This document shows positions 1 through 64,000 of a stretch of DNA of 64,000 bases, one piece after another. The first letter of the stretch is position 1. The number at the start of each line of letters is the position of its first letter. Under the pieces are notes generated by a model, which saw only the letters and a list, made by a program, of their open reading frames with translations, was not told where the DNA came from and ran no database searches. A program made the translations under genes and the position numbers. This DNA is from Pseudohoeflea suaedae (GTDB taxonomy: Bacteria; Pseudomonadota; Alphaproteobacteria; Rhizobiales; Rhizobiaceae): NCBI RefSeq assembly GCF_004354915.1, contig NZ_SMSI01000001.1, forward strand, positions 682,001 through 746,000. Direction: 5' to 3'.

Positions 1-1389
1 ATGGAATATGTGCGCGCGGCCATGGATCGCGGCCTCGATATCGACAAGTTCGCCGGCCGGCTCTCCTTCTTCTTCTGCATCGGGATGAATTTCTTCATGG
101 AAGCGGCCAAGCTGCGCGCCGCGCGTCAGCTCTGGGCGAGGATCATGACCGATTTCGGCGCCAAGTCCGACCGCTCGAAGATGCTCCGGACCCACTGCCA
201 GACCTCCGGCGTCTCCCTGACCGAGCAGGACCCCTACAACAACGTCGTGCGCACTGCCTTCGAGGCCATGGCCGCGGTGCTTGGCGGCACCCAGTCGCTG
301 CACACCAATTCCTTCGACGAGGCGATTGCGCTGCCCACCGAGTTCTCGGCCCGCATCGCCCGCAACACACAGCTCATCCTCAGCCACGAGACGGGTGTCA
401 CCAGGGTCGTCGATCCGCTCGGCGGCTCCTATTATGTCGAGGCGCTGACCAGGGACCTCGCCGACAAGGCCTGGGAACTCATCGAGGAAGTGGAGAGCCT
501 GGGGGGCATGACCAAGGCCGTCGAACAGGGCCTGCCCAAGATGCGTATCGAGGAGGCCGCCGCCCGCCGCCAGGCGCGCATCGACCGCGGCGAGGACGTC
601 ATCGTCGGCGTCAACCGTTTCCGGCTCGAGGACGAACTCCCCGTCGACATCCTCAATATCGACACCGACAAGGTGCGCGCCGGCCAGGTCGCGCGGCTCA
701 AGAAGATCCGCGACACCCGCAACGCCGAACTCTGCGCAAGAACCCTCGCCGACCTCGAGAAAGTGGCGAAGACCGGCGAGGGCAATCTGCTGGCCGCCGC
801 CGTGGAGGCCGCCCGCGCGCGCGCCTCGCTCGGCGAGATTTCCGATGCCATGGAACGCGGTTTCGGCGGCCGCCACGTCGCCACCACCCGCGTCATCTCC
901 GGCGTCTATGACGACGCCTATCGGGGCGATCCCGAATACGAGCTCATCCGCGAGAAGATCGAGACCTTCGCCACCGAGAAGGGCCGCCAGCCCCATGTGC
1001 TGGTCGCCAAGATGGGGCAGGACGGCCACGACCGCGGCGCCAAGGTGATCGCCACCGCCTTTGCCGACATGGGTTTCAAGGTCGATCTCACCGACATGTT
1101 CCAGACACCCGAGGAAGTGGCCGCCAGGGCCGCCGAACTCGATGTCGACGTCGTCGGCGTCTCCTCACTGGCCGCGGGTCACAAGTCGCTTGTCCCCGAT
1201 CTCATCGCCCGGCTCAAGGAGGCCAGTTCCAAGGACATCGCCGTCGTCGTTGGCGGCGTCATCCCCGAACAGGACTACCAGTTCCTCCGCGACGCCGGCG
1301 TCGCCGAAATCTTTGGTCCGGGCTCCAATGTGCTGGACGCCGCGAATGCCGTTCTGGCTCGGGTCGAGGGGTTGAAGAGGAATGTGTGA
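1..1389 (+). CDS. scpA: Methylmalonyl-CoA mutase, C-terminal part (gene cut by window start)
   Basis: Adenosylcobalamin enzyme that interconverts (R)-methylmalonyl-CoA and succinyl-CoA, the last step of propionyl-CoA catabolism in the cytoplasm. The 462 residues seen here hold the end of the substrate-binding TIM barrel (about residues 1-190), a linker, and a C-terminal B12-binding domain with the motif DGHDRG at residues 341-346, where H343 is the lower cobalt ligand. Full-length family members have about 710 residues, so roughly 250 N-terminal residues lie outside the window and the first in-window ATG is internal. No partner gene is visible downstream; the next gene is convergent and over 700 bases away. 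Identification is firm because both the barrel end and the cobalamin domain match the family. Confidence 0.95.
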
Positions 1390-1518
1390 GACTGCCGTGC
1401 GCCCATCATAGCATTCCGTCGTGATGCTCACCTTTCTTTCGTCGTCCGGGCCCGTCCGCCTTGATGCTCACCCCTCCATCGTCATGGTCACCCCTTCGTC
1501 TCCATGCTCGTCCACCTC

Positions 1519-1550
1519 TCGTCATCCTCGGGCTTGACCCGAGGATCCAG
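1519..1550 (+). repeat. Palindromic dispersed element, copy 1
   Basis: An inverted repeat with core CGGGCTTGACCCG, preceded by ctcgtcatcct and followed by aggatccag. Its plan is the same as the elements at 1657-1690 and 1784-1817. Elements of this kind occur in many alphaproteobacterial intergenic regions; the function is not known from this sequence. Confidence 0.7.
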
Positions 1551-1656
1551 AATGGCGCGGCCACTCCGTCTCTCTCGAGGCCGAGAAAGCGTTGCGGCGT
1601 CTTGGCCAAAACCTGGGTGCCGGAAATCGCGGGGGGAAGAAACGCGAACCCCGCCT

Positions 1657-1690
1657 CTCGTCATGCCCGGACTTGATCCGGGCATCCATT
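1657..1690 (+). repeat. Palindromic dispersed element, copy 2
   Basis: The core TGCCCGGACTTGATCCGGGC is a near-perfect palindrome within the longer ctcgtca...atccatt unit. It is almost identical to the reverse complement of 1784-1817, so the two copies form an inverted pair around about 93 bases. Confidence 0.75.
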
Positions 1691-1783
1691 CCGTGATGCC
1701 GCAAGGCTCACGATCCATCGCCTGTTCCCAACCACATCTTGCCCTCGCCTTTGGGGGATATCGAACACGCCCCGCGCCTTGAG

Positions 1784-1817
1784 GCATGGATGCCCGGATC
1801 AAGTCCGGGCATGACGA
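1784..1817 (-). repeat. Palindromic dispersed element, copy 3 (inverted)
   Basis: Same element as 1657-1690, in opposite orientation. The core reads GCCCGGATCAAGTCCGGGC on the plus strand. The match extends to the outer atgga and atgacga edges, so the repeat unit is about 33 bases long. Confidence 0.75.
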
Positions 1818-2056
1818 CCGAGGGAAGCCCAAACAAAATCCCCCGCAATTTCATCCACCCTCTCCGAGCCTCCCTTATCCTTCTCCCGTCCTCTCGTTGG
1901 AAGCCCGGCGGCGCACTGGTCGACGGGGAGGGGAACGGTGCCGGGCGGCCGTTTGCCGTTGCCTTTTGCACTTTGCATTCGCAGTAGACTTTCGCGACTT
2001 TCGGCCGCCCGTCTTCCTGCACGCGCCGGTTTAGGCGCCAAGCAAGACGCCATATG

Positions 2057-2088
2057 AAAACCGCCGCCCCGGAGATCCGGGACGGCGG
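2057..2088 (-). terminator. Rho-independent terminator of the TRAP operon
   Basis: On the minus strand a GC-rich stem of about 12 bp (ccgccg...cggcgg arms at 2061-2072 and 2077-2088) is followed by TTTT. It lies 30 bases beyond the stop of the large permease gene, the normal place for a transcription end. Confidence 0.75.
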
Positions 2089-2117
2089 CGATTGTCGTGT
2101 CTTCCCTTGGATTGCCG

Positions 2118-3428
2118 TTACAGCATCCAGGTGGCGATCTGCGGGAAGAACAGCAGCAGCATCAGCACCAGCATCTGCAGCGCGATGAACGGCAGCAGCG
2201 CGGTGTAGATGTGCTTGAGCGTGATGTCGGGTGGCGCCACACTCTTGAGGTAGAACGCGGCCGGCCCGAAGGGTGGCGTCAGGTAGCTCACCTGCATGTT
2301 CACCGCGAACAGGACGCCGAACCAGATCGGATCATAGCCGAGCTGCTTGATGATCGGCACGAAGATCGGCAGCGTCAGAAGTGCGATACCGATCCAGTCG
2401 AGGAACATGCCGAGTACCAGCAGGATCGCCATCATCACCATGATGAGCACCACCGGCGGCGCGTCGATGCCGAGGATCGCGCTAGAGACGAAGCGGTTGC
2501 CGCCCATCAGATTGTAGACGCCCACGAGCACGGCCGCCGCAATACCGATCCAGATGATCATGCCGCAGGTTTCGAGCGTATGCGTCAGGCTGTCCTGCAG
2601 CATCTTGGTGTTCAGCTCGCGACGCAGGAGCGAGATGATCAGCACCGAGGACACGCCGAGGGCAGCGGCCTCCGTGATGGAGGCGACGCCCGTATAGATC
2701 GAGCCGAGGACGGCAAAGACGATGAAGCCCGGCGCGATCAGCGACCTGACGGCGCCGGCCACGGATTCCTCGGCATGCTCTTCCTTGCTCATCGGCGGGC
2801 CGAGCGAGGGATCACGCAGGCACTTGATCAGCACATAGGCGATGTAGCAGCCGAGCAGCAGCATGGCCGGCGTGATCGCGGCCACGAACAGATCGGCGAT
2901 CGAGACGCCACCGACGAGGCCGTAGATGATCAAGACGATCGAGGGCGGCATCATGGTGCCGAGCGAGCCGCCGGCGCAGACCACGCCGATCGAGAGATTG
3001 CGGTCATAGCCCAGACGCAGCATCTGCGGCAGCGCGAGAATGCCAAGCAGCACGATCTCGCCGCCGATGACGCCGGACATGGCGGCCAGCAGGATCGCCA
3101 CGATCAGCGTCTGGATGGCGACCCCGCCCGGCAATCGTCCGGCGAGCACGCGCATCCCGTTGAAGAGGTCCTTCGCAATCCCCGAGCGATCCAGAAGCGC
3201 GGCCATGAGAATGAACATCGGAATGGCGACCAGCGAATATTCGGTGATGAAGCCGAAGATGCGCGCGGTCACCAGCGGCAGCGCATTGTCGCCGAACCAG
3301 CCGAAGGTGAAGGCGAGCGCCACCAGGCCGGTCACCCAGGCCAGCGGCTGTCCGGAGAGAAGGAGAATGAAGATCGATGCGACGAGCACATAAGTGCCCA
3401 TCTCGATCCCGAGTGCGTTAAGCCCCAT
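2118..3428 (-). CDS. TRAP transporter large permease (DctM type)
   Basis: Inner-membrane permease of a tripartite ATP-independent periplasmic transporter, which uses an ion gradient to import a carboxylate-like solute handed over by a periplasmic binding protein. The 436-residue protein is hydrophobic throughout, with about 12 membrane segments, and has the normal DctM length. A GGGAG Shine-Dalgarno sequence precedes the ATG at 3428. The small permease ends 4 bases upstream and the binding protein lies before that, giving the order dctP-dctQ-dctM. The substrate cannot be read from the sequence. A terminator follows at 2057-2088. Confidence 0.93.
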   Translation of the reverse strand: MGLNALGIEMGTYVLVASIFILLLSGQPLAWVTGLVALAFTFGWFGDNALPLVTARIFGFITEYSLVAIPMFILMAALLDRSGIAKDLFNGMRVLAGRLPGGVAIQTLIVAILLAAMSGVIGGEIVLLGILALPQMLRLGYDRNLSIGVVCAGGSLGTMMPPSIVLIIYGLVGGVSIADLFVAAITPAMLLLGCYIAYVLIKCLRDPSLGPPMSKEEHAEESVAGAVRSLIAPGFIVFAVLGSIYTGVASITEAAALGVSSVLIISLLRRELNTKMLQDSLTHTLETCGMIIWIGIAAAVLVGVYNLMGGNRFVSSAILGIDAPPVVLIMVMMAILLVLGMFLDWIGIALLTLPIFVPIIKQLGYDPIWFGVLFAVNMQVSYLTPPFGPAAFYLKSVAPPDITLKHIYTALLPFIALQMLVLMLLLFFPQIATWML

Positions 3429-3432
3429 GACG

Positions 3433-4005
3433 TTACTCCCCCGGGCTCTGGCGCTGTTCGCGCGTGTCGCGGCGCAGGACCTGGATCAGATGCAGCGCGG
3501 ACTGGACGAACATCACGATGACGCAGAACAGGATGATGATTTTCAGAAGCGCCGGTGTCGGCGGGTTCCACGAGGTGCCGGTGCCTTCGAAATGGATCTC
3601 GCCGGTCGGCGTATGGGTGGCCTTCCAGGCCATGATCGCGCCGGCATAGCCGAGGCCCGCGAAGAAGAGCATGGCCACGACGCAGTTGAAGATGTCGAGG
3701 ATCTTCCGGCCTTTCGGGCCGACCGCGTCATAGACCATGCGCACGCGGATGTGCTTGTTGCCGGCCAGCGCCACGGGGCCGCCGATCAGGAAGACGGCTG
3801 CGATCAGGAAGGTGGTCGTCTCGTGCGCCCAATAGGTCGGCGAATCGAACACGTAGCGCGAAATCACCTCGAAGACGCTGATGAGGAAGGCCGCGAAAAT
3901 GGCCCAGGCAAACGCCTTGCCGGTCGTTTCGAGTGCGCGGTCGAGCCAGGTTTTTTCGAAATCGGGGGGTGCCAGCTCCATGTCCCCGTCCGGATTGTCC
4001 GACAT
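3433..4005 (-). CDS. TRAP transporter small permease (DctQ type)
   Basis: Four-helix membrane subunit that pairs with the large permease in TRAP transporters. The 190-residue protein starts with about 25 hydrophilic residues and then has four hydrophobic stretches. One segment runs across a W-A-H-E-T-T motif typical of DctQ proteins. CAGGAG lies just before the ATG at 4005. It sits between the binding protein (4093-5112) and the large permease (2118-3428), and a hairpin at 4037-4062 separates it from the binding protein gene. The family call rests on hydropathy and context and is secure. Confidence 0.9.
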   Translation of the reverse strand: MSDNPDGDMELAPPDFEKTWLDRALETTGKAFAWAIFAAFLISVFEVISRYVFDSPTYWAHETTTFLIAAVFLIGGPVALAGNKHIRVRMVYDAVGPKGRKILDIFNCVVAMLFFAGLGYAGAIMAWKATHTPTGEIHFEGTGTSWNPPTPALLKIIILFCVIVMFVQSALHLIQVLRRDTREQRQSPGE

Positions 4006-4032
4006 GTTGTACTCCTGCGCGGAATTGCAAAG

Positions 4033-4062
4033 AAAACCGGCCGCGTGGATGGGCGCGGCCGG
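4033..4062 (-). terminator. Intergenic hairpin between TRAP binding protein and permease genes
   Basis: On the minus strand a 9-bp stem (CCGGCCGCG with CGCGGCCGG, 4037-4045 and 4054-4062) is followed by TTTTC. It lies directly after the binding protein stop and before the small permease. Partial termination or 3' end protection here would give more binding protein than permease; that consequence is inferred. Confidence 0.7.
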
Positions 4063-4092
4063 GTGATGCTAGCTGAGATTGCCGCCGGAGGC

Positions 4093-5112
4093 CTAGAGCA
4101 GGTTGCGGCCTTCGAGGTACTTGACGACGGTGTCGTAGTACTTCTGGGTCATCTCGCTCTTGCCGGCCCAGACCTTCCACTCGTCCTGGGCGATGCGGCG
4201 GAACTTCGCGCGCTCTTCAGGCGACCAGTTGATGATCTCGATCTTCGGATTTTCCTTGGCCTTGGTCACCGCTTCGGCGTCGAGCTTGCGCACCGAATAG
4301 ATGTGCTTGAGAATGAACTCGTCGACCGACGCGTTAAGGACTTCCTTCAGGTCGTCCGGCAGTTCGTCCCACACGCCCTTGTTGATCGAGATGTCGATAA
4401 GCGGCAGCGAGTGGAAACCCGGGTAGAGCGGATAGTTGGCGATGTCGTTCATGCCGAGCGCCTGGTTGGTGGCGAACACGGTGTTGTCGGCAGCTTCCAC
4501 GACGCCCTTGTCGAGCGCGGTGAAGATTTCCGAGCCCGGCAGGGCGACGGGCGATGCGCCGGCCTTCTGGAAGATCTCGTAGACCATGCCTTCCGGAGCG
4601 CGCAGCTTCACGCCCTTGAGGTCTTCGACGGTGCGGATCGGCACGGCGGAGACGAAGGCTTCCGGCTCGGTGGCCGCGGCGCCGATGAAATGAACGCCAT
4701 AGGGCTCGACCAGTTCGGCATAGAGCTCGTGGCCGCCACCGGTCTGCATGAAGCCGAGCAGCTCGAACGGGTCGGACCACGCGCCGACGAGGTTGCCCAT
4801 CATCGCGAATGCCGGGTCCTTGCCGGCGAAATAGCTGGGATCGGTCAGGTGACCCTGCAGGATGCCGGAGCCGACGGCTTCCAGCGTGTCGGTGTGCGGA
4901 ACCACGGAGCCGATCGGCAGAAGCTCGATCTCGATGCGGCCGCCGGACATCTTGTTGACGCTCTCGGCCCACTTCTGCTTGTTGACGAAGCCGGGCTCGC
5001 CGGCGGTTTCGGACGTCTGGAACGTCCAGTTGTAATCGGCGGCGTAAGCTGCACCGGCAACAACGAGTGCGGACACCGAGACCAGTGCGGCCCCGAACAG
5101 TTTCGTAAGCAT
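4093..5112 (-). CDS. TRAP transporter periplasmic solute-binding protein (DctP type)
   Basis: Secreted binding protein that captures the solute and delivers it to the TRAP permease. The ATG at 5112 is preceded by GGAGGAG and gives 339 residues, whereas a longer frame from 5202 adds 30 residues lacking signal-peptide character. Residues 1-24 form a signal peptide (hydrophobic core, then AAYA before ADYNW). The body matches DctP/SBP_bac_7 proteins, including the stretch LRAPEGMVYEIFQKAGASPV before the ligand-binding arginine region. First gene of a three-gene operon. Its promoter region holds two identical GntR-type operator words. Ligand not predictable. Confidence 0.92.
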   Translation of the reverse strand: MLTKLFGAALVSVSALVVAGAAYAADYNWTFQTSETAGEPGFVNKQKWAESVNKMSGGRIEIELLPIGSVVPHTDTLEAVGSGILQGHLTDPSYFAGKDPAFAMMGNLVGAWSDPFELLGFMQTGGGHELYAELVEPYGVHFIGAAATEPEAFVSAVPIRTVEDLKGVKLRAPEGMVYEIFQKAGASPVALPGSEIFTALDKGVVEAADNTVFATNQALGMNDIANYPLYPGFHSLPLIDISINKGVWDELPDDLKEVLNASVDEFILKHIYSVRKLDAEAVTKAKENPKIEIINWSPEERAKFRRIAQDEWKVWAGKSEMTQKYYDTVVKYLEGRNLL

Positions 5113-5246
5113 GGAATGCTCCTCCTCGAAATACAAAATGCGTCGGTTAGACGCGGTCCGGACCCGGCCTCCAGGTTCCGGATCTGAGGGGGAGTTGTAC
5201 ATGATTGCGACGGGTGATCAACTCCGCGATACACGGAAACTGCCAT

Positions 5247-5259
5247 ATTTGTCCTACCA
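5247..5259. promoter_or_regulatory. Putative GntR/FadR-type operator, copy 1
   Basis: The word atttgtcctacca reads TGGTAGGACAAAT on the other strand and fits the T-N-G-T-N3-A-C-N-A pattern of FadR-subfamily GntR repressors. It lies about 135 bases upstream of the TRAP binding protein gene and is repeated exactly at 5401-5413. The regulator gene is not in the window. Confidence 0.5.
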
Positions 5260-5400
5260 GAGATCAATCATATGACTAATGCGGCCCACGTCGCGAAAGG
5301 CCTTTCGCATCGCGCAAAATTTTCAGGAAAATGCGCAATTTTGTTGCGATGCATTAATTATGATCTTTCGTCTGGTAGATGAAAACCGGCAAAACCCCCT

Positions 5401-5413
5401 ATTTGTCCTACCA
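5401..5413. promoter_or_regulatory. Putative GntR/FadR-type operator, copy 2
   Basis: Exact repeat of the 13 bases at 5247-5259, in the same orientation, 154 bases away. Two identical copies in one promoter region could allow looping by a dimeric repressor. Binding is inferred from the consensus only. Confidence 0.5.
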
Positions 5414-5604
5414 CTGACCCTCCATGTAGGGTCTCGCGACTATGGCGCCGCGGAGGCGTCACGGGCCTGCACGGAAGCGTGCCTGCGTCAAAATGTCGGC
5501 ATGCGCGGCGCATGTTTCGCGCCGGGCTTAAGAGTGCCTTCAGCATTCCCTGTCTTGAGTGTCGGCAAACCGGATGCGGCAGGCGGCGCGCCGTTGGAAA
5601 CAGC

Positions 5605-7221
5605 ATGCAGGCGAGGGTTTCAGTGCAGCAGGCAAAGACTGACGAAACGGCCTACTATCGCCGTGAAATTCACTCCCGTGTCGTGAATTTTCGGAAAGTG
5701 ACCTGGCTCCTGGCGCTCATGGTCGGCTGCGCGCTCGGCCTCATGGTCGTCGCCGTTCCGCTTGCATACGGCCTTCTCGACAGCCCGTGGCTTGAGGTGG
5801 CGGGGGTGGCCACCGGCGGAGCGGGAGCATTCCTCCTCATGGGCGCCGCCTATATCAAGCGCCGCGTCGATGTCGACATGACCCGGCTGATCGGGGACTT
5901 CAAGCTCGCCCACGCGCGGCAGGACACCGATGCGCTCACCGGCGCCTTCGTGCGCAACCGCTTCCTCGCCGATCTTTCCGAGGCGATCCTGCGAAGCCGC
6001 GGCGAAGGCGGTGCCGTGGCGCTTCTCGTCTTCGACGTCGATCATTTCAAGCAGATCAACGACGGTTTCGGACATCCGGTCGGCGATGCGGTTCTGGAGT
6101 TTTGCGTCCGCTGCGCGCGCAAGACCTTCCCGGGCGCGGTTGTCGGTCGCATGGGCGGCGACGAATTCGCGGTGTTCATCGAGCATGATTCCCCGATCTC
6201 CGTCGGCTATATCGACCAGGCTTGCGGCGAATTCCTCGCCGGTTTGCGCGAAGGCTTCCATATCGGTCACCGCCGCCAGACGGTCTCCTCTTCGATCGGC
6301 ATCGCCATGTCGCCTGGCGACGCCACCCGCGCCGACCTGCTGTTCGGCCATGCCGACATCGCGCTCTATGAAGCCAAGCGTGCCGGGCGTGGAACGTGGC
6401 GTTTCTTCCGGCCGGAGATTCTCGCCGACAAGCGGCAGGAGCGGTTCGTGGAGCGCGAATTGCGTGCTGCCATCCTGATGCAGGAATTGAAGGTCCTCTA
6501 TCAGCCGATCGTCAATTCGAAGGGCGACCTCAAGTCGCTCGAGGCATTGGTGCGGTGGGATCACTCCTCGCGCGGGCGCATCAATCCCAACGAGTTCATT
6601 CCCATCGCCGAACGCTCGCGACTGATCCATGATCTGGGCATGGCGGTGCTGCGGCAGGTTTGCATGGATATGGCCGGGCTTCCGAACGTCCGGGTCAACG
6701 TCAATGTCTCGGCGCGCCAGCTGCAGCTCGGTCATTTCAAGGAGGATTATATCGCCATCCTCGCCGAGGCGGATGTGGATCCCTCGCGCATCACTCTGGA
6801 AATTACCGAAAGCTCGCTGCTCGAAGCCTCGGACGTCCTCAAGGATCGCATCGGGACGCTGCGCGACGCCGGCTTCAGTATTGCGCTCGATGACTTCGGC
6901 ATGGGCTATTCCGAGTTCAACCAGCTGCGCACGCTGCCGTTCGACATCATCAAGATCGACAAGTCCTATACCCAGTCGCTCGGCGTCGACAAGGTCACCG
7001 ATATCTTCGTTTCCGCGGTGGTTTCCGTCGCCACCCATCTCGACCGCCAGGTCGTCGCCGAAGGGGTGGAAACCGAAGCCGATATCAGCCGGGCAAGCGC
7101 TGCCGGGTGCGGCCTGTTTCAGGGGCACCTGTTCGACAAGCCGCTCACCGCGGAAGCCGTCGGACGCAAATACGCCCGGCCGGGAAGCTCCCCGGTAACG
7201 CGCGCCTCATCGGCCGCCTGA
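5605..7221 (+). CDS. Membrane-anchored GGDEF-EAL cyclic di-GMP enzyme
   Basis: Signalling protein that may both make and degrade cyclic di-GMP. The ATG at 5605 gives 538 residues; an upstream frame from 5479 adds Cys/Arg-rich residues unlike protein, so it was not used. Two hydrophobic segments near residues 33-58 and 63-85 anchor it in the inner membrane. A diguanylate cyclase domain follows with an intact GGDEF at 184-188. The C-terminal EAL domain has E313-A-L, DDFG at 429-432 and a catalytic-type EGVE starting at 486. Both active sites look complete, so it may be bifunctional. No separate sensor domain is visible apart from the membrane part. Confidence 0.93.
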   Translation: MQARVSVQQAKTDETAYYRREIHSRVVNFRKVTWLLALMVGCALGLMVVAVPLAYGLLDSPWLEVAGVATGGAGAFLLMGAAYIKRRVDVDMTRLIGDFKLAHARQDTDALTGAFVRNRFLADLSEAILRSRGEGGAVALLVFDVDHFKQINDGFGHPVGDAVLEFCVRCARKTFPGAVVGRMGGDEFAVFIEHDSPISVGYIDQACGEFLAGLREGFHIGHRRQTVSSSIGIAMSPGDATRADLLFGHADIALYEAKRAGRGTWRFFRPEILADKRQERFVERELRAAILMQELKVLYQPIVNSKGDLKSLEALVRWDHSSRGRINPNEFIPIAERSRLIHDLGMAVLRQVCMDMAGLPNVRVNVNVSARQLQLGHFKEDYIAILAEADVDPSRITLEITESSLLEASDVLKDRIGTLRDAGFSIALDDFGMGYSEFNQLRTLPFDIIKIDKSYTQSLGVDKVTDIFVSAVVSVATHLDRQVVAEGVETEADISRASAAGCGLFQGHLFDKPLTAEAVGRKYARPGSSPVTRASSAA

Positions 7222-7410
7222 GGCGCTTGAGGCAGGCTCCGTCGACGGTGCCCGTTGACGGCGCGGGGCTTCAAGGGAGCGCGGCCGGCACATCCCTCCC
7301 GCGCCGTATCCCTGTTTTCTCGCCCGTAAAATCCGGTGCCGGCCCCGTTGTTATCGGCGCGGGAAAGCCTTTTAACTGTATGAACTGAATTTGCAGACAG
7401 GTGCGGCGCC

Positions 7411-9126
7411 ATGAACGAGTTGGATACCGGGGTCTTGAAGACGAGGGGTTTCTCCCGCCCGCTCAGATTGCTCACGCCGGAGCAATGCATGGTGTTCATG
7501 CGCCACTGGCGCGCGGTCGAGAACCGGCAGGCCAAGGGATGGGAGAGCAAGCTGGTGGCGCTCGGCGATCCTGTTTTCCACGATATCGCGACGCGTCCGC
7601 AACTGCTTGAGCTGCTGCGCGCAGCGCTCGGGGACGACGTCGTGCTCTGGGGAGCATCGGTGCAGGTCCGCGAACCGGGCCAGGAGCACCGCTGGCACTC
7701 GGACGCCGAAACATGCGGCGGCGACGGCTACGCATCGGTCTGGATCGGGCTGGAGGGCACGTGCCGGGAAACCTCGCTGGCGATGATTCCCAAGTCCCAT
7801 CTCTACGGCGTCTCGATCCAGCAGGCGAAGGCTGAAAAGGGCAGCCGGGCCGCCTCGGATGCCGAACTCCTGAAGCTTGCCCAGGCATTCGACGCGGCAG
7901 CGCAGATCGAGCAGCCCGATGTTGCCGACGGCGAGGCGCTGCTGTTCGACGGTCGCCTCTGGCACGGATCGTACAACGCCTCCGACACGGTCCGCTATGC
8001 GCTGCTTCTGCAATATGCGCGCGCCGACATGGTGGTGAAGACGCCGGAGCGCTACGACTGGCCGTTCGCCTACCGCGAGGAACTGCCTGCGGTCCTGCCG
8101 GTTCTGGGGGCCTGCGCGCAAGCCGGAAACCCGCTGGCACCTCCGCCTGCCGATCCCGCGGCCTTCCGGACGCTGCCCGCCGTGCAGCATCAGTTGCCGA
8201 TGCCGCTTGCGGGTGACCGCAAGAAGGGGTGGAAGCCTCACGAGATCGCCGAGGGTCGCACCGCCAATCTCACCTTTAATCATTTCCATGCCTCGGTGCT
8301 CGAACCCGGACACAGCCCGCATCCCCCACATGCTCACGTCGAGGAAGAGGTGCTGATCGTTCTCGACGGAACGGCCGAGCTGTTGCTTGGCAGCGCCGAT
8401 CCGGAGCAGGCGCAGGTGCACCATGCGAGGCCCGGTTCGTTTTCCTGGTACCCGGCCTATTTCCCCCACACGATCCGCAATATGTCGGATCGCCCCGTCA
8501 CCTACCTGATGTTCAAATGGTACGGCCCGCCGATCGAAACCGCCCGTCAGGCGCAGGGAGGCACGGTCAATTTCGGATCGCCGGTGCCCGGCAGCGAGCC
8601 GCTTCCGGCCAAGGGCATGCGGTCCGAGCGGGTCTTCGAGCAGCCGACGGCCTATCTGACGCGTCTTCACGCCCATGTCACCGACATCGATCCGGGCAGG
8701 GGATACGGCATGCATGCCGACGAGCACGACGTCGCGATTATCGTCTTTTCGGGCAGCATCCGCGCCAATGGCGTGGTTCTGGAGCCGGGCGGCGTCTTCT
8801 ATTTTCCGGCGGGCGAGTTGCACGGCATGGAGAATGTCGGGGCCACCCGCGCCCGCTACCTCGTATTCGAGTTCCATGGCGGCACTCCGGATTTCGCGCG
8901 CGCCACCGAGACGATAGACCGGACGCGCCGCACCGGCACGAGCTTGCGGCGGACCCCTGCTTTTGTGGCCCCGGTGAAGCATCGCACGGACGGCAAGCAT
9001 CGGCCGTGGATCAGCCGTGTCGTCAACCGGATCGGCAAGGCCGTCTCGGCGCCGCTGAACCGCAAGATCGAGCGGGTCGTCGATCGTCGCCTCGCCGAAC
9101 TCGGGGGGCAGCCACCCCGGCGCTAG
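7411..9126 (+). CDS. PhyH-like dioxygenase fused to two cupin domains
   Basis: 571 residues in three parts. Residues about 10-215 resemble a phytanoyl-CoA dioxygenase-type Fe(II)/2-oxoglutarate enzyme, with H96-x-D98 and H185 as candidate metal ligands and R195 as candidate 2-oxoglutarate anchor. Residues about 285-375 form a cupin with H307-x-H309, E312/E313, H353 and N357. Residues about 415-490 form a second cupin with H435, H439, P466 and H471. The substrate is unknown. It stands alone, with no obvious pathway partner between the GGDEF-EAL gene and ribokinase. The Shine-Dalgarno match before the ATG is weak. The domain calls are by motif; a hydroxylase acting on a small metabolite is inference. 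Confidence 0.7.
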   Translation: MNELDTGVLKTRGFSRPLRLLTPEQCMVFMRHWRAVENRQAKGWESKLVALGDPVFHDIATRPQLLELLRAALGDDVVLWGASVQVREPGQEHRWHSDAETCGGDGYASVWIGLEGTCRETSLAMIPKSHLYGVSIQQAKAEKGSRAASDAELLKLAQAFDAAAQIEQPDVADGEALLFDGRLWHGSYNASDTVRYALLLQYARADMVVKTPERYDWPFAYREELPAVLPVLGACAQAGNPLAPPPADPAAFRTLPAVQHQLPMPLAGDRKKGWKPHEIAEGRTANLTFNHFHASVLEPGHSPHPPHAHVEEEVLIVLDGTAELLLGSADPEQAQVHHARPGSFSWYPAYFPHTIRNMSDRPVTYLMFKWYGPPIETARQAQGGTVNFGSPVPGSEPLPAKGMRSERVFEQPTAYLTRLHAHVTDIDPGRGYGMHADEHDVAIIVFSGSIRANGVVLEPGGVFYFPAGELHGMENVGATRARYLVFEFHGGTPDFARATETIDRTRRTGTSLRRTPAFVAPVKHRTDGKHRPWISRVVNRIGKAVSAPLNRKIERVVDRRLAELGGQPPRR

Positions 9127-9407
9127 AGATGCGCGCGGCAAAGCCGGTTCTGTGCCGATGCCGTCCCGTCGCGCCGGAAGAGGACGACCTGTTCGGCAAA
9201 TGGTCCACTCCCGATGCGTTCAGGGGTATATCGCATTGCGAAGCCCGCTCGCCTCTTTCGCCGGCAGCGGCGAGCGGCCCGCGCTATTGACCCGCCGACC
9301 TTGTGGCGCTCGCTTGCGATCTGGCCTAGAATCGTCGTCTAGGAAAAACGCGTCGGCGACGAAACACCGGCGAAGCAAGAAGTAAGCAAGAAAGAGGAAA
9401 CAGGGCC

Positions 9408-10328
9408 ATGTCCAGGGTCGTTGTTCTCGGTGTTTTCAACGCCGATGTCGCCTTCCGTGCCGATCGCCTGCCGAAGATGGGCGAAACCATTCACGGCAAG
9501 AGCTTTCACCTCGGGCCCGGCGGCAAGGGATCGAACCAGGCGGTCGCCGCTGCCCGTGCCGGTGCCGACACCCACATGATTACCCGTCTGGGCAAGGACG
9601 CCTTCGCCGAGATGGCGCTGGAGATCTGGCGCGACGCCGGCGTCACCCCGGTCATTACCCGGCATGCCGACAGATCGACCGGCTCGGCCTTCATCTTCAT
9701 CGAGGAGCATTCCGGCAACAACGCGATCATCATCGCGCCGGGGGCCGCGGCCTCGATGACCAATGCGGATATCGACGAGCGCGCGAAACTGATCTCGGAA
9801 GCCGACGTCTTCGTCACCCAGTTCGAGCAGCCCATGGGGCCGGCTCACCATGCGCTCGAGATCGCCCACAAGGGGCGGGCCATCACCGTGCTCAACCCGG
9901 CGCCGGCAATGGACATGCCCGAGGGCATGCTGGCATTGTGCGACTATGTCACCCCCAATGAGAGCGAGGCCGAGGCGCTGACCGGCATCAAGGTCGTCTC
10001 GCTCGATGACGCCCAGCAGGCCGCGATGGCGCTGGTCGCGCGTGGGGCGGGGGCCGCGATCCTGACGCTCGGCGAGAAGGGTGCGCTGTTCCATAACGGC
10101 TCGGAAACGGTTCATGTGCCGGTGATGAACGCCGGCGGCGTGGCCGATACGTCGGGCGCGGGCGACGCGTTCAATGGCGGGCTGGCTGCGGCACTGGCGC
10201 GGGGCAAGGCGCCCGAAGAGGCGCTGCGCTTCGCCGCCGCGACGGCCGCGATTTCCGTCACGCGCCATGGCACTGCGCCCTCCATGCCGAGCGAAGCGGA
10301 AATCCAGGCGCTGCTCGCGCGGAGCTAG
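9408..10328 (+). CDS. rbsK: Ribokinase (PfkB family sugar kinase)
   Basis: Phosphorylates D-ribose to ribose 5-phosphate with ATP in the cytoplasm. The 306-residue length is normal. The N-terminal PfkB signature GPGGKGSNQAVAAARAGAD is present, and the C-terminal signature GAGDAFNGG places the catalytic Asp at 253. AGAGGAAA lies before the ATG at 9408. No ribose transporter or rbsD is adjacent, so the source of ribose is not shown. Ribokinase is favoured over other PfkB kinases by the GGKGSNQA form of the first signature. Confidence 0.88.
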   Translation: MSRVVVLGVFNADVAFRADRLPKMGETIHGKSFHLGPGGKGSNQAVAAARAGADTHMITRLGKDAFAEMALEIWRDAGVTPVITRHADRSTGSAFIFIEEHSGNNAIIIAPGAAASMTNADIDERAKLISEADVFVTQFEQPMGPAHHALEIAHKGRAITVLNPAPAMDMPEGMLALCDYVTPNESEAEALTGIKVVSLDDAQQAAMALVARGAGAAILTLGEKGALFHNGSETVHVPVMNAGGVADTSGAGDAFNGGLAAALARGKAPEEALRFAAATAAISVTRHGTAPSMPSEAEIQALLARS

Positions 10329-10335
10329 TTCGTAC

Positions 10336-11703
10336 TCAGTTGGCCGGGCGGATGCGGATGCCGAACAGCTCGACCGCCCGGCTGTTGCCGCCGACATCGC
10401 TGTTGATCGAGATCGTGCCGCCGGAATTGGGGGCCATGGCGCGGGTGAAGTCCACCTCGATCAGCGCGTCGCTGGCCTGGCTTTCGGCATTGAAACGCCT
10501 GCGGCCGCAATCGCCCATCGTGCCGAAATCGCATGTGACGTAGAACGCCGTCGGCTGGTCGCCCGCCGCCCGCACGGTGAGCGCGATCACCGAGGCGCGC
10601 CCCGCCAGTTCGTTGAGCGCGGCGGCATCGATCGGCAGCGCCACTTCGCCGTCTTCGCCGGGGCTGGCCGAGGTCACGACGATAGCCCGGCCGTTGCCTG
10701 CCTCGGTGAATTCCGCGCTGGCCAGGCTCCCGGTGGAGATCGCGTCATTGTCGCGAGGCGCGTAGATCGTCGTCCAGTTCCCCGAAAAGCCGCTTTCGGG
10801 ATTGAGCCGGCGCGGACCACTTCCGTCGCCGCTGAAATCCTCGGAACTCACGGTCGGCGGCGGATTGGGCACCGAGGTGTCCCAATCCGGATCCAGCGCG
10901 CCGGTGGAGTAGAGCCACCATACGCCCATGCCGAGGAAGGACAGCAGAACGAGGCTCGAGAATGCCGAGGCAAACCGGTGCTTCTCGCGCCGGCGCGGCT
11001 TCTTTCCCTTGACAGGTTCCGCGTCCGGTTGTGGCGTCTTGTCCCTGCGCGAAAAGATGCTCGACCGGCGGGCATCGTCCTCGCCCTGCGCACGGCGCGG
11101 CGGGGGCAGGGTCAGGCCGTCGTCGACGGGCATTGCTTCCGGCCTGTCGCGGATGATCTCCGGGGCGGTTTCGGTCCGGTGTGGCGCGGCATGCGCCGGT
11201 GGCTCCTGCCGTTGCTGCCCGCGGGAACCGATGTCGATGCGTGGCGCACGCTCGGCCGGCGCGGCGCGCTCCTCGGCCGGCGAGAAGCTCAAGTCCGGCT
11301 CGGCGTGTCCGGTGCGCGGCGCCGTGCCGGAAGCTGCGGGGGCCAGATCTACTGGCGACGGATCTGTGGGTGCTGCATCGATGCGGATATCAGGCGTGCG
11401 CTGCGGTTCAGCCGGCCTATCGTCGATCGAAGGGGCGGTCCCGTTACCGTCCGGCTGAGCCGCCGGCGCCACATGCGGCGCGCTCATCGGCGCCTGTCCC
11501 TGATATTCGCGTTCAATGACGGAAATCAGGTCCTTCAGCCGGCTCACCTGCGGGCGGACCAGTTCGGGATTGGTAATGCCGCGAGTTTCGAGATTGCGGA
11601 TGAGCGCGTCATGCGCTGTCCTGTAAATCCGGGCGCGTTGCGTTTCGTCCGGGTTCTCGACCCGGCTCAACGCGTTGCGGATTGCCGCTTCCATTCCCTT
11701 CAA
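10336..11703 (-). CDS. Conserved membrane-anchored protein of unknown function
   Basis: 455 residues with no recognised enzyme domain. Residues about 1-65 are a helical region with many charged residues. Residues 66-240 are Pro-, Ala- and acid-rich and look disordered. A Lys/Arg cluster (GKKPRRREK) precedes one membrane segment, SLVLLSFLGMGVWWLY, near residues 253-268. The remaining C-terminal part is probably periplasmic and beta-rich, containing CDFGTMGDCGRRRF with two cysteines. The start is uncertain: a TTG at 11703 with AAGGA upstream, or the ATG at 11694. It converges on ribokinase with 7 bases between stops. Function cannot be stated. Confidence 0.7.
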   Translation of the reverse strand: MKGMEAAIRNALSRVENPDETQRARIYRTAHDALIRNLETRGITNPELVRPQVSRLKDLISVIEREYQGQAPMSAPHVAPAAQPDGNGTAPSIDDRPAEPQRTPDIRIDAAPTDPSPVDLAPAASGTAPRTGHAEPDLSFSPAEERAAPAERAPRIDIGSRGQQRQEPPAHAAPHRTETAPEIIRDRPEAMPVDDGLTLPPPRRAQGEDDARRSSIFSRRDKTPQPDAEPVKGKKPRRREKHRFASAFSSLVLLSFLGMGVWWLYSTGALDPDWDTSVPNPPPTVSSEDFSGDGSGPRRLNPESGFSGNWTTIYAPRDNDAISTGSLASAEFTEAGNGRAIVVTSASPGEDGEVALPIDAAALNELAGRASVIALTVRAAGDQPTAFYVTCDFGTMGDCGRRRFNAESQASDALIEVDFTRAMAPNSGGTISINSDVGGNSRAVELFGIRIRPAN

Positions 11704-11936
11704 ATCCGCTTTCCTTCTGCGCGCGCTGTCTCTGCTACCAGAGAAAAAGCAGCGCCACGGGCTCGGGTTCCTTGCTGTGGGTTAACGTTTCGCCCCCGAA
11801 AAGACAAGACTTGTCCCCCCGTGATACCTGCCGGGACGGGCCGTCACCCGATCTCGCGGGCGGAGATATGGCACCATCGGGCGGCCCGTAATTTTCCGGA
11901 ACGGCTTTCGCTGTGCGTCAAGCTCTGCTATCAATT

Positions 11937-11951
11937 TTGACGTTCGCGTAA
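11937..11951. promoter_or_regulatory. Putative LiuR-like operator before the nitronate monooxygenase gene
   Basis: TTGACGTTCGCGTAA lies 31 bases before the start codon. It shares TTGACGTNNNCGTAA with 27865-27879 upstream of the acyl-CoA ligase gene. The imperfect palindrome resembles operators of MerR-family regulators of branched-chain amino acid and acyl-CoA catabolism; this is inference from the motif. Confidence 0.4.
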
Positions 11952-11982
11952 AGGTAAGAGCAATTCGTGTGGGAGGAACTTC

Positions 11983-12942
11983 ATGACACTGCCGGCCATT
12001 CTCAAGGACAATCTTCGCCTTCCCGTGGTGGCCTCGCCGCTCTTCATCATCTCCCATCCGCCGCTGGTCATGGCCCAGTGCAAGGCCGGCGTGGTCGGCT
12101 CCTTCCCGGCGCTCAATGCGCGGCCGGAATCCCAGGTCGACGAATGGCTGGCCGAGATCACGGAAGGGCTGGCCGACCACGATGCGAAGAACCCGGACAG
12201 GCCGGCGGCGCCCTTTGCCGTCAACCAGATCGTCCACAAGTCCAACGCCCGGCTCGAGCACGACCTGACGATGTGCGTGAAATACAAGGTGCCGATCGTC
12301 ATTTCCTCGCTCGGTGCGGTGCCGGAGGTCAATGCCGCCGTCCATTCCTATGGCGGGATCGTGCTCCACGACATCACCACGGTGCGCCATGCCCATTCGG
12401 CGATCAACAAGGGCGCCGACGGCCTTATTGCCGTGGCGGCCGGCGCCGGCGGCCATGCCGGTCCGCTCTCGCCCTTCGCGCTGGTCTCCGAAATCCGGGA
12501 ATGGTTCGACGGGCCCTTGCTGCTTGCCGGCTCCATCTCCACCGGCGGCGGCATTCTGGCGGCCCAGGCCATGGGCGCGGACATGGCCTATATCGGCTCG
12601 CCCTTCATCGCCACGCCGGAGGCCCGCGCCGTCGACGACTACAAGCAGATGATCGTGGAGTCCGCCGCCAAGGACATCGCCTATTCCAACTATTTCACCG
12701 GCATCCACGGCAACTATCTCAAGGGCTCGATCACCAGGATGGGGATGGACCCGGAAAACCTGCCCGAGGCCGATCCGACGAAGATGGATTTCGGCGCTGC
12801 CGCGACCGGCGCCAAGGCCTGGAAGGAAATCTGGGGCTCCGGCCAGGGCATCGGTGCGGTCAAGGAAATCCGGCCGGTGGCAGACCTCGTCGCCCGCCTG
12901 GAGCGCGAATACCAAGCCGCGCGCGGGCGTCTGGCCCTGTAA
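11983..12942 (+). CDS. Nitronate monooxygenase (2-nitropropane dioxygenase family)
   Basis: FMN flavoprotein with a TIM barrel that oxidises alkyl nitronates; many bacterial members have unknown natural substrates. The 319-residue length is normal. The family sequence AAGAGGHAGPLSPFAL is present, and H158 is the candidate catalytic base. A phosphate-binding stretch of the LLLAGSISTGGGILAA type and the Y-I-G-S-P-F motif follow. GGGAGGA lies before the ATG. It is a single gene with a LiuR-like palindrome 31 bases upstream, consistent with a role near acyl-chain catabolism (inference). The next feature is tRNA-Thr. Confidence 0.88.
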   Translation: MTLPAILKDNLRLPVVASPLFIISHPPLVMAQCKAGVVGSFPALNARPESQVDEWLAEITEGLADHDAKNPDRPAAPFAVNQIVHKSNARLEHDLTMCVKYKVPIVISSLGAVPEVNAAVHSYGGIVLHDITTVRHAHSAINKGADGLIAVAAGAGGHAGPLSPFALVSEIREWFDGPLLLAGSISTGGGILAAQAMGADMAYIGSPFIATPEARAVDDYKQMIVESAAKDIAYSNYFTGIHGNYLKGSITRMGMDPENLPEADPTKMDFGAAATGAKAWKEIWGSGQGIGAVKEIRPVADLVARLEREYQAARGRLAL

Positions 12943-13060
12943 TTCCGCTTTCCGCTCGAAACCCGGCGGCCGCCTGTCGATTGCCGCTTGAATTCGCCGC
13001 CCGATCACGCTATCAGCCCGGCAGTCCACGCGCCGGGTGATTTTTCCCCGCGCCGGGCGG

Positions 13061-13136
13061 GCCGCTTTAGCTCAGGTGGTAGAGCACATCATTCGTAATG
13101 ATGGGGTCGCAGGTTCGAGTCCTGCAAGCGGCACCA
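13061..13136 (+). tRNA. tRNA-Thr (anticodon CGT)
   Basis: 76-nt cloverleaf with encoded CCA. Acceptor arms GCCGCTT and AAGCGGC, a D arm with GCTC and GAGC, anticodon stem CATCA/TGATG around loop TTCGTAA (anticodon CGT, reads ACG), and a T arm with GGTTCGAGTCC. It sits at the left edge of a low-GC two-gene cassette, but no repeat of the tRNA 3' end was found downstream. Confidence 0.96.
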
Positions 13137-13183
13137 GTTTTCTTGTAATTGCACAATTTATGTAGAAAAATTGAGTTGCAGTG

Positions 13184-13654
13184 ATGCCGCTACTCGATAG
13201 TTCTTCGCCATTCTTGCTTTCTCTCGGTGGGAGCCAGATCATAGAGATCAATTTTCCAATTGAATTCTTGGTCGAAGGGACTCCTGTGTCCTTGCAGGCG
13301 AAACGTTCAGCGTCCCTTGTCGAGTGGCGCGATCGGGTTAAAGGCGCGAGTACACATGCTATTCCTTCGCCTCACTTCGCATCCGATGAGAGAATGGCCG
13401 TAACCGTTTACTATTTCCCCGCTGAGCGAATGCAGGGGGATATCGATAACATCGTGAAGCCAATTTTGGATGCTCTATGCAGGCATATCTACATAGACGA
13501 CAATCAGGTGGAGAGGATCGTGGTTCAAAAATTTGAGCCGAGGAATGTTTATACATTTTCGGCGCCTACCTCGACCCTTGCTCAGGCTTTGGACGCCAGG
13601 CCTCCGATGGTTTATGTAAAGATTTCGACCGATCCTCACGAGGAGCTTGTGTGA
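13184..13654 (+). CDS. RusA-family Holliday junction resolvase-like nuclease
   Basis: 156 residues from the ATG at 13184 (a GTG three bases upstream is possible). The region around residues 84-116 carries the RusA signature: D86-x-D88-N, K92, D96 and D105-D106 in the order of the catalytic acids and lysine of this metal-dependent resolvase family. The N-terminal about 45 residues are less typical. RusA proteins usually belong to prophages and cut four-way DNA junctions; here no phage genes are present. Base composition is low (40-53 % GC in three sampled 60-base lines) against 58-78 % in two sampled flanking lines. It is translationally coupled to the next gene through TGATG. Confidence 0.75.
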   Translation: MPLLDSSSPFLLSLGGSQIIEINFPIEFLVEGTPVSLQAKRSASLVEWRDRVKGASTHAIPSPHFASDERMAVTVYYFPAERMQGDIDNIVKPILDALCRHIYIDDNQVERIVVQKFEPRNVYTFSAPTSTLAQALDARPPMVYVKISTDPHEELV

Positions 13655-14322
13655 TGTCACAGACCACCGAGATGGATGTACTGGAGCAATTGCTCCCGCA
13701 GCTTCGTGCCGATGGCTATGATGTCTACCTTCATCCTAATAAGCCCCTTATCCCTGGTTTCTTTGAGGATTTTACACCCGACGCGATTGCGTTGAGGGGG
13801 GACCGAAATCTGGCCATCGAAGTCAGGGGCGGCTCCTCGAGCGAGGCCAAAAAGCTAAGGTCGATCCAGGAGCGTTTCGTTGGGCACAACGACTGGGAGT
13901 TAAGGGTCATTTGGCTGCCATCTGATGGAGCCGAGGTGGCCTTCGAAGTATACGGGCCTGAGAAGCTCAAACTGCGATTAAAACAGATTGAGAAACTTGT
14001 TTCTGATGGTCAGTTCGAACCTGCCTTGCTGCTCGCGTGGGCGACCTTCGAAGCGACCGCTAGAGCAGTGGCGGCTCATCGCTTCACTCGACCGCAAACA
14101 CCAGGCAGAATTGTTCAGGAGCTGGCAGCATCAGGGGTTCTGACCCCGACGGAGGCAGATCAACTTCGCAAGCTTGCAGATAAACGCAACCGATTAATTC
14201 ATGGGGATCTTCAAGTCCAAGTTGGAGAGGACGAGGTGAGGCAATTCGGCGAAGTTCTGTTGGCGCTGGTGGACGAGTTGCCGGCAGATGACCAAGGCCT
14301 GACAAGAGGTGCGTTACTTTAA
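13654..14322 (+). CDS. Nuclease-fold plus HEPN-like fusion protein, unknown function
   Basis: 222 residues from the ATG at 13654, whose A is the last base of the RusA gene stop; AGGAG lies 8 bases upstream. The N-terminal half fits a restriction-endonuclease-like core: P42-D43, then E56-V-R58 after a hydrophobic strand. The usual final Lys is replaced by Arg. The C-terminal half (about 120-215) is helical and has R178-N-R-L-I-H183, the R-N-x3-H motif of HEPN ribonucleases found in toxins and phage-defence proteins. GC is low and similar to the preceding gene. Function not established; a defence or toxin role is inference from the domain pairing. Confidence 0.6.
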   Translation: MSQTTEMDVLEQLLPQLRADGYDVYLHPNKPLIPGFFEDFTPDAIALRGDRNLAIEVRGGSSSEAKKLRSIQERFVGHNDWELRVIWLPSDGAEVAFEVYGPEKLKLRLKQIEKLVSDGQFEPALLLAWATFEATARAVAAHRFTRPQTPGRIVQELAASGVLTPTEADQLRKLADKRNRLIHGDLQVQVGEDEVRQFGEVLLALVDELPADDQGLTRGALL

Positions 14323-14574
14323 AGCTCTCAGTTTTACCTCCCCACCAGCCTCGCATCAGCTTGCCCGCTTATCCTCCGGCCACACGCCACAGGGATACGT
14401 GCGCCCGGCCATGAGCTCTTGCAACCGAACAGCTTTCTCTCCAGCCCGCCCCAACCGGCCCGGCTTCATCCCGGGCGGGCTTGCACGCGGCATGGGTCCT
14501 GACGGGCCGGTCATGGTGCATCTGGTGGCCGCGCGTTTCGGCGAGGGGATCAGCCGCGCACGGAGCATGAAGCC

Positions 14575-15345
14575 GTGAAGGCGGTAATCCTGGCGGGCGG
14601 GCTCGGGTCGCGGCTCGCCGAGGAAACCCATATCAAGCCCAAGCCCATGGTGGAGATCGGCGGCCGACCGATTCTCTGGCACATCATGAAGCTCTACCAC
14701 GCCCACGGCATCCGCGATTTCGTCATCTGCTGCGGCTTCAAGGGCTATGTGATCAAGGAATATTTCGCCAATTACGCGCTGCACATGTCGGACATGACCT
14801 TCGACATGGCCGAGAACACGGTCCACTTCCACAAGCAGAACGCCGAGGACTGGCGGGTGACGCTGGTCGACACCGGCGAGACGACGCTGACCGGCGGACG
14901 GCTCAAGCGCGTTGCCCCCTATCTGGAAGGGGAGGCGGACTTCCTGCTGACCTATGGCGACGGCGTTGCCGATCTCGACATTTCCGCCACGATCGCGTTC
15001 CACCGCAGCCATGGCAAGCTCGCCACCATCACCGCGGTCCATCCGCCGGCCCGCTTCGGCGCGTTGCAGCTCGATGGCGACCGCGTGGAAGGCTTTATCG
15101 AGAAGCCGGCCGGCGAGGGCGGCTTCATCAATGGCGGCTTTTTCGTCCTCTCCGCGGGCGTGCTTGATAAGATTGCCGGCGACCAGACAAGCTTCGAATC
15201 CACTCCCCTGATCGAAATGGCGAACGAGGACGAGTTGCGCGCCTATTTCCATCGCGGCTTCTGGCAGCCCATGGATACGCTGCGCGACAAGAACACGCTT
15301 GAAGCGCTGTGGGACAATGGAAAGGCGCCGTGGAAATGCTGGTGA
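14575..15345 (+). CDS. rfbF: Glucose-1-phosphate cytidylyltransferase
   Basis: Makes CDP-glucose from CTP and glucose 1-phosphate, the entry step to CDP-deoxysugars for surface polysaccharide. 256 residues, the usual length. The nucleotidyltransferase N-terminus AVILAGGLGSRLAEET is followed by IKPKPMVEIGGRPILWHIMK, characteristic of RfbF. The start is a GTG at 14575 with GGAG 9 bases upstream; the nearest upstream ATG is out of frame. First gene of a tightly packed four-gene operon with rfbG, an epimerase and a C-methyltransferase. It begins 252 bases after the low-GC cassette. Confidence 0.93.
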   Translation: MKAVILAGGLGSRLAEETHIKPKPMVEIGGRPILWHIMKLYHAHGIRDFVICCGFKGYVIKEYFANYALHMSDMTFDMAENTVHFHKQNAEDWRVTLVDTGETTLTGGRLKRVAPYLEGEADFLLTYGDGVADLDISATIAFHRSHGKLATITAVHPPARFGALQLDGDRVEGFIEKPAGEGGFINGGFFVLSAGVLDKIAGDQTSFESTPLIEMANEDELRAYFHRGFWQPMDTLRDKNTLEALWDNGKAPWKCW

Positions 15346-16490
15346 AACGACGCAATCCGGCTGCCTCCGGTCGCCCCGAGGGGTTTCCCGATCCGGGCTT
15401 CTGGCAGGGTCGCAAGGTTCTCCTGACCGGCCATACCGGCTTCAAGGGCGCTTGGATGCTCGAATGGCTGGAAGCCATGGGCGCGCATGTCACCGGCATG
15501 TCGCTTCAGCCGGAAGGCCCGGTTTCGCTCTTCGAGGGCCTGCATGGCACGGCGCGGCTCGAAGGCGAGATCACCGATATCCGCGACGAGGCCGAAGTCG
15601 CCCGCAGGGTGGCCGGGATCGAGCCGGAGATCGTCTTCCATCTCGCCGCGCAGTCCCTCGTCCGGCGTGGCTATGCCGATCCGCCGACGACCTATGCGGT
15701 CAATATCGGCGGCACGCTGAACGTTCTCAAGGCCGTTGCAGACGTCGGTTCCGCCCGCGCTGTCGTGGTGACGACCACCGACAAGGTCTACCGGAACGAC
15801 GGTAGCGGCCGTGCCTTCGTCGAGACCGATCCGCTCGGCGGCGAGGATCCTTATTCCAGGTCCAAGGCGATCTGCGAGATGGTCGTGTCCGCCTATCATG
15901 ATCCGCTCGAGGCGCTGGGCTGCCGCGTGGCTGCCGCCCGTGCCGGCAATGTCATCGGAGGCGGCGACTGGGCGGCGGACCGTCTGATCCCCGATGCCGT
16001 TCGCGCCTGGGGCCGCGGCGAGAAGCTGCAGGTGCGCCGGCCCGATGCCACGCGCCCCTTCCAGCATGTGCTCGAACCCCTCAGAGGCTACATGGTGCTG
16101 GCCGAAAAGCTCTGCGGCATCGCGCGCTGCGCGCCGGCCTATAATTTCGGCCCGTTCGAAGCGGGCGCCAAAGTGCGCGACGTGCTCGATCTCGTGGCCG
16201 GCCATTTCGATGGCGCGGCCATTGCCTATGCGGACCGCATCGAGGGTCTGCACGAAGCCGGAACCCTCTCGCTCGATCCCTCTCTGGCCGCCCGCGATCT
16301 CGGCGTCGCCCCGGTCTGGTCGCTGGAGGAGGGCATCGCCCACACCGCGACCTGGTACCGCAGCTTTGCCGACGGCGCCGATCCCCGCGATCTCTGCCTC
16401 GCCGACCGCATGGCCTATTTCGCCGCGCTGCTGAAAGCCGGGCATTCGAGGCAGGCCGATACTCCGGACGGAAACGCGGAGGTGGCATGA
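15336..16490 (+). CDS. rfbG: CDP-glucose 4,6-dehydratase
   Basis: Extended SDR enzyme converting CDP-glucose to CDP-4-keto-6-deoxyglucose. The NAD-binding motif lies in VLLTGHTGFKGAWMLEWL (TGxxGxxG near residue 32), and the sequence TTDKVYRN followed by DPYSRSKAICE supplies the catalytic Tyr and Lys. The chosen ATG at 15336 gives 384 residues; a GTG at 15342 overlapping the rfbF stop by 4 bases is an alternative. Product goes to the epimerase encoded next, whose start overlaps this stop (ATGA). The dehydratase call is strong because RfbF precedes it. Confidence 0.92.
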   Translation: MLVKRRNPAASGRPEGFPDPGFWQGRKVLLTGHTGFKGAWMLEWLEAMGAHVTGMSLQPEGPVSLFEGLHGTARLEGEITDIRDEAEVARRVAGIEPEIVFHLAAQSLVRRGYADPPTTYAVNIGGTLNVLKAVADVGSARAVVVTTTDKVYRNDGSGRAFVETDPLGGEDPYSRSKAICEMVVSAYHDPLEALGCRVAAARAGNVIGGGDWAADRLIPDAVRAWGRGEKLQVRRPDATRPFQHVLEPLRGYMVLAEKLCGIARCAPAYNFGPFEAGAKVRDVLDLVAGHFDGAAIAYADRIEGLHEAGTLSLDPSLAARDLGVAPVWSLEEGIAHTATWYRSFADGADPRDLCLADRMAYFAALLKAGHSRQADTPDGNAEVA

Positions 16491-17041
16491 GCCTCGATAT
16501 CGTGCAGCTTGCGGATGGCGGGGCCGACGGCCCGGCGCTGGTGCGGCGCGCGCCCTTCCGCGATGGCCGCGGCCAATTCTCCCGCCTGTTCGCGCGCGAG
16601 GAACTGGCAGCGGAAGGGCTCGGTTTCGAGATCGTCCACGTCAACCATTCGGCTACGATCGGCAAGGGCACGATCCGCGGCTTTCATTATCAGAAACCGC
16701 CGCATGGCGAGATCAAGCTCGTCTCCTGCATTCGCGGCGCCGTGCTCGACGTGGCGGTCGATATCCGCCCCGGCAGCCCGCGCCGTTTCAGGGCCTTATC
16801 GGCCGAACTGTCCGCCGGGAACGCCACGGCAATGCTGATCCCGGACGGTTTCGCGCACGGCTTTCAGGCGCTGACTGAGGAGGTGGAGCTCATCTATCTC
16901 CATTCGGCCGCCTATGTGGCCGATGCCGCCGACGGCTACCGCTTTGACGATCCGGCGATCGGTTTCGACTGGCCGCTCCAGCCGGCCAATCTCTCCGAGC
17001 GCGACCGCAACTGGCCGCTGACAGGCGAGCGCGCCCGATGA
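16487..17041 (+). CDS. Nucleotide-sugar 3,5-epimerase-like cupin (RfbC/RmlC family)
   Basis: 184-residue cupin that epimerises a 4-keto-6-deoxysugar nucleotide. Family landmarks are visible: GTIRGFHYQ with the catalytic His, an arginine/lysine-rich strand, and IPDGFAHGFQ before a Tyr-containing strand (ELIYLHSAAY). In this operon the likely substrate is CDP-4-keto-6-deoxyglucose, not the dTDP sugar of the classical rhamnose pathway; that is inferred from context. It overlaps the genes before and after it by 4 bases each (ATGA), indicating one transcript. Whether it inverts one or both centres cannot be told from sequence. Confidence 0.87.
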   Translation: MSLDIVQLADGGADGPALVRRAPFRDGRGQFSRLFAREELAAEGLGFEIVHVNHSATIGKGTIRGFHYQKPPHGEIKLVSCIRGAVLDVAVDIRPGSPRRFRALSAELSAGNATAMLIPDGFAHGFQALTEEVELIYLHSAAYVADAADGYRFDDPAIGFDWPLQPANLSERDRNWPLTGERAR

Positions 17042-18276
17042 CGGCGTCCATGTCATGCCGCCACTGCGGGGGAACGCATTTCGTTCCGTTTCTCGATCTC
17101 GGCCATGCCCCGCCGTCGAACTCCTATCTGTCCGGACCCGCGGCGATCGCAGCCGAAAAAACCTATCCGCTGGTCATCCGCACCTGCACCGGGTGCTGGC
17201 TGACGCAGACCGAGGATTTTGCCGACCGGGAGGAATTCTTCTCGGCCGATTATGCCTATTTCAGCTCGTTCTCCACCTCCTGGCTCGAACATGCGCGGGC
17301 CTATGTCGAGGCCATGCGGGCACGGTTCGGCCTCGGCGCACACAGCCTCGTCTGCGAAGTCGCGGCCAATGACGGCTATCTTCTGCGCCATGTGAAGGCG
17401 GCCGGCATTCCCTGTTACGGCATCGAACCGACCGCTTCGACGGCGCGCGCGGCCCGCGCTCTGGGCATCGATATCGTTGAGGCGTTTTTCGGCGCGCAGC
17501 TGGCGGGCCGGCTGTCCGGCGACGGAAGGCAGGCCGACCTGATCGCCGCCAACAATGTGCTGGCCCATGTGCCGGACATCAACGATTTCGCCCGCGGCTT
17601 CGCGCTTCTCCTCAAGCCCGAGGGCGTGGCGACCTTCGAGTTCCCCCATCTTCTCGAGATGGTGCAGGGCAGCCAGTTCGATACCGCCTATCACGAGCAC
17701 TATTCCTATCTGTCTTTGCTGGCTGTCGAAGCGGTGTTTCGCAGTGCGGGGCTGCGTGTCTTCGATGTTGAAACCACCCCCTGGCACGGCGGCAGCCTCC
17801 GCCTCTTCGCCTGCCGGGACGGCGCCTCACATGCGCAAAGTCCTGCCGTTGCGGCGATGCGGACGCGTGAAAGCGAAGCGGGTATGGATCAGCCCGGCTT
17901 CTACACCGGCTTTCAGGCCGAGGCCGGGCGCGTGCGCGACGAGTTCCTCGCCTTCCTCGCCGATGCGCGGGCCGCAGGATGGCGCGTGGCCGCCTACGGC
18001 GCGGCAGCCAAGGGCAACACGCTCCTCAACTTCGCGGGCGTGACGGCGGAGGATATCGCCTTCGTCGTCGACCGGAATCCCGCCAAGCAGGGCCGGCTCC
18101 TGCCGGGCTCGCACATCCCCGTCGTGGATGAGGCGTACCTGATTGCCCGGAAGCCTGACCGGGTGGTGATCCTCCCGTGGAACATCGAAACGGAAATCCG
18201 GAGCCAGCTTTCCTGTATCGCAGACTGGGGTGGGAAGTTCGTGACGGCCGTGCCCAAGTTGACGGTTCATCCGTAA
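17038..18276 (+). CDS. Sugar C-methyltransferase (SAM-dependent, NovU/TylC3-like)
   Basis: 412 residues with the three-part plan of deoxysugar C-methyltransferases. A zinc-binding N-terminus has CRHCGG and, about 40 residues later, CTGC. A SAM-binding domain follows with CEVAANDGYLLRHV and ANNVLAHVPD. The C-terminal domain has the motif YGAAAKGNTLLN typical of this family. These enzymes transfer a methyl group to a sugar carbon, usually C3, of a 4-keto-6-deoxy nucleotide sugar, making a branched sugar. As the last gene of the CDP-glucose operon it suggests a C-methyl-branched CDP-6-deoxysugar end product or intermediate (inference). No glycosyltransferase is adjacent. Confidence 0.85.
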   Translation: MTASMSCRHCGGTHFVPFLDLGHAPPSNSYLSGPAAIAAEKTYPLVIRTCTGCWLTQTEDFADREEFFSADYAYFSSFSTSWLEHARAYVEAMRARFGLGAHSLVCEVAANDGYLLRHVKAAGIPCYGIEPTASTARAARALGIDIVEAFFGAQLAGRLSGDGRQADLIAANNVLAHVPDINDFARGFALLLKPEGVATFEFPHLLEMVQGSQFDTAYHEHYSYLSLLAVEAVFRSAGLRVFDVETTPWHGGSLRLFACRDGASHAQSPAVAAMRTRESEAGMDQPGFYTGFQAEAGRVRDEFLAFLADARAAGWRVAAYGAAAKGNTLLNFAGVTAEDIAFVVDRNPAKQGRLLPGSHIPVVDEAYLIARKPDRVVILPWNIETEIRSQLSCIADWGGKFVTAVPKLTVHP

Positions 18277-18335
18277 GTCAAGGCAAACACAAGAGGGGCG
18301 CCCGGAATCCCGCCGCGAGCCGGAGGGAGACGAAA

Positions 18336-19481
18336 TCAGCGCCGGCGATTGCGCAATTTGCGGATGACGCTCGCCACGCGGTCCTGATCGCCCTCGCTCA
18401 TGTCGTGATAGCTCGGCAGGTTGATCGCACGGTTCGGGATGTCATGCGCATTGATGGTCGCGGGATCGTCCTCGAACATCGGCAGCGATGAGAGCGGCCA
18501 GAAGAACACCCGCGCGTCGATCGCTTCGGCCCTGAACGCGTCCATCAGCCTTTCGCGCGTGATGCCGGTATCGGGCGCAAACACCGCTGTCGGCATCCAG
18601 TAACCGTTCGTGGTGCCTTCCGGTTCGGCATTCAGCGTCACGCCGTCGAGATCGCCGAGAAGCGACTGATAGCGCGTCATGATCCGCCGCTTGCCGGCAA
18701 TCAGCTCGGCGATCCGCTCCACCTGCGCGCAACCGATCGCCGCCTGGACGTTCGCCATCTTGAACTTGTAGCCGGTCACCGTCGGGAAGAACTGCCGCGG
18801 CTCGCACGCGTCGCGCCCATGATTGGCGAGCTGGTCGACGCGGGCCGCAAGCTCCGTGTCGCTGGTCGCGAACATGCCGCCTTCGCCCGTCGTCACCGTC
18901 TTGGTGCCGTGGAAGGAGAAGGTGCCGAATGTCCCCATCGAGCCGGCGCGGCGCGCGCCCCAGGCAGAGCCGATCGCTTCCGCCGCATCCTCGATGATGG
19001 CGATGCCGTGTTTCCGGCCGATTTCGCCAAGCGCGTCCATGTCGCACATCGAGCCGTAGAGATGCGTGGCGATGATCGCCTTGGTGCGCGGCGTGATCGC
19101 GGCCTCGGCGAGCGCCGGGTCGATGCACCAGGTATCGGGCAGAATGTCGACGAAGACCGGGGTCGCGCCGAGATGGACGATCGGCGCGGCGGTGGCGATC
19201 CAGTTCGTATCCGCCAGTATCACCTCGTCGCCGGGGCCGATGCCGAGTGCTGCAAGCCCCAGATGCATCGCGCCCGTGCAGCTCGATGTCGCAATGGCGC
19301 GCCCAACGCCAAGATGGGCGGCAAAGCCCGCCTCGAAACGATGGATGTAATCATAGCAGCGCGGCCCCCAGCCGTTGCGCGCCGCATCGGTCGCATATTC
19401 GACCTCGAGGTCGGAAATCGAGGGGCGCGTATAGGCGATTGGCGCCGGCTTGTCGTCGTCTCGGGTGTCGGAAGCGGTCAT
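18336..19481 (-). CDS. DegT/DnrJ/EryC1 family sugar aminotransferase
   Basis: PLP-dependent aminotransferase of nucleotide-sugar pathways, 381 residues from the ATG at 19481 (a longer frame to 19622 adds residues unlike the family). It has the family stretch FSFHGTKTVTTGEGGM, with K194 as the PLP lysine; a lysine here argues against the RfbH 3-dehydratase subgroup, which has histidine. EDAAEAIGS supplies the PLP-nitrogen Asp. It converges on the CDP-sugar operon, so it may act on a related keto-sugar, but it is on the opposite strand and could serve a different sugar. The nearest functional relatives are perosamine-type synthases. Substrate uncertain. Confidence 0.85.
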   Translation of the reverse strand: MTASDTRDDDKPAPIAYTRPSISDLEVEYATDAARNGWGPRCYDYIHRFEAGFAAHLGVGRAIATSSCTGAMHLGLAALGIGPGDEVILADTNWIATAAPIVHLGATPVFVDILPDTWCIDPALAEAAITPRTKAIIATHLYGSMCDMDALGEIGRKHGIAIIEDAAEAIGSAWGARRAGSMGTFGTFSFHGTKTVTTGEGGMFATSDTELAARVDQLANHGRDACEPRQFFPTVTGYKFKMANVQAAIGCAQVERIAELIAGKRRIMTRYQSLLGDLDGVTLNAEPEGTTNGYWMPTAVFAPDTGITRERLMDAFRAEAIDARVFFWPLSSLPMFEDDPATINAHDIPNRAINLPSYHDMSEGDQDRVASVIRKLRNRRR

Positions 19482-19614
19482 GATGCAGCCATCGGTTTTG
19501 TCGCGCGCCACCCTAGCGGCCCGAACCTGCGCGGAGATTGCGGTGCGCGCGTTTTTGCCTTGGCTCGCACGCCGCAAAAGTGGCAAGAGAGAGGAAGCAG
19601 AACAGGAGACTTCC

Positions 19615-20469
19615 ATGCGCACAGTTTATGTGAACGGCGAGTATGTGCCGGAGAACGAAGCGAAGATCTCGGTATTCGACCGGGGTTTTCTCATGGCGGA
19701 CGCGATCTACGAAGTCGCAGCCGTGCTCGACGGCAAGCTCACCGACTTCCCGGCCCATATCAAGCGGCTTCACCGCTCGGCCGGTGAGCTCGGCATGCGC
19801 GTGGATGTTTCCGACGACGAACTGCTTGAAATCCATCGCGAGCTCATCCGCCTGAACGGCGTCGATCAGGGCATGGTCTATTTGCAGATGACCCGCGGCG
19901 CCACCGATCGCGACTTCGTCTTCGACACCGATGCGCTGACCCCGTCGCTCGTCCTGTTCACCCAGAAGAAGGAGCTGATCGACACCGGTGTCGCCAGAAA
20001 CGGCATGAAGGTCATTACCGTCGAGGACAAGCGCTGGGGCCGTTGCGACATCAAGACCACGCAGCTTCTCTACCCCTCGCTTGCAAAGATGGAAGCCAAG
20101 AAGGCCGGCGCGGACGACGCCTGGCTGGTGCGCGACGGCGAGATCACCGAGGGCAGCTCCAACAACGCCTATATCGTGACGAAGGACGGCGCCATCGTGA
20201 CCCGTCCGCTGTCAAACTCGATCCTGCCCGGTATCACCCGCGCCACCCTGATCGCCTATGCGGAAGAGACCGGCACCAGGATCGAGGAGCGCGTCTTCAC
20301 CGTGAAGGAAGCGCACGAAGCCGCGGAAGCCTTCATCACGTCCGCTTCGGTTTTCGTCGGCCCGGTCGTGTCCATCGACGGCGTTCAGCTGTCGGATGGA
20401 AAGCCGGGGCCTGTCACCACAAGGCTGCGCGAACTCTATATCGCCGAGAGCCGCAAGCGCCTTCTCTAG
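19615..20469 (+). CDS. dat: D-amino-acid aminotransferase (fold-type IV PLP enzyme)
   Basis: 284 residues from the ATG at 19615, with AGGAG upstream; the frame extends further 5' but the family start is MRTVYVNGEYVPENEAKISV. Transaminates D-amino acids such as D-alanine with 2-oxoglutarate and can supply D-glutamate for cell wall. Landmarks are FDRGFLMADAIYEV, the PLP lysine K147 in CDIKTTQLL, and EGSSNNAYIV before the PLP phosphate site. A branched-chain or aminodeoxychorismate role is less likely because of the GRCDIKTT context. It is divergent from the DegT gene with 133 bases between starts. Confidence 0.85.
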   Translation: MRTVYVNGEYVPENEAKISVFDRGFLMADAIYEVAAVLDGKLTDFPAHIKRLHRSAGELGMRVDVSDDELLEIHRELIRLNGVDQGMVYLQMTRGATDRDFVFDTDALTPSLVLFTQKKELIDTGVARNGMKVITVEDKRWGRCDIKTTQLLYPSLAKMEAKKAGADDAWLVRDGEITEGSSNNAYIVTKDGAIVTRPLSNSILPGITRATLIAYAEETGTRIEERVFTVKEAHEAAEAFITSASVFVGPVVSIDGVQLSDGKPGPVTTRLRELYIAESRKRLL

Positions 20470-20477
20470 GCTAAGCG

Positions 20478-21266
20478 TCAGACGGAGCGGATCGCCCCGC
20501 CGTCACAACGGATCTGCGAGCCGGAAATGTAGCTCGCCCGCTCCGAAACGAGAAACGCACCGACGGAGCCGAATTCGTCGGTGCGGCCATAGCGGCCAGC
20601 CGGAATATCTGCCTTTGCCGCTTCGGACACAGCAGCTACATCGCGGCCGGTGCGCTCGGCGTTGGCCGCGTCGAGCTGCTTGAGCCGGTCGGTCTCGATC
20701 CGTCCCGGCAGCAGCATGTTGAAGGTCAGGCCTTCGCCGCTCAGCTCGTTCGCCATCGACTTCGACCAGCCGACGAGCGAGGCGCGGATGGCGTTCGAAA
20801 GGCCGAGATTGGGGATCGGCTGGATGACGCCGGAAGAGGCGATCGTCAGCACCCGGCCCCACTGCCGCTCGCGCATTTCGGGAATGACCAGCCCGGCCAG
20901 TTCCATCACCCGCAGCACCATGACTTCATACTGCTTGCGCACGACATCGACGTCCGCTTGGTACATCGCACCCGGAGGCGGGCCGCCGGTATTGTTGACG
21001 AGGATGTCGATGCCGCCGAGCTTCTCGCGGCTCTGCGCGACGAGTGTCTTTGGCGTTGCCGGATCCGAGAGGTCGGCGACGATCCCATAGGCCGTGCCCG
21101 CACCTTGCGCGTTGATGGCGTCGACTTCGCTTTTCAGCTTGTCGCCGTCACGGCCGGTCATCACCACGTCGGCGCCTTCGGCCGCGATCGCCTGCGCCAC
21201 GCTCAGGCCCAGCCCGCGTGAGGATGAAAGCACCAGCGCGCGTTTCGATGTCAGTCCGAGATCCAT
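20478..21266 (-). CDS. SDR-family oxidoreductase-like protein with atypical active site
   Basis: 262 residues from the ATG at 21266. The Rossmann core of short-chain dehydrogenases is clear: [18 protein letters not shown] as the nucleotide loop and NNTGGPPPG in place of NNAG. The active site is unusual. After the Ser strand (TIASSG) the Tyr-x3-Lys pair is replaced by S-N-A-I-R, so the classical catalytic Tyr and Lys are absent. A known group of ketoacyl-ACP-reductase-like SDRs shares this loss. Its reaction is not known and reductase activity should not be assumed. It converges on the D-amino-acid aminotransferase gene with 8 bases between. Confidence 0.8.
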
Positions 21267-21402
21267 GGGTGTTCTCTCCTTGTCTGCGTCGCGGCCTTGC
21301 ACCATTCTGGTCTGGCGCTTAAAGCCCTGGGCGACACACAAACGTTATCCGGCGGCGGCGGTCAAGCGCCCGGACCGGGTGGCGGCGAAAGACGAGGACG
21401 GC

Positions 21403-22443
21403 ATGAAGACGATCGAAATCCCGCGCCCGGACGACTGGCACCTGCATCTGCGCGACGGCGCCATGATGGAGGCGGTGACGCCGGAAAGCGCGCGCCACTT
21501 CGCCCGTGCCATCATTATGCCCAATCTGGTGCCGCCGGTCGTCACCCGGGCCGATGCCGAAGCCTATCGCGAGCGCATCATCGCCTGCGTGCCGGAAGGC
21601 GCGGATTTCACGCCGCTGATGACGCTCTATCTGACCGAAAGCACCGACCCCTCCGACGTTGCTGATGCCTTCACCTCCGGCGTGGCGCGCGCGGTGAAAC
21701 TCTATCCGGCGGGGGCGACCACCAATTCCCATTCCGGCGTGCGCGACCTCGACAAGGTCATGGGCGTTCTCGAGACCATGGCCGAAATCGGCATGACGCT
21801 CTGCATCCACGGCGAGGTGACCAGCAGCGATGTCGATATATTCGACCGCGAGAAGGTCTTCATCGACACTGTTCTCGATCCGCTGCGCCGGCGCCTGCCC
21901 GAACTCCACATCACGATGGAACACATCACCACCAAGGACGGCGTGGATTATGTGGCGGGCGCGGAGACCAACCTCGCCGCCTCGATCACCACGCACCATC
22001 TGATGATCAACCGCAACGCCATCCTCGCCGGCGGCATTCGTCCGCATTACTATTGCCTGCCTGTCGCCAAGCGCGAGCTCCATCGCCTGGCTCTCAGGAA
22101 GGCGGCCACCTCGGGTGATGCGCGCTTCTTCCTCGGCACGGATTCGGCGCCCCACGTCGATCCGATGAAGGAATGCGGCTGCGGCTGTGCCGGCATTTTT
22201 ACCGCCACCAACACCATGGCCTGTCTGGCCCAGGTCTTCGAGGAAGAGAACGCGCTCGACACCCTCGCCGCCTTCACCTCTGTCAACGGCTCCGCCTGGT
22301 ACGGGCTGCCGGTCAATGAGACGAAACTGACGCTCGTGCGCCATGACGAACCGGTGGAATTCCCCGAGCGCATCCAGACCGGAGCCGGCACTGTCACCGT
22401 CTTCGACCCGATGACGCCGGTCTACTGGAGCGTGGAGGACTAG
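21403..22443 (+). CDS. pyrC: Dihydroorotase
   Basis: Zinc amidohydrolase that cyclises N-carbamoyl-aspartate to dihydroorotate in pyrimidine synthesis. 346 residues, the class II (E. coli PyrC-like) length. H13-x-H15 in the motif WHLHLRDG binds zinc, [12 protein letters not shown] holds the lysine expected to be carboxylated, MEHITT and ITTHHL supply further His, and LGTDSAPH gives the catalytic Asp. GAGG precedes the ATG at 21403. pyrE follows after 242 bases, so this is a pyrimidine gene pair. Confidence 0.96.
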
Positions 22444-22486
22444 GGGCCTCACAAGCGGGCGAGGACGTGCCAGGCGCAATCCGCCC

Positions 22487-22516
22487 CTCGTCATTCCCGG
22501 TCTTGACCCGAGGCAA
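22487..22516 (+). repeat. Degenerate palindromic element, copy 4
   Basis: ctcgtcattcccggtcttga resembles the element at 1519-1550 but the right arm is decayed. It faces a second degenerate copy at 22571-22601, repeating the inverted-pair arrangement seen at 1657-1817. Confidence 0.5.
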
Positions 22517-22570
22517 GCGCCGGCGCCGCCATAGCCCCGAGAATTCAATTCGTGATGCGGACGAGGCGGC

Positions 22571-22601
22571 GTGGATGCCCGGATCGGCTCCGGTCATGAC
22601 G
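22571..22601 (-). repeat. Degenerate palindromic element, copy 5 (inverted)
   Basis: gtggatgcccggatcggctc followed by cggtcatgacg is the reverse complement of the same element as 1657-1690, with several mismatches. It lies in the 242-base pyrC-pyrE gap. Confidence 0.5.
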
Positions 22602-22686
22602 ATGGAGAGAACTGTGCGCGGCATCCGCCCCATGCTTCTCATCGCGCACGACTGCTGCTAATCGGTAAGGCGACAAAGAGGTGCCC

Positions 22687-23385
22687 ATGTTTTCCAACAG
22701 TTTCCCTGACAAGGAGCGGATGGCCGAGTTGTTCGCCGCCCAGCTTCTCGAGATCGGCGCAGTCCATTTCAATGCGACCGAACCCTACAAGCTGGCGTCC
22801 GGCATGGTCAGTCCGGTCTATATCGACTGCCGCAAGCTGATTTCCTATCCGCGCATCCGCTCGGCGATCATGGATTTTGCCGCCGCCACGATCCTCTCGG
22901 AAGCCGGCTTCGAGCAGTTCGACTGCGTGGCTGGCGGCGAGACGGCGGGCATCCCCTTTGCTGCCTTTCTGGCCGAGCGTCTCGGCCTGCCGATGATCTA
23001 CGTGCGCAAGCAGCCTAAGGGCCACGGGCGCAATGCGCAGATCGAGGGTGAATTGAAGGAAGGCTCGCGGGTTCTGGTCATCGAGGATCTGACGACCGTC
23101 GGCGGCTCGATGTTCAAGTTCATCGACGCCATCCGCGCGGCCGGCTCGACCGTCGATCACGGCATGGCGCTGTTCTATTACGGCATCTTCCCGGAAGCCG
23201 AGGAGCGTTTCGCCAACGGCAAGGTGAAGCTGCACAACATCGCCACCTGGCGTGACGTGCTGGAAGTCGCCACCGAGCGCTGGGCCTTCGATGCCGAAAC
23301 GCTCGAATCGGTCGGCAGGTTTCTCGACGCACCGCTCGAATGGTCGGCAGCCCACGGTGGCGTCGGCGAACTGCCGAAGAGCTGA
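22687..23385 (+). CDS. pyrE: Orotate phosphoribosyltransferase
   Basis: Joins orotate to PRPP to form orotidine 5'-phosphate. 232 residues from the ATG at 22687; AAAGAGG sits just upstream and overlaps a GTG at 22681 that would add two residues. The PRPP-binding motif [13 protein letters not shown] is present, and the loop [16 protein letters not shown] carries the catalytic lysine and the flexible segment. The sequence [17 protein letters not shown] is typical of the rhizobial form. Partner gene pyrC lies upstream; a fructokinase follows 30 bases later. Confidence 0.95.
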
Positions 23386-23415
23386 ACCGGCTATCTGGCG
23401 CCAGGGAGGACGACG

Positions 23416-24339
23416 ATGATCATTTCATGTGGCGAGGCACTCATCGACATGCTGCCGCGCAGGAGCGAGGCGGGCGAGGAGGCTTTCGCGCCCTATGCCG
23501 GCGGCGCGGTGTTCAATACGGCCATCGCACTGGGGCGCCTGGGCGTTCCGTCGGGCTTCTTCACCGGCCTGTCGTCCGATATGTTCGGGGACGTGCTGCG
23601 CCAGTCCCTCGATGACAGCAAGGTCGATCATTCCTTCTGCGCCACGCTCGACCTGCATACCACGCTCGCCTTCGTCAAGCTGACGAACGGGCATGCGAGC
23701 TACGCCTTCTTCGACGAAAACACCGCCGGACGGATGATCACCGAAAAGCATCTGCCCAACCTCGACGATGAGGTCAGCGCCATGCATTTCGGTGCGATCA
23801 GCCTGATCTCCGAGCCCTGCGGCTCAACCTATGAAGCGCTGATGGCGCGTGAGCACGGAAAGCGCGTGATCTCGCTCGATCCCAATATCCGCCCGTCTTT
23901 CATCAAGGATACCGAGGCACACCGCGCCCGCATCGACCGGATGATCGGCATGTCGGATATCCTCAAGCTGTCCGATGAGGATCTCGACTGGTTCGGCATG
24001 GAAGGAATGGAGCAGGCGGCCAGGATCTGGCTCGACCGCGGCGTGAAAATGGTGGTGATCACCCGGGGCGCGGACGGTGCCGTGTGTTTCACCAGTGAGC
24101 ACAAGATCGAGGTCATGGGCGTGAAGGTCGATGTCGCCGATACGGTCGGCGCCGGTGACACCTTCAATGCCGGAATGCTCGCAAGCCTCCATCGCGCCGG
24201 ACAGCTCGACAAGGGCGCCATCGCCGGTCTGTCCGGCGACGACATTCACGATGCGCTGCTCTGGGGTGCGAAGGCTGCGGCCGTGACCGTCTCCCGGCCC
24301 GGCGCAAACCCGCCATGGGCCGAAGAGATCGGATTCTGA
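23416..24339 (+). CDS. frk: Fructokinase-like PfkB sugar kinase
   Basis: Phosphorylates fructose (or a similar sugar) with ATP. 307 residues; it begins IISCGEALIDMLPR, the start typical of PfkB fructokinases, has a YAGGAVFNTAIALGRLG first signature, and ends with GAGDTFNAG, catalytic Asp 248. GGGAGGA precedes the ATG. Glucose-6-phosphate isomerase is encoded convergently with no gap between the two stops (24339 and 24340), which supports a place in hexose metabolism. The exact sugar is inferred. Confidence 0.83.
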   Translation: MIISCGEALIDMLPRRSEAGEEAFAPYAGGAVFNTAIALGRLGVPSGFFTGLSSDMFGDVLRQSLDDSKVDHSFCATLDLHTTLAFVKLTNGHASYAFFDENTAGRMITEKHLPNLDDEVSAMHFGAISLISEPCGSTYEALMAREHGKRVISLDPNIRPSFIKDTEAHRARIDRMIGMSDILKLSDEDLDWFGMEGMEQAARIWLDRGVKMVVITRGADGAVCFTSEHKIEVMGVKVDVADTVGAGDTFNAGMLASLHRAGQLDKGAIAGLSGDDIHDALLWGAKAAAVTVSRPGANPPWAEEIGF

Positions 24340-25974
24340 TCAGCGCCCCATCTTGCGGATGAGGCCGGCGAGTTCCACGGTCGAGGAATCGTGGCCTGAT
24401 CCGTCGGCTTCTCCCTTGACCACCGGCAGCAGGTCGGTGGCGAGTTCCTTGCCGAGTTCCACACCCCATTGATCATAGGCATTGATGCCGAAGATCTGGG
24501 CCTCGACGAAGACGCGGTGCTCGTAAAGGGCGATCAGCCGGCCCAGCGCATAGGGCGTGAGCGTTTCATAGACCAGCGTCAGGGACGGCCGGTTGCCGGT
24601 GAACACGCGGTGCGGCGCGATCTTCTCGATCTGCGCCTCGTCCATGCCCTTGTCGCGCAGTTGCGCGGCCGCTTCCTCGTAGGTGCGTCCCTTCATGAAG
24701 GCTTCCGACTGCGCCAGGCAATTGGCCACGAGAAGCTGATGCTGGTGCTCGAGATCCGGTTCCTGCCCTCTGGCCGCGATCATGAACTCGACCGGCACCA
24801 CGTCGGTGCCCTGATGGAGAAGCTGGAAGAAGGCGTGCTGGCCATTGGTGCCCGGCTCGCCCCAGACGACGGGGCCGGATGCGGTTTCCAGCGGCTTGCC
24901 GTCGATGGAGACACGCTTGCCGTTCGATTCCATGTCGAGTTGTTGCAGATAGGCGGGGAAGCGGGCGAGCCGCTGATCATAGGGAATGATGGCACGGCTC
25001 GGATAGCCGCAGGCCAGACGGTGCCAGGCGCCGACCAGACCGAGCATCATCGGCAGGTTCTCGGCAATCGGGGCCTCGGCAAAATGGGCATCCATGGCGC
25101 GGGCGCCGTCGAGAAACGCACGGAAATTCTCCGGACCGATGGCAATCATCACCGGCAGGCCGATCGCCGACCAGACCGAATAGCGCCCGCCGACCCAGTC
25201 CCAGAAACCGAAGACGCGGTCTTCGGACAGCTTGAACTCGCCCACCTTGTCGAGGGCGGTGGAGACGGCGGCGAAATGCGCCCCGACGGCGTCCTCGCCG
25301 AGCGCGGCGACGATCCAGTCGCGCGCGGTCCGCGCATTGGTCATGGTCTCGATGGTGGTGAAAGTCTTCGACGCGATGATGACGAGCGTCGTCTCCGGAG
25401 ACAGGCCGGCCAGCGTGTCGGCGATATGCGCGCCGTCGACATTGGAGACGAAATGCGCCTTCGGTCCGTCATGCCAGGGCGAAAGCGCCAGAGTTGCCAT
25501 CACCGGACCGAGATCGGACCCGCCGATGCCGATATTGACGATGTCGGTGATCGTCTCTCCGGTCGAACCGGTGATCGAGCCGCTGCGGATGCCGTCGGCG
25601 AATTCGCCCATCGCGTCGAGCACGGCATGGACGTCGGGAACCACATTGCGACCGTCGACCTCGATCGTGGCGTCGCGCGGCGCGCGCAGCGCGGTGTGCA
25701 GCACGGCGCGGTTCTCGGTGGTGTTGATCGCAACGCCCGCATACATCGCATCGCGTCGCGTTTCCACATTGGCGGCCTTGGCGAGGTCGATCAGCAGATC
25801 GGCGACCGTTCCGTCGATCGCGCATTTGGAGAAATCCATCGTCAGGTCATCGAGCGCAATACGGTAGCGCGACGCCCGGCCCGGATCGGCCTTGAAGGCC
25901 TCGCGCATGTCGAGCGGCGCCTCGGTGCGGCGGGATTTCAGTTTGTCGATGACGGAGAGCGTTAATGGGGTCAC
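24340..25974 (-). CDS. pgi: Glucose-6-phosphate isomerase
   Basis: Interconverts glucose 6-phosphate and fructose 6-phosphate. 544 residues, normal length. Signatures: [14 protein letters not shown], the P_GLUCOSE_ISOMERASE-type [17 protein letters not shown], and a C-terminal [17 protein letters not shown]. The start is a GTG at 25974 with AAAGGA six bases upstream; the first in-frame ATG would remove 22 residues of the conserved N-terminus. It faces the fructokinase gene. No promoter element could be assigned in the 90 bases before the acyl-CoA ligase stop. Confidence 0.96.
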
Positions 25975-26064
25975 GGCAAGTCCTTTCTGACGTGACCCGA
26001 TTAATGGTGCGTGGCGCTCTCTAAATCAAGCGCTTGAAGCCAAGGTTTGAAACCCTAAGCCCGA

Positions 26065-27753
26065 TCAGTCCCGCAATTCGCGCCGCAGGATCTTGCCGAC
26101 ATTGGACTTCGGAAGCTCGTCGCGGAATACGATATATTTCGGCCGCTTGTAGTTCGTCAGCTCCTTGGCGCAGAACGCCTTGATATCGGCCTCCGTGAGG
26201 TTCGGATCCTTGCGGACGACGAACAGCTTGACGACTTCGCCCGAATGCTCGTCGGGTGCGGCAACGGCTGCCGCCTCGACGACGCCCGGATGGGAGGCCA
26301 CAACCTCCTCGATCTCGTTGGGATAGACGTTGAAACCCGAGACGAGGATCATGTCCTTCTTCCGGTCGACGATCTTGATGTACCCGTTCTCGTCCATGAA
26401 GCCCATGTCGCCGGACCGGAAATATCCGTCCTTGGTCATCACCTTGGCGGTCTCGTCCGGCCGGTTCCAGTATCCTGCCATGACCTGCGGCCCGCGGATG
26501 CAGATTTCGCCCACTTCGCCGAGGGGCAGCGACTTGCCGTCGTCATCGCGGATATCGACGTCGGTGGAGGGGAGGGGGACACCGATGGTGCCCGAGAATT
26601 CCGATTTGTCGAAGCGGTTGGCCGTGGCGACAGGCGAGGTTTCCGACAGGCCGTAGCCTTCCGAAATCGGGCAGCCGGTGACTTCCATCCAGCGTTCGGC
26701 AACCGGCCGCTGGACGGCCATTCCGCCACCCAGGGTCAGCTTCAGGTGGCTGAAGTCGAGCTTGCGGAATTCCTCGTTGTTGAGCAGGCCGTTGAAGAGC
26801 GTGTTGAGCCCGGGAAACACGTTGAACTTGAATTTCTGCAGCGTCTTGACGAAAGCCGGCAGGTCGCGCGGATTGGGGATCAGCACGTTGAGCGCGCCCT
26901 TGTTGATGCCCACCACGCCGTTCACCGTCAGGGCGAAGATATGGTAGAGCGGCAGCGCGCAGATGTAGATGAAATCGTCCGGCTTTTCCTTGCCGATATA
27001 GGCGGTCTCGAGCCACAGCTCGTTCTGACGCGCATTTGCCAGCACGTTGGAGTGCAGCAGGATCGCACCCTTCGAGACGCCGGTCGTGCCGCCGGTATAC
27101 TGCAGGAATGCGATGTCGTCATGGCCGACCTTGTGGTCGACGAGCTGCCTGCCGGAGCCGGCCGAAAGCGCGGTCTTGAAGGGAACATGGCCGGGCAGCG
27201 ACCAGGACGGAACCATCTTCTTGATGTTGCGGACCACGAAATTGACGATGTGTCCCTTCAATCCCATCAGATCGCCCATCGAGGCGACGGCTACGTGCTT
27301 GACCTCTGTCTTGTCGATGACCTGCTCGAGGGTCGAGGCGAAATTCTCCAGGATGATGATCGCCCTGGCGCCCGAATCCGTCAGCTGATGAAGGAGTTCG
27401 CGCGGCGTGTAGAGCGGATTGACGTTGACGACGGTCATGCCTGCCCGCAGGATCGCGGCGATCGCGACCGGGGTCTGCAGGATGTTCGGCATCATCACGG
27501 CGACGCGATCGCCTTTCTGGAGGCCCAGCCCCTGCAGCCAGGCGCCGAGTTCGCGCGAGAGCTTCTCGAATTCCTTGTAGTCGATGGTCTTGCCCATGCA
27601 CTCGAAGGCGGGCTTCGAGGCATACTGGCGGCAGCTGTCTTCGATCAGCGCTCCGACCGACTGGTACTTGAGCTCGCCGATCTCGGCGGGGGTGATGTCG
27701 GCATAGGATTTGAGCCAGATGCGCTCAGCGGCTGCCGTTGTGGTCTGATCCAT
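26065..27753 (-). CDS. fadD: Long-chain fatty acid-CoA ligase
   Basis: ATP-dependent acyl-CoA synthetase that activates fatty acids for beta-oxidation or lipid synthesis. 562 residues. The AMP-binding motif QYTGGTTGVSKGAIL is complete, EGYGLSETSPV is the adenylate pocket, and FRSGDMGFMDENGYIKIVDR with the following KKDMI covers the hinge. The final LPKSNVGKILRREL carries the catalytic lysine. GGGAG precedes the ATG. A LiuR-like palindrome lies 112 bases upstream. Beta-oxidation genes at the far end of the window (60511-63958) would use its product. Confidence 0.92.
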   Translation of the reverse strand: MDQTTTAAAERIWLKSYADITPAEIGELKYQSVGALIEDSCRQYASKPAFECMGKTIDYKEFEKLSRELGAWLQGLGLQKGDRVAVMMPNILQTPVAIAAILRAGMTVVNVNPLYTPRELLHQLTDSGARAIIILENFASTLEQVIDKTEVKHVAVASMGDLMGLKGHIVNFVVRNIKKMVPSWSLPGHVPFKTALSAGSGRQLVDHKVGHDDIAFLQYTGGTTGVSKGAILLHSNVLANARQNELWLETAYIGKEKPDDFIYICALPLYHIFALTVNGVVGINKGALNVLIPNPRDLPAFVKTLQKFKFNVFPGLNTLFNGLLNNEEFRKLDFSHLKLTLGGGMAVQRPVAERWMEVTGCPISEGYGLSETSPVATANRFDKSEFSGTIGVPLPSTDVDIRDDDGKSLPLGEVGEICIRGPQVMAGYWNRPDETAKVMTKDGYFRSGDMGFMDENGYIKIVDRKKDMILVSGFNVYPNEIEEVVASHPGVVEAAAVAAPDEHSGEVVKLFVVRKDPNLTEADIKAFCAKELTNYKRPKYIVFRDELPKSNVGKILRRELRD

Positions 27754-27864
27754 GTCTCGCTCCCTTGTCGCCCGATTGCCGCCGGGCTGTTGTGTCTCCG
27801 GGGTTCCTCAACCCGGTATTGCAGAGCAATTTAGTATGAGCGGATGATCTGAGCAATACTGACA

Positions 27865-27879
27865 TTGACGTAAACGTAA
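27865..27879. promoter_or_regulatory. Putative LiuR-like operator upstream of fadD
   Basis: TTGACGTAAACGTAA, an imperfect palindrome, sharing TTGACGTNNNCGTAA with 11937-11951. It lies in the fadD promoter region. Identity of the regulator is inferred from motif resemblance to MerR-family LiuR sites. Confidence 0.45.
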
Positions 27880-27888
27880 GAAATGACG

Positions 27889-27916
27889 GTTCCCCGGATC
27901 GCCTGATCCGGGGAAC
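27889..27916 (-). terminator. Hairpin after the BA14K gene
   Basis: Perfect 12-bp stem (gttccccggatc with gatccggggaac) and a 4-base loop. On the minus strand it is followed by CGTCATTTCTT, a weak U tract. It sits 38 bases past the BA14K stop, so it is probably that gene's terminator. Confidence 0.5.
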
Positions 27917-27953
27917 TGTCGGTGAAAAGCCGTGGGGCGGTCTGCCGCCGCTG

Positions 27954-28379
27954 TCAGTTGTACGGCGAGTTGCAGTACTTGCGGTAACCCGAATGGGACA
28001 TGTAGGTGTCCGACGGGATGTCGTAGGACCGGTAGCGGTTCAGGCACCAGGCGACGTGGGCGTTCGAGCTGCCACCGCCGGTATAGACCGGCTGCTGGGC
28101 GGGCTGGTTGGCAATCGCGTTGCCGATGATCATTCCACCGACGATGCCGAGTGCAGCAGCGGCTGCGGCGTTGCCATGGCCGTGATGCGGGTTGTGCGGC
28201 TTGGGGGGCTTCGGCGGGTTTGGCTTGAAGCCGCCCGGGCCGGGGAAGACCGGCTTCACGATGCCCGGATTCTTGATGAACTTCTTCGGTGCTGCATCGG
28301 CGATTGCCGGCTGGAATGCGGTTGCCATGGTGATGGCCGTGGCGACGGTGAGGATGGTCTTCTGAATGATGCTGGTCAT
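27954..28379 (-). CDS. Secreted BA14K-family protein
   Basis: 141 residues from the ATG at 28379, behind AAGGAGACAG. Residues 1 to about 27 form a signal peptide ending in AIADA. A Pro/Gly/His-rich middle follows, then an Ala/Gly segment (AAAAALGIVGGMIIGNAI) that resembles a membrane helix. The C-terminus matches the BA14K consensus: H-x2-WCLNRYRSYD, then Y..HSGYRKYCNSPY with two cysteines. BA14K of Brucella is an immunoreactive protein with lectin-like activity; function in this organism is not known. It lies after the CRP-type regulator gene. Confidence 0.85.
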   Translation of the reverse strand: MTSIIQKTILTVATAITMATAFQPAIADAAPKKFIKNPGIVKPVFPGPGGFKPNPPKPPKPHNPHHGHGNAAAAAALGIVGGMIIGNAIANQPAQQPVYTGGGSSNAHVAWCLNRYRSYDIPSDTYMSHSGYRKYCNSPYN

Positions 28380-28497
28380 GATCTGTCTCCTTTTGGGTTG
28401 CGCCTGTCTCTCCGGCGTTGAGTGGAGATTAGGCGGCAGCCCTCGGGAGCGCTGTGCACTAGCGCACACGGTGAAAAGGTGTTTTTATTTCAATGGT

Positions 28498-29184
28498 TTA
28501 TTCGCCAGTCCAGGCACTGGTGAGCAGTCGCGACAGCGTTTCCGGCTTCAGAAGCACCAGCCCGCCGCGGCTCGCTTCGACGATCGCATCGGTCTTCAGC
28601 CGGGCAATCTCGCGGGAGACCACCTCGCGGCGACAGCCGATGCGCTCTGCGAGTTCCGACTGGTTGGGCGGCGGACTGACGATGCGCTGGTCGGGCTTGC
28701 CCGAGCGCGGGCGCGACAGCCGGATGAGCTCGTTGTAGAGCCGGAATTTGGCGTCGAGGAAGGAATGTTCGGCGACCCGCATGTTGAGCTGGCGGATGCG
28801 CTGGGTCAGCACCTGCATCACCGTCATGGCGACATCCGGATAATCGGCGAGCAACTTGCGGAACACCGAAGCTGGCATGGCGCAGATCCGGCTTTTTGCC
28901 GTCGTCGTCACATTGGCCGACCGGATGTCTCCGTCGATTGCCGCCAGTTCGCCGAAGAACATGCCGTCGCCGATCTCGCCCAGGATCATTTCCTTGCCGC
29001 TCGGCGCCCGGAAGATCACGCGCACCCCGCCCGACAGGATGAAGCGCACGTCGGTGGTTGTGTCCGCGTAATCGACCACGAGTTCGTGATCGTCATAGCT
29101 GACCCAGTTGCACTGCCGTGCGATTGTGGCGAGCGCGTCGCCGGGAATGCCTGCAAGCAGGGGTATGCTGTCGAGTTGATCCAT
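28498..29184 (-). CDS. CRP/FNR-family transcription regulator, CRP-like
   Basis: 228 residues from the ATG at 29184 (an ATG at 29202 is possible; neither has a good ribosome site). The N-terminal cyclic-nucleotide domain includes the phosphate cassette FFGELAAIDGDIRSANVTT, in which the G-E-L and R-S-A positions that bind cAMP in E. coli CRP are kept. A long helix leads to an HTH, NQSELAERIGCRREVVSREI. No cysteine cluster of FNR is present. It lies 80 bases after a CHASE2 adenylate cyclase gene on the same strand, so it may be the receptor for that cyclase's product (inference). Confidence 0.85.
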   Translation of the reverse strand: MDQLDSIPLLAGIPGDALATIARQCNWVSYDDHELVVDYADTTTDVRFILSGGVRVIFRAPSGKEMILGEIGDGMFFGELAAIDGDIRSANVTTTAKSRICAMPASVFRKLLADYPDVAMTVMQVLTQRIRQLNMRVAEHSFLDAKFRLYNELIRLSRPRSGKPDQRIVSPPPNQSELAERIGCRREVVSREIARLKTDAIVEASRGGLVLLKPETLSRLLTSAWTGE

Positions 29185-29264
29185 ACGAGGTGGCCCCACC
29201 ATGTGTCTGGTCGCATAGTTGCACAGCCAGGCCGCCGCGCCAATTATCACCCCGTCATGAGGTG

Positions 29265-31142
29265 TCAGTCAGGCAGGCGAAGCGCAAAGCCCGGCACGGC
29301 TTCCGCAAAGCCCGAGAGTTCGAAATCCCCCGCAGGCTCCACCTCGCGGGGAATGCGTCGCGCCAGCTCCGGTCCGCATAAAACGCTTGCCGCGCTCAGT
29401 TTGGTTGCCGTTTCCAGCCGCGAGGCGAGGTTCGCCGCATGGCCGATGACCGTGTAGTTGTAGCGAATGTCGGAGCCGAAATTGCCGACCGAGCAGACAC
29501 CAGTTTCAAGCCCCGCGCCGAGCCGGATCGGCTCGAGACCGCGCTGCGCCAGGTGCGCGTTTTCCGCGTCGAGCCGGCGATAGATCGCGCGGACGGCCCG
29601 GATCGCCCGTTCCGCATGGTCGGGCTGGTCGAGCGGCGCGTTCCAGAACGCCATCACCGCATCGCCCATGAACTTGTCGATCGTTCCTTCGGTGCGGAAG
29701 ATCTCCTCGCTCGAAAGTGTCAGGAAGCGGTTGACGTTGGCGACGATCTCCTCCGGCGCCAGCCGTTCGGACGCGGCGGTGAAGCCGCGCATGTCCATGA
29801 AGAGGACGGTGACTTCCCGCCGCTCCGCCGATCGCCCCACGTCTTCCTCCGAGCGGATCAGCCGTTCGACGACATCCGGTGAAAGATAGCGTGCGAACTG
29901 GCCGCTGATCTGCCGCCGTCTCGTTTCTGCCGTGCGATAGAGGAAATAGCCGCCCGCCGCCGCAACGATTGCGAGCCCGATCGTCGGCCTGAGCGCGTCG
30001 AAGAGTTCGCCCTCCATGCGCCAGGCAAGCAGACCGGCCGCAAATGGCGCGCAGAATATCAGCGGCAGCGCCATCAGTACGGGCAGCGGATAGACGGGGA
30101 AAAATGCGACTGAGAGGATCAGGAGAACAGCGAGAAGGCCAAAGCCTGTACGTTCCACGGTCTTGGCGTAAGCCGGCTCGTAGGGGAAATGGCCAGCCAG
30201 GATCTGCGCGGTCAGCAGCGCATGGATCTCGACGCCGGGGCGTGTGGCCACGAGCGGGGTCGTGTGGAAACTGTCAAAGCCGGTGGCAGCGACCGAGAGA
30301 ATGACGATCCTGTCGCGCAGCGCGTTTCCTGGCGTCCCATCGAGCAGATCGAGTGCGCTCACGCGGGTAAGATCCTGAGCGGCGTCGGCCAGCCAGACGG
30401 CGCCGCCCGCAGTCAGCCGCACGATCCTGTCGCCGACCTTGACCGCGTCATAGCCTTGCGGGCCGAGCCGCACCGTATAGTCGGTCTCGCCCAATGCCTG
30501 GCGCGCCAGATCGAGGGAGAGCGCAGGCCAAAGCGTCAGTCCGTCCGGTCCCGCAACGGCCCAGAGCATCGGCACCGAGCGCGTCACGCCGTCATCGTCG
30601 GGCACCGAGCGCACCATGCCGAGGCCGCCTGCGGCGCCGGTGAATTCCGGCAGCGAGGCGAGAAGTCCGGGAAAGGTGGCGAGGGTGTCGGGCGCCTCTC
30701 CGACGACCGACCATCCGGCCGCCGGCGCCGGCTCGGCGCTGCCGGCCTGATCGGTCAGGCTCATGGCGAGCACGGGGCGCGTCCGGGCGATGGCCTGCGA
30801 CAGCGCCGCGTCGCCTTCATCGGTTCCACGGTCGGGAAACAGGATGTCGATCGCGAATGCTGCCGGTTCCTGCGTGCCGATGGCTTCGATCAGGCTCCCG
30901 ATCTTGGTCCGCGGCCACGGCCAGCGGCCTTCGCGGGTCAGCGATGCGTCGTCGATTTCCACCAGCACGATGTCTTCGAGCGGGATCTCGACCGGCGCGA
31001 TCTGCTGGTAGAGGTCGTAGCTGCGACCGCGAATCCGGTCGAAGGCAGACGTGAAGAGAATATCGCAGATCAGGAGCAGCAAGGCGAGGATCGCCATGCG
31101 CGCCGCCGGACGGCGCAACATGCTGCCGCTGTTTCCTTGCAT
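29265..31142 (-). CDS. CHASE2-domain adenylate cyclase
   Basis: 625 residues from an ATG that shares one base with the fecR stop (TGATG). One membrane segment lies near residues 15-31, then an extracytoplasmic CHASE2 sensor (about 35-315), then about three membrane segments near 320-400, then a class III nucleotide cyclase domain. The catalytic metal acids are D450 (in VLFMDMRGF) and D494 (MGDAVMAF), and the purine-site region includes NYTVIGHAANLASRLE. The domain should be active. The signal sensed is unknown. It follows genes for an outer-membrane protein and a FecR protein and precedes a CRP-type regulator. Confidence 0.88.
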   Translation of the reverse strand: MQGNSGSMLRRPAARMAILALLLLICDILFTSAFDRIRGRSYDLYQQIAPVEIPLEDIVLVEIDDASLTREGRWPWPRTKIGSLIEAIGTQEPAAFAIDILFPDRGTDEGDAALSQAIARTRPVLAMSLTDQAGSAEPAPAAGWSVVGEAPDTLATFPGLLASLPEFTGAAGGLGMVRSVPDDDGVTRSVPMLWAVAGPDGLTLWPALSLDLARQALGETDYTVRLGPQGYDAVKVGDRIVRLTAGGAVWLADAAQDLTRVSALDLLDGTPGNALRDRIVILSVAATGFDSFHTTPLVATRPGVEIHALLTAQILAGHFPYEPAYAKTVERTGFGLLAVLLILSVAFFPVYPLPVLMALPLIFCAPFAAGLLAWRMEGELFDALRPTIGLAIVAAAGGYFLYRTAETRRRQISGQFARYLSPDVVERLIRSEEDVGRSAERREVTVLFMDMRGFTAASERLAPEEIVANVNRFLTLSSEEIFRTEGTIDKFMGDAVMAFWNAPLDQPDHAERAIRAVRAIYRRLDAENAHLAQRGLEPIRLGAGLETGVCSVGNFGSDIRYNYTVIGHAANLASRLETATKLSAASVLCGPELARRIPREVEPAGDFELSGFAEAVPGFALRLPD

Positions 31143-31948
31143 CACGGGCCGGTGGTCGGTGGGGTCGTGGGGAAGGTGCCGGGGCCGTTGTCGCCGCCGC
31201 CCGTGCTCGGTATGCGCGGACTGCCGCGCCCCCCGGTGACGCCGCCGGGCAACTGAGCGTCGCGGCTCTTGCACCGATCGACGAGGAAGGCAGCCGGGCC
31301 GGAACAGGGCGCCTTGGCATCCACATCGGGCCCGCGCGTGCCGGGCTCGTTCGTGCCTGCCACCTTGTTGGTGGAATCGAGGATGGAAAAATTGAACGCG
31401 CTGCGCATGGTCGACAGCCCGCCATTGTCTGCCACGCACGAAAAGCCCGGCTTGGTGATGACCTTGGTCACGCCATTGGCGGAACAGGTGAGCTTGCCGG
31501 CCCTGAGGGTGGCGACGGTCTGGCTGCCGACGGCGAGATCGACGATGCCGCCGCGTACGGCAAGCACCACATGGGGCGTGGTGATCTGCATCCGGCCCTT
31601 CTTGGAAATCTGCCCGCCGAAAAAGCGCGTGATGCCGCGGTCCATGCGGATGCCCGTCGAGCCGGCGCCGGCGCCATAGACGAAATCGTCGATCGTGAGC
31701 GACGAGTTCGGGCCGATCTTGGCGCTCGACTGATCCTTGAAGAGGATGACGCCGAGGCCCGTATCATTGCTTCTGAGCCGGTCGCCCAGCGAAATTCCCG
31801 AACCTTCGGACAAGGCCTGCCCGCCGCGCGAGACGCTGGTCTGCAGCGCGGTCACCCGGCCGACAGTCTCAGCGAGCGCCGGTGTGGTGCAGGTGGCCAG
31901 TCCGCCGAAGAGGGCGGCAGCCATGGCTATGTTGGGACATCTCGACAT
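31142..31948 (-). CDS. Secreted FecR-domain protein
   Basis: 268 residues with a signal peptide (cleavage near TPALA, residue 26). The middle resembles the FecR domain: GDRLRSNDTGLGVILFKDQS then GPNSSLTIDDFVY, and ITTPHVVLAVRGG. This beta-rich periplasmic fold is found in sigma-factor regulators and in stand-alone proteins. No anti-sigma N-terminal domain is present, so it is not a classical FecR. Four cysteines occur in the second half and the C-terminus is Gly/Pro/Thr-rich. GGGAGG precedes the ATG. It lies between an outer-membrane protein gene (10 bases upstream) and the CHASE2 cyclase (1-base overlap). Confidence 0.82.
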   Translation of the reverse strand: MSRCPNIAMAAALFGGLATCTTPALAETVGRVTALQTSVSRGGQALSEGSGISLGDRLRSNDTGLGVILFKDQSSAKIGPNSSLTIDDFVYGAGAGSTGIRMDRGITRFFGGQISKKGRMQITTPHVVLAVRGGIVDLAVGSQTVATLRAGKLTCSANGVTKVITKPGFSCVADNGGLSTMRSAFNFSILDSTNKVAGTNEPGTRGPDVDAKAPCSGPAAFLVDRCKSRDAQLPGGVTGGRGSPRIPSTGGGDNGPGTFPTTPPTTGP

Positions 31949-31958
31949 GACGGCCTCC

Positions 31959-33242
31959 CTAGAACCGGTGCGTATAGCCGAGGCTGAACGCGTGGATGAT
32001 GGAGCCCCTGCCGGACAGGCCCGGCTGATCGAAATCCGTATTGGTCACTTCCCAGGACGCATCGATGCGATTGTGTCCGTCGATCTGGAAGTGATGTATC
32101 CATTCCGCCCGCCAGTGCTCTCCGGAAAACCGTTGAGGCAGGCTCGGCGGAATGGCGACAGTATAGAACGTTCCTGCCGCAAGCACCACGTCATGCGTCC
32201 AGATGGTGCCGAGAGGCTGGAAAGGCAGGCGGCCCGAATAGCTGAATTCTGCCTCCTCGATCCGTCCGGTCATCACGCCGTTGACCGCATATTCGTAGCG
32301 CCCGCGCCCGGCGATGCCGACCGAATGCGCCTGGCTCAGCCGGACGCTGCCGCCGACTTCCCAGCCCTGTGCATGATCCGCGTAGATCCCGTCCGATTCC
32401 GAGAGATCCTCATAGCTGTACTCGGCGTAAAGTCGCGTATCGACCGTCGGCATGACGACGCCGCGCACCACGCCGCCAAGTGACCGGTAGCGGATGGTGG
32501 GGTGGACCGTGGAATAGTCGGTGAAGACACCCACCTGCAGGCGTGCCGCGTCGAACATGTCGACGGGCAATCCCATGTCGAACGTGGCCGAGGCCCGCCC
32601 GTCAAGCGCGTTGACCGTGTCTCCCTCCGGCTGGCCGTACCAGGAGGCATAACCCATGTAGGCGTCCTGGAATTCCCGCGTCACCCCGAAGCGTCCCGCA
32701 AGTATGATTGCGTTGCCCAGCGCCGTGCCGAGATCGTAGCGCAGGGCCCCGGCGAGTTCGCCATAGGCCCCCGTCACGGTCCGGTCGCGCCAGGAGTTGA
32801 ATGGCACGTCGACATCGAAGCTTGTCACCCGAATGCCGGCCGTTGCGTCGATGAACCATTCGAAACCGGCGATGGCCTGCGCGGCGCGCCGCGACAGTTC
32901 GGTCGCTTCGGTGGTTTCGGCGGCGGAAAGCTGTCCGGATGCAAGCGCCTCGTCGGCCTGTTTCTTCGCAAGGTCCCACGAGCCGACATTGGCATAGAGC
33001 CGCGCCGCCGCGAGCCGCGCCTTGCCGTCATCGGCGAAGCGGACGAGATGTTCCTCGATGGACGAGATCGCCTGGTCGTACTGCCCTTGCGACGTTGCCG
33101 TGCGGATATAGGCGCCGAGAACGAAGACGTCCTCGGGATTTGCGTAGCGCGTTGCAAAGGCACCATCGAGCGTTTCCGCCTGCGCGGCGGAGAAACCGAA
33201 TGCAGTCGTCGGGACGAGAAGGGCGGCCAACAGATGTTTCAC
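31959..33242 (-). CDS. Probable outer-membrane barrel protein with helical N-terminal repeats
   Basis: 427 residues starting with GTG at 33242 (GGAAG 8 bases upstream). A signal peptide ends near AAQA (residue 22). Residues about 35-130 look like TPR-type helical pairs (ISSIEEHLVRFADDGKARLA then AAARLYANVGSWDLAKKQAD). From about 130 to the end, alternating polar and aromatic residues form repeated strands, and the protein ends in GYTHRF; a terminal Phe is the usual outer-membrane barrel signal. Function unknown. It heads an operon with FecR and CHASE2 cyclase genes, suggesting a link between cell surface state and cAMP (inference). Confidence 0.7.
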   Translation of the reverse strand: MKHLLAALLVPTTAFGFSAAQAETLDGAFATRYANPEDVFVLGAYIRTATSQGQYDQAISSIEEHLVRFADDGKARLAAARLYANVGSWDLAKKQADEALASGQLSAAETTEATELSRRAAQAIAGFEWFIDATAGIRVTSFDVDVPFNSWRDRTVTGAYGELAGALRYDLGTALGNAIILAGRFGVTREFQDAYMGYASWYGQPEGDTVNALDGRASATFDMGLPVDMFDAARLQVGVFTDYSTVHPTIRYRSLGGVVRGVVMPTVDTRLYAEYSYEDLSESDGIYADHAQGWEVGGSVRLSQAHSVGIAGRGRYEYAVNGVMTGRIEEAEFSYSGRLPFQPLGTIWTHDVVLAAGTFYTVAIPPSLPQRFSGEHWRAEWIHHFQIDGHNRIDASWEVTNTDFDQPGLSGRGSIIHAFSLGYTHRF

Positions 33243-33349
33243 GGTCGTCTTCCGGCAAGATGTCAGGTTGCATCGATGTATACTGATACGCCTAATAGCT
33301 CGTCCGGGCGTTGTTGAAAAGCAAGGACGCCCTTTTCCGGTGCAAGGCC

Positions 33350-34261
33350 CTAGTCGACACCCCAGTTCAGGATGGCCGAATAGCCTTCGCCGAGGATGTT
33401 GCCGTCGATCTCGCCGATGGCCTTTTCGTCCTTGCCGTCATAGGGCAGTTCCATCAGCATCCGGCGGATGATGTTGATCCGCGCCCGGCGTTTGTCATTG
33501 GCGCGCACCACGGTCCAGGGGGCCTGCGGGGTATGCGTGGCCTGCAGCATCTGGTCGCGCTTGGCCGTATAGTCGTCCCACTTGTTGAGGCTCGCGATAT
33601 CCATCGGCGACAGCTTCCAGATTTTCAGCGGATCGTGGCGCCGGTCGTGGAAGCGCTTGAGCTGCATTTCGCGCCCGATATTGAGCCAGAACTTGAAGAA
33701 GTGGATGCCCGCATTGACCGGCATGCGCTCGAAATTCGGCGTTTCCTCGAGAAAATGCTCATGCTCCTCCGGCGTGCAGAAACCCATGACCGGCTCGACG
33801 CCGGCGCGGTTGTACCAGGAACGGTCGAAGAGAACGATTTCGCCCGAGGTCGGAAAGTGGTCGACATAGCGTTGATAGTACCACTGCCCGCGTTCCTTCT
33901 CGGTCGGCTTGGGAAGCGCCACCACCCGGGCCGAGCGCGGGTTCATGTATTCACGCGTGGCGTGGATCGAGCCGCCCTTGCCGGCGGCATCCCTGCCTTC
34001 GAACACCGCGATGACGCGCTTTCCGGTCTCTCCGAGCCAGGACTGCACCTTGACCAGTTCGATCTGGAGCCGCTCCAGCGTCTCTTCGTATTCCTTGCGG
34101 TCGAGCTTGTCGTCATAGGGGTAGCCGCCCGACTCCATCGCCTCGTCCTTGACCCAGTCCGGCAGTTTGGGATTGTCGATGTCGAAGAGCCGCTCCTTCC
34201 CGGAGACCATGATCTTGATGCCACTATCCGTATCGGCTTTCGTCTTGCTTGACTTGCTCAT
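33350..34261 (-). CDS. ppk2: Polyphosphate kinase 2
   Basis: Uses polyphosphate to phosphorylate nucleoside diphosphates, or the reverse. 303 residues, the one-domain PPK2 length. Walker A-like motif [13 protein letters not shown], then the Walker B-type region [18 protein letters not shown], and the lid region around W-K-L-S-P. It is divergent from phoR, at the edge of the phosphate regulon, with 164 bases between starts; a TGTCATAAA word in that gap may belong to a Pho box. Whether it favours GDP or ADP is not evident. Confidence 0.92.
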
Positions 34262-34425
34262 TCAACCATCCGTTTCGCGGGTGCGATCCAAATCCATGGG
34301 AAAACCCCGGATTTGTTCGTGCAATTGTCATAAACTGGTTCAGGCGCTTCTTTATGAAAGAGGGCACAAGCCGTTATTGATTTCAAGCGCCGCCATTTTC
34401 CGGCGCTCAGGGAGGAACGTCAGAC

Positions 34426-35475
34426 ATGCCGCTTGATGCACTGGAAATCTCCGACGCGGTGCGCAAGGGCTATGCGGTCCTCTCAGCCCTCGACATCCCG
34501 ATCATCGTCATAGACGGCGAAATGAGCGTGGTTTATGCGAACCCCGCCGCCGTCACCCAGTTCGGTGCATTTTCCGAGCGTGCCATCCTGTCGGGCCGCA
34601 TCCGCTCGCCGCAGATCCTCGATGTCGTCGCGCAGGTGATCGGTGACGGGCGTACGCGCACGACCGAATATGCCGAGCGTGTGCCCTCCGAGCGCTGGTT
34701 CGAGGTGCGAACCGCCGCGGTGGGCGGCGAAGGGCTCTACATCCTGAGCTTCCGCGACCTGACCGAAGCCCGCCGCATGGACCGGATGCGCACCGACTTC
34801 GTGGCCAACGCCAGCCACGAGATGCGCACACCTCTTGCCTCGCTGGTGGGCTTCATCGAGACCATTCAGGGGCCGGCGCGCAACGATCTGAAGGCGCAGG
34901 AGCGGTTTCTCGGCATCATGCTCGACCAAGCCTCGCGCATGTCGCGCCTGATCGACGATCTCCTGTCGCTCTCGCGTCTCGAGATGCGCGCCCATGTGGC
35001 GCCCTCCGGCGAGGTCGATGTCGGTGCGATCTGCCGCCATGTCATCGATGCGCTCACCCCGATGGCCGGCGAGCTCGGCGTCGAGATCTCCCTGCAGGTC
35101 CCCGATGCGCCGGCGATCGTAACCGGCGACCGCGACGAGCTGATCCAGGTGATGGAGAACCTCATCGAAAACGCCTGCAAATACGGCCAGAGCGGCCGGA
35201 AGGTCGATGTCGCGGTCAAGATGGAGGAGGGCGGCGCGATCGTGGCGACCGTCCGTGACTACGGCCCCGGCATCGAGCGCCAGCACGTACCGCGCCTGAC
35301 CGAGCGCTTCTACCGGGTGGATGTGGATTCGAGCCGGGCCAAGAAAGGCACCGGGCTGGGGCTGGCGATCGTCAAGCACATCCTCACGCGCCACCGCGCC
35401 CGGCTCGTGGTGACCTCGGAACCGGGGCAGGGATCGACATTCGGTGTCAGATTCCCCGCGCCAAATCTCGGATAA
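34426..35475 (+). CDS. phoR: Phosphate-regulon sensor histidine kinase
   Basis: 349 residues, preceded by GGGAGGA. A PAS-like domain spans about residues 15-115. The dimerisation motif NASHEMRTPLASL places the phospho-His at 131. N, G1 and G2 boxes appear as MENLIENACKYG, RDYGPGIERQH and GTGLGLAIVKHI. No membrane segment precedes the PAS domain, so this PhoR seems soluble, unlike E. coli PhoR. It is separated from phoB by pstSCAB-phoU, and the set should act together: the Pst-PhoU complex controls PhoR, which phosphorylates PhoB. Confidence 0.92.
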   Translation: MPLDALEISDAVRKGYAVLSALDIPIIVIDGEMSVVYANPAAVTQFGAFSERAILSGRIRSPQILDVVAQVIGDGRTRTTEYAERVPSERWFEVRTAAVGGEGLYILSFRDLTEARRMDRMRTDFVANASHEMRTPLASLVGFIETIQGPARNDLKAQERFLGIMLDQASRMSRLIDDLLSLSRLEMRAHVAPSGEVDVGAICRHVIDALTPMAGELGVEISLQVPDAPAIVTGDRDELIQVMENLIENACKYGQSGRKVDVAVKMEEGGAIVATVRDYGPGIERQHVPRLTERFYRVDVDSSRAKKGTGLGLAIVKHILTRHRARLVVTSEPGQGSTFGVRFPAPNLG

Positions 35476-35519
35476 CGATCATGTCCGAAAAAAATGTGAT
35501 ATTTATCAATGGTTTGATA

Positions 35520-35552
35520 TGTCACAAAACAGTATTGTAAATGTCATAAAAA
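35520..35552 (+). promoter_or_regulatory. Tandem Pho box upstream of pstS
   Basis: Three 11-base units: TGTCACA-AAAC, AGTATTG-TAAA and TGTCATA-AAAA. The first and third match the PhoB half-site TGTCA-type consensus and the spacing is exact, with 7 bases and 4 A-rich bases per unit. It ends 95 bases before the pstS start. Confidence 0.75.
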
Positions 35553-35647
35553 GGAATCTGCCGGCGCCTAGAAAGGGCAAGCCGTCAAGCGGTTGAACAG
35601 GGCTCACCGACGAGCCTGAACCCCAAGCCCACTACGGGAGATTTCTG

Positions 35648-36682
35648 ATGAACGTACTCAAACTCGCCGCTGCCGCCCTCGTGGCGTCCGCCGCTTTCGC
35701 TGGCGCGGCCTCCGCTCGCGACCAGATCCAGGTCGCAGGTTCCTCGACCGTTCTGCCCTACGCCAAGATCGTTGCCGAAACCTTCGGCGAGACCTTCCCG
35801 AACTTCAAGACCCCGGTTGTCGAATCCGGCGGTTCCTCGGCCGGCCTGAAGGAATTCTGCAAGGGCGTCGGCGAAGGCACGATCGACATTGCCAACGCAT
35901 CGCGCAAGATCAAGGATTCGGAAGTCGAGGCCTGCAAGGCTGCCGGCGTGACCGACATCCACGAAGTCGTCATCGGCTATGACGGCATCGTCTTCGCCTC
36001 CGACATCAACGGCCCGGATTTCACTCTCGAGCCGGCCGACGTCTACAAGGGTCTGGCCGCCAAGGTCGTCGTGGACGGCGCGCTGGTCGATAACCCCTAC
36101 AAGAAGTGGTCGGAAGTCAACGAGAACTTCCCGGACTGGGATATCGCCGCCTACATCCCGGGCGAAAAGCACGGTACCCGCGAAGTCTTCGAAGAGAAGG
36201 TTCTCGCTGCCGGCTGTGAAGCCACCGGCGACATGGAAGCCCGCGTCGCAGGCGGCATGGACGAGAAGGCTGCCGAGAAGGATTGCATGGCTGTCCGCAA
36301 GGATGGCGCCGCAGTCGACATCGACGGCGACTACACCGAAACGCTCGCCCGCATCGATGCCAACAAGACCGGCATGGGCGTCTTCGGCCTCGCCTTCTAC
36401 GAAAACAACACCGACAAGCTGAAGGTCGCCACCATCTCCGGCGTCACCCCGTCGACCGAAACCATCGCTTCGGGCGAGTATCCGGTGTCGCGTCCGCTTC
36501 AGTTCTACGTCAAGATGGCGCATATCGGTGTCATCCCGGGCCTGAAGGAATATGTCGAGTTCTTCCTGTCCGACCAGATGGTCGGCCCGGACTCCCCGCT
36601 CGCCGAATACGGCCTGGTCTCCGCTCCGGAAGAAGAGCGCGAAGCTCAGCGTTCGTCCTTCGAAGCCGGCGAAGCCCTCTGA
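35648..36682 (+). CDS. pstS: Phosphate ABC transporter substrate-binding protein
   Basis: Periplasmic phosphate-binding protein. 344 residues with a signal peptide ending near ASA (residue 23). The first phosphate loop AGSSTVLPYA and the second loop ESGGSSAGLKEF match PstS of this subfamily, and RKIKDSEVEAC follows. GGGAG lies upstream of the ATG. It follows a tandem Pho box, so strong induction in phosphate starvation is expected. A stable hairpin with a U tract lies between this gene and pstC. Confidence 0.95.
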   Translation: MNVLKLAAAALVASAAFAGAASARDQIQVAGSSTVLPYAKIVAETFGETFPNFKTPVVESGGSSAGLKEFCKGVGEGTIDIANASRKIKDSEVEACKAAGVTDIHEVVIGYDGIVFASDINGPDFTLEPADVYKGLAAKVVVDGALVDNPYKKWSEVNENFPDWDIAAYIPGEKHGTREVFEEKVLAAGCEATGDMEARVAGGMDEKAAEKDCMAVRKDGAAVDIDGDYTETLARIDANKTGMGVFGLAFYENNTDKLKVATISGVTPSTETIASGEYPVSRPLQFYVKMAHIGVIPGLKEYVEFFLSDQMVGPDSPLAEYGLVSAPEEEREAQRSSFEAGEAL

Positions 36683-36697
36683 TCGGTTTTTGACATG

Positions 36698-36730
36698 ATC
36701 CGGCGCGCGGCTCTTGCGCGCCGGATTTTT
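36698..36730 (+). terminator. Attenuating terminator between pstS and pstC
   Basis: 11-bp stem (atccggcgcgc with gcgcgccggat, 36698-36708 and 36716-36726), 7-base loop, then TTTTT. It lies directly after the pstS stop. Such hairpins raise the binding protein to permease ratio; here that effect is inferred. Confidence 0.8.
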
Positions 36731-36768
36731 CTGCAGGTCCTGTTTCCCGCCCGGGGAGTTTTCAGCCC

Positions 36769-38253
36769 ATGAGTATCTTCCTGCTCGTCACCATCGTCTG
36801 CGTGCTGGGTGTTGTCGGCTACGTTCTGGCCCGCAGCCGCGTCAGCGGACTCGAGACCGACAGCAGCGTCTCCTATCACTCCCGGCCAGGATATCACGGC
36901 ATGCACATGGCGATCGCCACCGTGCTGCCGGCTCTCCTCGTTCTCGCCGTCTGGGCGATTTCCAGCCAGGTCGTCATCGGCAACGTCGTCAAATCGTCGA
37001 TCAGCCAGGAAGTGCTCGGCGACAGCGCCGCCCGCGAGGGCCTGACCATGGGCATCGTGTCCTCGATTTCCCGCGGTCTCACCTTGCTGAATGCGGAGGA
37101 GCTCAAGCAGGCCGCCAACGGCATCGATGCCGCGCGTCCGCTTCTCGCCGCCAAGGGCGTGGCGATCGCGACCGACGCCAGCGACCCGATGGTGACGGCC
37201 GCCTTCCGCTACAACGGGCTTGAGCAGACCAGTACGTTCTGGCGCTCGATTGTCGTCATCCTTGCCGCGCTTGTCTGCGGCGGCTGGGCCTGGACCCAGC
37301 TCGGAGCGCGGGTGAAGGCACGCAACCGCGTCGAAGGCGTCGTCCTCGGCCTGCTGATCCTCGCCTCCTCCATCGCCATCCTGACGACGATCGGCATCGT
37401 GCTGTCGATGATCCGCGAGACCGGACGTTTCTTTGCCTCCGTCCCGCCGCTCGAATTCTTCTTCGGTACCGTCTGGGATCCGCGCTTCGCGGCAGCGGGC
37501 GCCACCGAATCCGCCGGCCAGTTCGGGCTGCTGCCGCTGCTTGCCGGCACGCTCTACATCGCGCTCGTCGCCATGCTGGTCGCCGTGCCGATCGGTCTCT
37601 TCGCTGCCGTCTACATGGCCGAATATGCCGGCCCCAAGCTGCGCTCGGTCGCCAAGCCGCTTCTTGAAGTGCTCGCCGGTATCCCCACCATCGTTTACGG
37701 CTTCTTCGCCGTCGTGACCGTCGGTCCCTTCCTGCGCGACCTCTCGGCGCAGATCTCCGGCATCTTTACCGGCGACGCGTCGAGCTTCATCCAGGCGCAG
37801 AGCGTGCTGACGGCGGGCGCGGTGATGGGCATCATGCTCATCCCCTTCGTCTCCTCGCTGTCCGACGACATCATCACGGCGGTGCCGCGGGCCATGCGTG
37901 ACGGTTCGCTGGGCCTCGGCGCGACGCGCTCGGAAACCATCAAGCGGGTCATCCTGCCGGCAGCACTGCCCGGTATCGTCGGCGCACTTCTGCTGACCGC
38001 GTCCCGCGCCATCGGCGAAACCATGATCGTGGTGCTTGCCGCGGGTGTGGCTGCGCGTCTGACCATCAATCCCTTCGAACCCATGACCACGGTGACGGTG
38101 AAGATCGTCAGCCAGCTGACCGGCGACCTCGAGTTCAACTCGCCGCAGACGCTCGTGGCCTTTGCCCTGGGCATCACGCTCTTCGTGCTGACGCTGGGAC
38201 TTAACATCTACGCCTTGTATGTGGTGCGTAAATACCGGGAGCAGTACGAATGA
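36769..38253 (+). CDS. pstC: Phosphate ABC transporter permease PstC
   Basis: Inner-membrane subunit, 494 residues, longer than the 319 of E. coli PstC because of an extra N-terminal part: one membrane segment, a hydrophilic stretch, and further segments before the conserved permease core (about 255-490). The permease EAA-type loop lies in [26 protein letters not shown] precedes the ATG. Its stop overlaps the pstA start (ATGA). Part of the Pst phosphate importer with PstS, PstA and PstB. Confidence 0.93.
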
Positions 38254-39569
38254 CCGACGCGACGATTTCCGCGACCCCGATCGATGCCGCCTCCCCGAGG
38301 CGCCGCGACATCGGGCTCAAGAAGCGCTATGCAGCCGAACGCCGGTTCCGCTTCTATGGCCAGGCCGCTATCTTTCTCGGTATCCTGTTTCTCGCCATCC
38401 TGCTCTGGACGGTCGTTTCCAAGGGCGTCGGCGCGTTCCAGCAGACCATGATCACGGTGCCGGTGGAGTTCGCCCAGAGCGTCATCGATCCGAAGGACAA
38501 GCGTGCCGAGGATCCCAATGTCCTGCTGATGGCAAATTACCCGCTGCTGGCCCGCAATGCGCTGGTCCAGGCGCTGGGCGTCGACCCGGACGACAAGAAG
38601 GCGGTCAAGGCCGTGGGCGGTCTCGTCTCCGACAGTTCGCGCGTCGAGCTGCGCAACTACGTGATGGAAAATCCCGATGTGATCGGCAAGACGATACCGG
38701 TGACGATGACGGCCAACGGTCTGGTCGATTCCACCCTCAAGGGCCATATCGATCTCAAGGTGCCGGAAGAACGCCGTCAGGTGTCGGACCAGGAAGTCGC
38801 CTGGATCAACCAGCTCGTCGACGACGGCATCATGCAGAAGCAGTTCAATACCGGCATCTTCGTCAATGGCGCGTCGTCGCGCGCCGAGACGGCCGGCATG
38901 GGCGTGGCGATCATCGGTTCGTTCTACATGATGGCGATCGTTCTGGTGCTTGCGCTTCCGATCGGCGTCGCGGCCTCGATCTATCTCGAGGAATTCGCGC
39001 CGAAGAACCGCTGGACCGATGTCATCGAGGTCAATATCAACAACCTCGCCGCCGTGCCGTCGATCGTCTTCGGCCTTCTGGGTCTCGCGGTCTTCATCAA
39101 CTTCATGGGGCTGCCGCGTTCGGCTTCGCTCGTGGGCGGTCTGGTTCTGACCCTGATGACGCTGCCGACGATCATCATCGCGACGCGTGCTGCACTGAAG
39201 GCCGTGCCGCCGTCCATCCGGTCCGCCGCTCTCGGTATCGGCGCCTCGAAGATGCAGATGGTGTTCCACCACGTTCTGCCGCTGGCGGCTCCCGGTATCC
39301 TCACAGGCACCATCATCGGCCTGGCGCAGGCGCTCGGCGAGACCGCACCGCTGCTCCTGATCGGCATGGTCGCCTTCGTGGTCGACTATCCCGCGACCCC
39401 GATGGACCCGGCGACCGCGCTTCCGGTCCAGATATTCATGTGGGCCAACGAGGCGGAACGGGCCTTCGTGGAACGGACATCCGGCGCTATCATCATTCTG
39501 CTGCTGTTTCTTGCAGCCATGAACATCGCGGCCATTATTCTGCGCCGCAAATTCGAGCGGCGTTGGTAA
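38250..39569 (+). CDS. pstA: Phosphate ABC transporter permease PstA
   Basis: Second Pst membrane subunit. 439 residues; as with PstC, it is longer than E. coli PstA (296) through an N-terminal hydrophilic region (about 70-215) after the first membrane segment. The core has [20 protein letters not shown] and the loop [20 protein letters not shown]. It overlaps pstC by 4 bases and is followed 44 bases later by pstB. Rhizobial Pst permeases share this extended form. Confidence 0.93.
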
Positions 39570-39613
39570 TCCGCAACGGCAGATCCCGCGTGTACAGGAT
39601 AAGGAAGACGAGG

Positions 39614-40429
39614 ATGAACATGATGTCGGATGCGGCAACGGAAAAGGCGGTCAATGCGCCCGCCGACGAGCCCGTCATCAAGATGCGCGGCAAGGATGTC
39701 TGCGTATTCTACGGCCCCAAGCAGGCGCTGTTTGATGTAAACCTGAACATTCGCGAAAACGCGGTGACGGCGCTGATCGGCCCCTCGGGGTGCGGCAAGT
39801 CGACCTTCCTGCGTTCGCTCAATCGCATGAACGACACCATCGATACCTGCCGTGTCACCGGTGATATCACGCTCGACGGAGAGGATATCTACGATCCGGC
39901 GATCGACGTTGTGGAGCTGCGCGCGCGCGTCGGGATGGTCTTCCAGAAGCCCAACCCGTTCCCGAAGTCGATCTACGAGAACGTCGTCTACGGCCCGCGT
40001 ATCCACGGTCTGGTTCGCAACAAGGCAGACATGGACGAGGTCGTCGAAAAGAGCCTGGTCCGCGCCGGCCTGTTCAACGAGGTCAAGGACCGCCTGCACG
40101 AGCCGGGCACCGGTCTGTCCGGTGGTCAGCAGCAGCGCCTGTGCATTGCGCGCGCCATCGCCGTCAGCCCCGAGGTCATCCTCATGGATGAGCCCTGCTC
40201 GGCGCTCGACCCGATCGCGACCGCGACCGTCGAGGAACTGATCCACGAACTGCGCGAGAATTACACGATCGTCATCGTGACGCACTCGATGCAGCAGGCT
40301 GCCCGCGTCTCGCAGCGGACCGCCATGTTCCACCTCGGCGTCCTCGTCGAAGAGGGCGACACCGACAAGATTTTCACCAATCCGGACGATCCGCGCACCC
40401 AGGATTACATCACCGGCCGCTTCGGCTGA
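39614..40429 (+). CDS. pstB: Phosphate ABC transporter ATP-binding protein
   Basis: ATPase of the Pst importer, 271 residues from the ATG at 39614 (AAGGA upstream); the frame remains open further upstream but that part overlaps pstA and reads as shadow sequence. Walker A is GPSGCGKST, the ABC signature is [15 protein letters not shown], Walker B is [13 protein letters not shown], and the switch His is in VIVTHSMQQ. It probably also takes part in PhoR control through PhoU, as in other bacteria. Confidence 0.96.
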
Positions 40430-40472
40430 CGGATGACCTCGCGCCGCCGCCTGAATTTGAAGGATCGCAACA

Positions 40473-41189
40473 ATGTCTGAACCTCATACCGTAACGGCCT
40501 ATGACGACGAACTGCGCTGGCTTTCGCGCCGGCTTTCCGAAATGGGCGGCATCGCCGAAGGCATGGTCGCAGACGCGCTCACCGCGCTGATCAATGCCGA
40601 TACCGCGCTGGCCCAGCGCGTGATCTCGGAAGACCTTCTGCTCGACCAGGGCGAGCGTGAAATCTACGAGAAGGCGGTCCTAGTCATCGCCAAGCGCCAG
40701 CCCATGGCCTCCGATCTGCGCGAGATCATCGGGTCGATCCGCATCGCCTCGGATCTCGAGCGCGTCGGCGATCTCGGCAAGAACATCGCGAAGCGAGTGA
40801 TCTCGATCCACACGATGGCGCAGCCGAAGAAACTGGTGCGCGGCCTCGAGCATCTCTCAGAGCTGGCCCTGACGCAGCTCAAGGAAGTGCTCGATGCCTT
40901 TTCCTCGCACTCGGCCGAACAGGCCAATTCCATCCGCGAGCGCGACGAGGAGATCGACGCGATCTACACCTCGCTTTTCCGCGAGCTTCTCACCTACATG
41001 ATGGAAGATCCGCGCAACATCTCGGCCTGTACCCATCTCCTGTTCTGCGCCAAGAATATCGAGCGCATCGGCGACCATGCCACCAACATCGCCGAAACGG
41101 TCTTCTATGTGGCAACCGGCCAGCAGATGACGGTGGAGCGTCCCAAGGACGACGAAAGCGCCAGCGTAGTCGCTGACCCGGCTGAATGA
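40473..41189 (+). CDS. phoU: Phosphate signalling regulator PhoU
   Basis: 238-residue all-helical protein with two three-helix repeats. The conserved metal-site motifs are EDLLLDQGEREIYEKA and LRAIIGS-like DLREIIGSIRIASDLERVGD in the first repeat, and NIERIGDHATNIAE in the second. It couples the Pst transporter to PhoR, keeping the regulon off when phosphate is plentiful. AAGGA lies before the ATG. It is followed after 38 bases by phoB. Confidence 0.95.
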   Translation: MSEPHTVTAYDDELRWLSRRLSEMGGIAEGMVADALTALINADTALAQRVISEDLLLDQGEREIYEKAVLVIAKRQPMASDLREIIGSIRIASDLERVGDLGKNIAKRVISIHTMAQPKKLVRGLEHLSELALTQLKEVLDAFSSHSAEQANSIRERDEEIDAIYTSLFRELLTYMMEDPRNISACTHLLFCAKNIERIGDHATNIAETVFYVATGQQMTVERPKDDESASVVADPAE

Positions 41190-41227
41190 TCCGGGACGGC
41201 TGAGCGGGACGGCATGGAGTTGAGCTG

Positions 41228-41917
41228 ATGGCAATGGCACCGCGGATCACAGTGGTGGAAGACGAGGAGGCGCTCAGCGTTCTCCTGCGCTACAACCTCG
41301 AGGCGGAAGGCTACGAGGTGGATACGATCTTGCGCGGCGACGAGGCGGAGATCCGCCTGCGCGAGCGGGTTCCGGATCTGTTGCTGCTCGACTGGATGCT
41401 GCCGGGCATTTCCGGCATCGAACTGTGCCGCCGGCTTCGCCTTCGTGAAGAGACCGAGCGGCTCCCGATCATCATGCTGACGGCGCGCGGCGAGGAAAGC
41501 GAGCGCATTCGCGGGCTTTCGACCGGGGCGGATGACTATGTCGTCAAGCCGTTCTCGACGCCCGAGCTCCTCGCCCGCGTTCGCGCCATGCTGCGACGGG
41601 CGCGGCCCGAGACGATTTCCACGGTCCTCAAGGTCGGTGATGTCGAACTCGACCGCGAAACCCACCGGGTGCGTCGTCGTGGTCGCGACATCAAGCTCGG
41701 CCCGACCGAATTCCGTCTGCTCGAATTCCTCATGAGCGCGCCGAGCCGGGTCTATTCCCGTTCGCAGCTTCTCGATGGGGTCTGGGGCCACGACGTCTAT
41801 GTCGACGAGCGTACCGTCGATGTCCATGTCGGCCGTCTGCGCAAGGCGCTCAACCTCGCCAATATGCGCGACATCGTCCGCACCGTGCGCGGTGCAGGAT
41901 ACTCGATCGAGGGCTGA
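41228..41917 (+). CDS. phoB: Phosphate-regulon response regulator PhoB
   Basis: 229-residue OmpR/PhoB-type regulator. The receiver has the acidic pair in VVEDEEALS, phospho-acceptor D55 in LLLLDWMLPG, Thr in MLTARG and Lys in VVKPFS. The C-terminal winged helix has RSQLLDGVWGHDVYVDERTV and binds Pho boxes such as that at 35520-35552. It is last in the phoR-pst-phoU-phoB order. Its stop is followed by the gcrA terminator on the other strand. Confidence 0.95.
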   Translation: MAMAPRITVVEDEEALSVLLRYNLEAEGYEVDTILRGDEAEIRLRERVPDLLLLDWMLPGISGIELCRRLRLREETERLPIIMLTARGEESERIRGLSTGADDYVVKPFSTPELLARVRAMLRRARPETISTVLKVGDVELDRETHRVRRRGRDIKLGPTEFRLLEFLMSAPSRVYSRSQLLDGVWGHDVYVDERTVDVHVGRLRKALNLANMRDIVRTVRGAGYSIEG

Positions 41918-41944
41918 GCCCTTTTCCCACTCCCGATATGGCGC

Positions 41945-41977
41945 AAAAAAATGCCCGGGGCCTGATGGCGCCGGGCA
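41945..41977 (-). terminator. Rho-independent terminator of gcrA
   Basis: On the minus strand TGCCCGG and CCGGGCA arms (41952-41958, 41971-41977) enclose a 12-base loop and are followed by TTTTTTT. It lies 38 bases after the gcrA stop. Confidence 0.8.
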
Positions 41978-42014
41978 GTTGCCGCGTGGTCGTCGCGCGT
42001 GCCGTACTCCAAAC

Positions 42015-42548
42015 TCAGCCTTTGCGGCGGCGGTCCTGGGAGGGTTGGAATGCGAGACGTGAATGGTAGTTGCAATAGGGGTTGGACTCCCCGGAATCAT
42101 TGCCGCAGAAGTGGAAGTCTTCCTGCAGCGGATCGCCGATCGGCCACTTGCAGGTGCGCTCGGTGAGCTGCACCAGTTCCAGCTTGCGCGAGATCGGCAC
42201 CACGACATCCTCGGCCGGGCGGGTGTCGATATGCTGATAGGCGACTGCGTCCACATCGGCCTTGAGCGCGGTTGCAGCCGAGGAGCGGCTGATCGAGCGC
42301 GTGGTGTGGGAATGGCTCGCTGCACGTGCCGTGAAGGCCGACGAGCGCGGCGCGTTGGGAGCCGGCCGCTTGGTGCGGACCTTCGTCTGGCCGCCGCTCT
42401 TGGCGCGGCCGGGCAGGTTGAGGCGGTGCACCTTGCCGATCACCGCATTGCGGCTGACGCCGCCCAGTTGTGCAGCAATCTGGCTCGCGCTGAGTCCATC
42501 CGCCCAAAGCTTCTTGAGCATTTCGACTCTTTCATCCGTCCAGTTCAT
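42015..42548 (-). CDS. gcrA: Cell-cycle regulator GcrA
   Basis: Sigma70-binding cell-cycle regulator that stimulates promoters containing methylated GANTC sites. 177 residues. The N-terminus MNWTDERVEMLKKLWADGLS and the following SQIAAQLGGVSRNAVIGKVH form the DNA-binding domain. A Lys/Arg/Ser-rich linker leads to a C-terminal sigma-binding part with CKWPIGDPLQEDFHFCG, in which two cysteines are conserved. Its upstream region has five GANTC sites within 150 bases, consistent with CcrM-dependent control. Confidence 0.95.
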   Translation of the reverse strand: MNWTDERVEMLKKLWADGLSASQIAAQLGGVSRNAVIGKVHRLNLPGRAKSGGQTKVRTKRPAPNAPRSSAFTARAASHSHTTRSISRSSAATALKADVDAVAYQHIDTRPAEDVVVPISRKLELVQLTERTCKWPIGDPLQEDFHFCGNDSGESNPYCNYHSRLAFQPSQDRRRKG

Positions 42549-42586
42549 CGTTCTGTAGCTCCGTTCATCCGGATTTTTGACCGTCA

Positions 42587-42736
42587 GAATCCTTCATCGC
42601 TGCCACGGATTACCCGCAGCCTGAAAGACGCCGATACTGTTAAGATGACTAGTGTCCGCCCCGACTTCCTAGTGCATGACCTTAACCTAGTGTTCGCTTG
42701 ACTCGGTGACAAGAGTCGCGGGAATCGCTGTGATTC
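42587..42736. promoter_or_regulatory. Cluster of five GANTC (CcrM) sites upstream of gcrA
   Basis: GAATC at 42587, GACTC at 42700, GAGTC at 42713, GAATC at 42722 and GATTC at 42732; the last four lie within 37 bases. A single GANTC is expected roughly every 280 bases at this composition. CcrM methylates these sites and GcrA recognises them. Confidence 0.65.
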
Positions 42737-42897
42737 GTTTTTCCGGTTTTCCCCAACTTAGGGAGTTTCCGTCATCTGGCGCTTGGTATCGAGCCACTGT
42801 GACGAAACCGCGGCCCCAATCCCCGGCTGCGCCAGAATCCCCCTGAAATCAAGGGCTGCATTGACTTTGAAGGGCGAGTTGTAAATAGTGCGCGCGG

Positions 42898-42927
42898 GCC
42901 GCCCCAAGGGGCGGCGTTTTAGTTTTT
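42898..42927 (+). terminator. Terminator-like hairpin in the argD leader
   Basis: Perfect 8-bp stem GCCGCCCC/GGGGCGGC with an AA loop, followed by a T-rich tract (TTTT, then TTTTT after two bases). It lies 85 bases before the argD start with no plus-strand gene upstream. It may be an attenuator or the 3' end of a small RNA. Confidence 0.6.
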
Positions 42928-43011
42928 GGCATCATGTCCCGGCACTTGCCCGGCGTCCCCTGGCGGGCCGGCGGAACGGCGGTCGGGACATCGCAATTCG
43001 GGAGCCCGGAA

Positions 43012-44193
43012 ATGGCATCTGCCGCACCGCTTTATGAAACCTATAATCGGGTACCGCTGCGCTTCGAGCGTGGGGAAGGCGTGTGGCTGATCACCGACAA
43101 GGGCGAACGATATCTCGATTTCGGCGCCGGCATCGCCGTGAGCTCGCTCGGCCATTCCCATCCGCATCTCGTTGACGCCCTCACGGGGCAGGCCGAGAAG
43201 CTGTGGCACCTGTCGAACCTCTACGAGATCCCCGGCCAGGAGCGCCTTGCCGCGCGTCTCGTCGAGGTGACCTTCGCCGACAAGGCCTTCTTCACCAACT
43301 CCGGCGCCGAGGCGCTCGAATGCGCGATCAAGACCGCGCGTCGCCATTTCTATATCAATGGCGAGCCTGAGCGGATCGGCATCGTGACCATGGAGGGCGC
43401 CTTCCATGGCAGGACGCTGGCGACGATCGCCGCGGGCGGCCAGGCGAAATATCTCGAGGGCTTCGGCCCCAAGGCTCCCGGTTTCGATCAGGTGCCTTTC
43501 GGTGATCTCGACGCGCTGGAAGCCGCAGTGACCGACAAGACGGCAGGCGTGCTCATCGAACCGGTGCAGGGCGAGGGTGGTATCCGTCCGATCGATCCCG
43601 AAGTGCTGCGCAAGATCCGCAAGATCTGCGACGACAAGGGTGCGCTCCTGATCCTCGACGAAGTTCAGTCGGGCGTCGGCCGGACCGGCCGTCTGTTCGC
43701 CCATGAATGGGCGGGTATCACGCCCGACATCATGGCCGTGGCCAAGGGTATCGGCGCGGGCTTCCCCTTCGGCGTCTGCCTGGCGACCGCATCGGCCGCC
43801 GACGGGATGACGGCCGGCACCCACGGCACCACCTATGGCGGCAACCCGCTTGCCATGGCCGTGGGCAATGCCGTCCTCGACGTGATCCTCGAAGACGGGT
43901 TCCTCGACCATCTCGGCGATGTCGCCAATGCGCTGTCCCAGGGGCTTGTTTCCCTCAAGGACCGCTTCCCCGATCTGATCGAGGATGTACGCGGCAAGGG
44001 GCTGATGCTTGGAATCAAGTGCGCGAAGTCCAATATGGAGGTCGTTCAGGCCTTTCGTGCCGAAAATCTGCTCACCGTACCGGCGGGCGACAATGTGGTG
44101 CGGCTGCTGCCTCCGCTTAACCTGACCGCCGATGAGGCGCGTGAAGGGTTGAAGCGGATGGAGGCAGGCCTCGAAAAACTGACCAGGGGCTGA
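43012..44193 (+). CDS. argD: Acetylornithine aminotransferase
   Basis: PLP enzyme of arginine synthesis that makes N-acetylornithine from the semialdehyde. 393 residues from the ATG at 43012 with GGAG upstream; the longer frame from 42934 runs back towards the hairpin and is unlikely. [19 protein letters not shown] and AFHGRTL bind [17 protein letters not shown] has the conserved Asp, and the PLP lysine is K245 in [11 protein letters not shown]. First gene of argD-argF-hslO. An 8-bp GC stem with a U tract in its leader might attenuate it. Confidence 0.95.
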
Positions 44194-44232
44194 GCCCTTC
44201 CGGTCGGAATTGAAAGTCAGAACAGGTTCGAA

Positions 44233-45150
44233 ATGAGCGACGCCAAGACCCCGAAGCATTTCCTCGATCTTTCCGCCGTGGAGGCGACCGATCTCCGCGC
44301 GATGATCGATGCCGCGAAATCGGCCAAGCAGGGCCCGGTCAGCGAAAAGCCGCTGGCCGGCAAGATGCTGGCGATGATCTTCGAGAAGCCTTCGACGCGA
44401 ACCCGCGTCTCCTTCGATGTCGGCATGCGCCAGCTCGGCGGCGAGACCCTCTTCCTCTCGGGTACCGAAATGCAGCTCGGCCGGGCGGAGACGATTGCCG
44501 ATACCGCACGCGTTCTTTCGCGCTATGTCGATGCGATCATGATCCGCACCATGGAGCATGAGCGTCTTCTCGAACTGGCCGAACACGCCACCGTGCCGGT
44601 CATCAACGCGCTTACCGACGACACCCATCCGTGCCAGATCATGGCCGACATCCTCACCTTCGAGGAGCATCGCGGACCGGTGAAGGGCAAGACCCTGGCC
44701 TGGACCGGCGACGGCAACAATGTGCTGCATTCGCTGATCGAGGGTGCTGGCCGTTTCGGCTATCGCATGAGGATCGCGGTGCCGGAAGGTTCCGAGCCGA
44801 CCCAGAGCTTCATAGACTGGGCACGCGGCGAGGGGGCCGAGATCGACATGCTGCGCGACCCGGCGGAAGCGGTCAGCGGTGCCGATTGCGTCATCACCGA
44901 TACCTGGATCTCGATGAACCAGGAGCATCGTGCCCGCGGCCACAATGTCTTCCAGCCCTACCAGGTCAATGGCGAGCTGATGGCCAAGGCGAACGACAAT
45001 GCGCTTTTCATGCACTGCCTGCCCGCGCATCGCGGTGAAGAGGTAACCGACGAGGTCATCGACGGACCGCAGTCGGTGGTGTTTGATGAGGCGGAAAACA
45101 GGCTTCACGCCCAGAAGGCGGTCTTGCGCTGGTGTCTCGGCGCTCTCTGA
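44233..45150 (+). CDS. argF: Ornithine carbamoyltransferase
   Basis: Forms citrulline from ornithine and carbamoyl phosphate. 305 residues, standard length. The carbamoyl phosphate motif is [13 protein letters not shown], then HPCQ, and the ornithine-binding motif is [16 protein letters not shown] with the catalytic cysteine. It lies 39 bases after argD, and only 17 bases separate it from hslO, so the three genes are likely one transcript. Confidence 0.97.
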
Positions 45151-45167
45151 GACCGGAACGGATCAAA

Positions 45168-46163
45168 ATGACGGATACTAATCTCAACCTCGGCGACATC
45201 GGTTTCGCCGGTGACGATCACGTGGTTCCATTCGCAGTGGAAGGTCTCGACGTGCGCGGCCGTGCCGTCCAGCTCGGCCCGCTGCTCGATACGGTTCTTG
45301 GGCGCCACGATTACCCGGAGCCGGTCGCGCGCCTGCTCGCGGAACTCATCACGCTGACGGTTCTGCTCGGCACCTCGCTCAAGTTCGAGGGCAAGCTGAT
45401 CGCCCAGACCAAGGGTGACGGCCCGATCGACTTCATCGTCGCCGACTTCAAGACGCCGGGTGACGTGCGCGCCTATGCGCGCTTCGACGAGGAGCGGCTG
45501 CAGGCGGCGATCGACGCCAGGCAGACCTCGCCGCAGGATCTTCTCGGCAAGGGAATCCTCGCCTTTACCATCGACCAGGGGTCGATGATGCAGCGCTATC
45601 AGGGCATTGTCGAAATGGACGGCAGCTCTCTGTCGGAGATGGCCGAAACCTATTTCCGCCAGTCCGAGCAGATCCCGACCACGCTGAAGATGGCCGTTGC
45701 CGAGCTCTACCGTCCGAACGCCGAAGGTCACAAGACCAAGACCTGGCGCGCTGGCGGCGTCGTCATCCAGTTTCTGCCCGAAGCGCCGGAGCGCATGCGC
45801 CAGCCCGATCTTCCGGGTGGCGACGTGCCGGATGATGCCGATATGCCGGAGCGCGGCGAGGACGATGCCTGGACGGAAGCCCGGGCGCTCGCGGAGACCA
45901 TCGAGGCCGACGAACTGACCGATCCCGAAGTCGGCTCGGAGCGACTGCTTTTCCGTCTATTCAACGAGCACGGCGTACGCGTCTTTTCGCCTTCGCAGGT
46001 GGCGGACAAGTGCTCCTGCTCGCGCGAAAAGCTCGCCGATGTGCTGACCGGCTTCACGGCCGAGGAGATTCAGGATTCAATCCAGGACGGGCACATCTCG
46101 ATCGTCTGCGAGTTCTGCTCGACGGCCTACCTTTTCGATCCGAAGGAATTCGGGGTAGAGTGA
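45168..46163 (+). CDS. hslO: Redox-regulated chaperone Hsp33
   Basis: Holdase activated when oxidants release zinc from its four cysteines. 331 residues from the ATG at 45168; a frame starting at 45132 overlaps argF and was rejected. C282-x-C284 and C314-x2-C317 form the zinc centre near the C-terminus. The N-terminal domain has LVAEL-like LLAELITLTVLLGTSLKFEG. Length is above the E. coli 292, as in other alphaproteobacteria, from an acidic insert near 220-255. Followed by a terminator. Confidence 0.94.
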   Translation: MTDTNLNLGDIGFAGDDHVVPFAVEGLDVRGRAVQLGPLLDTVLGRHDYPEPVARLLAELITLTVLLGTSLKFEGKLIAQTKGDGPIDFIVADFKTPGDVRAYARFDEERLQAAIDARQTSPQDLLGKGILAFTIDQGSMMQRYQGIVEMDGSSLSEMAETYFRQSEQIPTTLKMAVAELYRPNAEGHKTKTWRAGGVVIQFLPEAPERMRQPDLPGGDVPDDADMPERGEDDAWTEARALAETIEADELTDPEVGSERLLFRLFNEHGVRVFSPSQVADKCSCSREKLADVLTGFTAEEIQDSIQDGHISIVCEFCSTAYLFDPKEFGVE

Positions 46164-46221
46164 TCTGATCTTACGGTGCCTCGAAAGAGGTGTCCGCTGT
46201 CCTGCGAGGGGCACTACTGGC

Positions 46222-46251
46222 CAGGGGAGCTTCGGCTCCCCTTGGCTTTTG
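46222..46251 (+). terminator. Rho-independent terminator after hslO
   Basis: GGGGAGC and GCTCCCC arms around a TTCG tetraloop, with CCA/TGG extension, followed by TTTT. It lies 58 bases after the hslO stop and may work for the convergent apaG transcript as well, since the stem is symmetrical. Confidence 0.8.
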
Positions 46252-46263
46252 GGTGCGGCGACT

Positions 46264-46656
46264 TCAGTTCAGCGTTCGGATCAATCCCGGCATGTCGAGC
46301 GAGAAGGCCGGGATGTCGACGTCGAAGAGTTCGCCGTCGTCGCTCTGCATCTGGTAGGTGCCCACCATCACCCCTGACGGCGCATCGAGCGGGCAGCCCG
46401 ATGAATATTCATAAGTATCGCCCGGACCCAGGATCGGCTGCTCGCCGACGACGCCATCGCCGCGCACTTCATCAACAACGCCGTTCTCGTCGGTGATCTT
46501 CCAGTAGCGGCTGCGCAACTGCACGCCGGTCGAGGAATAATTGGCGATCACGATACGGTAGCCCCACACGTGACGGTTCTCGTCCGGATCAGACTGTTCT
46601 TCGAGATAGTAGGGCTCGACTGTAACCTCGATGCCGCGGGTGAGCGCGCGGTACAT
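46264..46656 (-). CDS. apaG: ApaG protein (Co2+/Mg2+ efflux-associated)
   Basis: 130-residue immunoglobulin-like single-domain protein. The ATG at 46656 with GGAGA upstream matches the family start [20 protein letters not shown]. Conserved features are [30 protein letters not shown] and the GxGVVGEQP and Y-SSGCPLD motifs. ApaG is linked to divalent metal tolerance in Salmonella, but its biochemical role is not settled; the same fold occurs in human FBXO3. It converges on hslO. Confidence 0.93.
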
Positions 46657-46818
46657 GATCGTCTCCGGTAAAGTGAAGGCCGCATTTACTAAATGACTGA
46701 CGTAACGGGCGAAACCATCGGAAGCAAGCATTCTGAGCGTTTAGGGCGCGAGAAGTTGAATCGCGAGTGAACATGAATAACGCTATCGGTAGATCATGGC
46801 CAATTTACAGAGACCCGC

Positions 46819-47442
46819 ATGCTTGATGGACAATTGAAAAGACGGATGGATCCGCTTCTTGTCGCAACCGCCAGGCGTCTGGCCGCCATGGGCGTGACGG
46901 CGAATGGTGTCACCTATGCGGCATTTGCCGTCGGTCTGGCTGCCGCAGCCGCAATCGCCTCCGGCCACACCCTGTGGGGGCTTGGCCTTCTTCTCCTCAG
47001 CCGTCTGGGTGACGGTCTCGATGGCGCGGTGGCGCGCCAGTCAGGCCCGAGCGATTTCGGCGGGCTGATCGATATCGTGCTGGATTTCGCCTTCTACGGC
47101 ATCATCCCTCTGGCCTTCATCCTGCTCGACCCGGTGGCCAATGGGATCGCGGGCGGACTGCTGCTGCTCTCGTTCTATGTGAACGGTGCAAGCTTTCTCG
47201 CCTACGCGATCATAGCTGAGAAGCGCGGAGAGACGACGCAGCAGCGCGGGGCGAAGTCGATCCATTTCACCACCGGCCTCGCCGAGGCGACGGAAACCTA
47301 TCTGGCATTCGCCGTCTTCTGCCTCTGGCCTGCGGGATTTGCGATCACCGCGACCATTTTCGCGGTGATCTGTTTCTACACGGCGGCCTCGCGACTGGTT
47401 CTCGCGCGCCGGGCCTTCGGTCCGGACCGCTCAGATGGCTGA
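46819..47442 (+). CDS. CDP-alcohol phosphatidyltransferase family membrane protein
   Basis: 207 residues with about five or six membrane helices. The CDP-alcohol transferase motif is present as DGLDGAVARQ with GGLIDIVLD, giving all metal-binding acids, but only seven residues separate A-R from the next G instead of the usual eight. The enzyme should transfer an alcohol (or phosphatidyl group) with release of CMP; the acceptor cannot be told. It is a single gene between apaG and metZ. The start at 46819 has only a weak ribosome site. Confidence 0.8.
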   Translation: MLDGQLKRRMDPLLVATARRLAAMGVTANGVTYAAFAVGLAAAAAIASGHTLWGLGLLLLSRLGDGLDGAVARQSGPSDFGGLIDIVLDFAFYGIIPLAFILLDPVANGIAGGLLLLSFYVNGASFLAYAIIAEKRGETTQQRGAKSIHFTTGLAEATETYLAFAVFCLWPAGFAITATIFAVICFYTAASRLVLARRAFGPDRSDG

Positions 47443-48615
47443 CAAGGCGTTGTCGATGTCCTCGATCAGGTCCTGGACGTCTTCGATGCCGAGCGACATG
47501 CGGACGAGACCGTCACCGATGGAGAGTTCCGCGCGAGCCTCGTCGGTGAGGTTCTTGTGCGTGGTGGTCGCCGGATGCGTGATCAGGCTCTTCGCATCGC
47601 CGAGATTGTTGGAAATGCGGATGATCTCCAGCGCGTTCTGGAAACGGAAGGCTGCATCCTTTCCGCCCTTGAACTCGAAGGCGACCATGGTCGATCCGCC
47701 GGCCATCTGCTTCTTGCAGATCTCGGCCTGCGGGTGGTCGTCGCGCCCCGGATAGATGACGCGGGCGACCTCCTGACGATCGGCGAGGAAGTCGGCGATC
47801 TTGCCGGCGCTCGCGGTCTGTTGGCCGACGCGCAGCGGCAGCGTTTCGAGACCCTTCATGAGAACCCACGCGTTGAAGGGCGACATGCCCGGTCCGGTGT
47901 GGCGGAAATAGTCGTGCAGGTGCTCGTCGATCCAGTCCTTGTCGGACAATACCACGCCGCCCAGGCAGCGTCCCTGGCCATCGATGTGCTTGGTGGCTGA
48001 ATAGGCGACCACGTGAGCGCCGAGTTCCAGCGGTTTCTGCAGGATCGGCGTGGCGAAGACATTGTCGACCACGAGCTTGGCGCCGGCCTGATCGGCCAGC
48101 CGCGCGACGGCTGCGATATCGACCACTTCCAGCGTCGGGTTGGTCGGGCTTTCGAGGAAGAAAACCTTGGTATTCGGGCGCACGGCCTTCTCCCAGGCGG
48201 AGAGGTCACGACCGTCCACGAAGCTTGTCTCGATCCCGTATTTCGGCATCAACTGCTCGACGACCCAGCGGCACGAGCCGAACAGGGCGCGCGCGGAGAC
48301 GACGTGATCGCCGGCCCTGAGCTGGCAGAGAAGGGCTGCGGTGACCGCCGCCATGCCCGAGGCCGTCGCCCGCGCATCTTCCGCGCCTTCGAGCATGCAC
48401 ATGCGCTTTTCGAACATGTCCGTGGTCGGGTTGGCGTAGCGGGAATAGATGAAGCCGGGTTCCTCGCCCTTGAAGCGTGCTTCTGCGGCTTCCGAGCTGT
48501 CATAGACGAAGCCCTGCGTCAGGAAGAGGGCTTCCGAGGTCTCGCCGAACTGGCTGCGGTTGATGCCACCGTGAACGAGCTGGGTGGCGGCTCTCAATTT
48601 GCGTGTGTTCGTCAT
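47431..48615 (-). CDS. metZ: O-succinylhomoserine sulfhydrylase
   Basis: PLP enzyme that forms homocysteine directly from O-succinylhomoserine and sulfide in methionine synthesis. 394 residues, the usual length. The PLP lysine K209 lies in YSATKHIDGQGRCLGG, and RYANPTTDMFEKRM, which follows in the first domain, is typical of MetZ rather than cystathionine enzymes. Control is by a SAM-II riboswitch and terminator directly upstream, so expression should fall when S-adenosylmethionine is high. Its stop overlaps the 3' end of the phosphatidyltransferase gene by 12 bases. Confidence 0.95.
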   Translation of the reverse strand: MTNTRKLRAATQLVHGGINRSQFGETSEALFLTQGFVYDSSEAAEARFKGEEPGFIYSRYANPTTDMFEKRMCMLEGAEDARATASGMAAVTAALLCQLRAGDHVVSARALFGSCRWVVEQLMPKYGIETSFVDGRDLSAWEKAVRPNTKVFFLESPTNPTLEVVDIAAVARLADQAGAKLVVDNVFATPILQKPLELGAHVVAYSATKHIDGQGRCLGGVVLSDKDWIDEHLHDYFRHTGPGMSPFNAWVLMKGLETLPLRVGQQTASAGKIADFLADRQEVARVIYPGRDDHPQAEICKKQMAGGSTMVAFEFKGGKDAAFRFQNALEIIRISNNLGDAKSLITHPATTTHKNLTDEARAELSIGDGLVRMSLGIEDVQDLIEDIDNALSAI

Positions 48616-48633
48616 TGTCTGTCTTGATCCAAC

Positions 48634-48666
48634 AAAAAACCGGCCCGCAAAGTTGCAAAGCCGGTG
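48634..48666 (-). terminator. Riboswitch-linked terminator before metZ
   Basis: On the minus strand ACCGGC and GCCGGT arms (48660-48665, 48639-48644) close a 15-base loop and are followed by TTTTTT. It stands between the SAM-II aptamer and the metZ start, which is 19 bases further on. Confidence 0.75.
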
Positions 48667-48676
48667 ACACAGACAC

Positions 48677-48735
48677 CCGACCTTTTAGCAACTTGTTTTA
48701 CGTGGCTGCAAGCCGGTCGGCCAAATCACCACGGG
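48677..48735 (-). ncRNA. SAM-II riboswitch upstream of metZ
   Basis: On the minus strand the conserved parts of the SAM-II aptamer occur in order: CGTGGTGATTTGG, GCTTGCAGCCACG closing the first stem, AAACAAGTTGC, and GCTAAAAGG forming the pseudoknot end. The stem pairs CGTGG with CCACG. SAM-II is an alphaproteobacterial riboswitch in front of methionine genes. The usual pseudoknot Shine-Dalgarno sequence is about 65 bases from the start, so control is probably through the terminator downstream and not by ribosome access. Confidence 0.9.
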
Positions 48736-48815
48736 ATAAGCGGGCTTTTACTCCGTTCCCCGGCTTGCGTCAATTCCCGGGCATTGTCATGAAGAGGCAA
48801 GTCCCGGAGAACGAT

Positions 48816-49925
48816 ATGCAGCCAACAACCGGAATTCTTGCCGACAGCGCCATTGCCGAGCTTCACGCGAGCGGTGCGATCCGTGCCGGCAAAGCCTTCG
48901 ACGATGATCAGATCCAGCCCGCGAGCCTCGACCTGAGGCTCGGCGCTCTGGCCTATCGCGTTCGTGCCAGTTTCCTGCCGGGCCCTGGCCATACGGTGAA
49001 GGACAAGCTCGACCGCCTCAAGCTCCACGAGTTCGAATTGAGCGAAGGCGCGGTTCTGGAAACCGGCTGCGTTTACATGGTGCCGCTTCTCGAAAGTCTG
49101 AAACTACCGGAGACGGTCTCCGCCTCGACCAATCCGAAGAGTTCGACCGGGCGCCTCGACATCTTCACTCGCGTGCTCACCGATCATGGCCAGGAGTTCG
49201 ACCAGATTCCGCTCGGTTACGAGGGGCCGCTGTGGCTGGAGATCAGTCCGCGGACTTTCCCGATCGTGGTCAGGACCGGCTCCCGGCTTTCGCAGATCCG
49301 GTTCCGTCAGGGCACGAGCCAGCTCGGCGAGGAGGAGCTGCGCGCGCTTCACAAGAGCGAGACCCTGATCGCTGCCGACAACCCGAATGTCTCCGGCGGC
49401 GGCATCGCACTGTCGATCGATCTCGAGGGCAGCGGCAAGGGCAGCCTTGTCGGATATCGCGGGAAGCATCACACCGCCGTCGTCAATGTCGACCGCAAGG
49501 CCGAGTACGACATCGATGATTTCTGGGAACCGATCTACAATCGCGGTTCCGCCGATCTCGTGCTCGATCCCGACGAATTCTATATTCTCGTGTCGCGCGA
49601 GGCGGTGCATGTCCCGCCCATGCATGCTGCCGAGATGACGCCGTTCGATCCTCTGGTGGGCGAATTCCGCGTTCATTACGCCGGTTTCTTCGATCCCGGT
49701 TTCGGTCATGCGGGCGTGGGCGGCACGGGAAGCCGCGCAGTCCTCGAAGTCCGCTCGCACGAAGTTCCCTTCATTCTCGAGCATGGGCAGATCGTCGGAC
49801 GCCTGGTCTACGAGCGCATGCTGACGCTTCCGCAGCGGCTTTACGGGGAAAGCCTCGCCTCCAACTATCAGGCGCAGGGGCTCAAGCTCTCCAAGCATTT
49901 CAAGTCGCCGCTTCCCAGGCCGTAA
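48816..49925 (+). CDS. dcd: 2'-deoxycytidine 5'-triphosphate deaminase (two-domain form)
   Basis: Deaminates dCTP to dUTP for thymidylate synthesis. 369 residues from the ATG at 48816 with GGAGA upstream; further in-frame codons upstream overlap the metZ riboswitch region. Most Dcd proteins have about 190 residues; this is the long form with two Dcd-like halves common in rhizobia. The first half has QPASLDLRLGALAYRV and STNPKSSTGRLDIF, and the second half has DEFYILVSREAVHVPP and FRVHYAGFFDPGFG. It is divergent from metZ. Confidence 0.9.
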   Translation: MQPTTGILADSAIAELHASGAIRAGKAFDDDQIQPASLDLRLGALAYRVRASFLPGPGHTVKDKLDRLKLHEFELSEGAVLETGCVYMVPLLESLKLPETVSASTNPKSSTGRLDIFTRVLTDHGQEFDQIPLGYEGPLWLEISPRTFPIVVRTGSRLSQIRFRQGTSQLGEEELRALHKSETLIAADNPNVSGGGIALSIDLEGSGKGSLVGYRGKHHTAVVNVDRKAEYDIDDFWEPIYNRGSADLVLDPDEFYILVSREAVHVPPMHAAEMTPFDPLVGEFRVHYAGFFDPGFGHAGVGGTGSRAVLEVRSHEVPFILEHGQIVGRLVYERMLTLPQRLYGESLASNYQAQGLKLSKHFKSPLPRP

Positions 49926-49933
49926 CTGACGAT

Positions 49934-50602
49934 TCAGGTCAGCGGCCCGGTCTGGAACTGTGCGGACTGATCGTCGAAATGGACGGTCTGCGAGGTAGTG
50001 ACGCTGAAATCCAGGAGAAGCGGCGGCTGTCCCGAAATCTGTGAGAAGGACCGGCTTCTTTTGCTGGCAACCGAAAGATTGGGCAGGACCTGGTTCGGCA
50101 CCGCCATCCCGACCTGGGCACCGCTCAGGACGGTGAGAAGGACCTGATTGTTGATCGTGAAGCTTCCCAGTCCGTTGTTGAGGATCGAGGAGGCGGAGGT
50201 TATCGCCAGGGCCTGGGAAATTCCGTTGACCTTGAAGCTTCGTGCGAGCCCGGAGACCGTGGTTGCTCCTGACTTGTTGGTCAACTGCACCGTTTGCGGC
50301 AAGGTCGTGTTGCCGGTGGCTTTGATAAGGCTGCCATCATAGGTGAATGTCTGGCCGGAGATCGCGGCGGCGAAGGAGTTGATCGTCAGAACGGAGTAGG
50401 CTCCCAGGCCGTGGCCGGACGTATAGACCGACAGCGCCTCCGTCCAGGCGATCTGCATGTTGTTCGTCGCGGTGCTCAGAAGCGCCACGATCTGGTAGGT
50501 GGCATGCGTTTCGGGTTGAAGGAGCGCAACCGACATTCCGGCGCCCGCAATGGTTTGCAGCCCCTGTTGATCGAATTGGATGTCGAGCACGTAGTTGGTC
50601 AA
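49934..50602 (-). CDS. Conserved hypothetical protein, paralogue A
   Basis: 222 residues beginning with TTG at 50602; GGAG is 7 bases upstream and the start aligns with the paralogue (Y-x-LDI, then D-Q-x-GL). No signal peptide or membrane segment. The sequence is rich in Ser, Thr, Ala and Gln and in predicted strands, including AWTEALSVYTS, matching WTEQYSVYSS in the neighbour at 50666-51289. I do not recognise a named family with a known function. The stop is 8 bases from the convergent dcd stop. Confidence 0.6.
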   Translation of the reverse strand: MTNYVLDIQFDQQGLQTIAGAGMSVALLQPETHATYQIVALLSTATNNMQIAWTEALSVYTSGHGLGAYSVLTINSFAAAISGQTFTYDGSLIKATGNTTLPQTVQLTNKSGATTVSGLARSFKVNGISQALAITSASSILNNGLGSFTINNQVLLTVLSGAQVGMAVPNQVLPNLSVASKRSRSFSQISGQPPLLLDFSVTTSQTVHFDDQSAQFQTGPLT

Positions 50603-50665
50603 TTGGGTGCTCCGGCAAGGTGTCAGCTTCGGGCCGGATGAAGCTCCGGCCCGAAGCGAGGTCGG

Positions 50666-51289
50666 TCAGTTCGCGATGAACTGGTTGTTCTGGTCGTTGT
50701 AGGCGATCGCAGCGGTGTTGTTGGTCGTATACTCGACAGTCAGCGCATTGCCCGCGACCTGCGAGATGACAATGCCGTTGTCGGAGTAGCTGGACGTGAA
50801 CACCATGATCGTTTCGATCGGGGTGAAGAGCGCGGTCTGATTGTAGAGCACGCCGGCCGCGCACAGGGGAGCCGAAACATTCTTGCCGTTCACGCTTGCG
50901 CCCTGCAGCAGGCCGGCCGTCACCATCGGGGTCGTGCCGATCATGAGGTCCGGGTCGGCATTGATGATCTGGTACTGCGTCGGGCCGACCCTGCCCGAAA
51001 TGCCCTTGTCGAAGAACCCGGAATTGTTGAGGGTGTAGCTGCTGCCCCCGATCGCCGTGGCCACCGAGCTGGTTCTGATCGTCGCGCCGGCCTGGGCGTT
51101 CGTGGTCGATGAGTAGACCGAATACTGCTCCGTCCAGGTGATGACGTTGTTCATCTGCGGCGTGAACGAAATCCAGGCGGTCGGCTTGCCGCCCGAGGAT
51201 TGCTTGACGATGGTCACGCTCTGCCCGGCCTGGGTGAGAGCGGTGAGGCCTGCCTGGTCGATGCTTATGTCGAGTTCGTAAGTCGGCAT
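50666..51289 (-). CDS. Conserved hypothetical protein, paralogue B
   Basis: 207 residues from the ATG at 51289 with GGGAAAAGA upstream; a longer frame to 51367 adds basic residues absent from the paralogue. It shares the plan MPTYELDISIDQAGL, then AGQSVTIVK, then an aromatic-rich strand and TWTEQYSVYSS. No signal peptide. The mixed beta sequence and the lack of catalytic motifs suggest a binding or structural role, but nothing is known. It lies between paralogue A and an AraC-type regulator, all on the minus strand. Confidence 0.65.
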   Translation of the reverse strand: MPTYELDISIDQAGLTALTQAGQSVTIVKQSSGGKPTAWISFTPQMNNVITWTEQYSVYSSTTNAQAGATIRTSSVATAIGGSSYTLNNSGFFDKGISGRVGPTQYQIINADPDLMIGTTPMVTAGLLQGASVNGKNVSAPLCAAGVLYNQTALFTPIETIMVFTSSYSDNGIVISQVAGNALTVEYTTNNTAAIAYNDQNNQFIAN

Positions 51290-51474
51290 CTTCTTTTCCC
51301 TGTTGTTTGAAGGGGGAGTGCGATCCTCCCGCCTGAACGGTTGAGGTTCTGGTTTGCGCCGCCTCAAGTAATGCCTGATGAAACTCGCATATATTTGGGA
51401 ATATCAAATATTATCCTGAGAAGGCATGAGAAGTAAACGGTAAAATTCCCGGGAATATTTTTGAATGAGGCCCG

Positions 51475-52239
51475 TTAATTTTTGTAGTTTTCAGTATTTC
51501 TGTAGTTGTAAGGCGTAACGCCGAAATGACGTCTGAAGGCTGTGGTGAAGTTGCAGGGAAGATCATAGCCGAAATCGGCGGCTATCACGCTCACGGGGGT
51601 GTTCGTCAGCCGCAACTGGCGGGCCGCGCTCTCGAGCCGCAGCTTTCTCTGCCAGGCCGAGGGAGGAAGCCCCATTTCGCGCTTGAAGGTCGCGTTCAGG
51701 GTGTTGTGGTTGGTATTGGACATGTCGGCCAGCGCCCTGATTGAAACGTTGCTCCCGATATTTTCCGCCATGTAGGCGCAGGATCGCTCGACCATGGCGA
51801 CGCGCGAGTAACGGTAGGCGGGATCCTTCAGCGACTGGGCGCGGCATTGGGCCAGAAGGCGGACATGAAGTTCCGGGGCGACAAGCGGCCAGCTGAGAAA
51901 ATCCGCAAATCCCGCCAGGTAGATGTCCTGACGGCTGTCCGTCTGTGCATCGATGAGCCCCAGATTCGATTGCCCCGCTCCGGGCTTTAGATTTGGCGTT
52001 CCGGTCAGACCGCGCAGGTGCCGCCTGCAGTCGAAGATGACGATCCGCTTCTCCGTCTCGCCACTGGCGGGCAGGGTTTCGACGATATCGAATTTCGACC
52101 CGTTGCGGATGGAGCCGCGCAAGAGCCGGTCCAGGCCCATGTCCTCCGACTGAAGCAGAAGTTGAAAAGTCTCCAGCCCACGATGTGTTGTCGTATGGAA
52201 GAATGCGATATGACGGCCGCTACGCCTCTCGTTTTCCAT
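51475..52239 (-). CDS. AraC-family regulator with degenerate receiver domain
   Basis: 254 residues from the ATG at 52239; a TTG 42 bases upstream is a weaker choice. The N-terminal half resembles a two-component receiver: RIVIFDCRRHLRGL for the phospho-acceptor strand, then GLIDAQTDSRQD and GFADFLSWPLVAPEL where the usual GADDYL-x-KPF is found. The conserved Lys is replaced by Trp and the N-terminal acidic pair is missing, so phosphorylation is doubtful. The C-terminal part holds two HTH motifs (SNVSIRALADMSNTNHNTLN and GYDLPCNFTTAFRRHFGVTP). It may control the two paralogues downstream on the same strand. Confidence 0.8.
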   Translation of the reverse strand: MENERRSGRHIAFFHTTTHRGLETFQLLLQSEDMGLDRLLRGSIRNGSKFDIVETLPASGETEKRIVIFDCRRHLRGLTGTPNLKPGAGQSNLGLIDAQTDSRQDIYLAGFADFLSWPLVAPELHVRLLAQCRAQSLKDPAYRYSRVAMVERSCAYMAENIGSNVSIRALADMSNTNHNTLNATFKREMGLPPSAWQRKLRLESAARQLRLTNTPVSVIAADFGYDLPCNFTTAFRRHFGVTPYNYRNTENYKN

Positions 52240-52548
52240 GAATTCACCGCAACCAAGGAACACTTTATGGTTGTAATGCAACCTAAAGTAAATGGTAGGG
52301 ATGAGAGCGTCGGTCTCCTGTTGCGCGCGTCACTCTCGCATTTGCGCAATTCATTGCAGCGGTTACGCGAGCAACAGTCATGCGGCCGAGCGAAAGGCTT
52401 CGGTCCGGGGCGGGCTGCGTCTCGATTTGGGACGGGGCGCGGGTAGTGGGTGCGGCGTGTCGGCAGGCCGTTTCCGGCGCTGATCTTGCTTCCGCCTGAA
52501 TGATTTTATTTGACTTGGTCGGCCGTGCCCGGCATGGATTTGCGGCAT
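52240..52548. other. 309-base gap between AraC gene and tRNA-Gly
   Basis: The left end near 52250-52300 is AT-rich and should contain the AraC promoter. The rest is GC-rich with no gene that I can support. A TTGACT at 52510 may be the -35 box of the tRNA, but no clear -10 was found. Confidence 0.5.
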
Positions 52549-52622
52549 GCGGGTGTAGCTCAATGGTAGAGCAGCAGCTTCCCAAGCTGACGACGAGGGT
52601 TCGATTCCCTTCACCCGCTCCA
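52549..52622 (+). tRNA. tRNA-Gly (anticodon CCC)
   Basis: 74-nt cloverleaf with encoded CCA. Acceptor arms GCGGGTG and CACCCGC, D arm GCTC/GAGC, anticodon loop TTCCCAA giving CCC (reads GGG), and T arm AGGG-TTCGATT-CCCT. Confidence 0.96.
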
Positions 52623-52880
52623 TTTTGCAAGGCTGGTTGAAGCAGATCTGCGCACACTGGTCCTGTACGACTTGTCCTGACGACCGACCGGCGTACGGCG
52701 AGAGCCCCGCATGGATGATCGGATGCTCATGTTTTGGCCGCAGCTATCTGCTGCTCGAATATGAATGTATGCGCATCTAATCATCGGGAAATCTAGATAT
52801 CTATATATTAACCAGTTATTTTAACAGCGCCGCAAATCATTGCCTGTAACCTGCTCCGAACAAAATCGGGAGATTGGGCA

Positions 52881-54521
52881 ATGGCAAGCATGAAGCGCTT
52901 CTGGGCGGACCGTGACGGCAATTTTGGGATGATGCTGGGAATCATGGCCGTCCCGTTGCTGATCGCCGGAGGTCTCGCCGTCGATTACGTCAATCTCAGC
53001 CGGCAGAAAACCGGTATCCAGGACGCGCTGGACGCTGCCGCCCTCGCCGTGACGCGGGAAGGGCCGAAGAACCTCACCGAGGAACAGGCGAGGGAGTTGG
53101 CGATGCAGTTCGTTCGAGCGAACTACCCCGATCTCAAGCTTCAGGTGCGGGCGAAGATCGTCGACGAGGATACGGTCGAGATTTCCGGCCAGAGCGATTA
53201 CCCGATCAGTTTCGGCAGCGTTTTCGGTTCGCCATCCGTCGATGTCGCAGCAGCCTCACGCGCCACCTACTCCGCCATCAGATACGAGATCGTATTTGTG
53301 CTCGACACCACCGGCTCGATGGCAGGGGGAAAGCTGCAGGCGATGCAGGCTGCGGTGACAGGCATGATCGACGATATCGAAAAGGAACAGCTTCCCGCCG
53401 GCAGCATGAAGTATGCCGTCGTGCCTTATGCGGGTTTCGTCAATGTCGGTGCTCAATACGGTCCCACAATCAGCAGCACCGGTGTGGTGACGAAACCCGC
53501 AGCCTCCTGGCTGGACGTCAATAGTGCCGCCAAGCTTCGTCAATCGGATCTGCCTCAGGGGCTGAGCCGTTTCGCGCTCTTTCACCATCTGGGACAAAAA
53601 TGGACGGGTTGCGTAGAGACCCGCCAGGCGAGCCTCAAGGGCAAGCATGATACCGAGGATACTCCGCCCTCCGCTTACGATCCCCTGAGCCTGTTCACGC
53701 CGATGTTTGCCATCGACGAGCCGGACAATACGGGCGACTGGCCCTATCCGAACAGTTATCTCAGCGATAGCAGCAGCGCCGTGGTGCCCGGCAACACCGA
53801 TAATGCCGACAAGATCAAGCGTCTGAAGCGCTATGGCCGGATGTCCACCTACACCAATCCGACCACGCTGCAGACATCGCTTCAGGAAGTCGCGACCTGG
53901 CGCAAGGTGACGGTGAACAGCGCGCCTTCGCAGCTTTATTCCAACGAAGCCGATCCGAAGGGTCCGAATTACGGCTGCGAGATCGAGCCAATTCAACCGC
54001 TCACCGAGGATGCGGCCAAGGTCAAGCAGATGGTCGGCGGCCTCTATGCAAACGGCTCGACCAATACGCTTACCGGTGTCACATGGGGATGGCGCGTCCT
54101 GTCGCCTGGTGAGCCCTTCACGGAGGGGCTGCCGAAGACCGAAAAGAATGTCGTCAAGACGATGGTCTTTCTCACCGACGGCGCCAATTCCTTTGGTGTG
54201 CTGCCCAACAATCTCAAGTCCGGCTACACCAGCCTTGGCTATCTCGTCGATGGTCGCTTGAACGGTCACACCGCCGGAACCAACGAGACTTTGGGCACCG
54301 AGCTCGATGCCAAGACGCTTACGGCATGTACCAACATCAAGAATGACGGAATCGACATCTTCACGATCCGGCTCGAGGAGCCCGATGTGCAGACCGGCGA
54401 GATGCTGAAGAGTTGCGCCAGCGGGCCGAATAACTTCTTCGATGCGCCGTCGCGGACCCAGCTCGATGGCATCTTCAAGGCGATCAGGAAGGAGATCATG
54501 CGCGTCCGGCTGACATCCTGA
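52881..54521 (+). CDS. TadG-like protein with von Willebrand factor A domain
   Basis: 546 residues. Residues about 12-38 are the TadE/TadG-type N-terminal membrane helix (GNFGMMLGIMAVPLLIAGGL), as in proteins linked to Flp pilus export. After an external region a vWA domain follows with the metal-binding motif VFVLDTTGSMAGG, and later VFLTDGANSFG. The remainder is Asn/Thr/Ser-rich. It may be a surface or pilus-associated protein; no tad genes are adjacent, so the role is inferred. A short AT-rich promoter region precedes it, with start at ATG 52881. Confidence 0.82.
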   Translation: MASMKRFWADRDGNFGMMLGIMAVPLLIAGGLAVDYVNLSRQKTGIQDALDAAALAVTREGPKNLTEEQARELAMQFVRANYPDLKLQVRAKIVDEDTVEISGQSDYPISFGSVFGSPSVDVAAASRATYSAIRYEIVFVLDTTGSMAGGKLQAMQAAVTGMIDDIEKEQLPAGSMKYAVVPYAGFVNVGAQYGPTISSTGVVTKPAASWLDVNSAAKLRQSDLPQGLSRFALFHHLGQKWTGCVETRQASLKGKHDTEDTPPSAYDPLSLFTPMFAIDEPDNTGDWPYPNSYLSDSSSAVVPGNTDNADKIKRLKRYGRMSTYTNPTTLQTSLQEVATWRKVTVNSAPSQLYSNEADPKGPNYGCEIEPIQPLTEDAAKVKQMVGGLYANGSTNTLTGVTWGWRVLSPGEPFTEGLPKTEKNVVKTMVFLTDGANSFGVLPNNLKSGYTSLGYLVDGRLNGHTAGTNETLGTELDAKTLTACTNIKNDGIDIFTIRLEEPDVQTGEMLKSCASGPNNFFDAPSRTQLDGIFKAIRKEIMRVRLTS

Positions 54522-54630
54522 CGGTCCAGGGTTCGCGCGTCCCGGCTTTCGGAACCGGCAGCGGCATCGATTGCTCGACACGCATCGATCCGCTCATCCC
54601 GGATCCCGGTCGTGCAGGTGATCCTGCTTG

Positions 54631-56580
54631 CTAGTCAGTTTGTATCTCGGTGGGGCGCTCTTGTCCGGCCGCCGGCTCGTAAGCCTTGTGCGGCGTCTTT
54701 GCCCAATGATGGGGCTTGCGGCGCAATTCGACCATTGCGATCCATGAAGCCCATGCCATGGCAAGCCAGTAGACGGGCAGCATGGCCAGATGACGGGGTG
54801 CAATGCGTTGCTGCTCCCTTGCCGTCATGTGCATCAGTCCCATGACGGCGAAGGCGATGTAGCTGCTCGCCACGCTTGCGACATCCAGGATGAAGAGGCC
54901 GGAATGGAGTGGCTCGTGCGCGGAGAAGGTGCCGAGCGCCGAGTTCGCAAGATAGTTGCCGATCAGCACATACATGAGCGGGTGGGCCAGTGTGGAAAGC
55001 AGCATGCCGGCGATGAGAACCTGCGACGCCATGAAGCCGTATGGCCCCATCTCGCTGAGTGTCCGCCAGGGGCTGCGCATCAGGATCAGCCAGGTTTGCG
55101 CCCAGCCCTTGAGCCAGCGGGTGCGCTGGCGGGTCCAGACGGTGAGGGTTTCCGGCGCGGTTTCGATCGTGGCATGATAGGCGGCGACGGTGCGGTAGCC
55201 GGCACGGTAGAGCCGCATGCCGAGATCCGCATCCTCCGTCACATTGTAGGGATCCCATCCTCCGACCTCCTCCAGCACCTTGCGTGGAAAATGGTTGGAG
55301 GTGCCGCCAAGCGGCACCGGCAGTCCGAACCGCCCCATGAAGGGAATGAGAGAACGGAAGAGGCCGGCATATTCGATGGCAAACAGCGCGGTTACCCAGT
55401 TCTTGCGGTAGTTCGCGATGACCAGCGGGGACTGGACGCAGCCGGTGCGTCCATCGGACGTCCGGAAAATGCCATAGGCTTCGCGAAGCTGGCCCGGCGC
55501 GGGAATGTCTTCGGCATCGTAGAGCACCACATAGTCGCCTTTGGCGCCTGCCATCGCGTAGGAGAGCGCCTTGGGTTTCGTCTTCGGCCCGAGGGCGGGC
55601 ACGCGGACGATTTCACAGTGCGGCCCCGGATTGGCGGCGCGAAGGGCACGCATGGTCTTCAAGTCGTCCTGCTCGCAGATGAACTTGATGTCGAGGCGTG
55701 ATTTCGGCCAGTCGAGCCGATGCAGCGACCGGACGAGTTGTCCGACGACTACCTCCTCGTCCTTCAGCGCAACGAGAACCGTGTAGATCGGCAGTTTGTC
55801 GAGATGCGGGAGGACGGGCGGCGGCGGCCGCTTTCCCAGCGCGGCGGCGCATAATCTCAGAAGACTGGAAGACAGGAAAAGCAGGGTCAGCACAATATGG
55901 GTGAGCACAAGCGCGGGAGTGGGCGAGGTGACGAAGGCTGCGATGAGGGCGCAGAATGTCAGCGCCAGGGCAAAGCCCTGCGTGCCGGTCAGGACGGTGC
56001 GCGCGCTCATCTCTCTGTATCGCTCGTCGAGCGCCGATGTCGTGAGGCGCGCCCGTGCGGTTTCGTTCGCCGCCCAGACAGCCGCGCGGATCGAAGCCGG
56101 TGAGGCTACGGCAAGTCGCGAACGCAATTCCGGTTGTCTGCTCAGGCGTTGCTGCTCGTCCGACAGGGTGCGGGCGCTGGGAACGATGACGGTGAGGATG
56201 CGGTTCCGGTCGTTGACGCGCAGCGGACCGTCGCGCACGAGAAGGATGTCGATCGAAGCCGGTGTCAGCACCGATTTCGGGTCGATTCTCTCGAAAAAGT
56301 GGAGGCCGAGGCGTTCCGCGAGCCAGCGATAATAGATATCCGGCCTGATGTGGCGTGCGGCGATCAGTTCGGCCTCGATGGTGGTGCCGTTCCTCTCCGC
56401 GTCCTCCGTCGCGCGCGCGAGGTGCGGCTTGCCTATGCCGCAGGACCGGAAAAAGCTCGCTTCGGCCTCCATCGGGTCCGGGGGCGTGAAGCGAGGAGCT
56501 GCTCCGACGAGCTCCGTTCGGCTGCGCCTCCCCGGAAAAGCGATCATCTCTGTGGCTTCAACTGTCTTGCTCGGCGCCAT
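54631..56580 (-). CDS. GT2 glycosyltransferase with GspE-N-like N-terminal domain
   Basis: 649 residues from the ATG at 56580 (a start at 56547 is possible). Residues about 45-175 resemble the N-terminal domain of type II secretion ATPases (GSPII_E_N/MshEN), with the phrase HIRPDIYYRWLAERLGLHFF. Two membrane helices follow near 205-245, then a GT2 catalytic domain with VLYDAEDIP, TEDADLGMRL and QRTRWLKGWAQTW giving the D, DxD, TED and QxxRW motifs of processive enzymes. Four or so C-terminal helices follow. It probably makes or exports a surface polysaccharide; the sugar is unknown. It is divergent from a binding protein gene with 45 bases between starts. Confidence 0.83.
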   Translation of the reverse strand: MAPSKTVEATEMIAFPGRRSRTELVGAAPRFTPPDPMEAEASFFRSCGIGKPHLARATEDAERNGTTIEAELIAARHIRPDIYYRWLAERLGLHFFERIDPKSVLTPASIDILLVRDGPLRVNDRNRILTVIVPSARTLSDEQQRLSRQPELRSRLAVASPASIRAAVWAANETARARLTTSALDERYREMSARTVLTGTQGFALALTFCALIAAFVTSPTPALVLTHIVLTLLFLSSSLLRLCAAALGKRPPPPVLPHLDKLPIYTVLVALKDEEVVVGQLVRSLHRLDWPKSRLDIKFICEQDDLKTMRALRAANPGPHCEIVRVPALGPKTKPKALSYAMAGAKGDYVVLYDAEDIPAPGQLREAYGIFRTSDGRTGCVQSPLVIANYRKNWVTALFAIEYAGLFRSLIPFMGRFGLPVPLGGTSNHFPRKVLEEVGGWDPYNVTEDADLGMRLYRAGYRTVAAYHATIETAPETLTVWTRQRTRWLKGWAQTWLILMRSPWRTLSEMGPYGFMASQVLIAGMLLSTLAHPLMYVLIGNYLANSALGTFSAHEPLHSGLFILDVASVASSYIAFAVMGLMHMTAREQQRIAPRHLAMLPVYWLAMAWASWIAMVELRRKPHHWAKTPHKAYEPAAGQERPTEIQTD

Positions 56581-56625
56581 GACTCTGTTACACACAAGAA
56601 CCGTCGGGGAGGAGTTGCACGCGCC

Positions 56626-57507
56626 ATGGTGCCAAAGGTTGTAAATCGAGTCTTTACATCTTTTTGTAATTTTTTGCGCGTTTCTTGCGCTATACTTGCG
56701 ATATTTGTAATATATCCCGAAGCCTATCCTGTACAGGCGCAGGATTCCCCGAATTATGTTGATCCGCGTGAACGTATAGCGGCGCCGGATATTTCGCGCC
56801 GCAACCGGATCCGCTTTCTCACCACGGTTGATTTCCCGCCCTTCAACTTCCTCGACCAGTCTCAGCGTCTCGCCGGCTTCAACGTCGACTTGGCGCGCGC
56901 CATCTGCGAGGTGCTGAATGTGGTGGACCGCTGCCAGATCCAGGCTCTTCCGTGGGAAGAGCTCGATCATGCCCTTCTGAACGGACAGGGCGAGGCGATC
57001 ATCGCAGGTCTGTCCCAGACGCCTGAGACGTTGAAGAACTATCGTTTCAGCCGGCCCTACATGGAACTTCCCGCCCGTTTTGTGGTGCGCCGGGAGTCCG
57101 GGCTCGGCGAGAACGTCGCCGCCGAGCTTTCAGGCAGGAAGGTGGGGGTGGTGAAGGGCTCGGCCCACGAGGCGATGCTCAAGGCCTGGTTCGCCGATAT
57201 GGAGGAGGTGTCGTTTGACGACGCGGCCGCTGCCCACGCGGCGCTGATGGGCAAGGAGGTCGAAGCGCTCTACGGCGATGGCGTGCAGCTGTCCTTCTGG
57301 CTGCAAAGCGCGAGTGCCGCGAACTGCTGCACATTCTACGGCGGACCGTATCTGTCGTCCTATTATCTCGGCGAGGGACTGGCGATTGCCGTCACGCCGG
57401 AAGATGCGGATCTTGCGCTCGCCTTCGATCACGCGATCTCCGTTCTCAACCGGAACGGTCGTTTCGCCGAACTCTATCTGCGCTGGTTCCCCAAAGGCGT
57501 CTACTGA
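56626..57507 (+). CDS. Family 3 extracellular solute-binding protein
   Basis: 293 residues from the ATG at 56626 with GGAGGAG upstream. Residues 1 to about 38 are a signal peptide. The SBP_bac_3 fold is clear: FLTTVDFPPFNFLDQSQRLA, GFNVDLARAICEVL, and AIIAGLSQTPETLKNYRFSR, then VGVVKGSAHEAML. Such proteins bind amino acids for ABC importers or serve as periplasmic sensors. No permease or ATPase is nearby, so it is an orphan; co-regulation with the divergent glycosyltransferase is possible. Its stop overlaps the 3' end of the fatty acid hydroxylase gene by 7 bases. Confidence 0.85.
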   Translation: MVPKVVNRVFTSFCNFLRVSCAILAIFVIYPEAYPVQAQDSPNYVDPRERIAAPDISRRNRIRFLTTVDFPPFNFLDQSQRLAGFNVDLARAICEVLNVVDRCQIQALPWEELDHALLNGQGEAIIAGLSQTPETLKNYRFSRPYMELPARFVVRRESGLGENVAAELSGRKVGVVKGSAHEAMLKAWFADMEEVSFDDAAAAHAALMGKEVEALYGDGVQLSFWLQSASAANCCTFYGGPYLSSYYLGEGLAIAVTPEDADLALAFDHAISVLNRNGRFAELYLRWFPKGVY

Positions 57508-58346
57508 GCACGTTTCCGGTTGTTTGACGGATTGCGAAAGGGCAGGGCGAGCGACCAGCCGAGTTGCGAGGTTTCGCGGCCCCGCCATTCGGCCAGGCCG
57601 ATCTCGATATCCGTGTCGCCGCGTCGGGGATCTCGGGTATAGGTCGCAAACAGCCGGTCCCATACCGACAGGTTGAAGCCGTAATTGGAATCGGTCTCGC
57701 GCGGATCGGTGGAGTGATGGATGCGGTGCATGTCGGGTGTCACGATCAGCCGGCGCAGGACACGGTCGACCGGCTTCGGCAGGCGGATATTGGCGTGGTT
57801 GAACATCGCCGCCCCGTTGAGCACGATCTCGAAGGCCAGCACGGCCGCGGCCGGTGCGCCCATCGCCACCACGATCGCCGCCTTCCAGACCATCGAAAGA
57901 ACGATCTCGAGCGGATGGAACCTGAGGGCCGTCGTCAGGTCGACGCCGGTATCGGCGTGGTGCATGCGGTGAATGCGCCACAGGAGCGGCCATTTGTGGC
58001 TGACAAGATGTTCGAGCCAGACGGCGAAATCGAGGATGATGAAAGCCAGGATGCCGGCGAGCCAGATCGGCAGTCCCAGCAGCGGAAACAGGCCGTAGCC
58101 CTTCGATTGCGCCCAGATCGCGGTCCCGACGGCGGCAAGCGGGAAGACCAGCCGCAGCGCCAGCGAGGAGATCAGCACGATGGCGATATTGGTGACCCAG
58201 CGACGGGACTTGTAGGCGCCCGCCAGCTCCGGCCGTTCCAGACGCGGGGCGACAAGCTCGGTGATCGCCATGACGAGAAAGATCAGGCCGAAGGCGCCGA
58301 GCCGCAGCAAAGGTTCGCTTTCGGTGAACTGATAGGCCTCGTTCAT
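57501..58346 (-). CDS. Fatty acid hydroxylase / sterol desaturase family protein
   Basis: 281 residues. Integral membrane di-iron oxygenase with the histidine boxes H113-x3-H117, H126-x2-H129-H130 and H207-x2-H210-H211. Four to five hydrophobic helices surround them. Members hydroxylate or desaturate fatty acyl chains, sterols or carotenoids; the substrate is not evident here. GGGAGGA precedes the ATG. A TerB-like gene lies upstream on the same strand with 83 bases between. Confidence 0.88.
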   Translation of the reverse strand: MNEAYQFTESEPLLRLGAFGLIFLVMAITELVAPRLERPELAGAYKSRRWVTNIAIVLISSLALRLVFPLAAVGTAIWAQSKGYGLFPLLGLPIWLAGILAFIILDFAVWLEHLVSHKWPLLWRIHRMHHADTGVDLTTALRFHPLEIVLSMVWKAAIVVAMGAPAAAVLAFEIVLNGAAMFNHANIRLPKPVDRVLRRLIVTPDMHRIHHSTDPRETDSNYGFNLSVWDRLFATYTRDPRRGDTDIEIGLAEWRGRETSQLGWSLALPFRNPSNNRKRAQ

Positions 58347-58429
58347 GGATCCTCCCGGTCTGCCGTCAGGCGCTCTTGTCGCCCGGTGTGCGGCTCACCC
58401 GCCAGACAATTTGCCGTGAGGGCGGCCGT

Positions 58430-58843
58430 TTACGCCGAGCGGAAACGGGCGATGGCGCCGCGCTCGATCGCCGCGCAGGTGAGCTTGTCGAGGCCGAGCC
58501 GGTCGCGCAGCATCTGCAGGAGCCGGATTTCCTCCTCCTGGATGTTGTAGTCGGCCGAGGCGATTTCGACCGCGATCGCATAGGCCGTGTCGTAGAGCCG
58601 GGCGGGCACGGCGTCACGGATGACCTCGAGCACGATGTCGAGCCCCTCGGGGCCCTTCAGTATCTCGGCACAGTCGCGGCTGACATCGACGATGCGGTTG
58701 TCATCGAAGCTGGAGAATACCGGAAGGAAGCGGACCAGGCGTCCGATACGGGCCATCTCGGCGTCGTTCATGGCGGTATCGACGGCCGACATGACGACCA
58801 TGAGATAGATCAGGGCTTCTTGCGAGGAAATGGCCTTTGGCAT
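58430..58843 (-). CDS. TerB-like tellurite resistance family protein
   Basis: 137-residue all-helical protein from the ATG at 58843. The pattern EALIYLMVVMSAVDTAMNDA and the following EMARIGRLVRFLPVF match the TerB/DUF533-type acidic metal-binding helices, and a second repeat reads VEIASADYNIQEEEIRLLQM. Function in tellurite resistance is by family name only; no other ter gene is here. It precedes the fatty acid hydroxylase on the same strand. Confidence 0.75.
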   Translation of the reverse strand: MPKAISSQEALIYLMVVMSAVDTAMNDAEMARIGRLVRFLPVFSSFDDNRIVDVSRDCAEILKGPEGLDIVLEVIRDAVPARLYDTAYAIAVEIASADYNIQEEEIRLLQMLRDRLGLDKLTCAAIERGAIARFRSA

Positions 58844-58935
58844 GGTTCTGTCCGGGTCTCCAGTTGACGGTCCCTTGGAGAATAGGAATCTGGAAACCGC
58901 CATACAAGAGGGACCTTGCCTGCCTGTCGGCCGGA

Positions 58936-59607
58936 TTACTGGCTCGCCCAGATGATCCGCGCCATCCAGTCGATCTCCTCCGTCCCGAACGTCCTGTTCG
59001 GGTGCTCCGGATTGAGGGAAGCGAGGTCAACGGCCTTGGGTGTCTGACGAGAGAGGACCTTGGCCATCACCTCGCCATCGCGTGTCCTGACCACCACCCG
59101 GTCGCCGCGCCTCAGTTGGGCGCCCGGCTCGACGATCACGATGTCGCCGTCGCGGTAGAGAGGCATCATGGAATCGCCCTGGACTTCAAGCGCATACACG
59201 TTTCCGCCGGCAGCCGGGTTGGCCGGGAAGTCGACAAGGTCCCAGCCCTGACCGGCCGGAAATCCGCCATCGTCGAAGAACCCGCCCGCGCCGGCCTGGG
59301 CAAAACCGAGAAGCGGGATCGACCCGTGTTGGGGAAGAAAAGCGCTGTCCGGCAAGTCGCCGCGCGCTAGCGGAGCCTTGCCTCCCATGAGGGAAAGGAA
59401 ATCCTCCACCGACGAGCCTGTCGCCTGAAGCACTTTCGACAGCGATTCGGTCGACGGCCAGCGGTCGCGGCCATCCGCCCCCTGGCGCTTGGATTTGTTG
59501 AAGGAGGTCGGATCGAGGCCGGCACGGCGCGCCAGTCCGGAAGCCGTCAGCCCGTGCCGCTCGGCCAGTTCGTCGATCGCCGTCCAGATACGGTCGTGAG
59601 AGAGCAT
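58936..59607 (-). CDS. LexA-like HTH regulator with S24 peptidase domain
   Basis: 223 residues. Residues about 1-65 form an XRE-type helix-turn-helix (LTASGLARRAGLDPTSFNKS). Residues 95-215 form an S24 autopeptidase with S146 in GDSMMPLYRDGD and K183 in EVMAKV, and a likely cleavage site at A106-G107 within the motif GFAQAGAGG. It resembles phage-repressor or LexA-type regulators that cleave themselves in the SOS response; the N-terminal domain is not that of LexA. No phage genes lie near. GGAAAGA is upstream of the ATG. Confidence 0.85.
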   Translation of the reverse strand: MLSHDRIWTAIDELAERHGLTASGLARRAGLDPTSFNKSKRQGADGRDRWPSTESLSKVLQATGSSVEDFLSLMGGKAPLARGDLPDSAFLPQHGSIPLLGFAQAGAGGFFDDGGFPAGQGWDLVDFPANPAAGGNVYALEVQGDSMMPLYRDGDIVIVEPGAQLRRGDRVVVRTRDGEVMAKVLSRQTPKAVDLASLNPEHPNRTFGTEEIDWMARIIWASQ

Positions 59608-59714
59608 TCTGTCTTTCCGTCAGCCGTCATCCAACAGGAGCTTTCTAGCCCAAAACCCCACTCATGATAAGGGGGAATAGGAAAAATATCCTCTCCCGCA
59701 TGCCGGCCGATGTG

Positions 59715-60338
59715 TCAGCGCGGAGCGACGAACGGGGAGCGGCCTTCGCTGAGCGCCTGATCAAGATGCTCAAGCCGGTCCTGCCCGAAGAAGGCCTCGC
59801 CGTTGTAGACGTAGGTAGGAACGCCCACGACGTCGGCCTCGATTGCGGCGCGCGCATTGTTCTTGCGGATTTCCTCGGCCCAATCGGTCTTTGCGTCGGT
59901 CAGAGCAGGCAGCGGGTCGAGGCCGCACTGGGAAAGATAGGAGGCCAGCACCTGCTCCTGGCGAATGTCGTCATCATAGGCCCAGAGCCCGCCGAGCACC
60001 TTGTTGATGAAGTAGCGGGGGTCGTGGCCGTTCTCCACAAGCCCGACGGCCACACGATCGGCGAAACCCGGATCCGTCGGCCAGAACTTGGGCTCGATCT
60101 TGATCGGGAGCTTGCGATAATGGGCCTGGCGCTGGAGTTCCACCAGCCGCATGCGCTGGCGGACAGGCGGGCGTTCGCCGGGAGGAACGGCACCGGAAAT
60201 GGCCCAGACGTCCTTGAGGTTGACCGCCTTGAAATTGACGGTCGCCTTGTGCTTTTCCGCAATGTCGCAGAACAGCCGGTGACCGAGATAGCAGAACGGC
60301 GAAGCGCAGGTGAAGTAGTAGTCGATGGTTGCCGCCAT
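59715..60338 (-). CDS. DsbA-family 2-hydroxychromene-2-carboxylate isomerase-like protein
   Basis: 207 residues from the ATG at 60338. Thioredoxin-fold protein of the HCCA isomerase/kappa-GST group. The start DYYFTCASPFCYLGHRLF carries a Ser/Pro/Cys region in place of CxxC, and VVGVPTYVYNGEAFFGQDRL is the cis-Pro motif. The classical member acts on naphthalene catabolites with glutathione; no such pathway is visible here, so the substrate is unknown. GGGGAAACC lies before the ATG. Confidence 0.83.
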   Translation of the reverse strand: MAATIDYYFTCASPFCYLGHRLFCDIAEKHKATVNFKAVNLKDVWAISGAVPPGERPPVRQRMRLVELQRQAHYRKLPIKIEPKFWPTDPGFADRVAVGLVENGHDPRYFINKVLGGLWAYDDDIRQEQVLASYLSQCGLDPLPALTDAKTDWAEEIRKNNARAAIEADVVGVPTYVYNGEAFFGQDRLEHLDQALSEGRSPFVAPR

Positions 60339-60510
60339 GGTTTCCCCTTGCAATCGATCCGCGCCGCGGATCAGCAAGGCGGAGAGTGCGCTTGCGCAGA
60401 CCGACTGGCAAGACGGCCCGGCAAACGATCCAGAACATGTTGAACGAGATCGCTACGAATGAAAACGGGCCCGAAGGCCCGTTCCTGCATCCCGGCGATG
60501 ACATTTGCCC

Positions 60511-62733
60511 TCAGGCAGCCGCCCTGGTGGCCGCACTTTCCGACGAACCGAAACGGCCATAGAAGGTCTCGCCCTTCTCCGCCATTTCGACGAGCAGCTT
60601 GGGGGCCTTGAACTGCTTGCCGTATTTGCGCTGCAGGCTCTTGCACATGGCGACGAACTCGGCAGCGCCCATTTCGTCGATGTAGGAGAGCGCGCCACCG
60701 GTGTGTGGAGCGAAGCCGAAGCCCAGAATGGTGCCGATATCGGCTTCCCGGGGATCGGTCACGATGCCTTCTTCCATGGTGCGGGCCGCTTCGAGCGCAA
60801 TCGTGGCGAGGAAGCGGTTCTTCAGCTCCTGCACGTCGATCTTGCTGGCGTCCTGCTGGTCGTAGAGCGTCTTGAGTTCGGGCCAGAGGTGCTTCTTGCC
60901 CGGCTTTGCGGGATAGTCGTAGAACCCCTTGCCGTTCTTGCGGCCCAGCCGGCCCTCCGTCTCGACCATGCGCTCGACGAGTTCGAGATGGCGCGGATCG
61001 ACCGCCTTCTCGCCCATGTCGGCAATCGCTGCGCGAATGATCTTGAGCGACAGGTCGATGGCCACCTCGTCGTTGAGCGAAAGGGGACCGACCGGCATGC
61101 CGGCCATCTTGGCCGAGTTCTCGATCATCGCCGGCGGCACGCCTTCGATGAGCATGTTGTAGCTCTCGTTCATGTAGCGCAGCACGCAGCGATTGACGAA
61201 GAAGCCGCGGGTGTCGTTGACGACGATGGGGGTCTTCTTGATGGCCGCGACATAGTCGAGCGCCACCGCAAGCGCCTTGTCCGAGGTCTTCCGGCCGAGA
61301 ATGATTTCGGTCAGCATCATCTTGTCGACCGGCGAGAAGAAGTGGATGCCGATGAAGTTCTTCGGACGCCTCGAGTTCTTCGCAAGCCCGGTGATCGGCA
61401 GCGTCGACGTGTTCGAGGCGAAGATCGCGGAGGGCTTGATATGCGCCTCGATGGCCTCGGTCACGGTCTTCTTGACCTCGCGGTCCTCGAAGACGGCCTC
61501 GATGACGAGATCGGCGTCGGAAAGATCCGCGTAGTCCGATGACGGCGTGATCAGCGACAGAAGCTTCTCGCCGGCTTCCTTGGTGGTCTTGCCGCGCTGG
61601 ACGCCCTTCTGGACGATGCTTTCCGAATGCGCCTTGCCCTTGTTGGCGGCATCCATGTCCTTGTCGATGAGGACGACAGGAATGCCGGCCTTGGCCGTCA
61701 CATAGGCAATGCCCGCGCCCATGAAGCCGGCGCCGACGACGCCAACCTTCTTGAGCTTGACCGGCTTGATGCCCTCGGGGCGTCGGGCGCCCTTGTTGAG
61801 TTCCTGCAGCGAGATGAAGAGCGAGCGGATCATCGCGCGCGCCTGCGGGGTCTGCAGAATGTGGGTGAAGTAGCGCTGCTCGATCTTCAGGCCGGTTTCA
61901 AAGGGAACTTGAAGCCCCTCGAAGACGCATTTGAGGATCGCTGCGGCTGCCGGATAGTTGCCCTGCGTCTCGCGGCGCAGAATGGCCGAGGCCGCCGGCC
62001 AGAGCTGAGCGCCCTGAGCCGACCAGACCGGTCCGCCGGGAGCCTTGAAGCCTTTCTCGTCCCACGGCTGAACCGGCTTGAGACCGTTTTTGATCATCGC
62101 CTTGGCGGTGGGGATTAGCTTCTTGGGTTCGGCGACCTCGTGGATGAGGCCCATGGCCTTGGCGCGCTTGGGGTCGAGATTCTGACCGGTGGTCATCATC
62201 TGCAGCGCGTCCTGGGCATTGGTCAGGCGCGGAACGCGCTGGGTTCCGCCGGCGCCGGGGAAGATGCCGACCTTGACCTCGGGCAGGGCCATCTTCACCG
62301 ATGGTGCGTCGGCGGCCACGCGGCCGTGGCAGGCGAGCGACAGTTCGAACGCGCCGCCCATGCAGGTCCCGTTGATCGCCGAAACCCAGGGCTTGCCGCA
62401 GGTTTCGATCTTGCGCCACAGCCAGCTCATCTTGCCGACGAGGTCGAAGATGACCTGCTGTGCGGTATCCGGGTTCCTGGCGGTCTCGGCTTTGACGGTC
62501 GAGAACATGCCGGTGATCATGGTCAGGTCGGCGCCGCCGGAAAAGCTCGACTTGCCGGAGGTGAAGACCACGCCCTTGACGGCATCGTCAGCCACGAGCT
62601 GGTCGACGATCTTGTCGAGTTCGACGAGCACCTCCTCGTTGAACACGTTCATCGACTTGTCGGGCATGTCCCAGGTGATGAGGGCGATGCCGTCCTTGTC
62701 GGTGTCGATCTTGAAGTTCCTGTAATCGGTCAT
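60511..62733 (-). CDS. fadJ: Fatty acid oxidation multienzyme (enoyl-CoA hydratase / 3-hydroxyacyl-CoA dehydrogenase)
   Basis: 740 residues from the ATG at 62733, with AGGGAGGA upstream. The N-terminal crotonase domain (about 1-210) has [14 protein letters not shown] and [16 protein letters not shown], and [15 protein letters not shown] follows. The dehydrogenase part begins near residue 325 with [18 protein letters not shown] and includes [15 protein letters not shown]. It catalyses the hydration and NAD-dependent oxidation steps of beta-oxidation. Thiolase is encoded 16 bases upstream, so both form an operon. Confidence 0.94.
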
Positions 62734-62749
62734 TGTCGTCCTCCCTGGC

Positions 62750-63958
62750 TCAAACGCGCTCGATGATCGTTGCCGTGCCCATGCCCGCTCCGATGCAGAG
62801 CGTGACAAGCGCGGTGTTGAGATCGCGCCGCTCGAGTTCGTCGAGCACGGTTCCGAGGATCATGGCGCCGGTGGCGCCGAGCGGATGGCCCATGGCGATC
62901 GCGCCGCCATTGACGTTGATCTTGTCGTGGGGAATGTCGAAGGCCTGCATGTAGCGCAGGACCACGGCCGCAAACGCCTCGTTGAGTTCGAACAGGTCGA
63001 TGTCCTCGAGCTTCATCCTGGCACGCTTGAGAAGCTTCTCGGTCACGTCGACCGGGCCGGTCAGCATCAGCGCCGGGTCGGAGCCGATATTGGCGAATGC
63101 CTTGATCCTGGCGCGGGGCTCGAGGCCCATGGCCTTGCCGCCGCGCTTGGAGCCCAGAAGCACGAGACCGGCACCATCGACGATGCCCGACGAATTGCCG
63201 GCATGGTGGACGAAGTTGACGGATTCCACTTCCGGGTGGGCCTGGATGGCCACCGCTCCGAAGCCGCCCATTTCCGCCGGCATCTGGAACGAGGCGTTGA
63301 GGCCTGCAAGGCTCTGCATGTCGGTGCCGGGACGCATGTGCTCGTCACGGTCGAGAATGGTCAGGCCGTTGATGTCCTTGACCGGTACGACCGACTTCTT
63401 GAAGTAGCCCTTTTCCCAGGAATTGGCGGCGCGCTTCTGGCTTTCCACCGCATAGGCGTCCACGTCGTCGCGCGAGAAGCCGTATTTGGTGGCGATCAGG
63501 TCGGCGGACACGCCCTGCGGCATGAAATAGGACGGCAGGTTGACGGATGGATCCATGAACCAGGCGCCGCCCTGTGCGCCGATGCCGATGCGCGACATCG
63601 ATTCCACGCCGCCGGCGATCACGATGTCGTCCGCGCCCTGGGCGATCTTGGCGGCGCCGAGATTGACGGCGTCGAGACCGGAGGCGCAGAAGCGGTTGAT
63701 CTGCATGCCCGGTGCCTCGGTCGCGTAGCCGGCTTCGAAAGTGGCCGCACGCGCGATGTCGCCACCGGCTTCGCCGATGGCGTCGACGCAGCCCATGACG
63801 ATGTCATCGACCTTGGCGGTGTCCAGCCCATTGCGGTCACGCAGGGCTTCCAGCATGTGCGAGGCGAGCCTTACCGAGGGAACCTCGTGCAGGCTGCCAT
63901 CCTTCTTGCCGCGCCCTCTGGGGGTGCGGACATGGTCATATATGAATGCGTCGGTCAT
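62750..63958 (-). CDS. Acetyl-CoA C-acyltransferase (thiolase)
   Basis: Cleaves 3-ketoacyl-CoA to acetyl-CoA, the last step of beta-oxidation. 402 residues, the normal length. The nucleophile C91 lies in [15 protein letters not shown], the catalytic His in [14 protein letters not shown], and the C-terminal acid/base Cys 388 in [22 protein letters not shown] precedes the ATG at 63958. First gene of the operon with the FadJ-type protein. FadA and FadI forms cannot be separated with certainty. Confidence 0.94.
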
Positions 63959-64000
63959 CGGGGCCTCCCGTTCTTATTTCCGTTTTCACGGTCTTGTCCG

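Follow-up and report, generated by a model that had tools for sequence, protein, structure and literature searches.

CHASE2 is a common sensor domain for which few ligands are known. The work on the BiofilmReg operon says, in the section cited, that the ligand is unknown for its own CHASE2 case too (PMC5192318). Three CHASE2 cyclases are described for S. meliloti in the cited part of PMC13001267, and according to PMC7529298 the perception of signal 1 depends on NsrA together with CyaK. NsrA carries FecR, TPR and barrel in one protein and its gene overlaps that of CyaK by one base; the S. meliloti record is without annotation, and nsrA and cyaK were here named by position and domains. In the published S. 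meliloti map nsrA is placed immediately upstream of cyaK.

The window, i.e. the whole analysed stretch of 64,000 nucleotides, contains a locus in which similar domains are encoded by separate genes. Together with the gene for a BA14K-family protein as likely fifth member, four of these genes seem, on balance, to constitute one cell-surface signalling cassette leading from the surface to cAMP and on to a CRP-family regulator. The host of the cassette is a relative of root-nodule bacteria.

Gene layout and predicted products

The first-pass annotation had placed an outer-membrane protein, a FecR protein, a CHASE2 adenylate cyclase and a CRP regulator on one strand at 28498–33242, and all four are indeed found there on the minus strand. 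The features, with cassette borders set by comparison with G002, the fourth genome of the window's genus, are:

26065..27753, minus strand, acyl-CoA synthetase (ACS), downstream cassette border (locus comparison with G002)
27954..28379, minus strand, BA14K-family secreted protein (PF07886, 5.8e-11), probable fifth member and possible target
28453..28468, strand not given, CRP-type palindrome TGTGC-N6-GCACA, 73 bp ahead of the BA14K start codon (ATG 28379)
28498..29184, minus strand, CRP-family regulator, 228 aa (250 aa from GTG 29250), by Pfam domains
29265..31142, minus strand, CHASE2 class III adenylate cyclase, 625 aa, by Pfam and catalytic residues
31142..31948, minus strand, secreted FecR-domain protein, 268 aa, PF04773 only, signal peptide by eye, without anti-sigma domain
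31959..33242, minus strand, TPR-barrel outer-membrane protein, 427 aa, signal peptide by eye, TPR-like helices 39–125 and 14-strand barrel 127–426 (AlphaFold2)
33350..34261, minus strand, PPK2 polyphosphate kinase, upstream cassette border (Pfam, locus comparison with G002)

The gene at 26065..27753 is, judged from its sequence, what we take to be ACS. Spacings of 10 bases, one shared base and 80 bases had been given for the four genes and are borne out, the last presuming that the CRP gene starts with the ATG at 29184; with the alternative in-frame GTG at 29250 the gap to the cyclase gene is 14 bases.

The barrel protein was said to begin with TPR-like repeats. Its four Pfam TPR matches are all below their cut-offs, yet the AlphaFold2 model (mean pLDDT 81) has the helices followed by 14 strands, and the description can be kept. 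The C-terminal Phe is likewise present but is not a family trait, as it is kept in three of ten aligned barrels (the window's, L074 and L081). In a fold comparison covering in the main residues 120–427, the 14-strand porins CymA and OmpG were closest among the matches listed (Z 22), and neither Slam nor NsrA was among these matches, which excludes nothing. An architecture of TPR plus barrel resembles Slam, and a relative of the barrel protein in G035 has a PF04575 match at 3.8e-4, just below the cut-off. These likenesses would fit a porin or Slam-like exporter with FecR as its client, co-inherited for assembly or transport and not as a sensor, so that FecR alone tunes the CHASE2 cyclase. So would the finding that FecR is present within 3 kb of the cyclase at 35 of 80 named loci and a barrel/TPR match at only 18 of 80, where the neighbour labels come from iterated HMMs and that for the barrel also takes generic TPR proteins. 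We regard such an exporter as unlikely, as a Pfam search of the window barrel up to E 1 gave no PF04575 (Slam, SlipAM) match, and NsrA carries FecR within the barrel polypeptide, which suits a sensor complex.

For the FecR protein Pfam gives PF04773 alone (1.2e-7), in agreement with the earlier statement that an anti-sigma domain is lacking, and a strong hydrophobic segment was looked for in it and not found. Sigma signalling of the FecI/FecR/FecA type was rejected on these two grounds and because the partner is a 14-strand TPR barrel rather than a TonB-dependent receptor; the window barrel is without a Pfam match for a TonB-dependent receptor plug or signalling domain. By sequence the FecR protein has no solved structural relative up to E 10, and its AlphaFold2 model reached a mean pLDDT of 44.8 and was hence set aside. 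The FecR alignment matches the NsrA alignment in a profile comparison (E 4.5e-9). Between the window barrel and the NsrA barrel no profile similarity was detectable, only 52 TPR columns being aligned with a probability of 29.7.

The cyclase contains CHASE2 (5.6e-45) and Guanylate_cyc (9.5e-12) domains. The metal acids D450 and D494, earlier read as intact, were confirmed in the sequence, and by alignment with CyaB (3r5g) the protein also has K490, T564, N571 and R575. The class III catalytic set, consisting of two Asp for the metal, a Lys and a Thr/Asp for the substrate, and an Asn and an Arg for the transition state, is thereby complete. One class III cyclase, one CHASE2 and one FecR match were found in the window's own genome and no match to a class I cyclase, and the cassette enzyme is probably the main cAMP source of the cell.

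Conservation of the trio and place of the regulator

The gene order proved to be conserved for three of the four genes. The window's cyclase belongs to a clade of its own with 12 rows (SH-aLRT 100). In each of these, from Rhizobiaceae, Phyllobacteriaceae and Ahrensiaceae alike, barrel, FecR and cyclase genes are on the same strand, with FecR and cyclase adjacent in ten rows and an acyltransferase gene between them in two. A conserved unit of all four genes is not supported, since the rows with a CRP gene beside the trio (3/12) all belong to the window's genus. G002 is without all four genes and BA14K at this locus, PPK2 and ACS being 169 bp apart, and no cyclase match, FecR match or CRP ortholog was found in that genome; the joint absence may be a single event. 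In G017 the genes for an NsrA-type fusion, for a cyclase and for a CRP with cNMP and HTH_Crp_2 domains follow each other in this order on one strand. The barrel protein had been included in the pathway by position, and it is now linked by more than this, because the gene order in 12 rows, the NsrA fusion, the joint absence and the sole class III cyclase all point the same way. The NsrA precedent, like the palindrome and BA14K as a likely fifth gene, had been missed in the first-pass annotation.

In the set of 61 genomes (the window's own and 60 relatives), 37 of 72 FecR matches have at least one of the 79 listed cyclase matches no more than 5 kb away, against 0.48 expected. Both are present in 37 genomes, FecR alone in two, the cyclase alone in seven and neither in 15 (Fisher p 2.4e-7, relatedness ignored). 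The 80 bp from cyclase stop to CRP start would have room for a separate promoter, as expected if the genes had become neighbours by chance insertion and shared no pathway, but against the co-location, the order kept in three families and the existence of fused equivalents this is hardly credible.

The CRP regulator has cNMP_binding (9.7e-16) and HTH_Crp_2 (1.6e-10) domains. Its cyclic-nucleotide contacts had been described as kept, which applies to G78-E79-L80 and R88-S89-A90, but L133/N134 are found at the positions of T127/S128 in E. coli CRP. The best-scoring solved relatives are 3mzh and 3d0s, which we take to be M. tuberculosis Rv3676, a cAMP-binding CRP; 3mzh scores 76.9 bits against 44.5 bits for 7pza, presumably Clr. 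Binding of cAMP and of DNA by the protein is predicted. The unit of cyclase, FecR and barrel might be real and the adjoining CRP answer another ligand or none, with cAMP acting on another cNMP-binding protein. The L133/N134 residues would agree with this, as would five further cNMP-binding matches in the genome, the few trio rows with an adjacent CRP gene, and two Mesorhizobium trio loci where the upstream gene encodes not a CRP but a SulP-STAS-cNMP protein, a SulP-type transporter with a cNMP domain. We give this reading a rather low probability, as the CRP gene is present or missing together with the trio in all four genomes of the window's genus, the GEL and RSA contacts are intact and the best-scoring solved relatives are taken to be cAMP-binding. 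CRP labels at other loci should be read with care since the CRP HMM also takes non-CRP cNMP-domain proteins: for L102 and L128 the sole match is to cNMP, below cut-off, and an HTH is lacking; SulP-STAS-cNMP proteins are found at L076, L085, L091 and L093, and L132 combines a lactamase fold with a cNMP domain.

Candidate CRP sites and proposed pathway

The palindrome is located between the regulator gene and BA14K, and its TGTG/CACA half-sites are kept in G001 and G003. With at most one mismatch the window contains one palindrome where 1.78 are expected, i.e. not above chance. The genome-wide counts of TGTGC-N6-GCACA are 5 (G000), 13 (G001), 4 (G003) and 2 (G002), and because the control pattern read backwards gives 3, 2, 1 and 3 respectively, the excess is small outside G001. 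Three envelope or urease genes, namely ureD, VWA and L,D-transpeptidase, also have palindromes of this type upstream. Under the exact pattern G003 shares only the ureD place; BA14K is found there by the TGTG/CACA half-sites only, and its four exact matches include neither the VWA nor the L,D-transpeptidase place. L202, one of the five places in G000, was not counted as regulatory, since it falls within an open frame and the single start codon tested is about 1515 bp away. The TGTGCGNWANNNCACA pattern is derived from the sites it finds, so that its lack of matches in G002 is at most suggestive, and the ureD upstream region of G002 aligns poorly. Since G000 and G001 resemble each other throughout these upstream regions, conservation of the sites is moderate evidence.

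The sequence itself shows the domains, the intact catalytic residues, the order of the genes and its conservation, their joint absence from one locus and the palindrome, and from these a pathway can be outlined. The TPR-barrel would reside in the outer membrane and, together with the FecR protein in the periplasm, report the state of surface or periplasm to the CHASE2 domain. The inner-membrane cyclase would then make cAMP, which would activate the neighbouring CRP protein, and this would bind candidate sites of the TGTGC-N6-GCACA type, including the one ahead of BA14K. Physical contacts between barrel, FecR and CHASE2, the direction of signalling and a ligand are what we infer. The single path proposed earlier, from the surface through FecR/CHASE2 and cAMP to CRP, hence stands in part: trio order, NsrA fusion, absence from G002 and the sole class III cyclase speak for it, while CRP adjacency is confined to the genus, the contacts seem incomplete and ideas of this kind have precedents. 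The five neighbouring genes are probably a movable kit for sensing the cell surface, making cAMP and switching genes on.

As a tentative and more speculative extension, the cassette could be a horizontally acquired, compact five-gene envelope sensor in which cAMP takes the place of an ECF sigma factor. TPR-barrel and free FecR would monitor the outer membrane, the genome's sole class III cyclase would produce cAMP, and the dedicated CRP would control the envelope genes for BA14K, the L,D-transpeptidase and a secreted VWA/PAN protein, and perhaps urease as well. In relatives the same trio would feed another cNMP effector, e.g. a SulP-STAS-cNMP transporter.

Comparison with known systems

The closest likeness is to NsrA-CyaK-Clr, where, in the cited parts of three sources, a CHASE2 class III cyclase is encoded beside an outer-membrane TPR/FecR/barrel protein and cAMP acts on a CRP-family regulator (PMC7529298, PMC13001267, PMC10127613). 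In the window, however, FecR and TPR-barrel are separate genes and not one polypeptide, and the CRP gene is inside the cassette, its protein scoring lower with 7pza than with 3mzh. Membership of the window cyclase in the CyaK clade was rejected, the two belonging to separate clades, each with SH-aLRT 100. The clr-cyaD1-smc02177-smc02178 region of S. meliloti, likened here by its published description, also groups genes for a CRP, a CHASE2 cyclase, a FecR protein and a secreted target of Clr, but a TPR-barrel gene is not mentioned in the section cited (PMC5498481). Eight loci of relatives that we label clr-like, four of them with a CRP-type gene no more than 66 bp from the cyclase, all belong to another cyclase clade than the window's.

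Three further systems share parts of the arrangement, according to the sections cited. The Campylobacterota CHASE2 cyclase cluster includes a TPR protein and a FecR-domain protein described as outer-membrane, but has a phosphodiesterase, and no CRP gene is named there as a part (PMC9239204). In the BiofilmReg operon of Burkholderiales a secreted FecR-domain protein is found beside a CHASE2 membrane sensor, which is a histidine kinase; FecR is mostly combined with LysM and the output is a response regulator (PMC5192318). The MtxA cluster of magnetotactic bacteria has a signal-peptide protein, with TPR-type repeats in some strains, followed by a CHASE2 adenylate cyclase gene, but in the text cited the word FecR is absent and a barrel is not reported (PMC4439547).

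No description of a split-gene, self-contained cassette was found in the literature searched; the original description of NsrA was outside this scope and could mention split homologues. As the genome has a single match each for CHASE2, FecR and class III cyclase, every step can be removed on its own without redundancy. This is not possible in S. meliloti with its three CHASE2 cyclases, as given in the cited part of PMC13001267. The CHASE2 partners here are likely separate soluble and membrane proteins, and the cassette offers a minimal model for how an outer-membrane signal reaches an inner-membrane cyclase. Pathways from the surface to cAMP are as such already known, and the cassette of the window is a split-gene, self-contained variant of these.

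The four genes and their products

Gene calls and Pfam matches agree with the first-pass annotation that four genes lie on the minus strand at 33242-28498:

33242-31959, minus: barrel protein
31948-31142, minus: FecR protein
31142-29265, minus: CHASE2 cyclase
29184-28498, minus: CRP-family regulator

The barrel protein shows a signal peptide on inspection by eye, and AlphaFold2 (mean pLDDT 81.3, 10 sequences) predicts TPR-like helices at residues 39-125, followed by 14 strands at 127-426. By structure comparison the barrel part resembles two porins of 14 strands, CymA (Z 22.5, rmsd 3.2, 274 residues aligned) and OmpG (Z 22.1, rmsd 3.5, 261 residues aligned). PF04773 is the sole domain of the FecR protein, which also has a signal peptide by eye. 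The cyclase, with its closest named match in Hoeflea sp. SAT27 (89%), which marks the host as Hoeflea-like (Rhizobiaceae), contains from N to C terminus a hydrophobic segment (11-37), CHASE2, a hydrophobic stretch (328-374) and the cyclase domain. Its metal-binding D450 and D494 had been described as intact, and in the alignment all six catalytic positions are intact. Because of these residues and the agreement of K490/T564 with CyaB 3r5g, it is expected to be an adenylate and not a guanylate cyclase, a call that follows the roles of these residues in class III enzymes. The CRP protein has the GEL and RSA motifs of the proposed cyclic-nucleotide contacts, but the positions of E. coli T127/S128 are L133/N134. 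Its recognition helix retains R-E-x-x-x-R, which we take to be the residues reading TGTGA. In the window genome the cyclase is the sole class III match and the FecR protein the sole FecR match, and no class I cyclase match is found; the cassette is useful in being free of redundancy.

Gene order and occurrence of the cassette

In a cyclase tree of 97 rows (L032 omitted, being from the same genome as L074) the window cyclase falls in a 12-row clade with an SH-aLRT of 100, the members of which include Rhizobiaceae, Phyllobacteriaceae, Ahrensiaceae and one unclassified alphaproteobacterium; independent rows are fewer than 12, because L034 and L075 are near-identical. The proposed four-gene order holds for barrel, FecR and cyclase, which are on one strand in all 12 rows, but CRP follows in only three, the window, L074 and L033. 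FecR adjoins the cyclase in 10/12 rows, and an acyltransferase gene lies between them in L034 (genome G036, 9629-10408) and L075 (8178-8957). A cNMP-binding neighbour is present in five of the 12 rows, namely CRP in three and, in two, a SulP-type transporter that also carries STAS and cNMP-binding domains. In Mesorhizobium L076 the latter is 5' of the barrel gene on the same strand, in L078 its parts are split over two overlapping frames, and L077 has a different gene at this position. Such transporter genes near CHASE2 cyclases are:

L076, 4304-6517
L078, 4279-6484 (two overlapping frames)
L091, 11564-13789
L093, 12456-14681
L085, 10029-12212

Such a transporter may serve modules of this kind as a cAMP effector that does not act through transcription.

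Among four genomes of the genus, the barrel, FecR and cyclase genes and a CRP ortholog are present in G000 (the window's own genome), G001 and G003, with CRP identities of 100, 97 and 91%. G002, which is 99% complete, has neither a cyclase nor a FecR match and lacks a CRP ortholog (its highest CRP match is at 23%). Its locus retains the flanking genes, with 169 bp from the stop of PPK2 to the likely start of the acyl-CoA synthetase gene (ACS), and a 17-kb stretch there contains no match to barrel, FecR, cyclase, CRP or BA14K, the likely fifth gene. Since PPK2 also adjoins ACS without the cassette in G015 from another genus (one of 15 same-family loci examined outside the genus), a simple reading, though not a proven one, is insertion of the cassette in the Hoeflea line. 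PPK2 (33350-34261) adjoins an opposite-strand histidine kinase gene in many relatives, and the gap of 107 bp to the barrel gene makes a longer transcript possible.

More widely, 80 named loci have within 3 kb of the cyclase a FecR match in 35, a barrel/TPR match in 18 and a cNMP-domain match in 12, where some loci are clipped by contig ends and the barrel/TPR and cNMP labels are loose. Of the 72 FecR matches in 61 genomes, 37 are at most 5 kb from a cyclase among the 79 matches listed, against 0.48 expected for a uniform 4.3-Mb genome. Both genes occur in 37 of these genomes, FecR only in two, cyclase only in seven and neither in 15, a count that ignores relatedness and takes in some cyclases without CHASE2. 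In Rhodobacterales L102, L103, L113 and L128 the cyclase faces two opposite-strand genes, one for FecR and one for a TPR protein; upstream of the cyclase, L102 and L128 have a gene that lacks an HTH and whose cNMP-binding match is weak, under the cut-off. Beyond Proteobacteria, or within Campylobacterota, CHASE2-type cyclases are found in L106, L111, L107 and L144 (Nitrospirota, Nitrospinota, Chlamydiota, Sulfurimonadaceae), with FecR close by in L106, L111 and L144.

Candidate CRP sites

A palindrome, TGTGCGCTAGTGCACA, follows the stop codon of CRP and precedes the ATG of BA14K, with the counterparts TGTGCGCTAGCGCACA in G001 and TGTGCGTTAATACACA in G003; palindromes are not in excess in the window (1 observed, 1.78 expected, at most one mismatch). 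The pattern TGTGC-N6-GCACA, derived from the window site alone, occurs at 5 places in G000, 13 in G001, 4 in G003 and 2 in G002. All five in G000 have a same-place counterpart in G001, the fifth being in probable coding DNA:

Window 28453-28468: 73 bp upstream of the BA14K ATG
L201 4116: upstream of ureD, 121 (G000), 123 (G001) and 130 bp (G003)
L200 3965: upstream of a VWA/PAN secreted protein gene, 70 (G000) and 69 bp (G001), proteins 47% identical
L203 4066: upstream of a YkuD L,D-transpeptidase gene, 61 bp (G000 and G001)

G003 shares the exact pattern at the ureD place only. Because the upstream regions of G000 and G001 are alike overall, the sites give moderate support to a CRP regulon made up largely of envelope genes. 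The palindromes could also belong to another CRP/FNR protein. In G002 the region upstream of ureD lacks a site, and both of the places that fit the pattern lie away from the VWA, YkuD and ureD genes.

Proposed path and known systems

The barrel and FecR proteins would report the state of the outer membrane or periplasm to CHASE2, the cyclase downstream of this input would produce cAMP, and CRP would act on BA14K and other envelope genes. We consider this whole path rather probable. The sequences themselves show the domains, the key residues, the gene order and the joint absence of the genes at one locus; we infer the protein contacts, the ligand and the binding of cAMP and DNA. Published systems are the NsrA-CyaK-Clr pathway of Sinorhizobium meliloti (PMC7529298, PMC13001267, PMC10127613), SMc02177 in the cyaD1 region (PMC5498481), a Campylobacterota cluster (PMC9239204), a FecR-CHASE2 kinase operon (PMC5192318) and mtxA (PMC4439547); no description of a split, CRP-carrying cassette was found in the literature searched for this gene set.

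On pSymB of S. meliloti 1021, an unannotated record in which NsrA and CyaK were named from position and domains, the translated open frame 5' of the CHASE2 cyclase has FecR at 57-151 and TPR matches at about 369-578. Its last residue is Phe, and the frame has one base in common with the cyclase gene. PMC7529298 places the NsrA barrel at residues 600-1200. The window FecR profile matches NsrA (E 4.5e-9), whereas the window barrel has no detectable profile match to the NsrA barrel. Nine NsrA-type cyclases form a separate clade (support 100) and eight loci labelled clr-like a third (support 89), with a CRP-type gene at most 66 bp from the cyclase in four of the eight. One of the NsrA-type loci, that of the relative G017 (L058, 3386-9847), encodes an NsrA-like FecR-TPR-barrel fusion, a CHASE2 cyclase and a CRP protein, in that order, the last with 22.5% identity to the window CRP; the functions are those of the window, but the window's first two genes are fused. 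Judging from sequence, these four functions thus occur in no fewer than two genetic arrangements.
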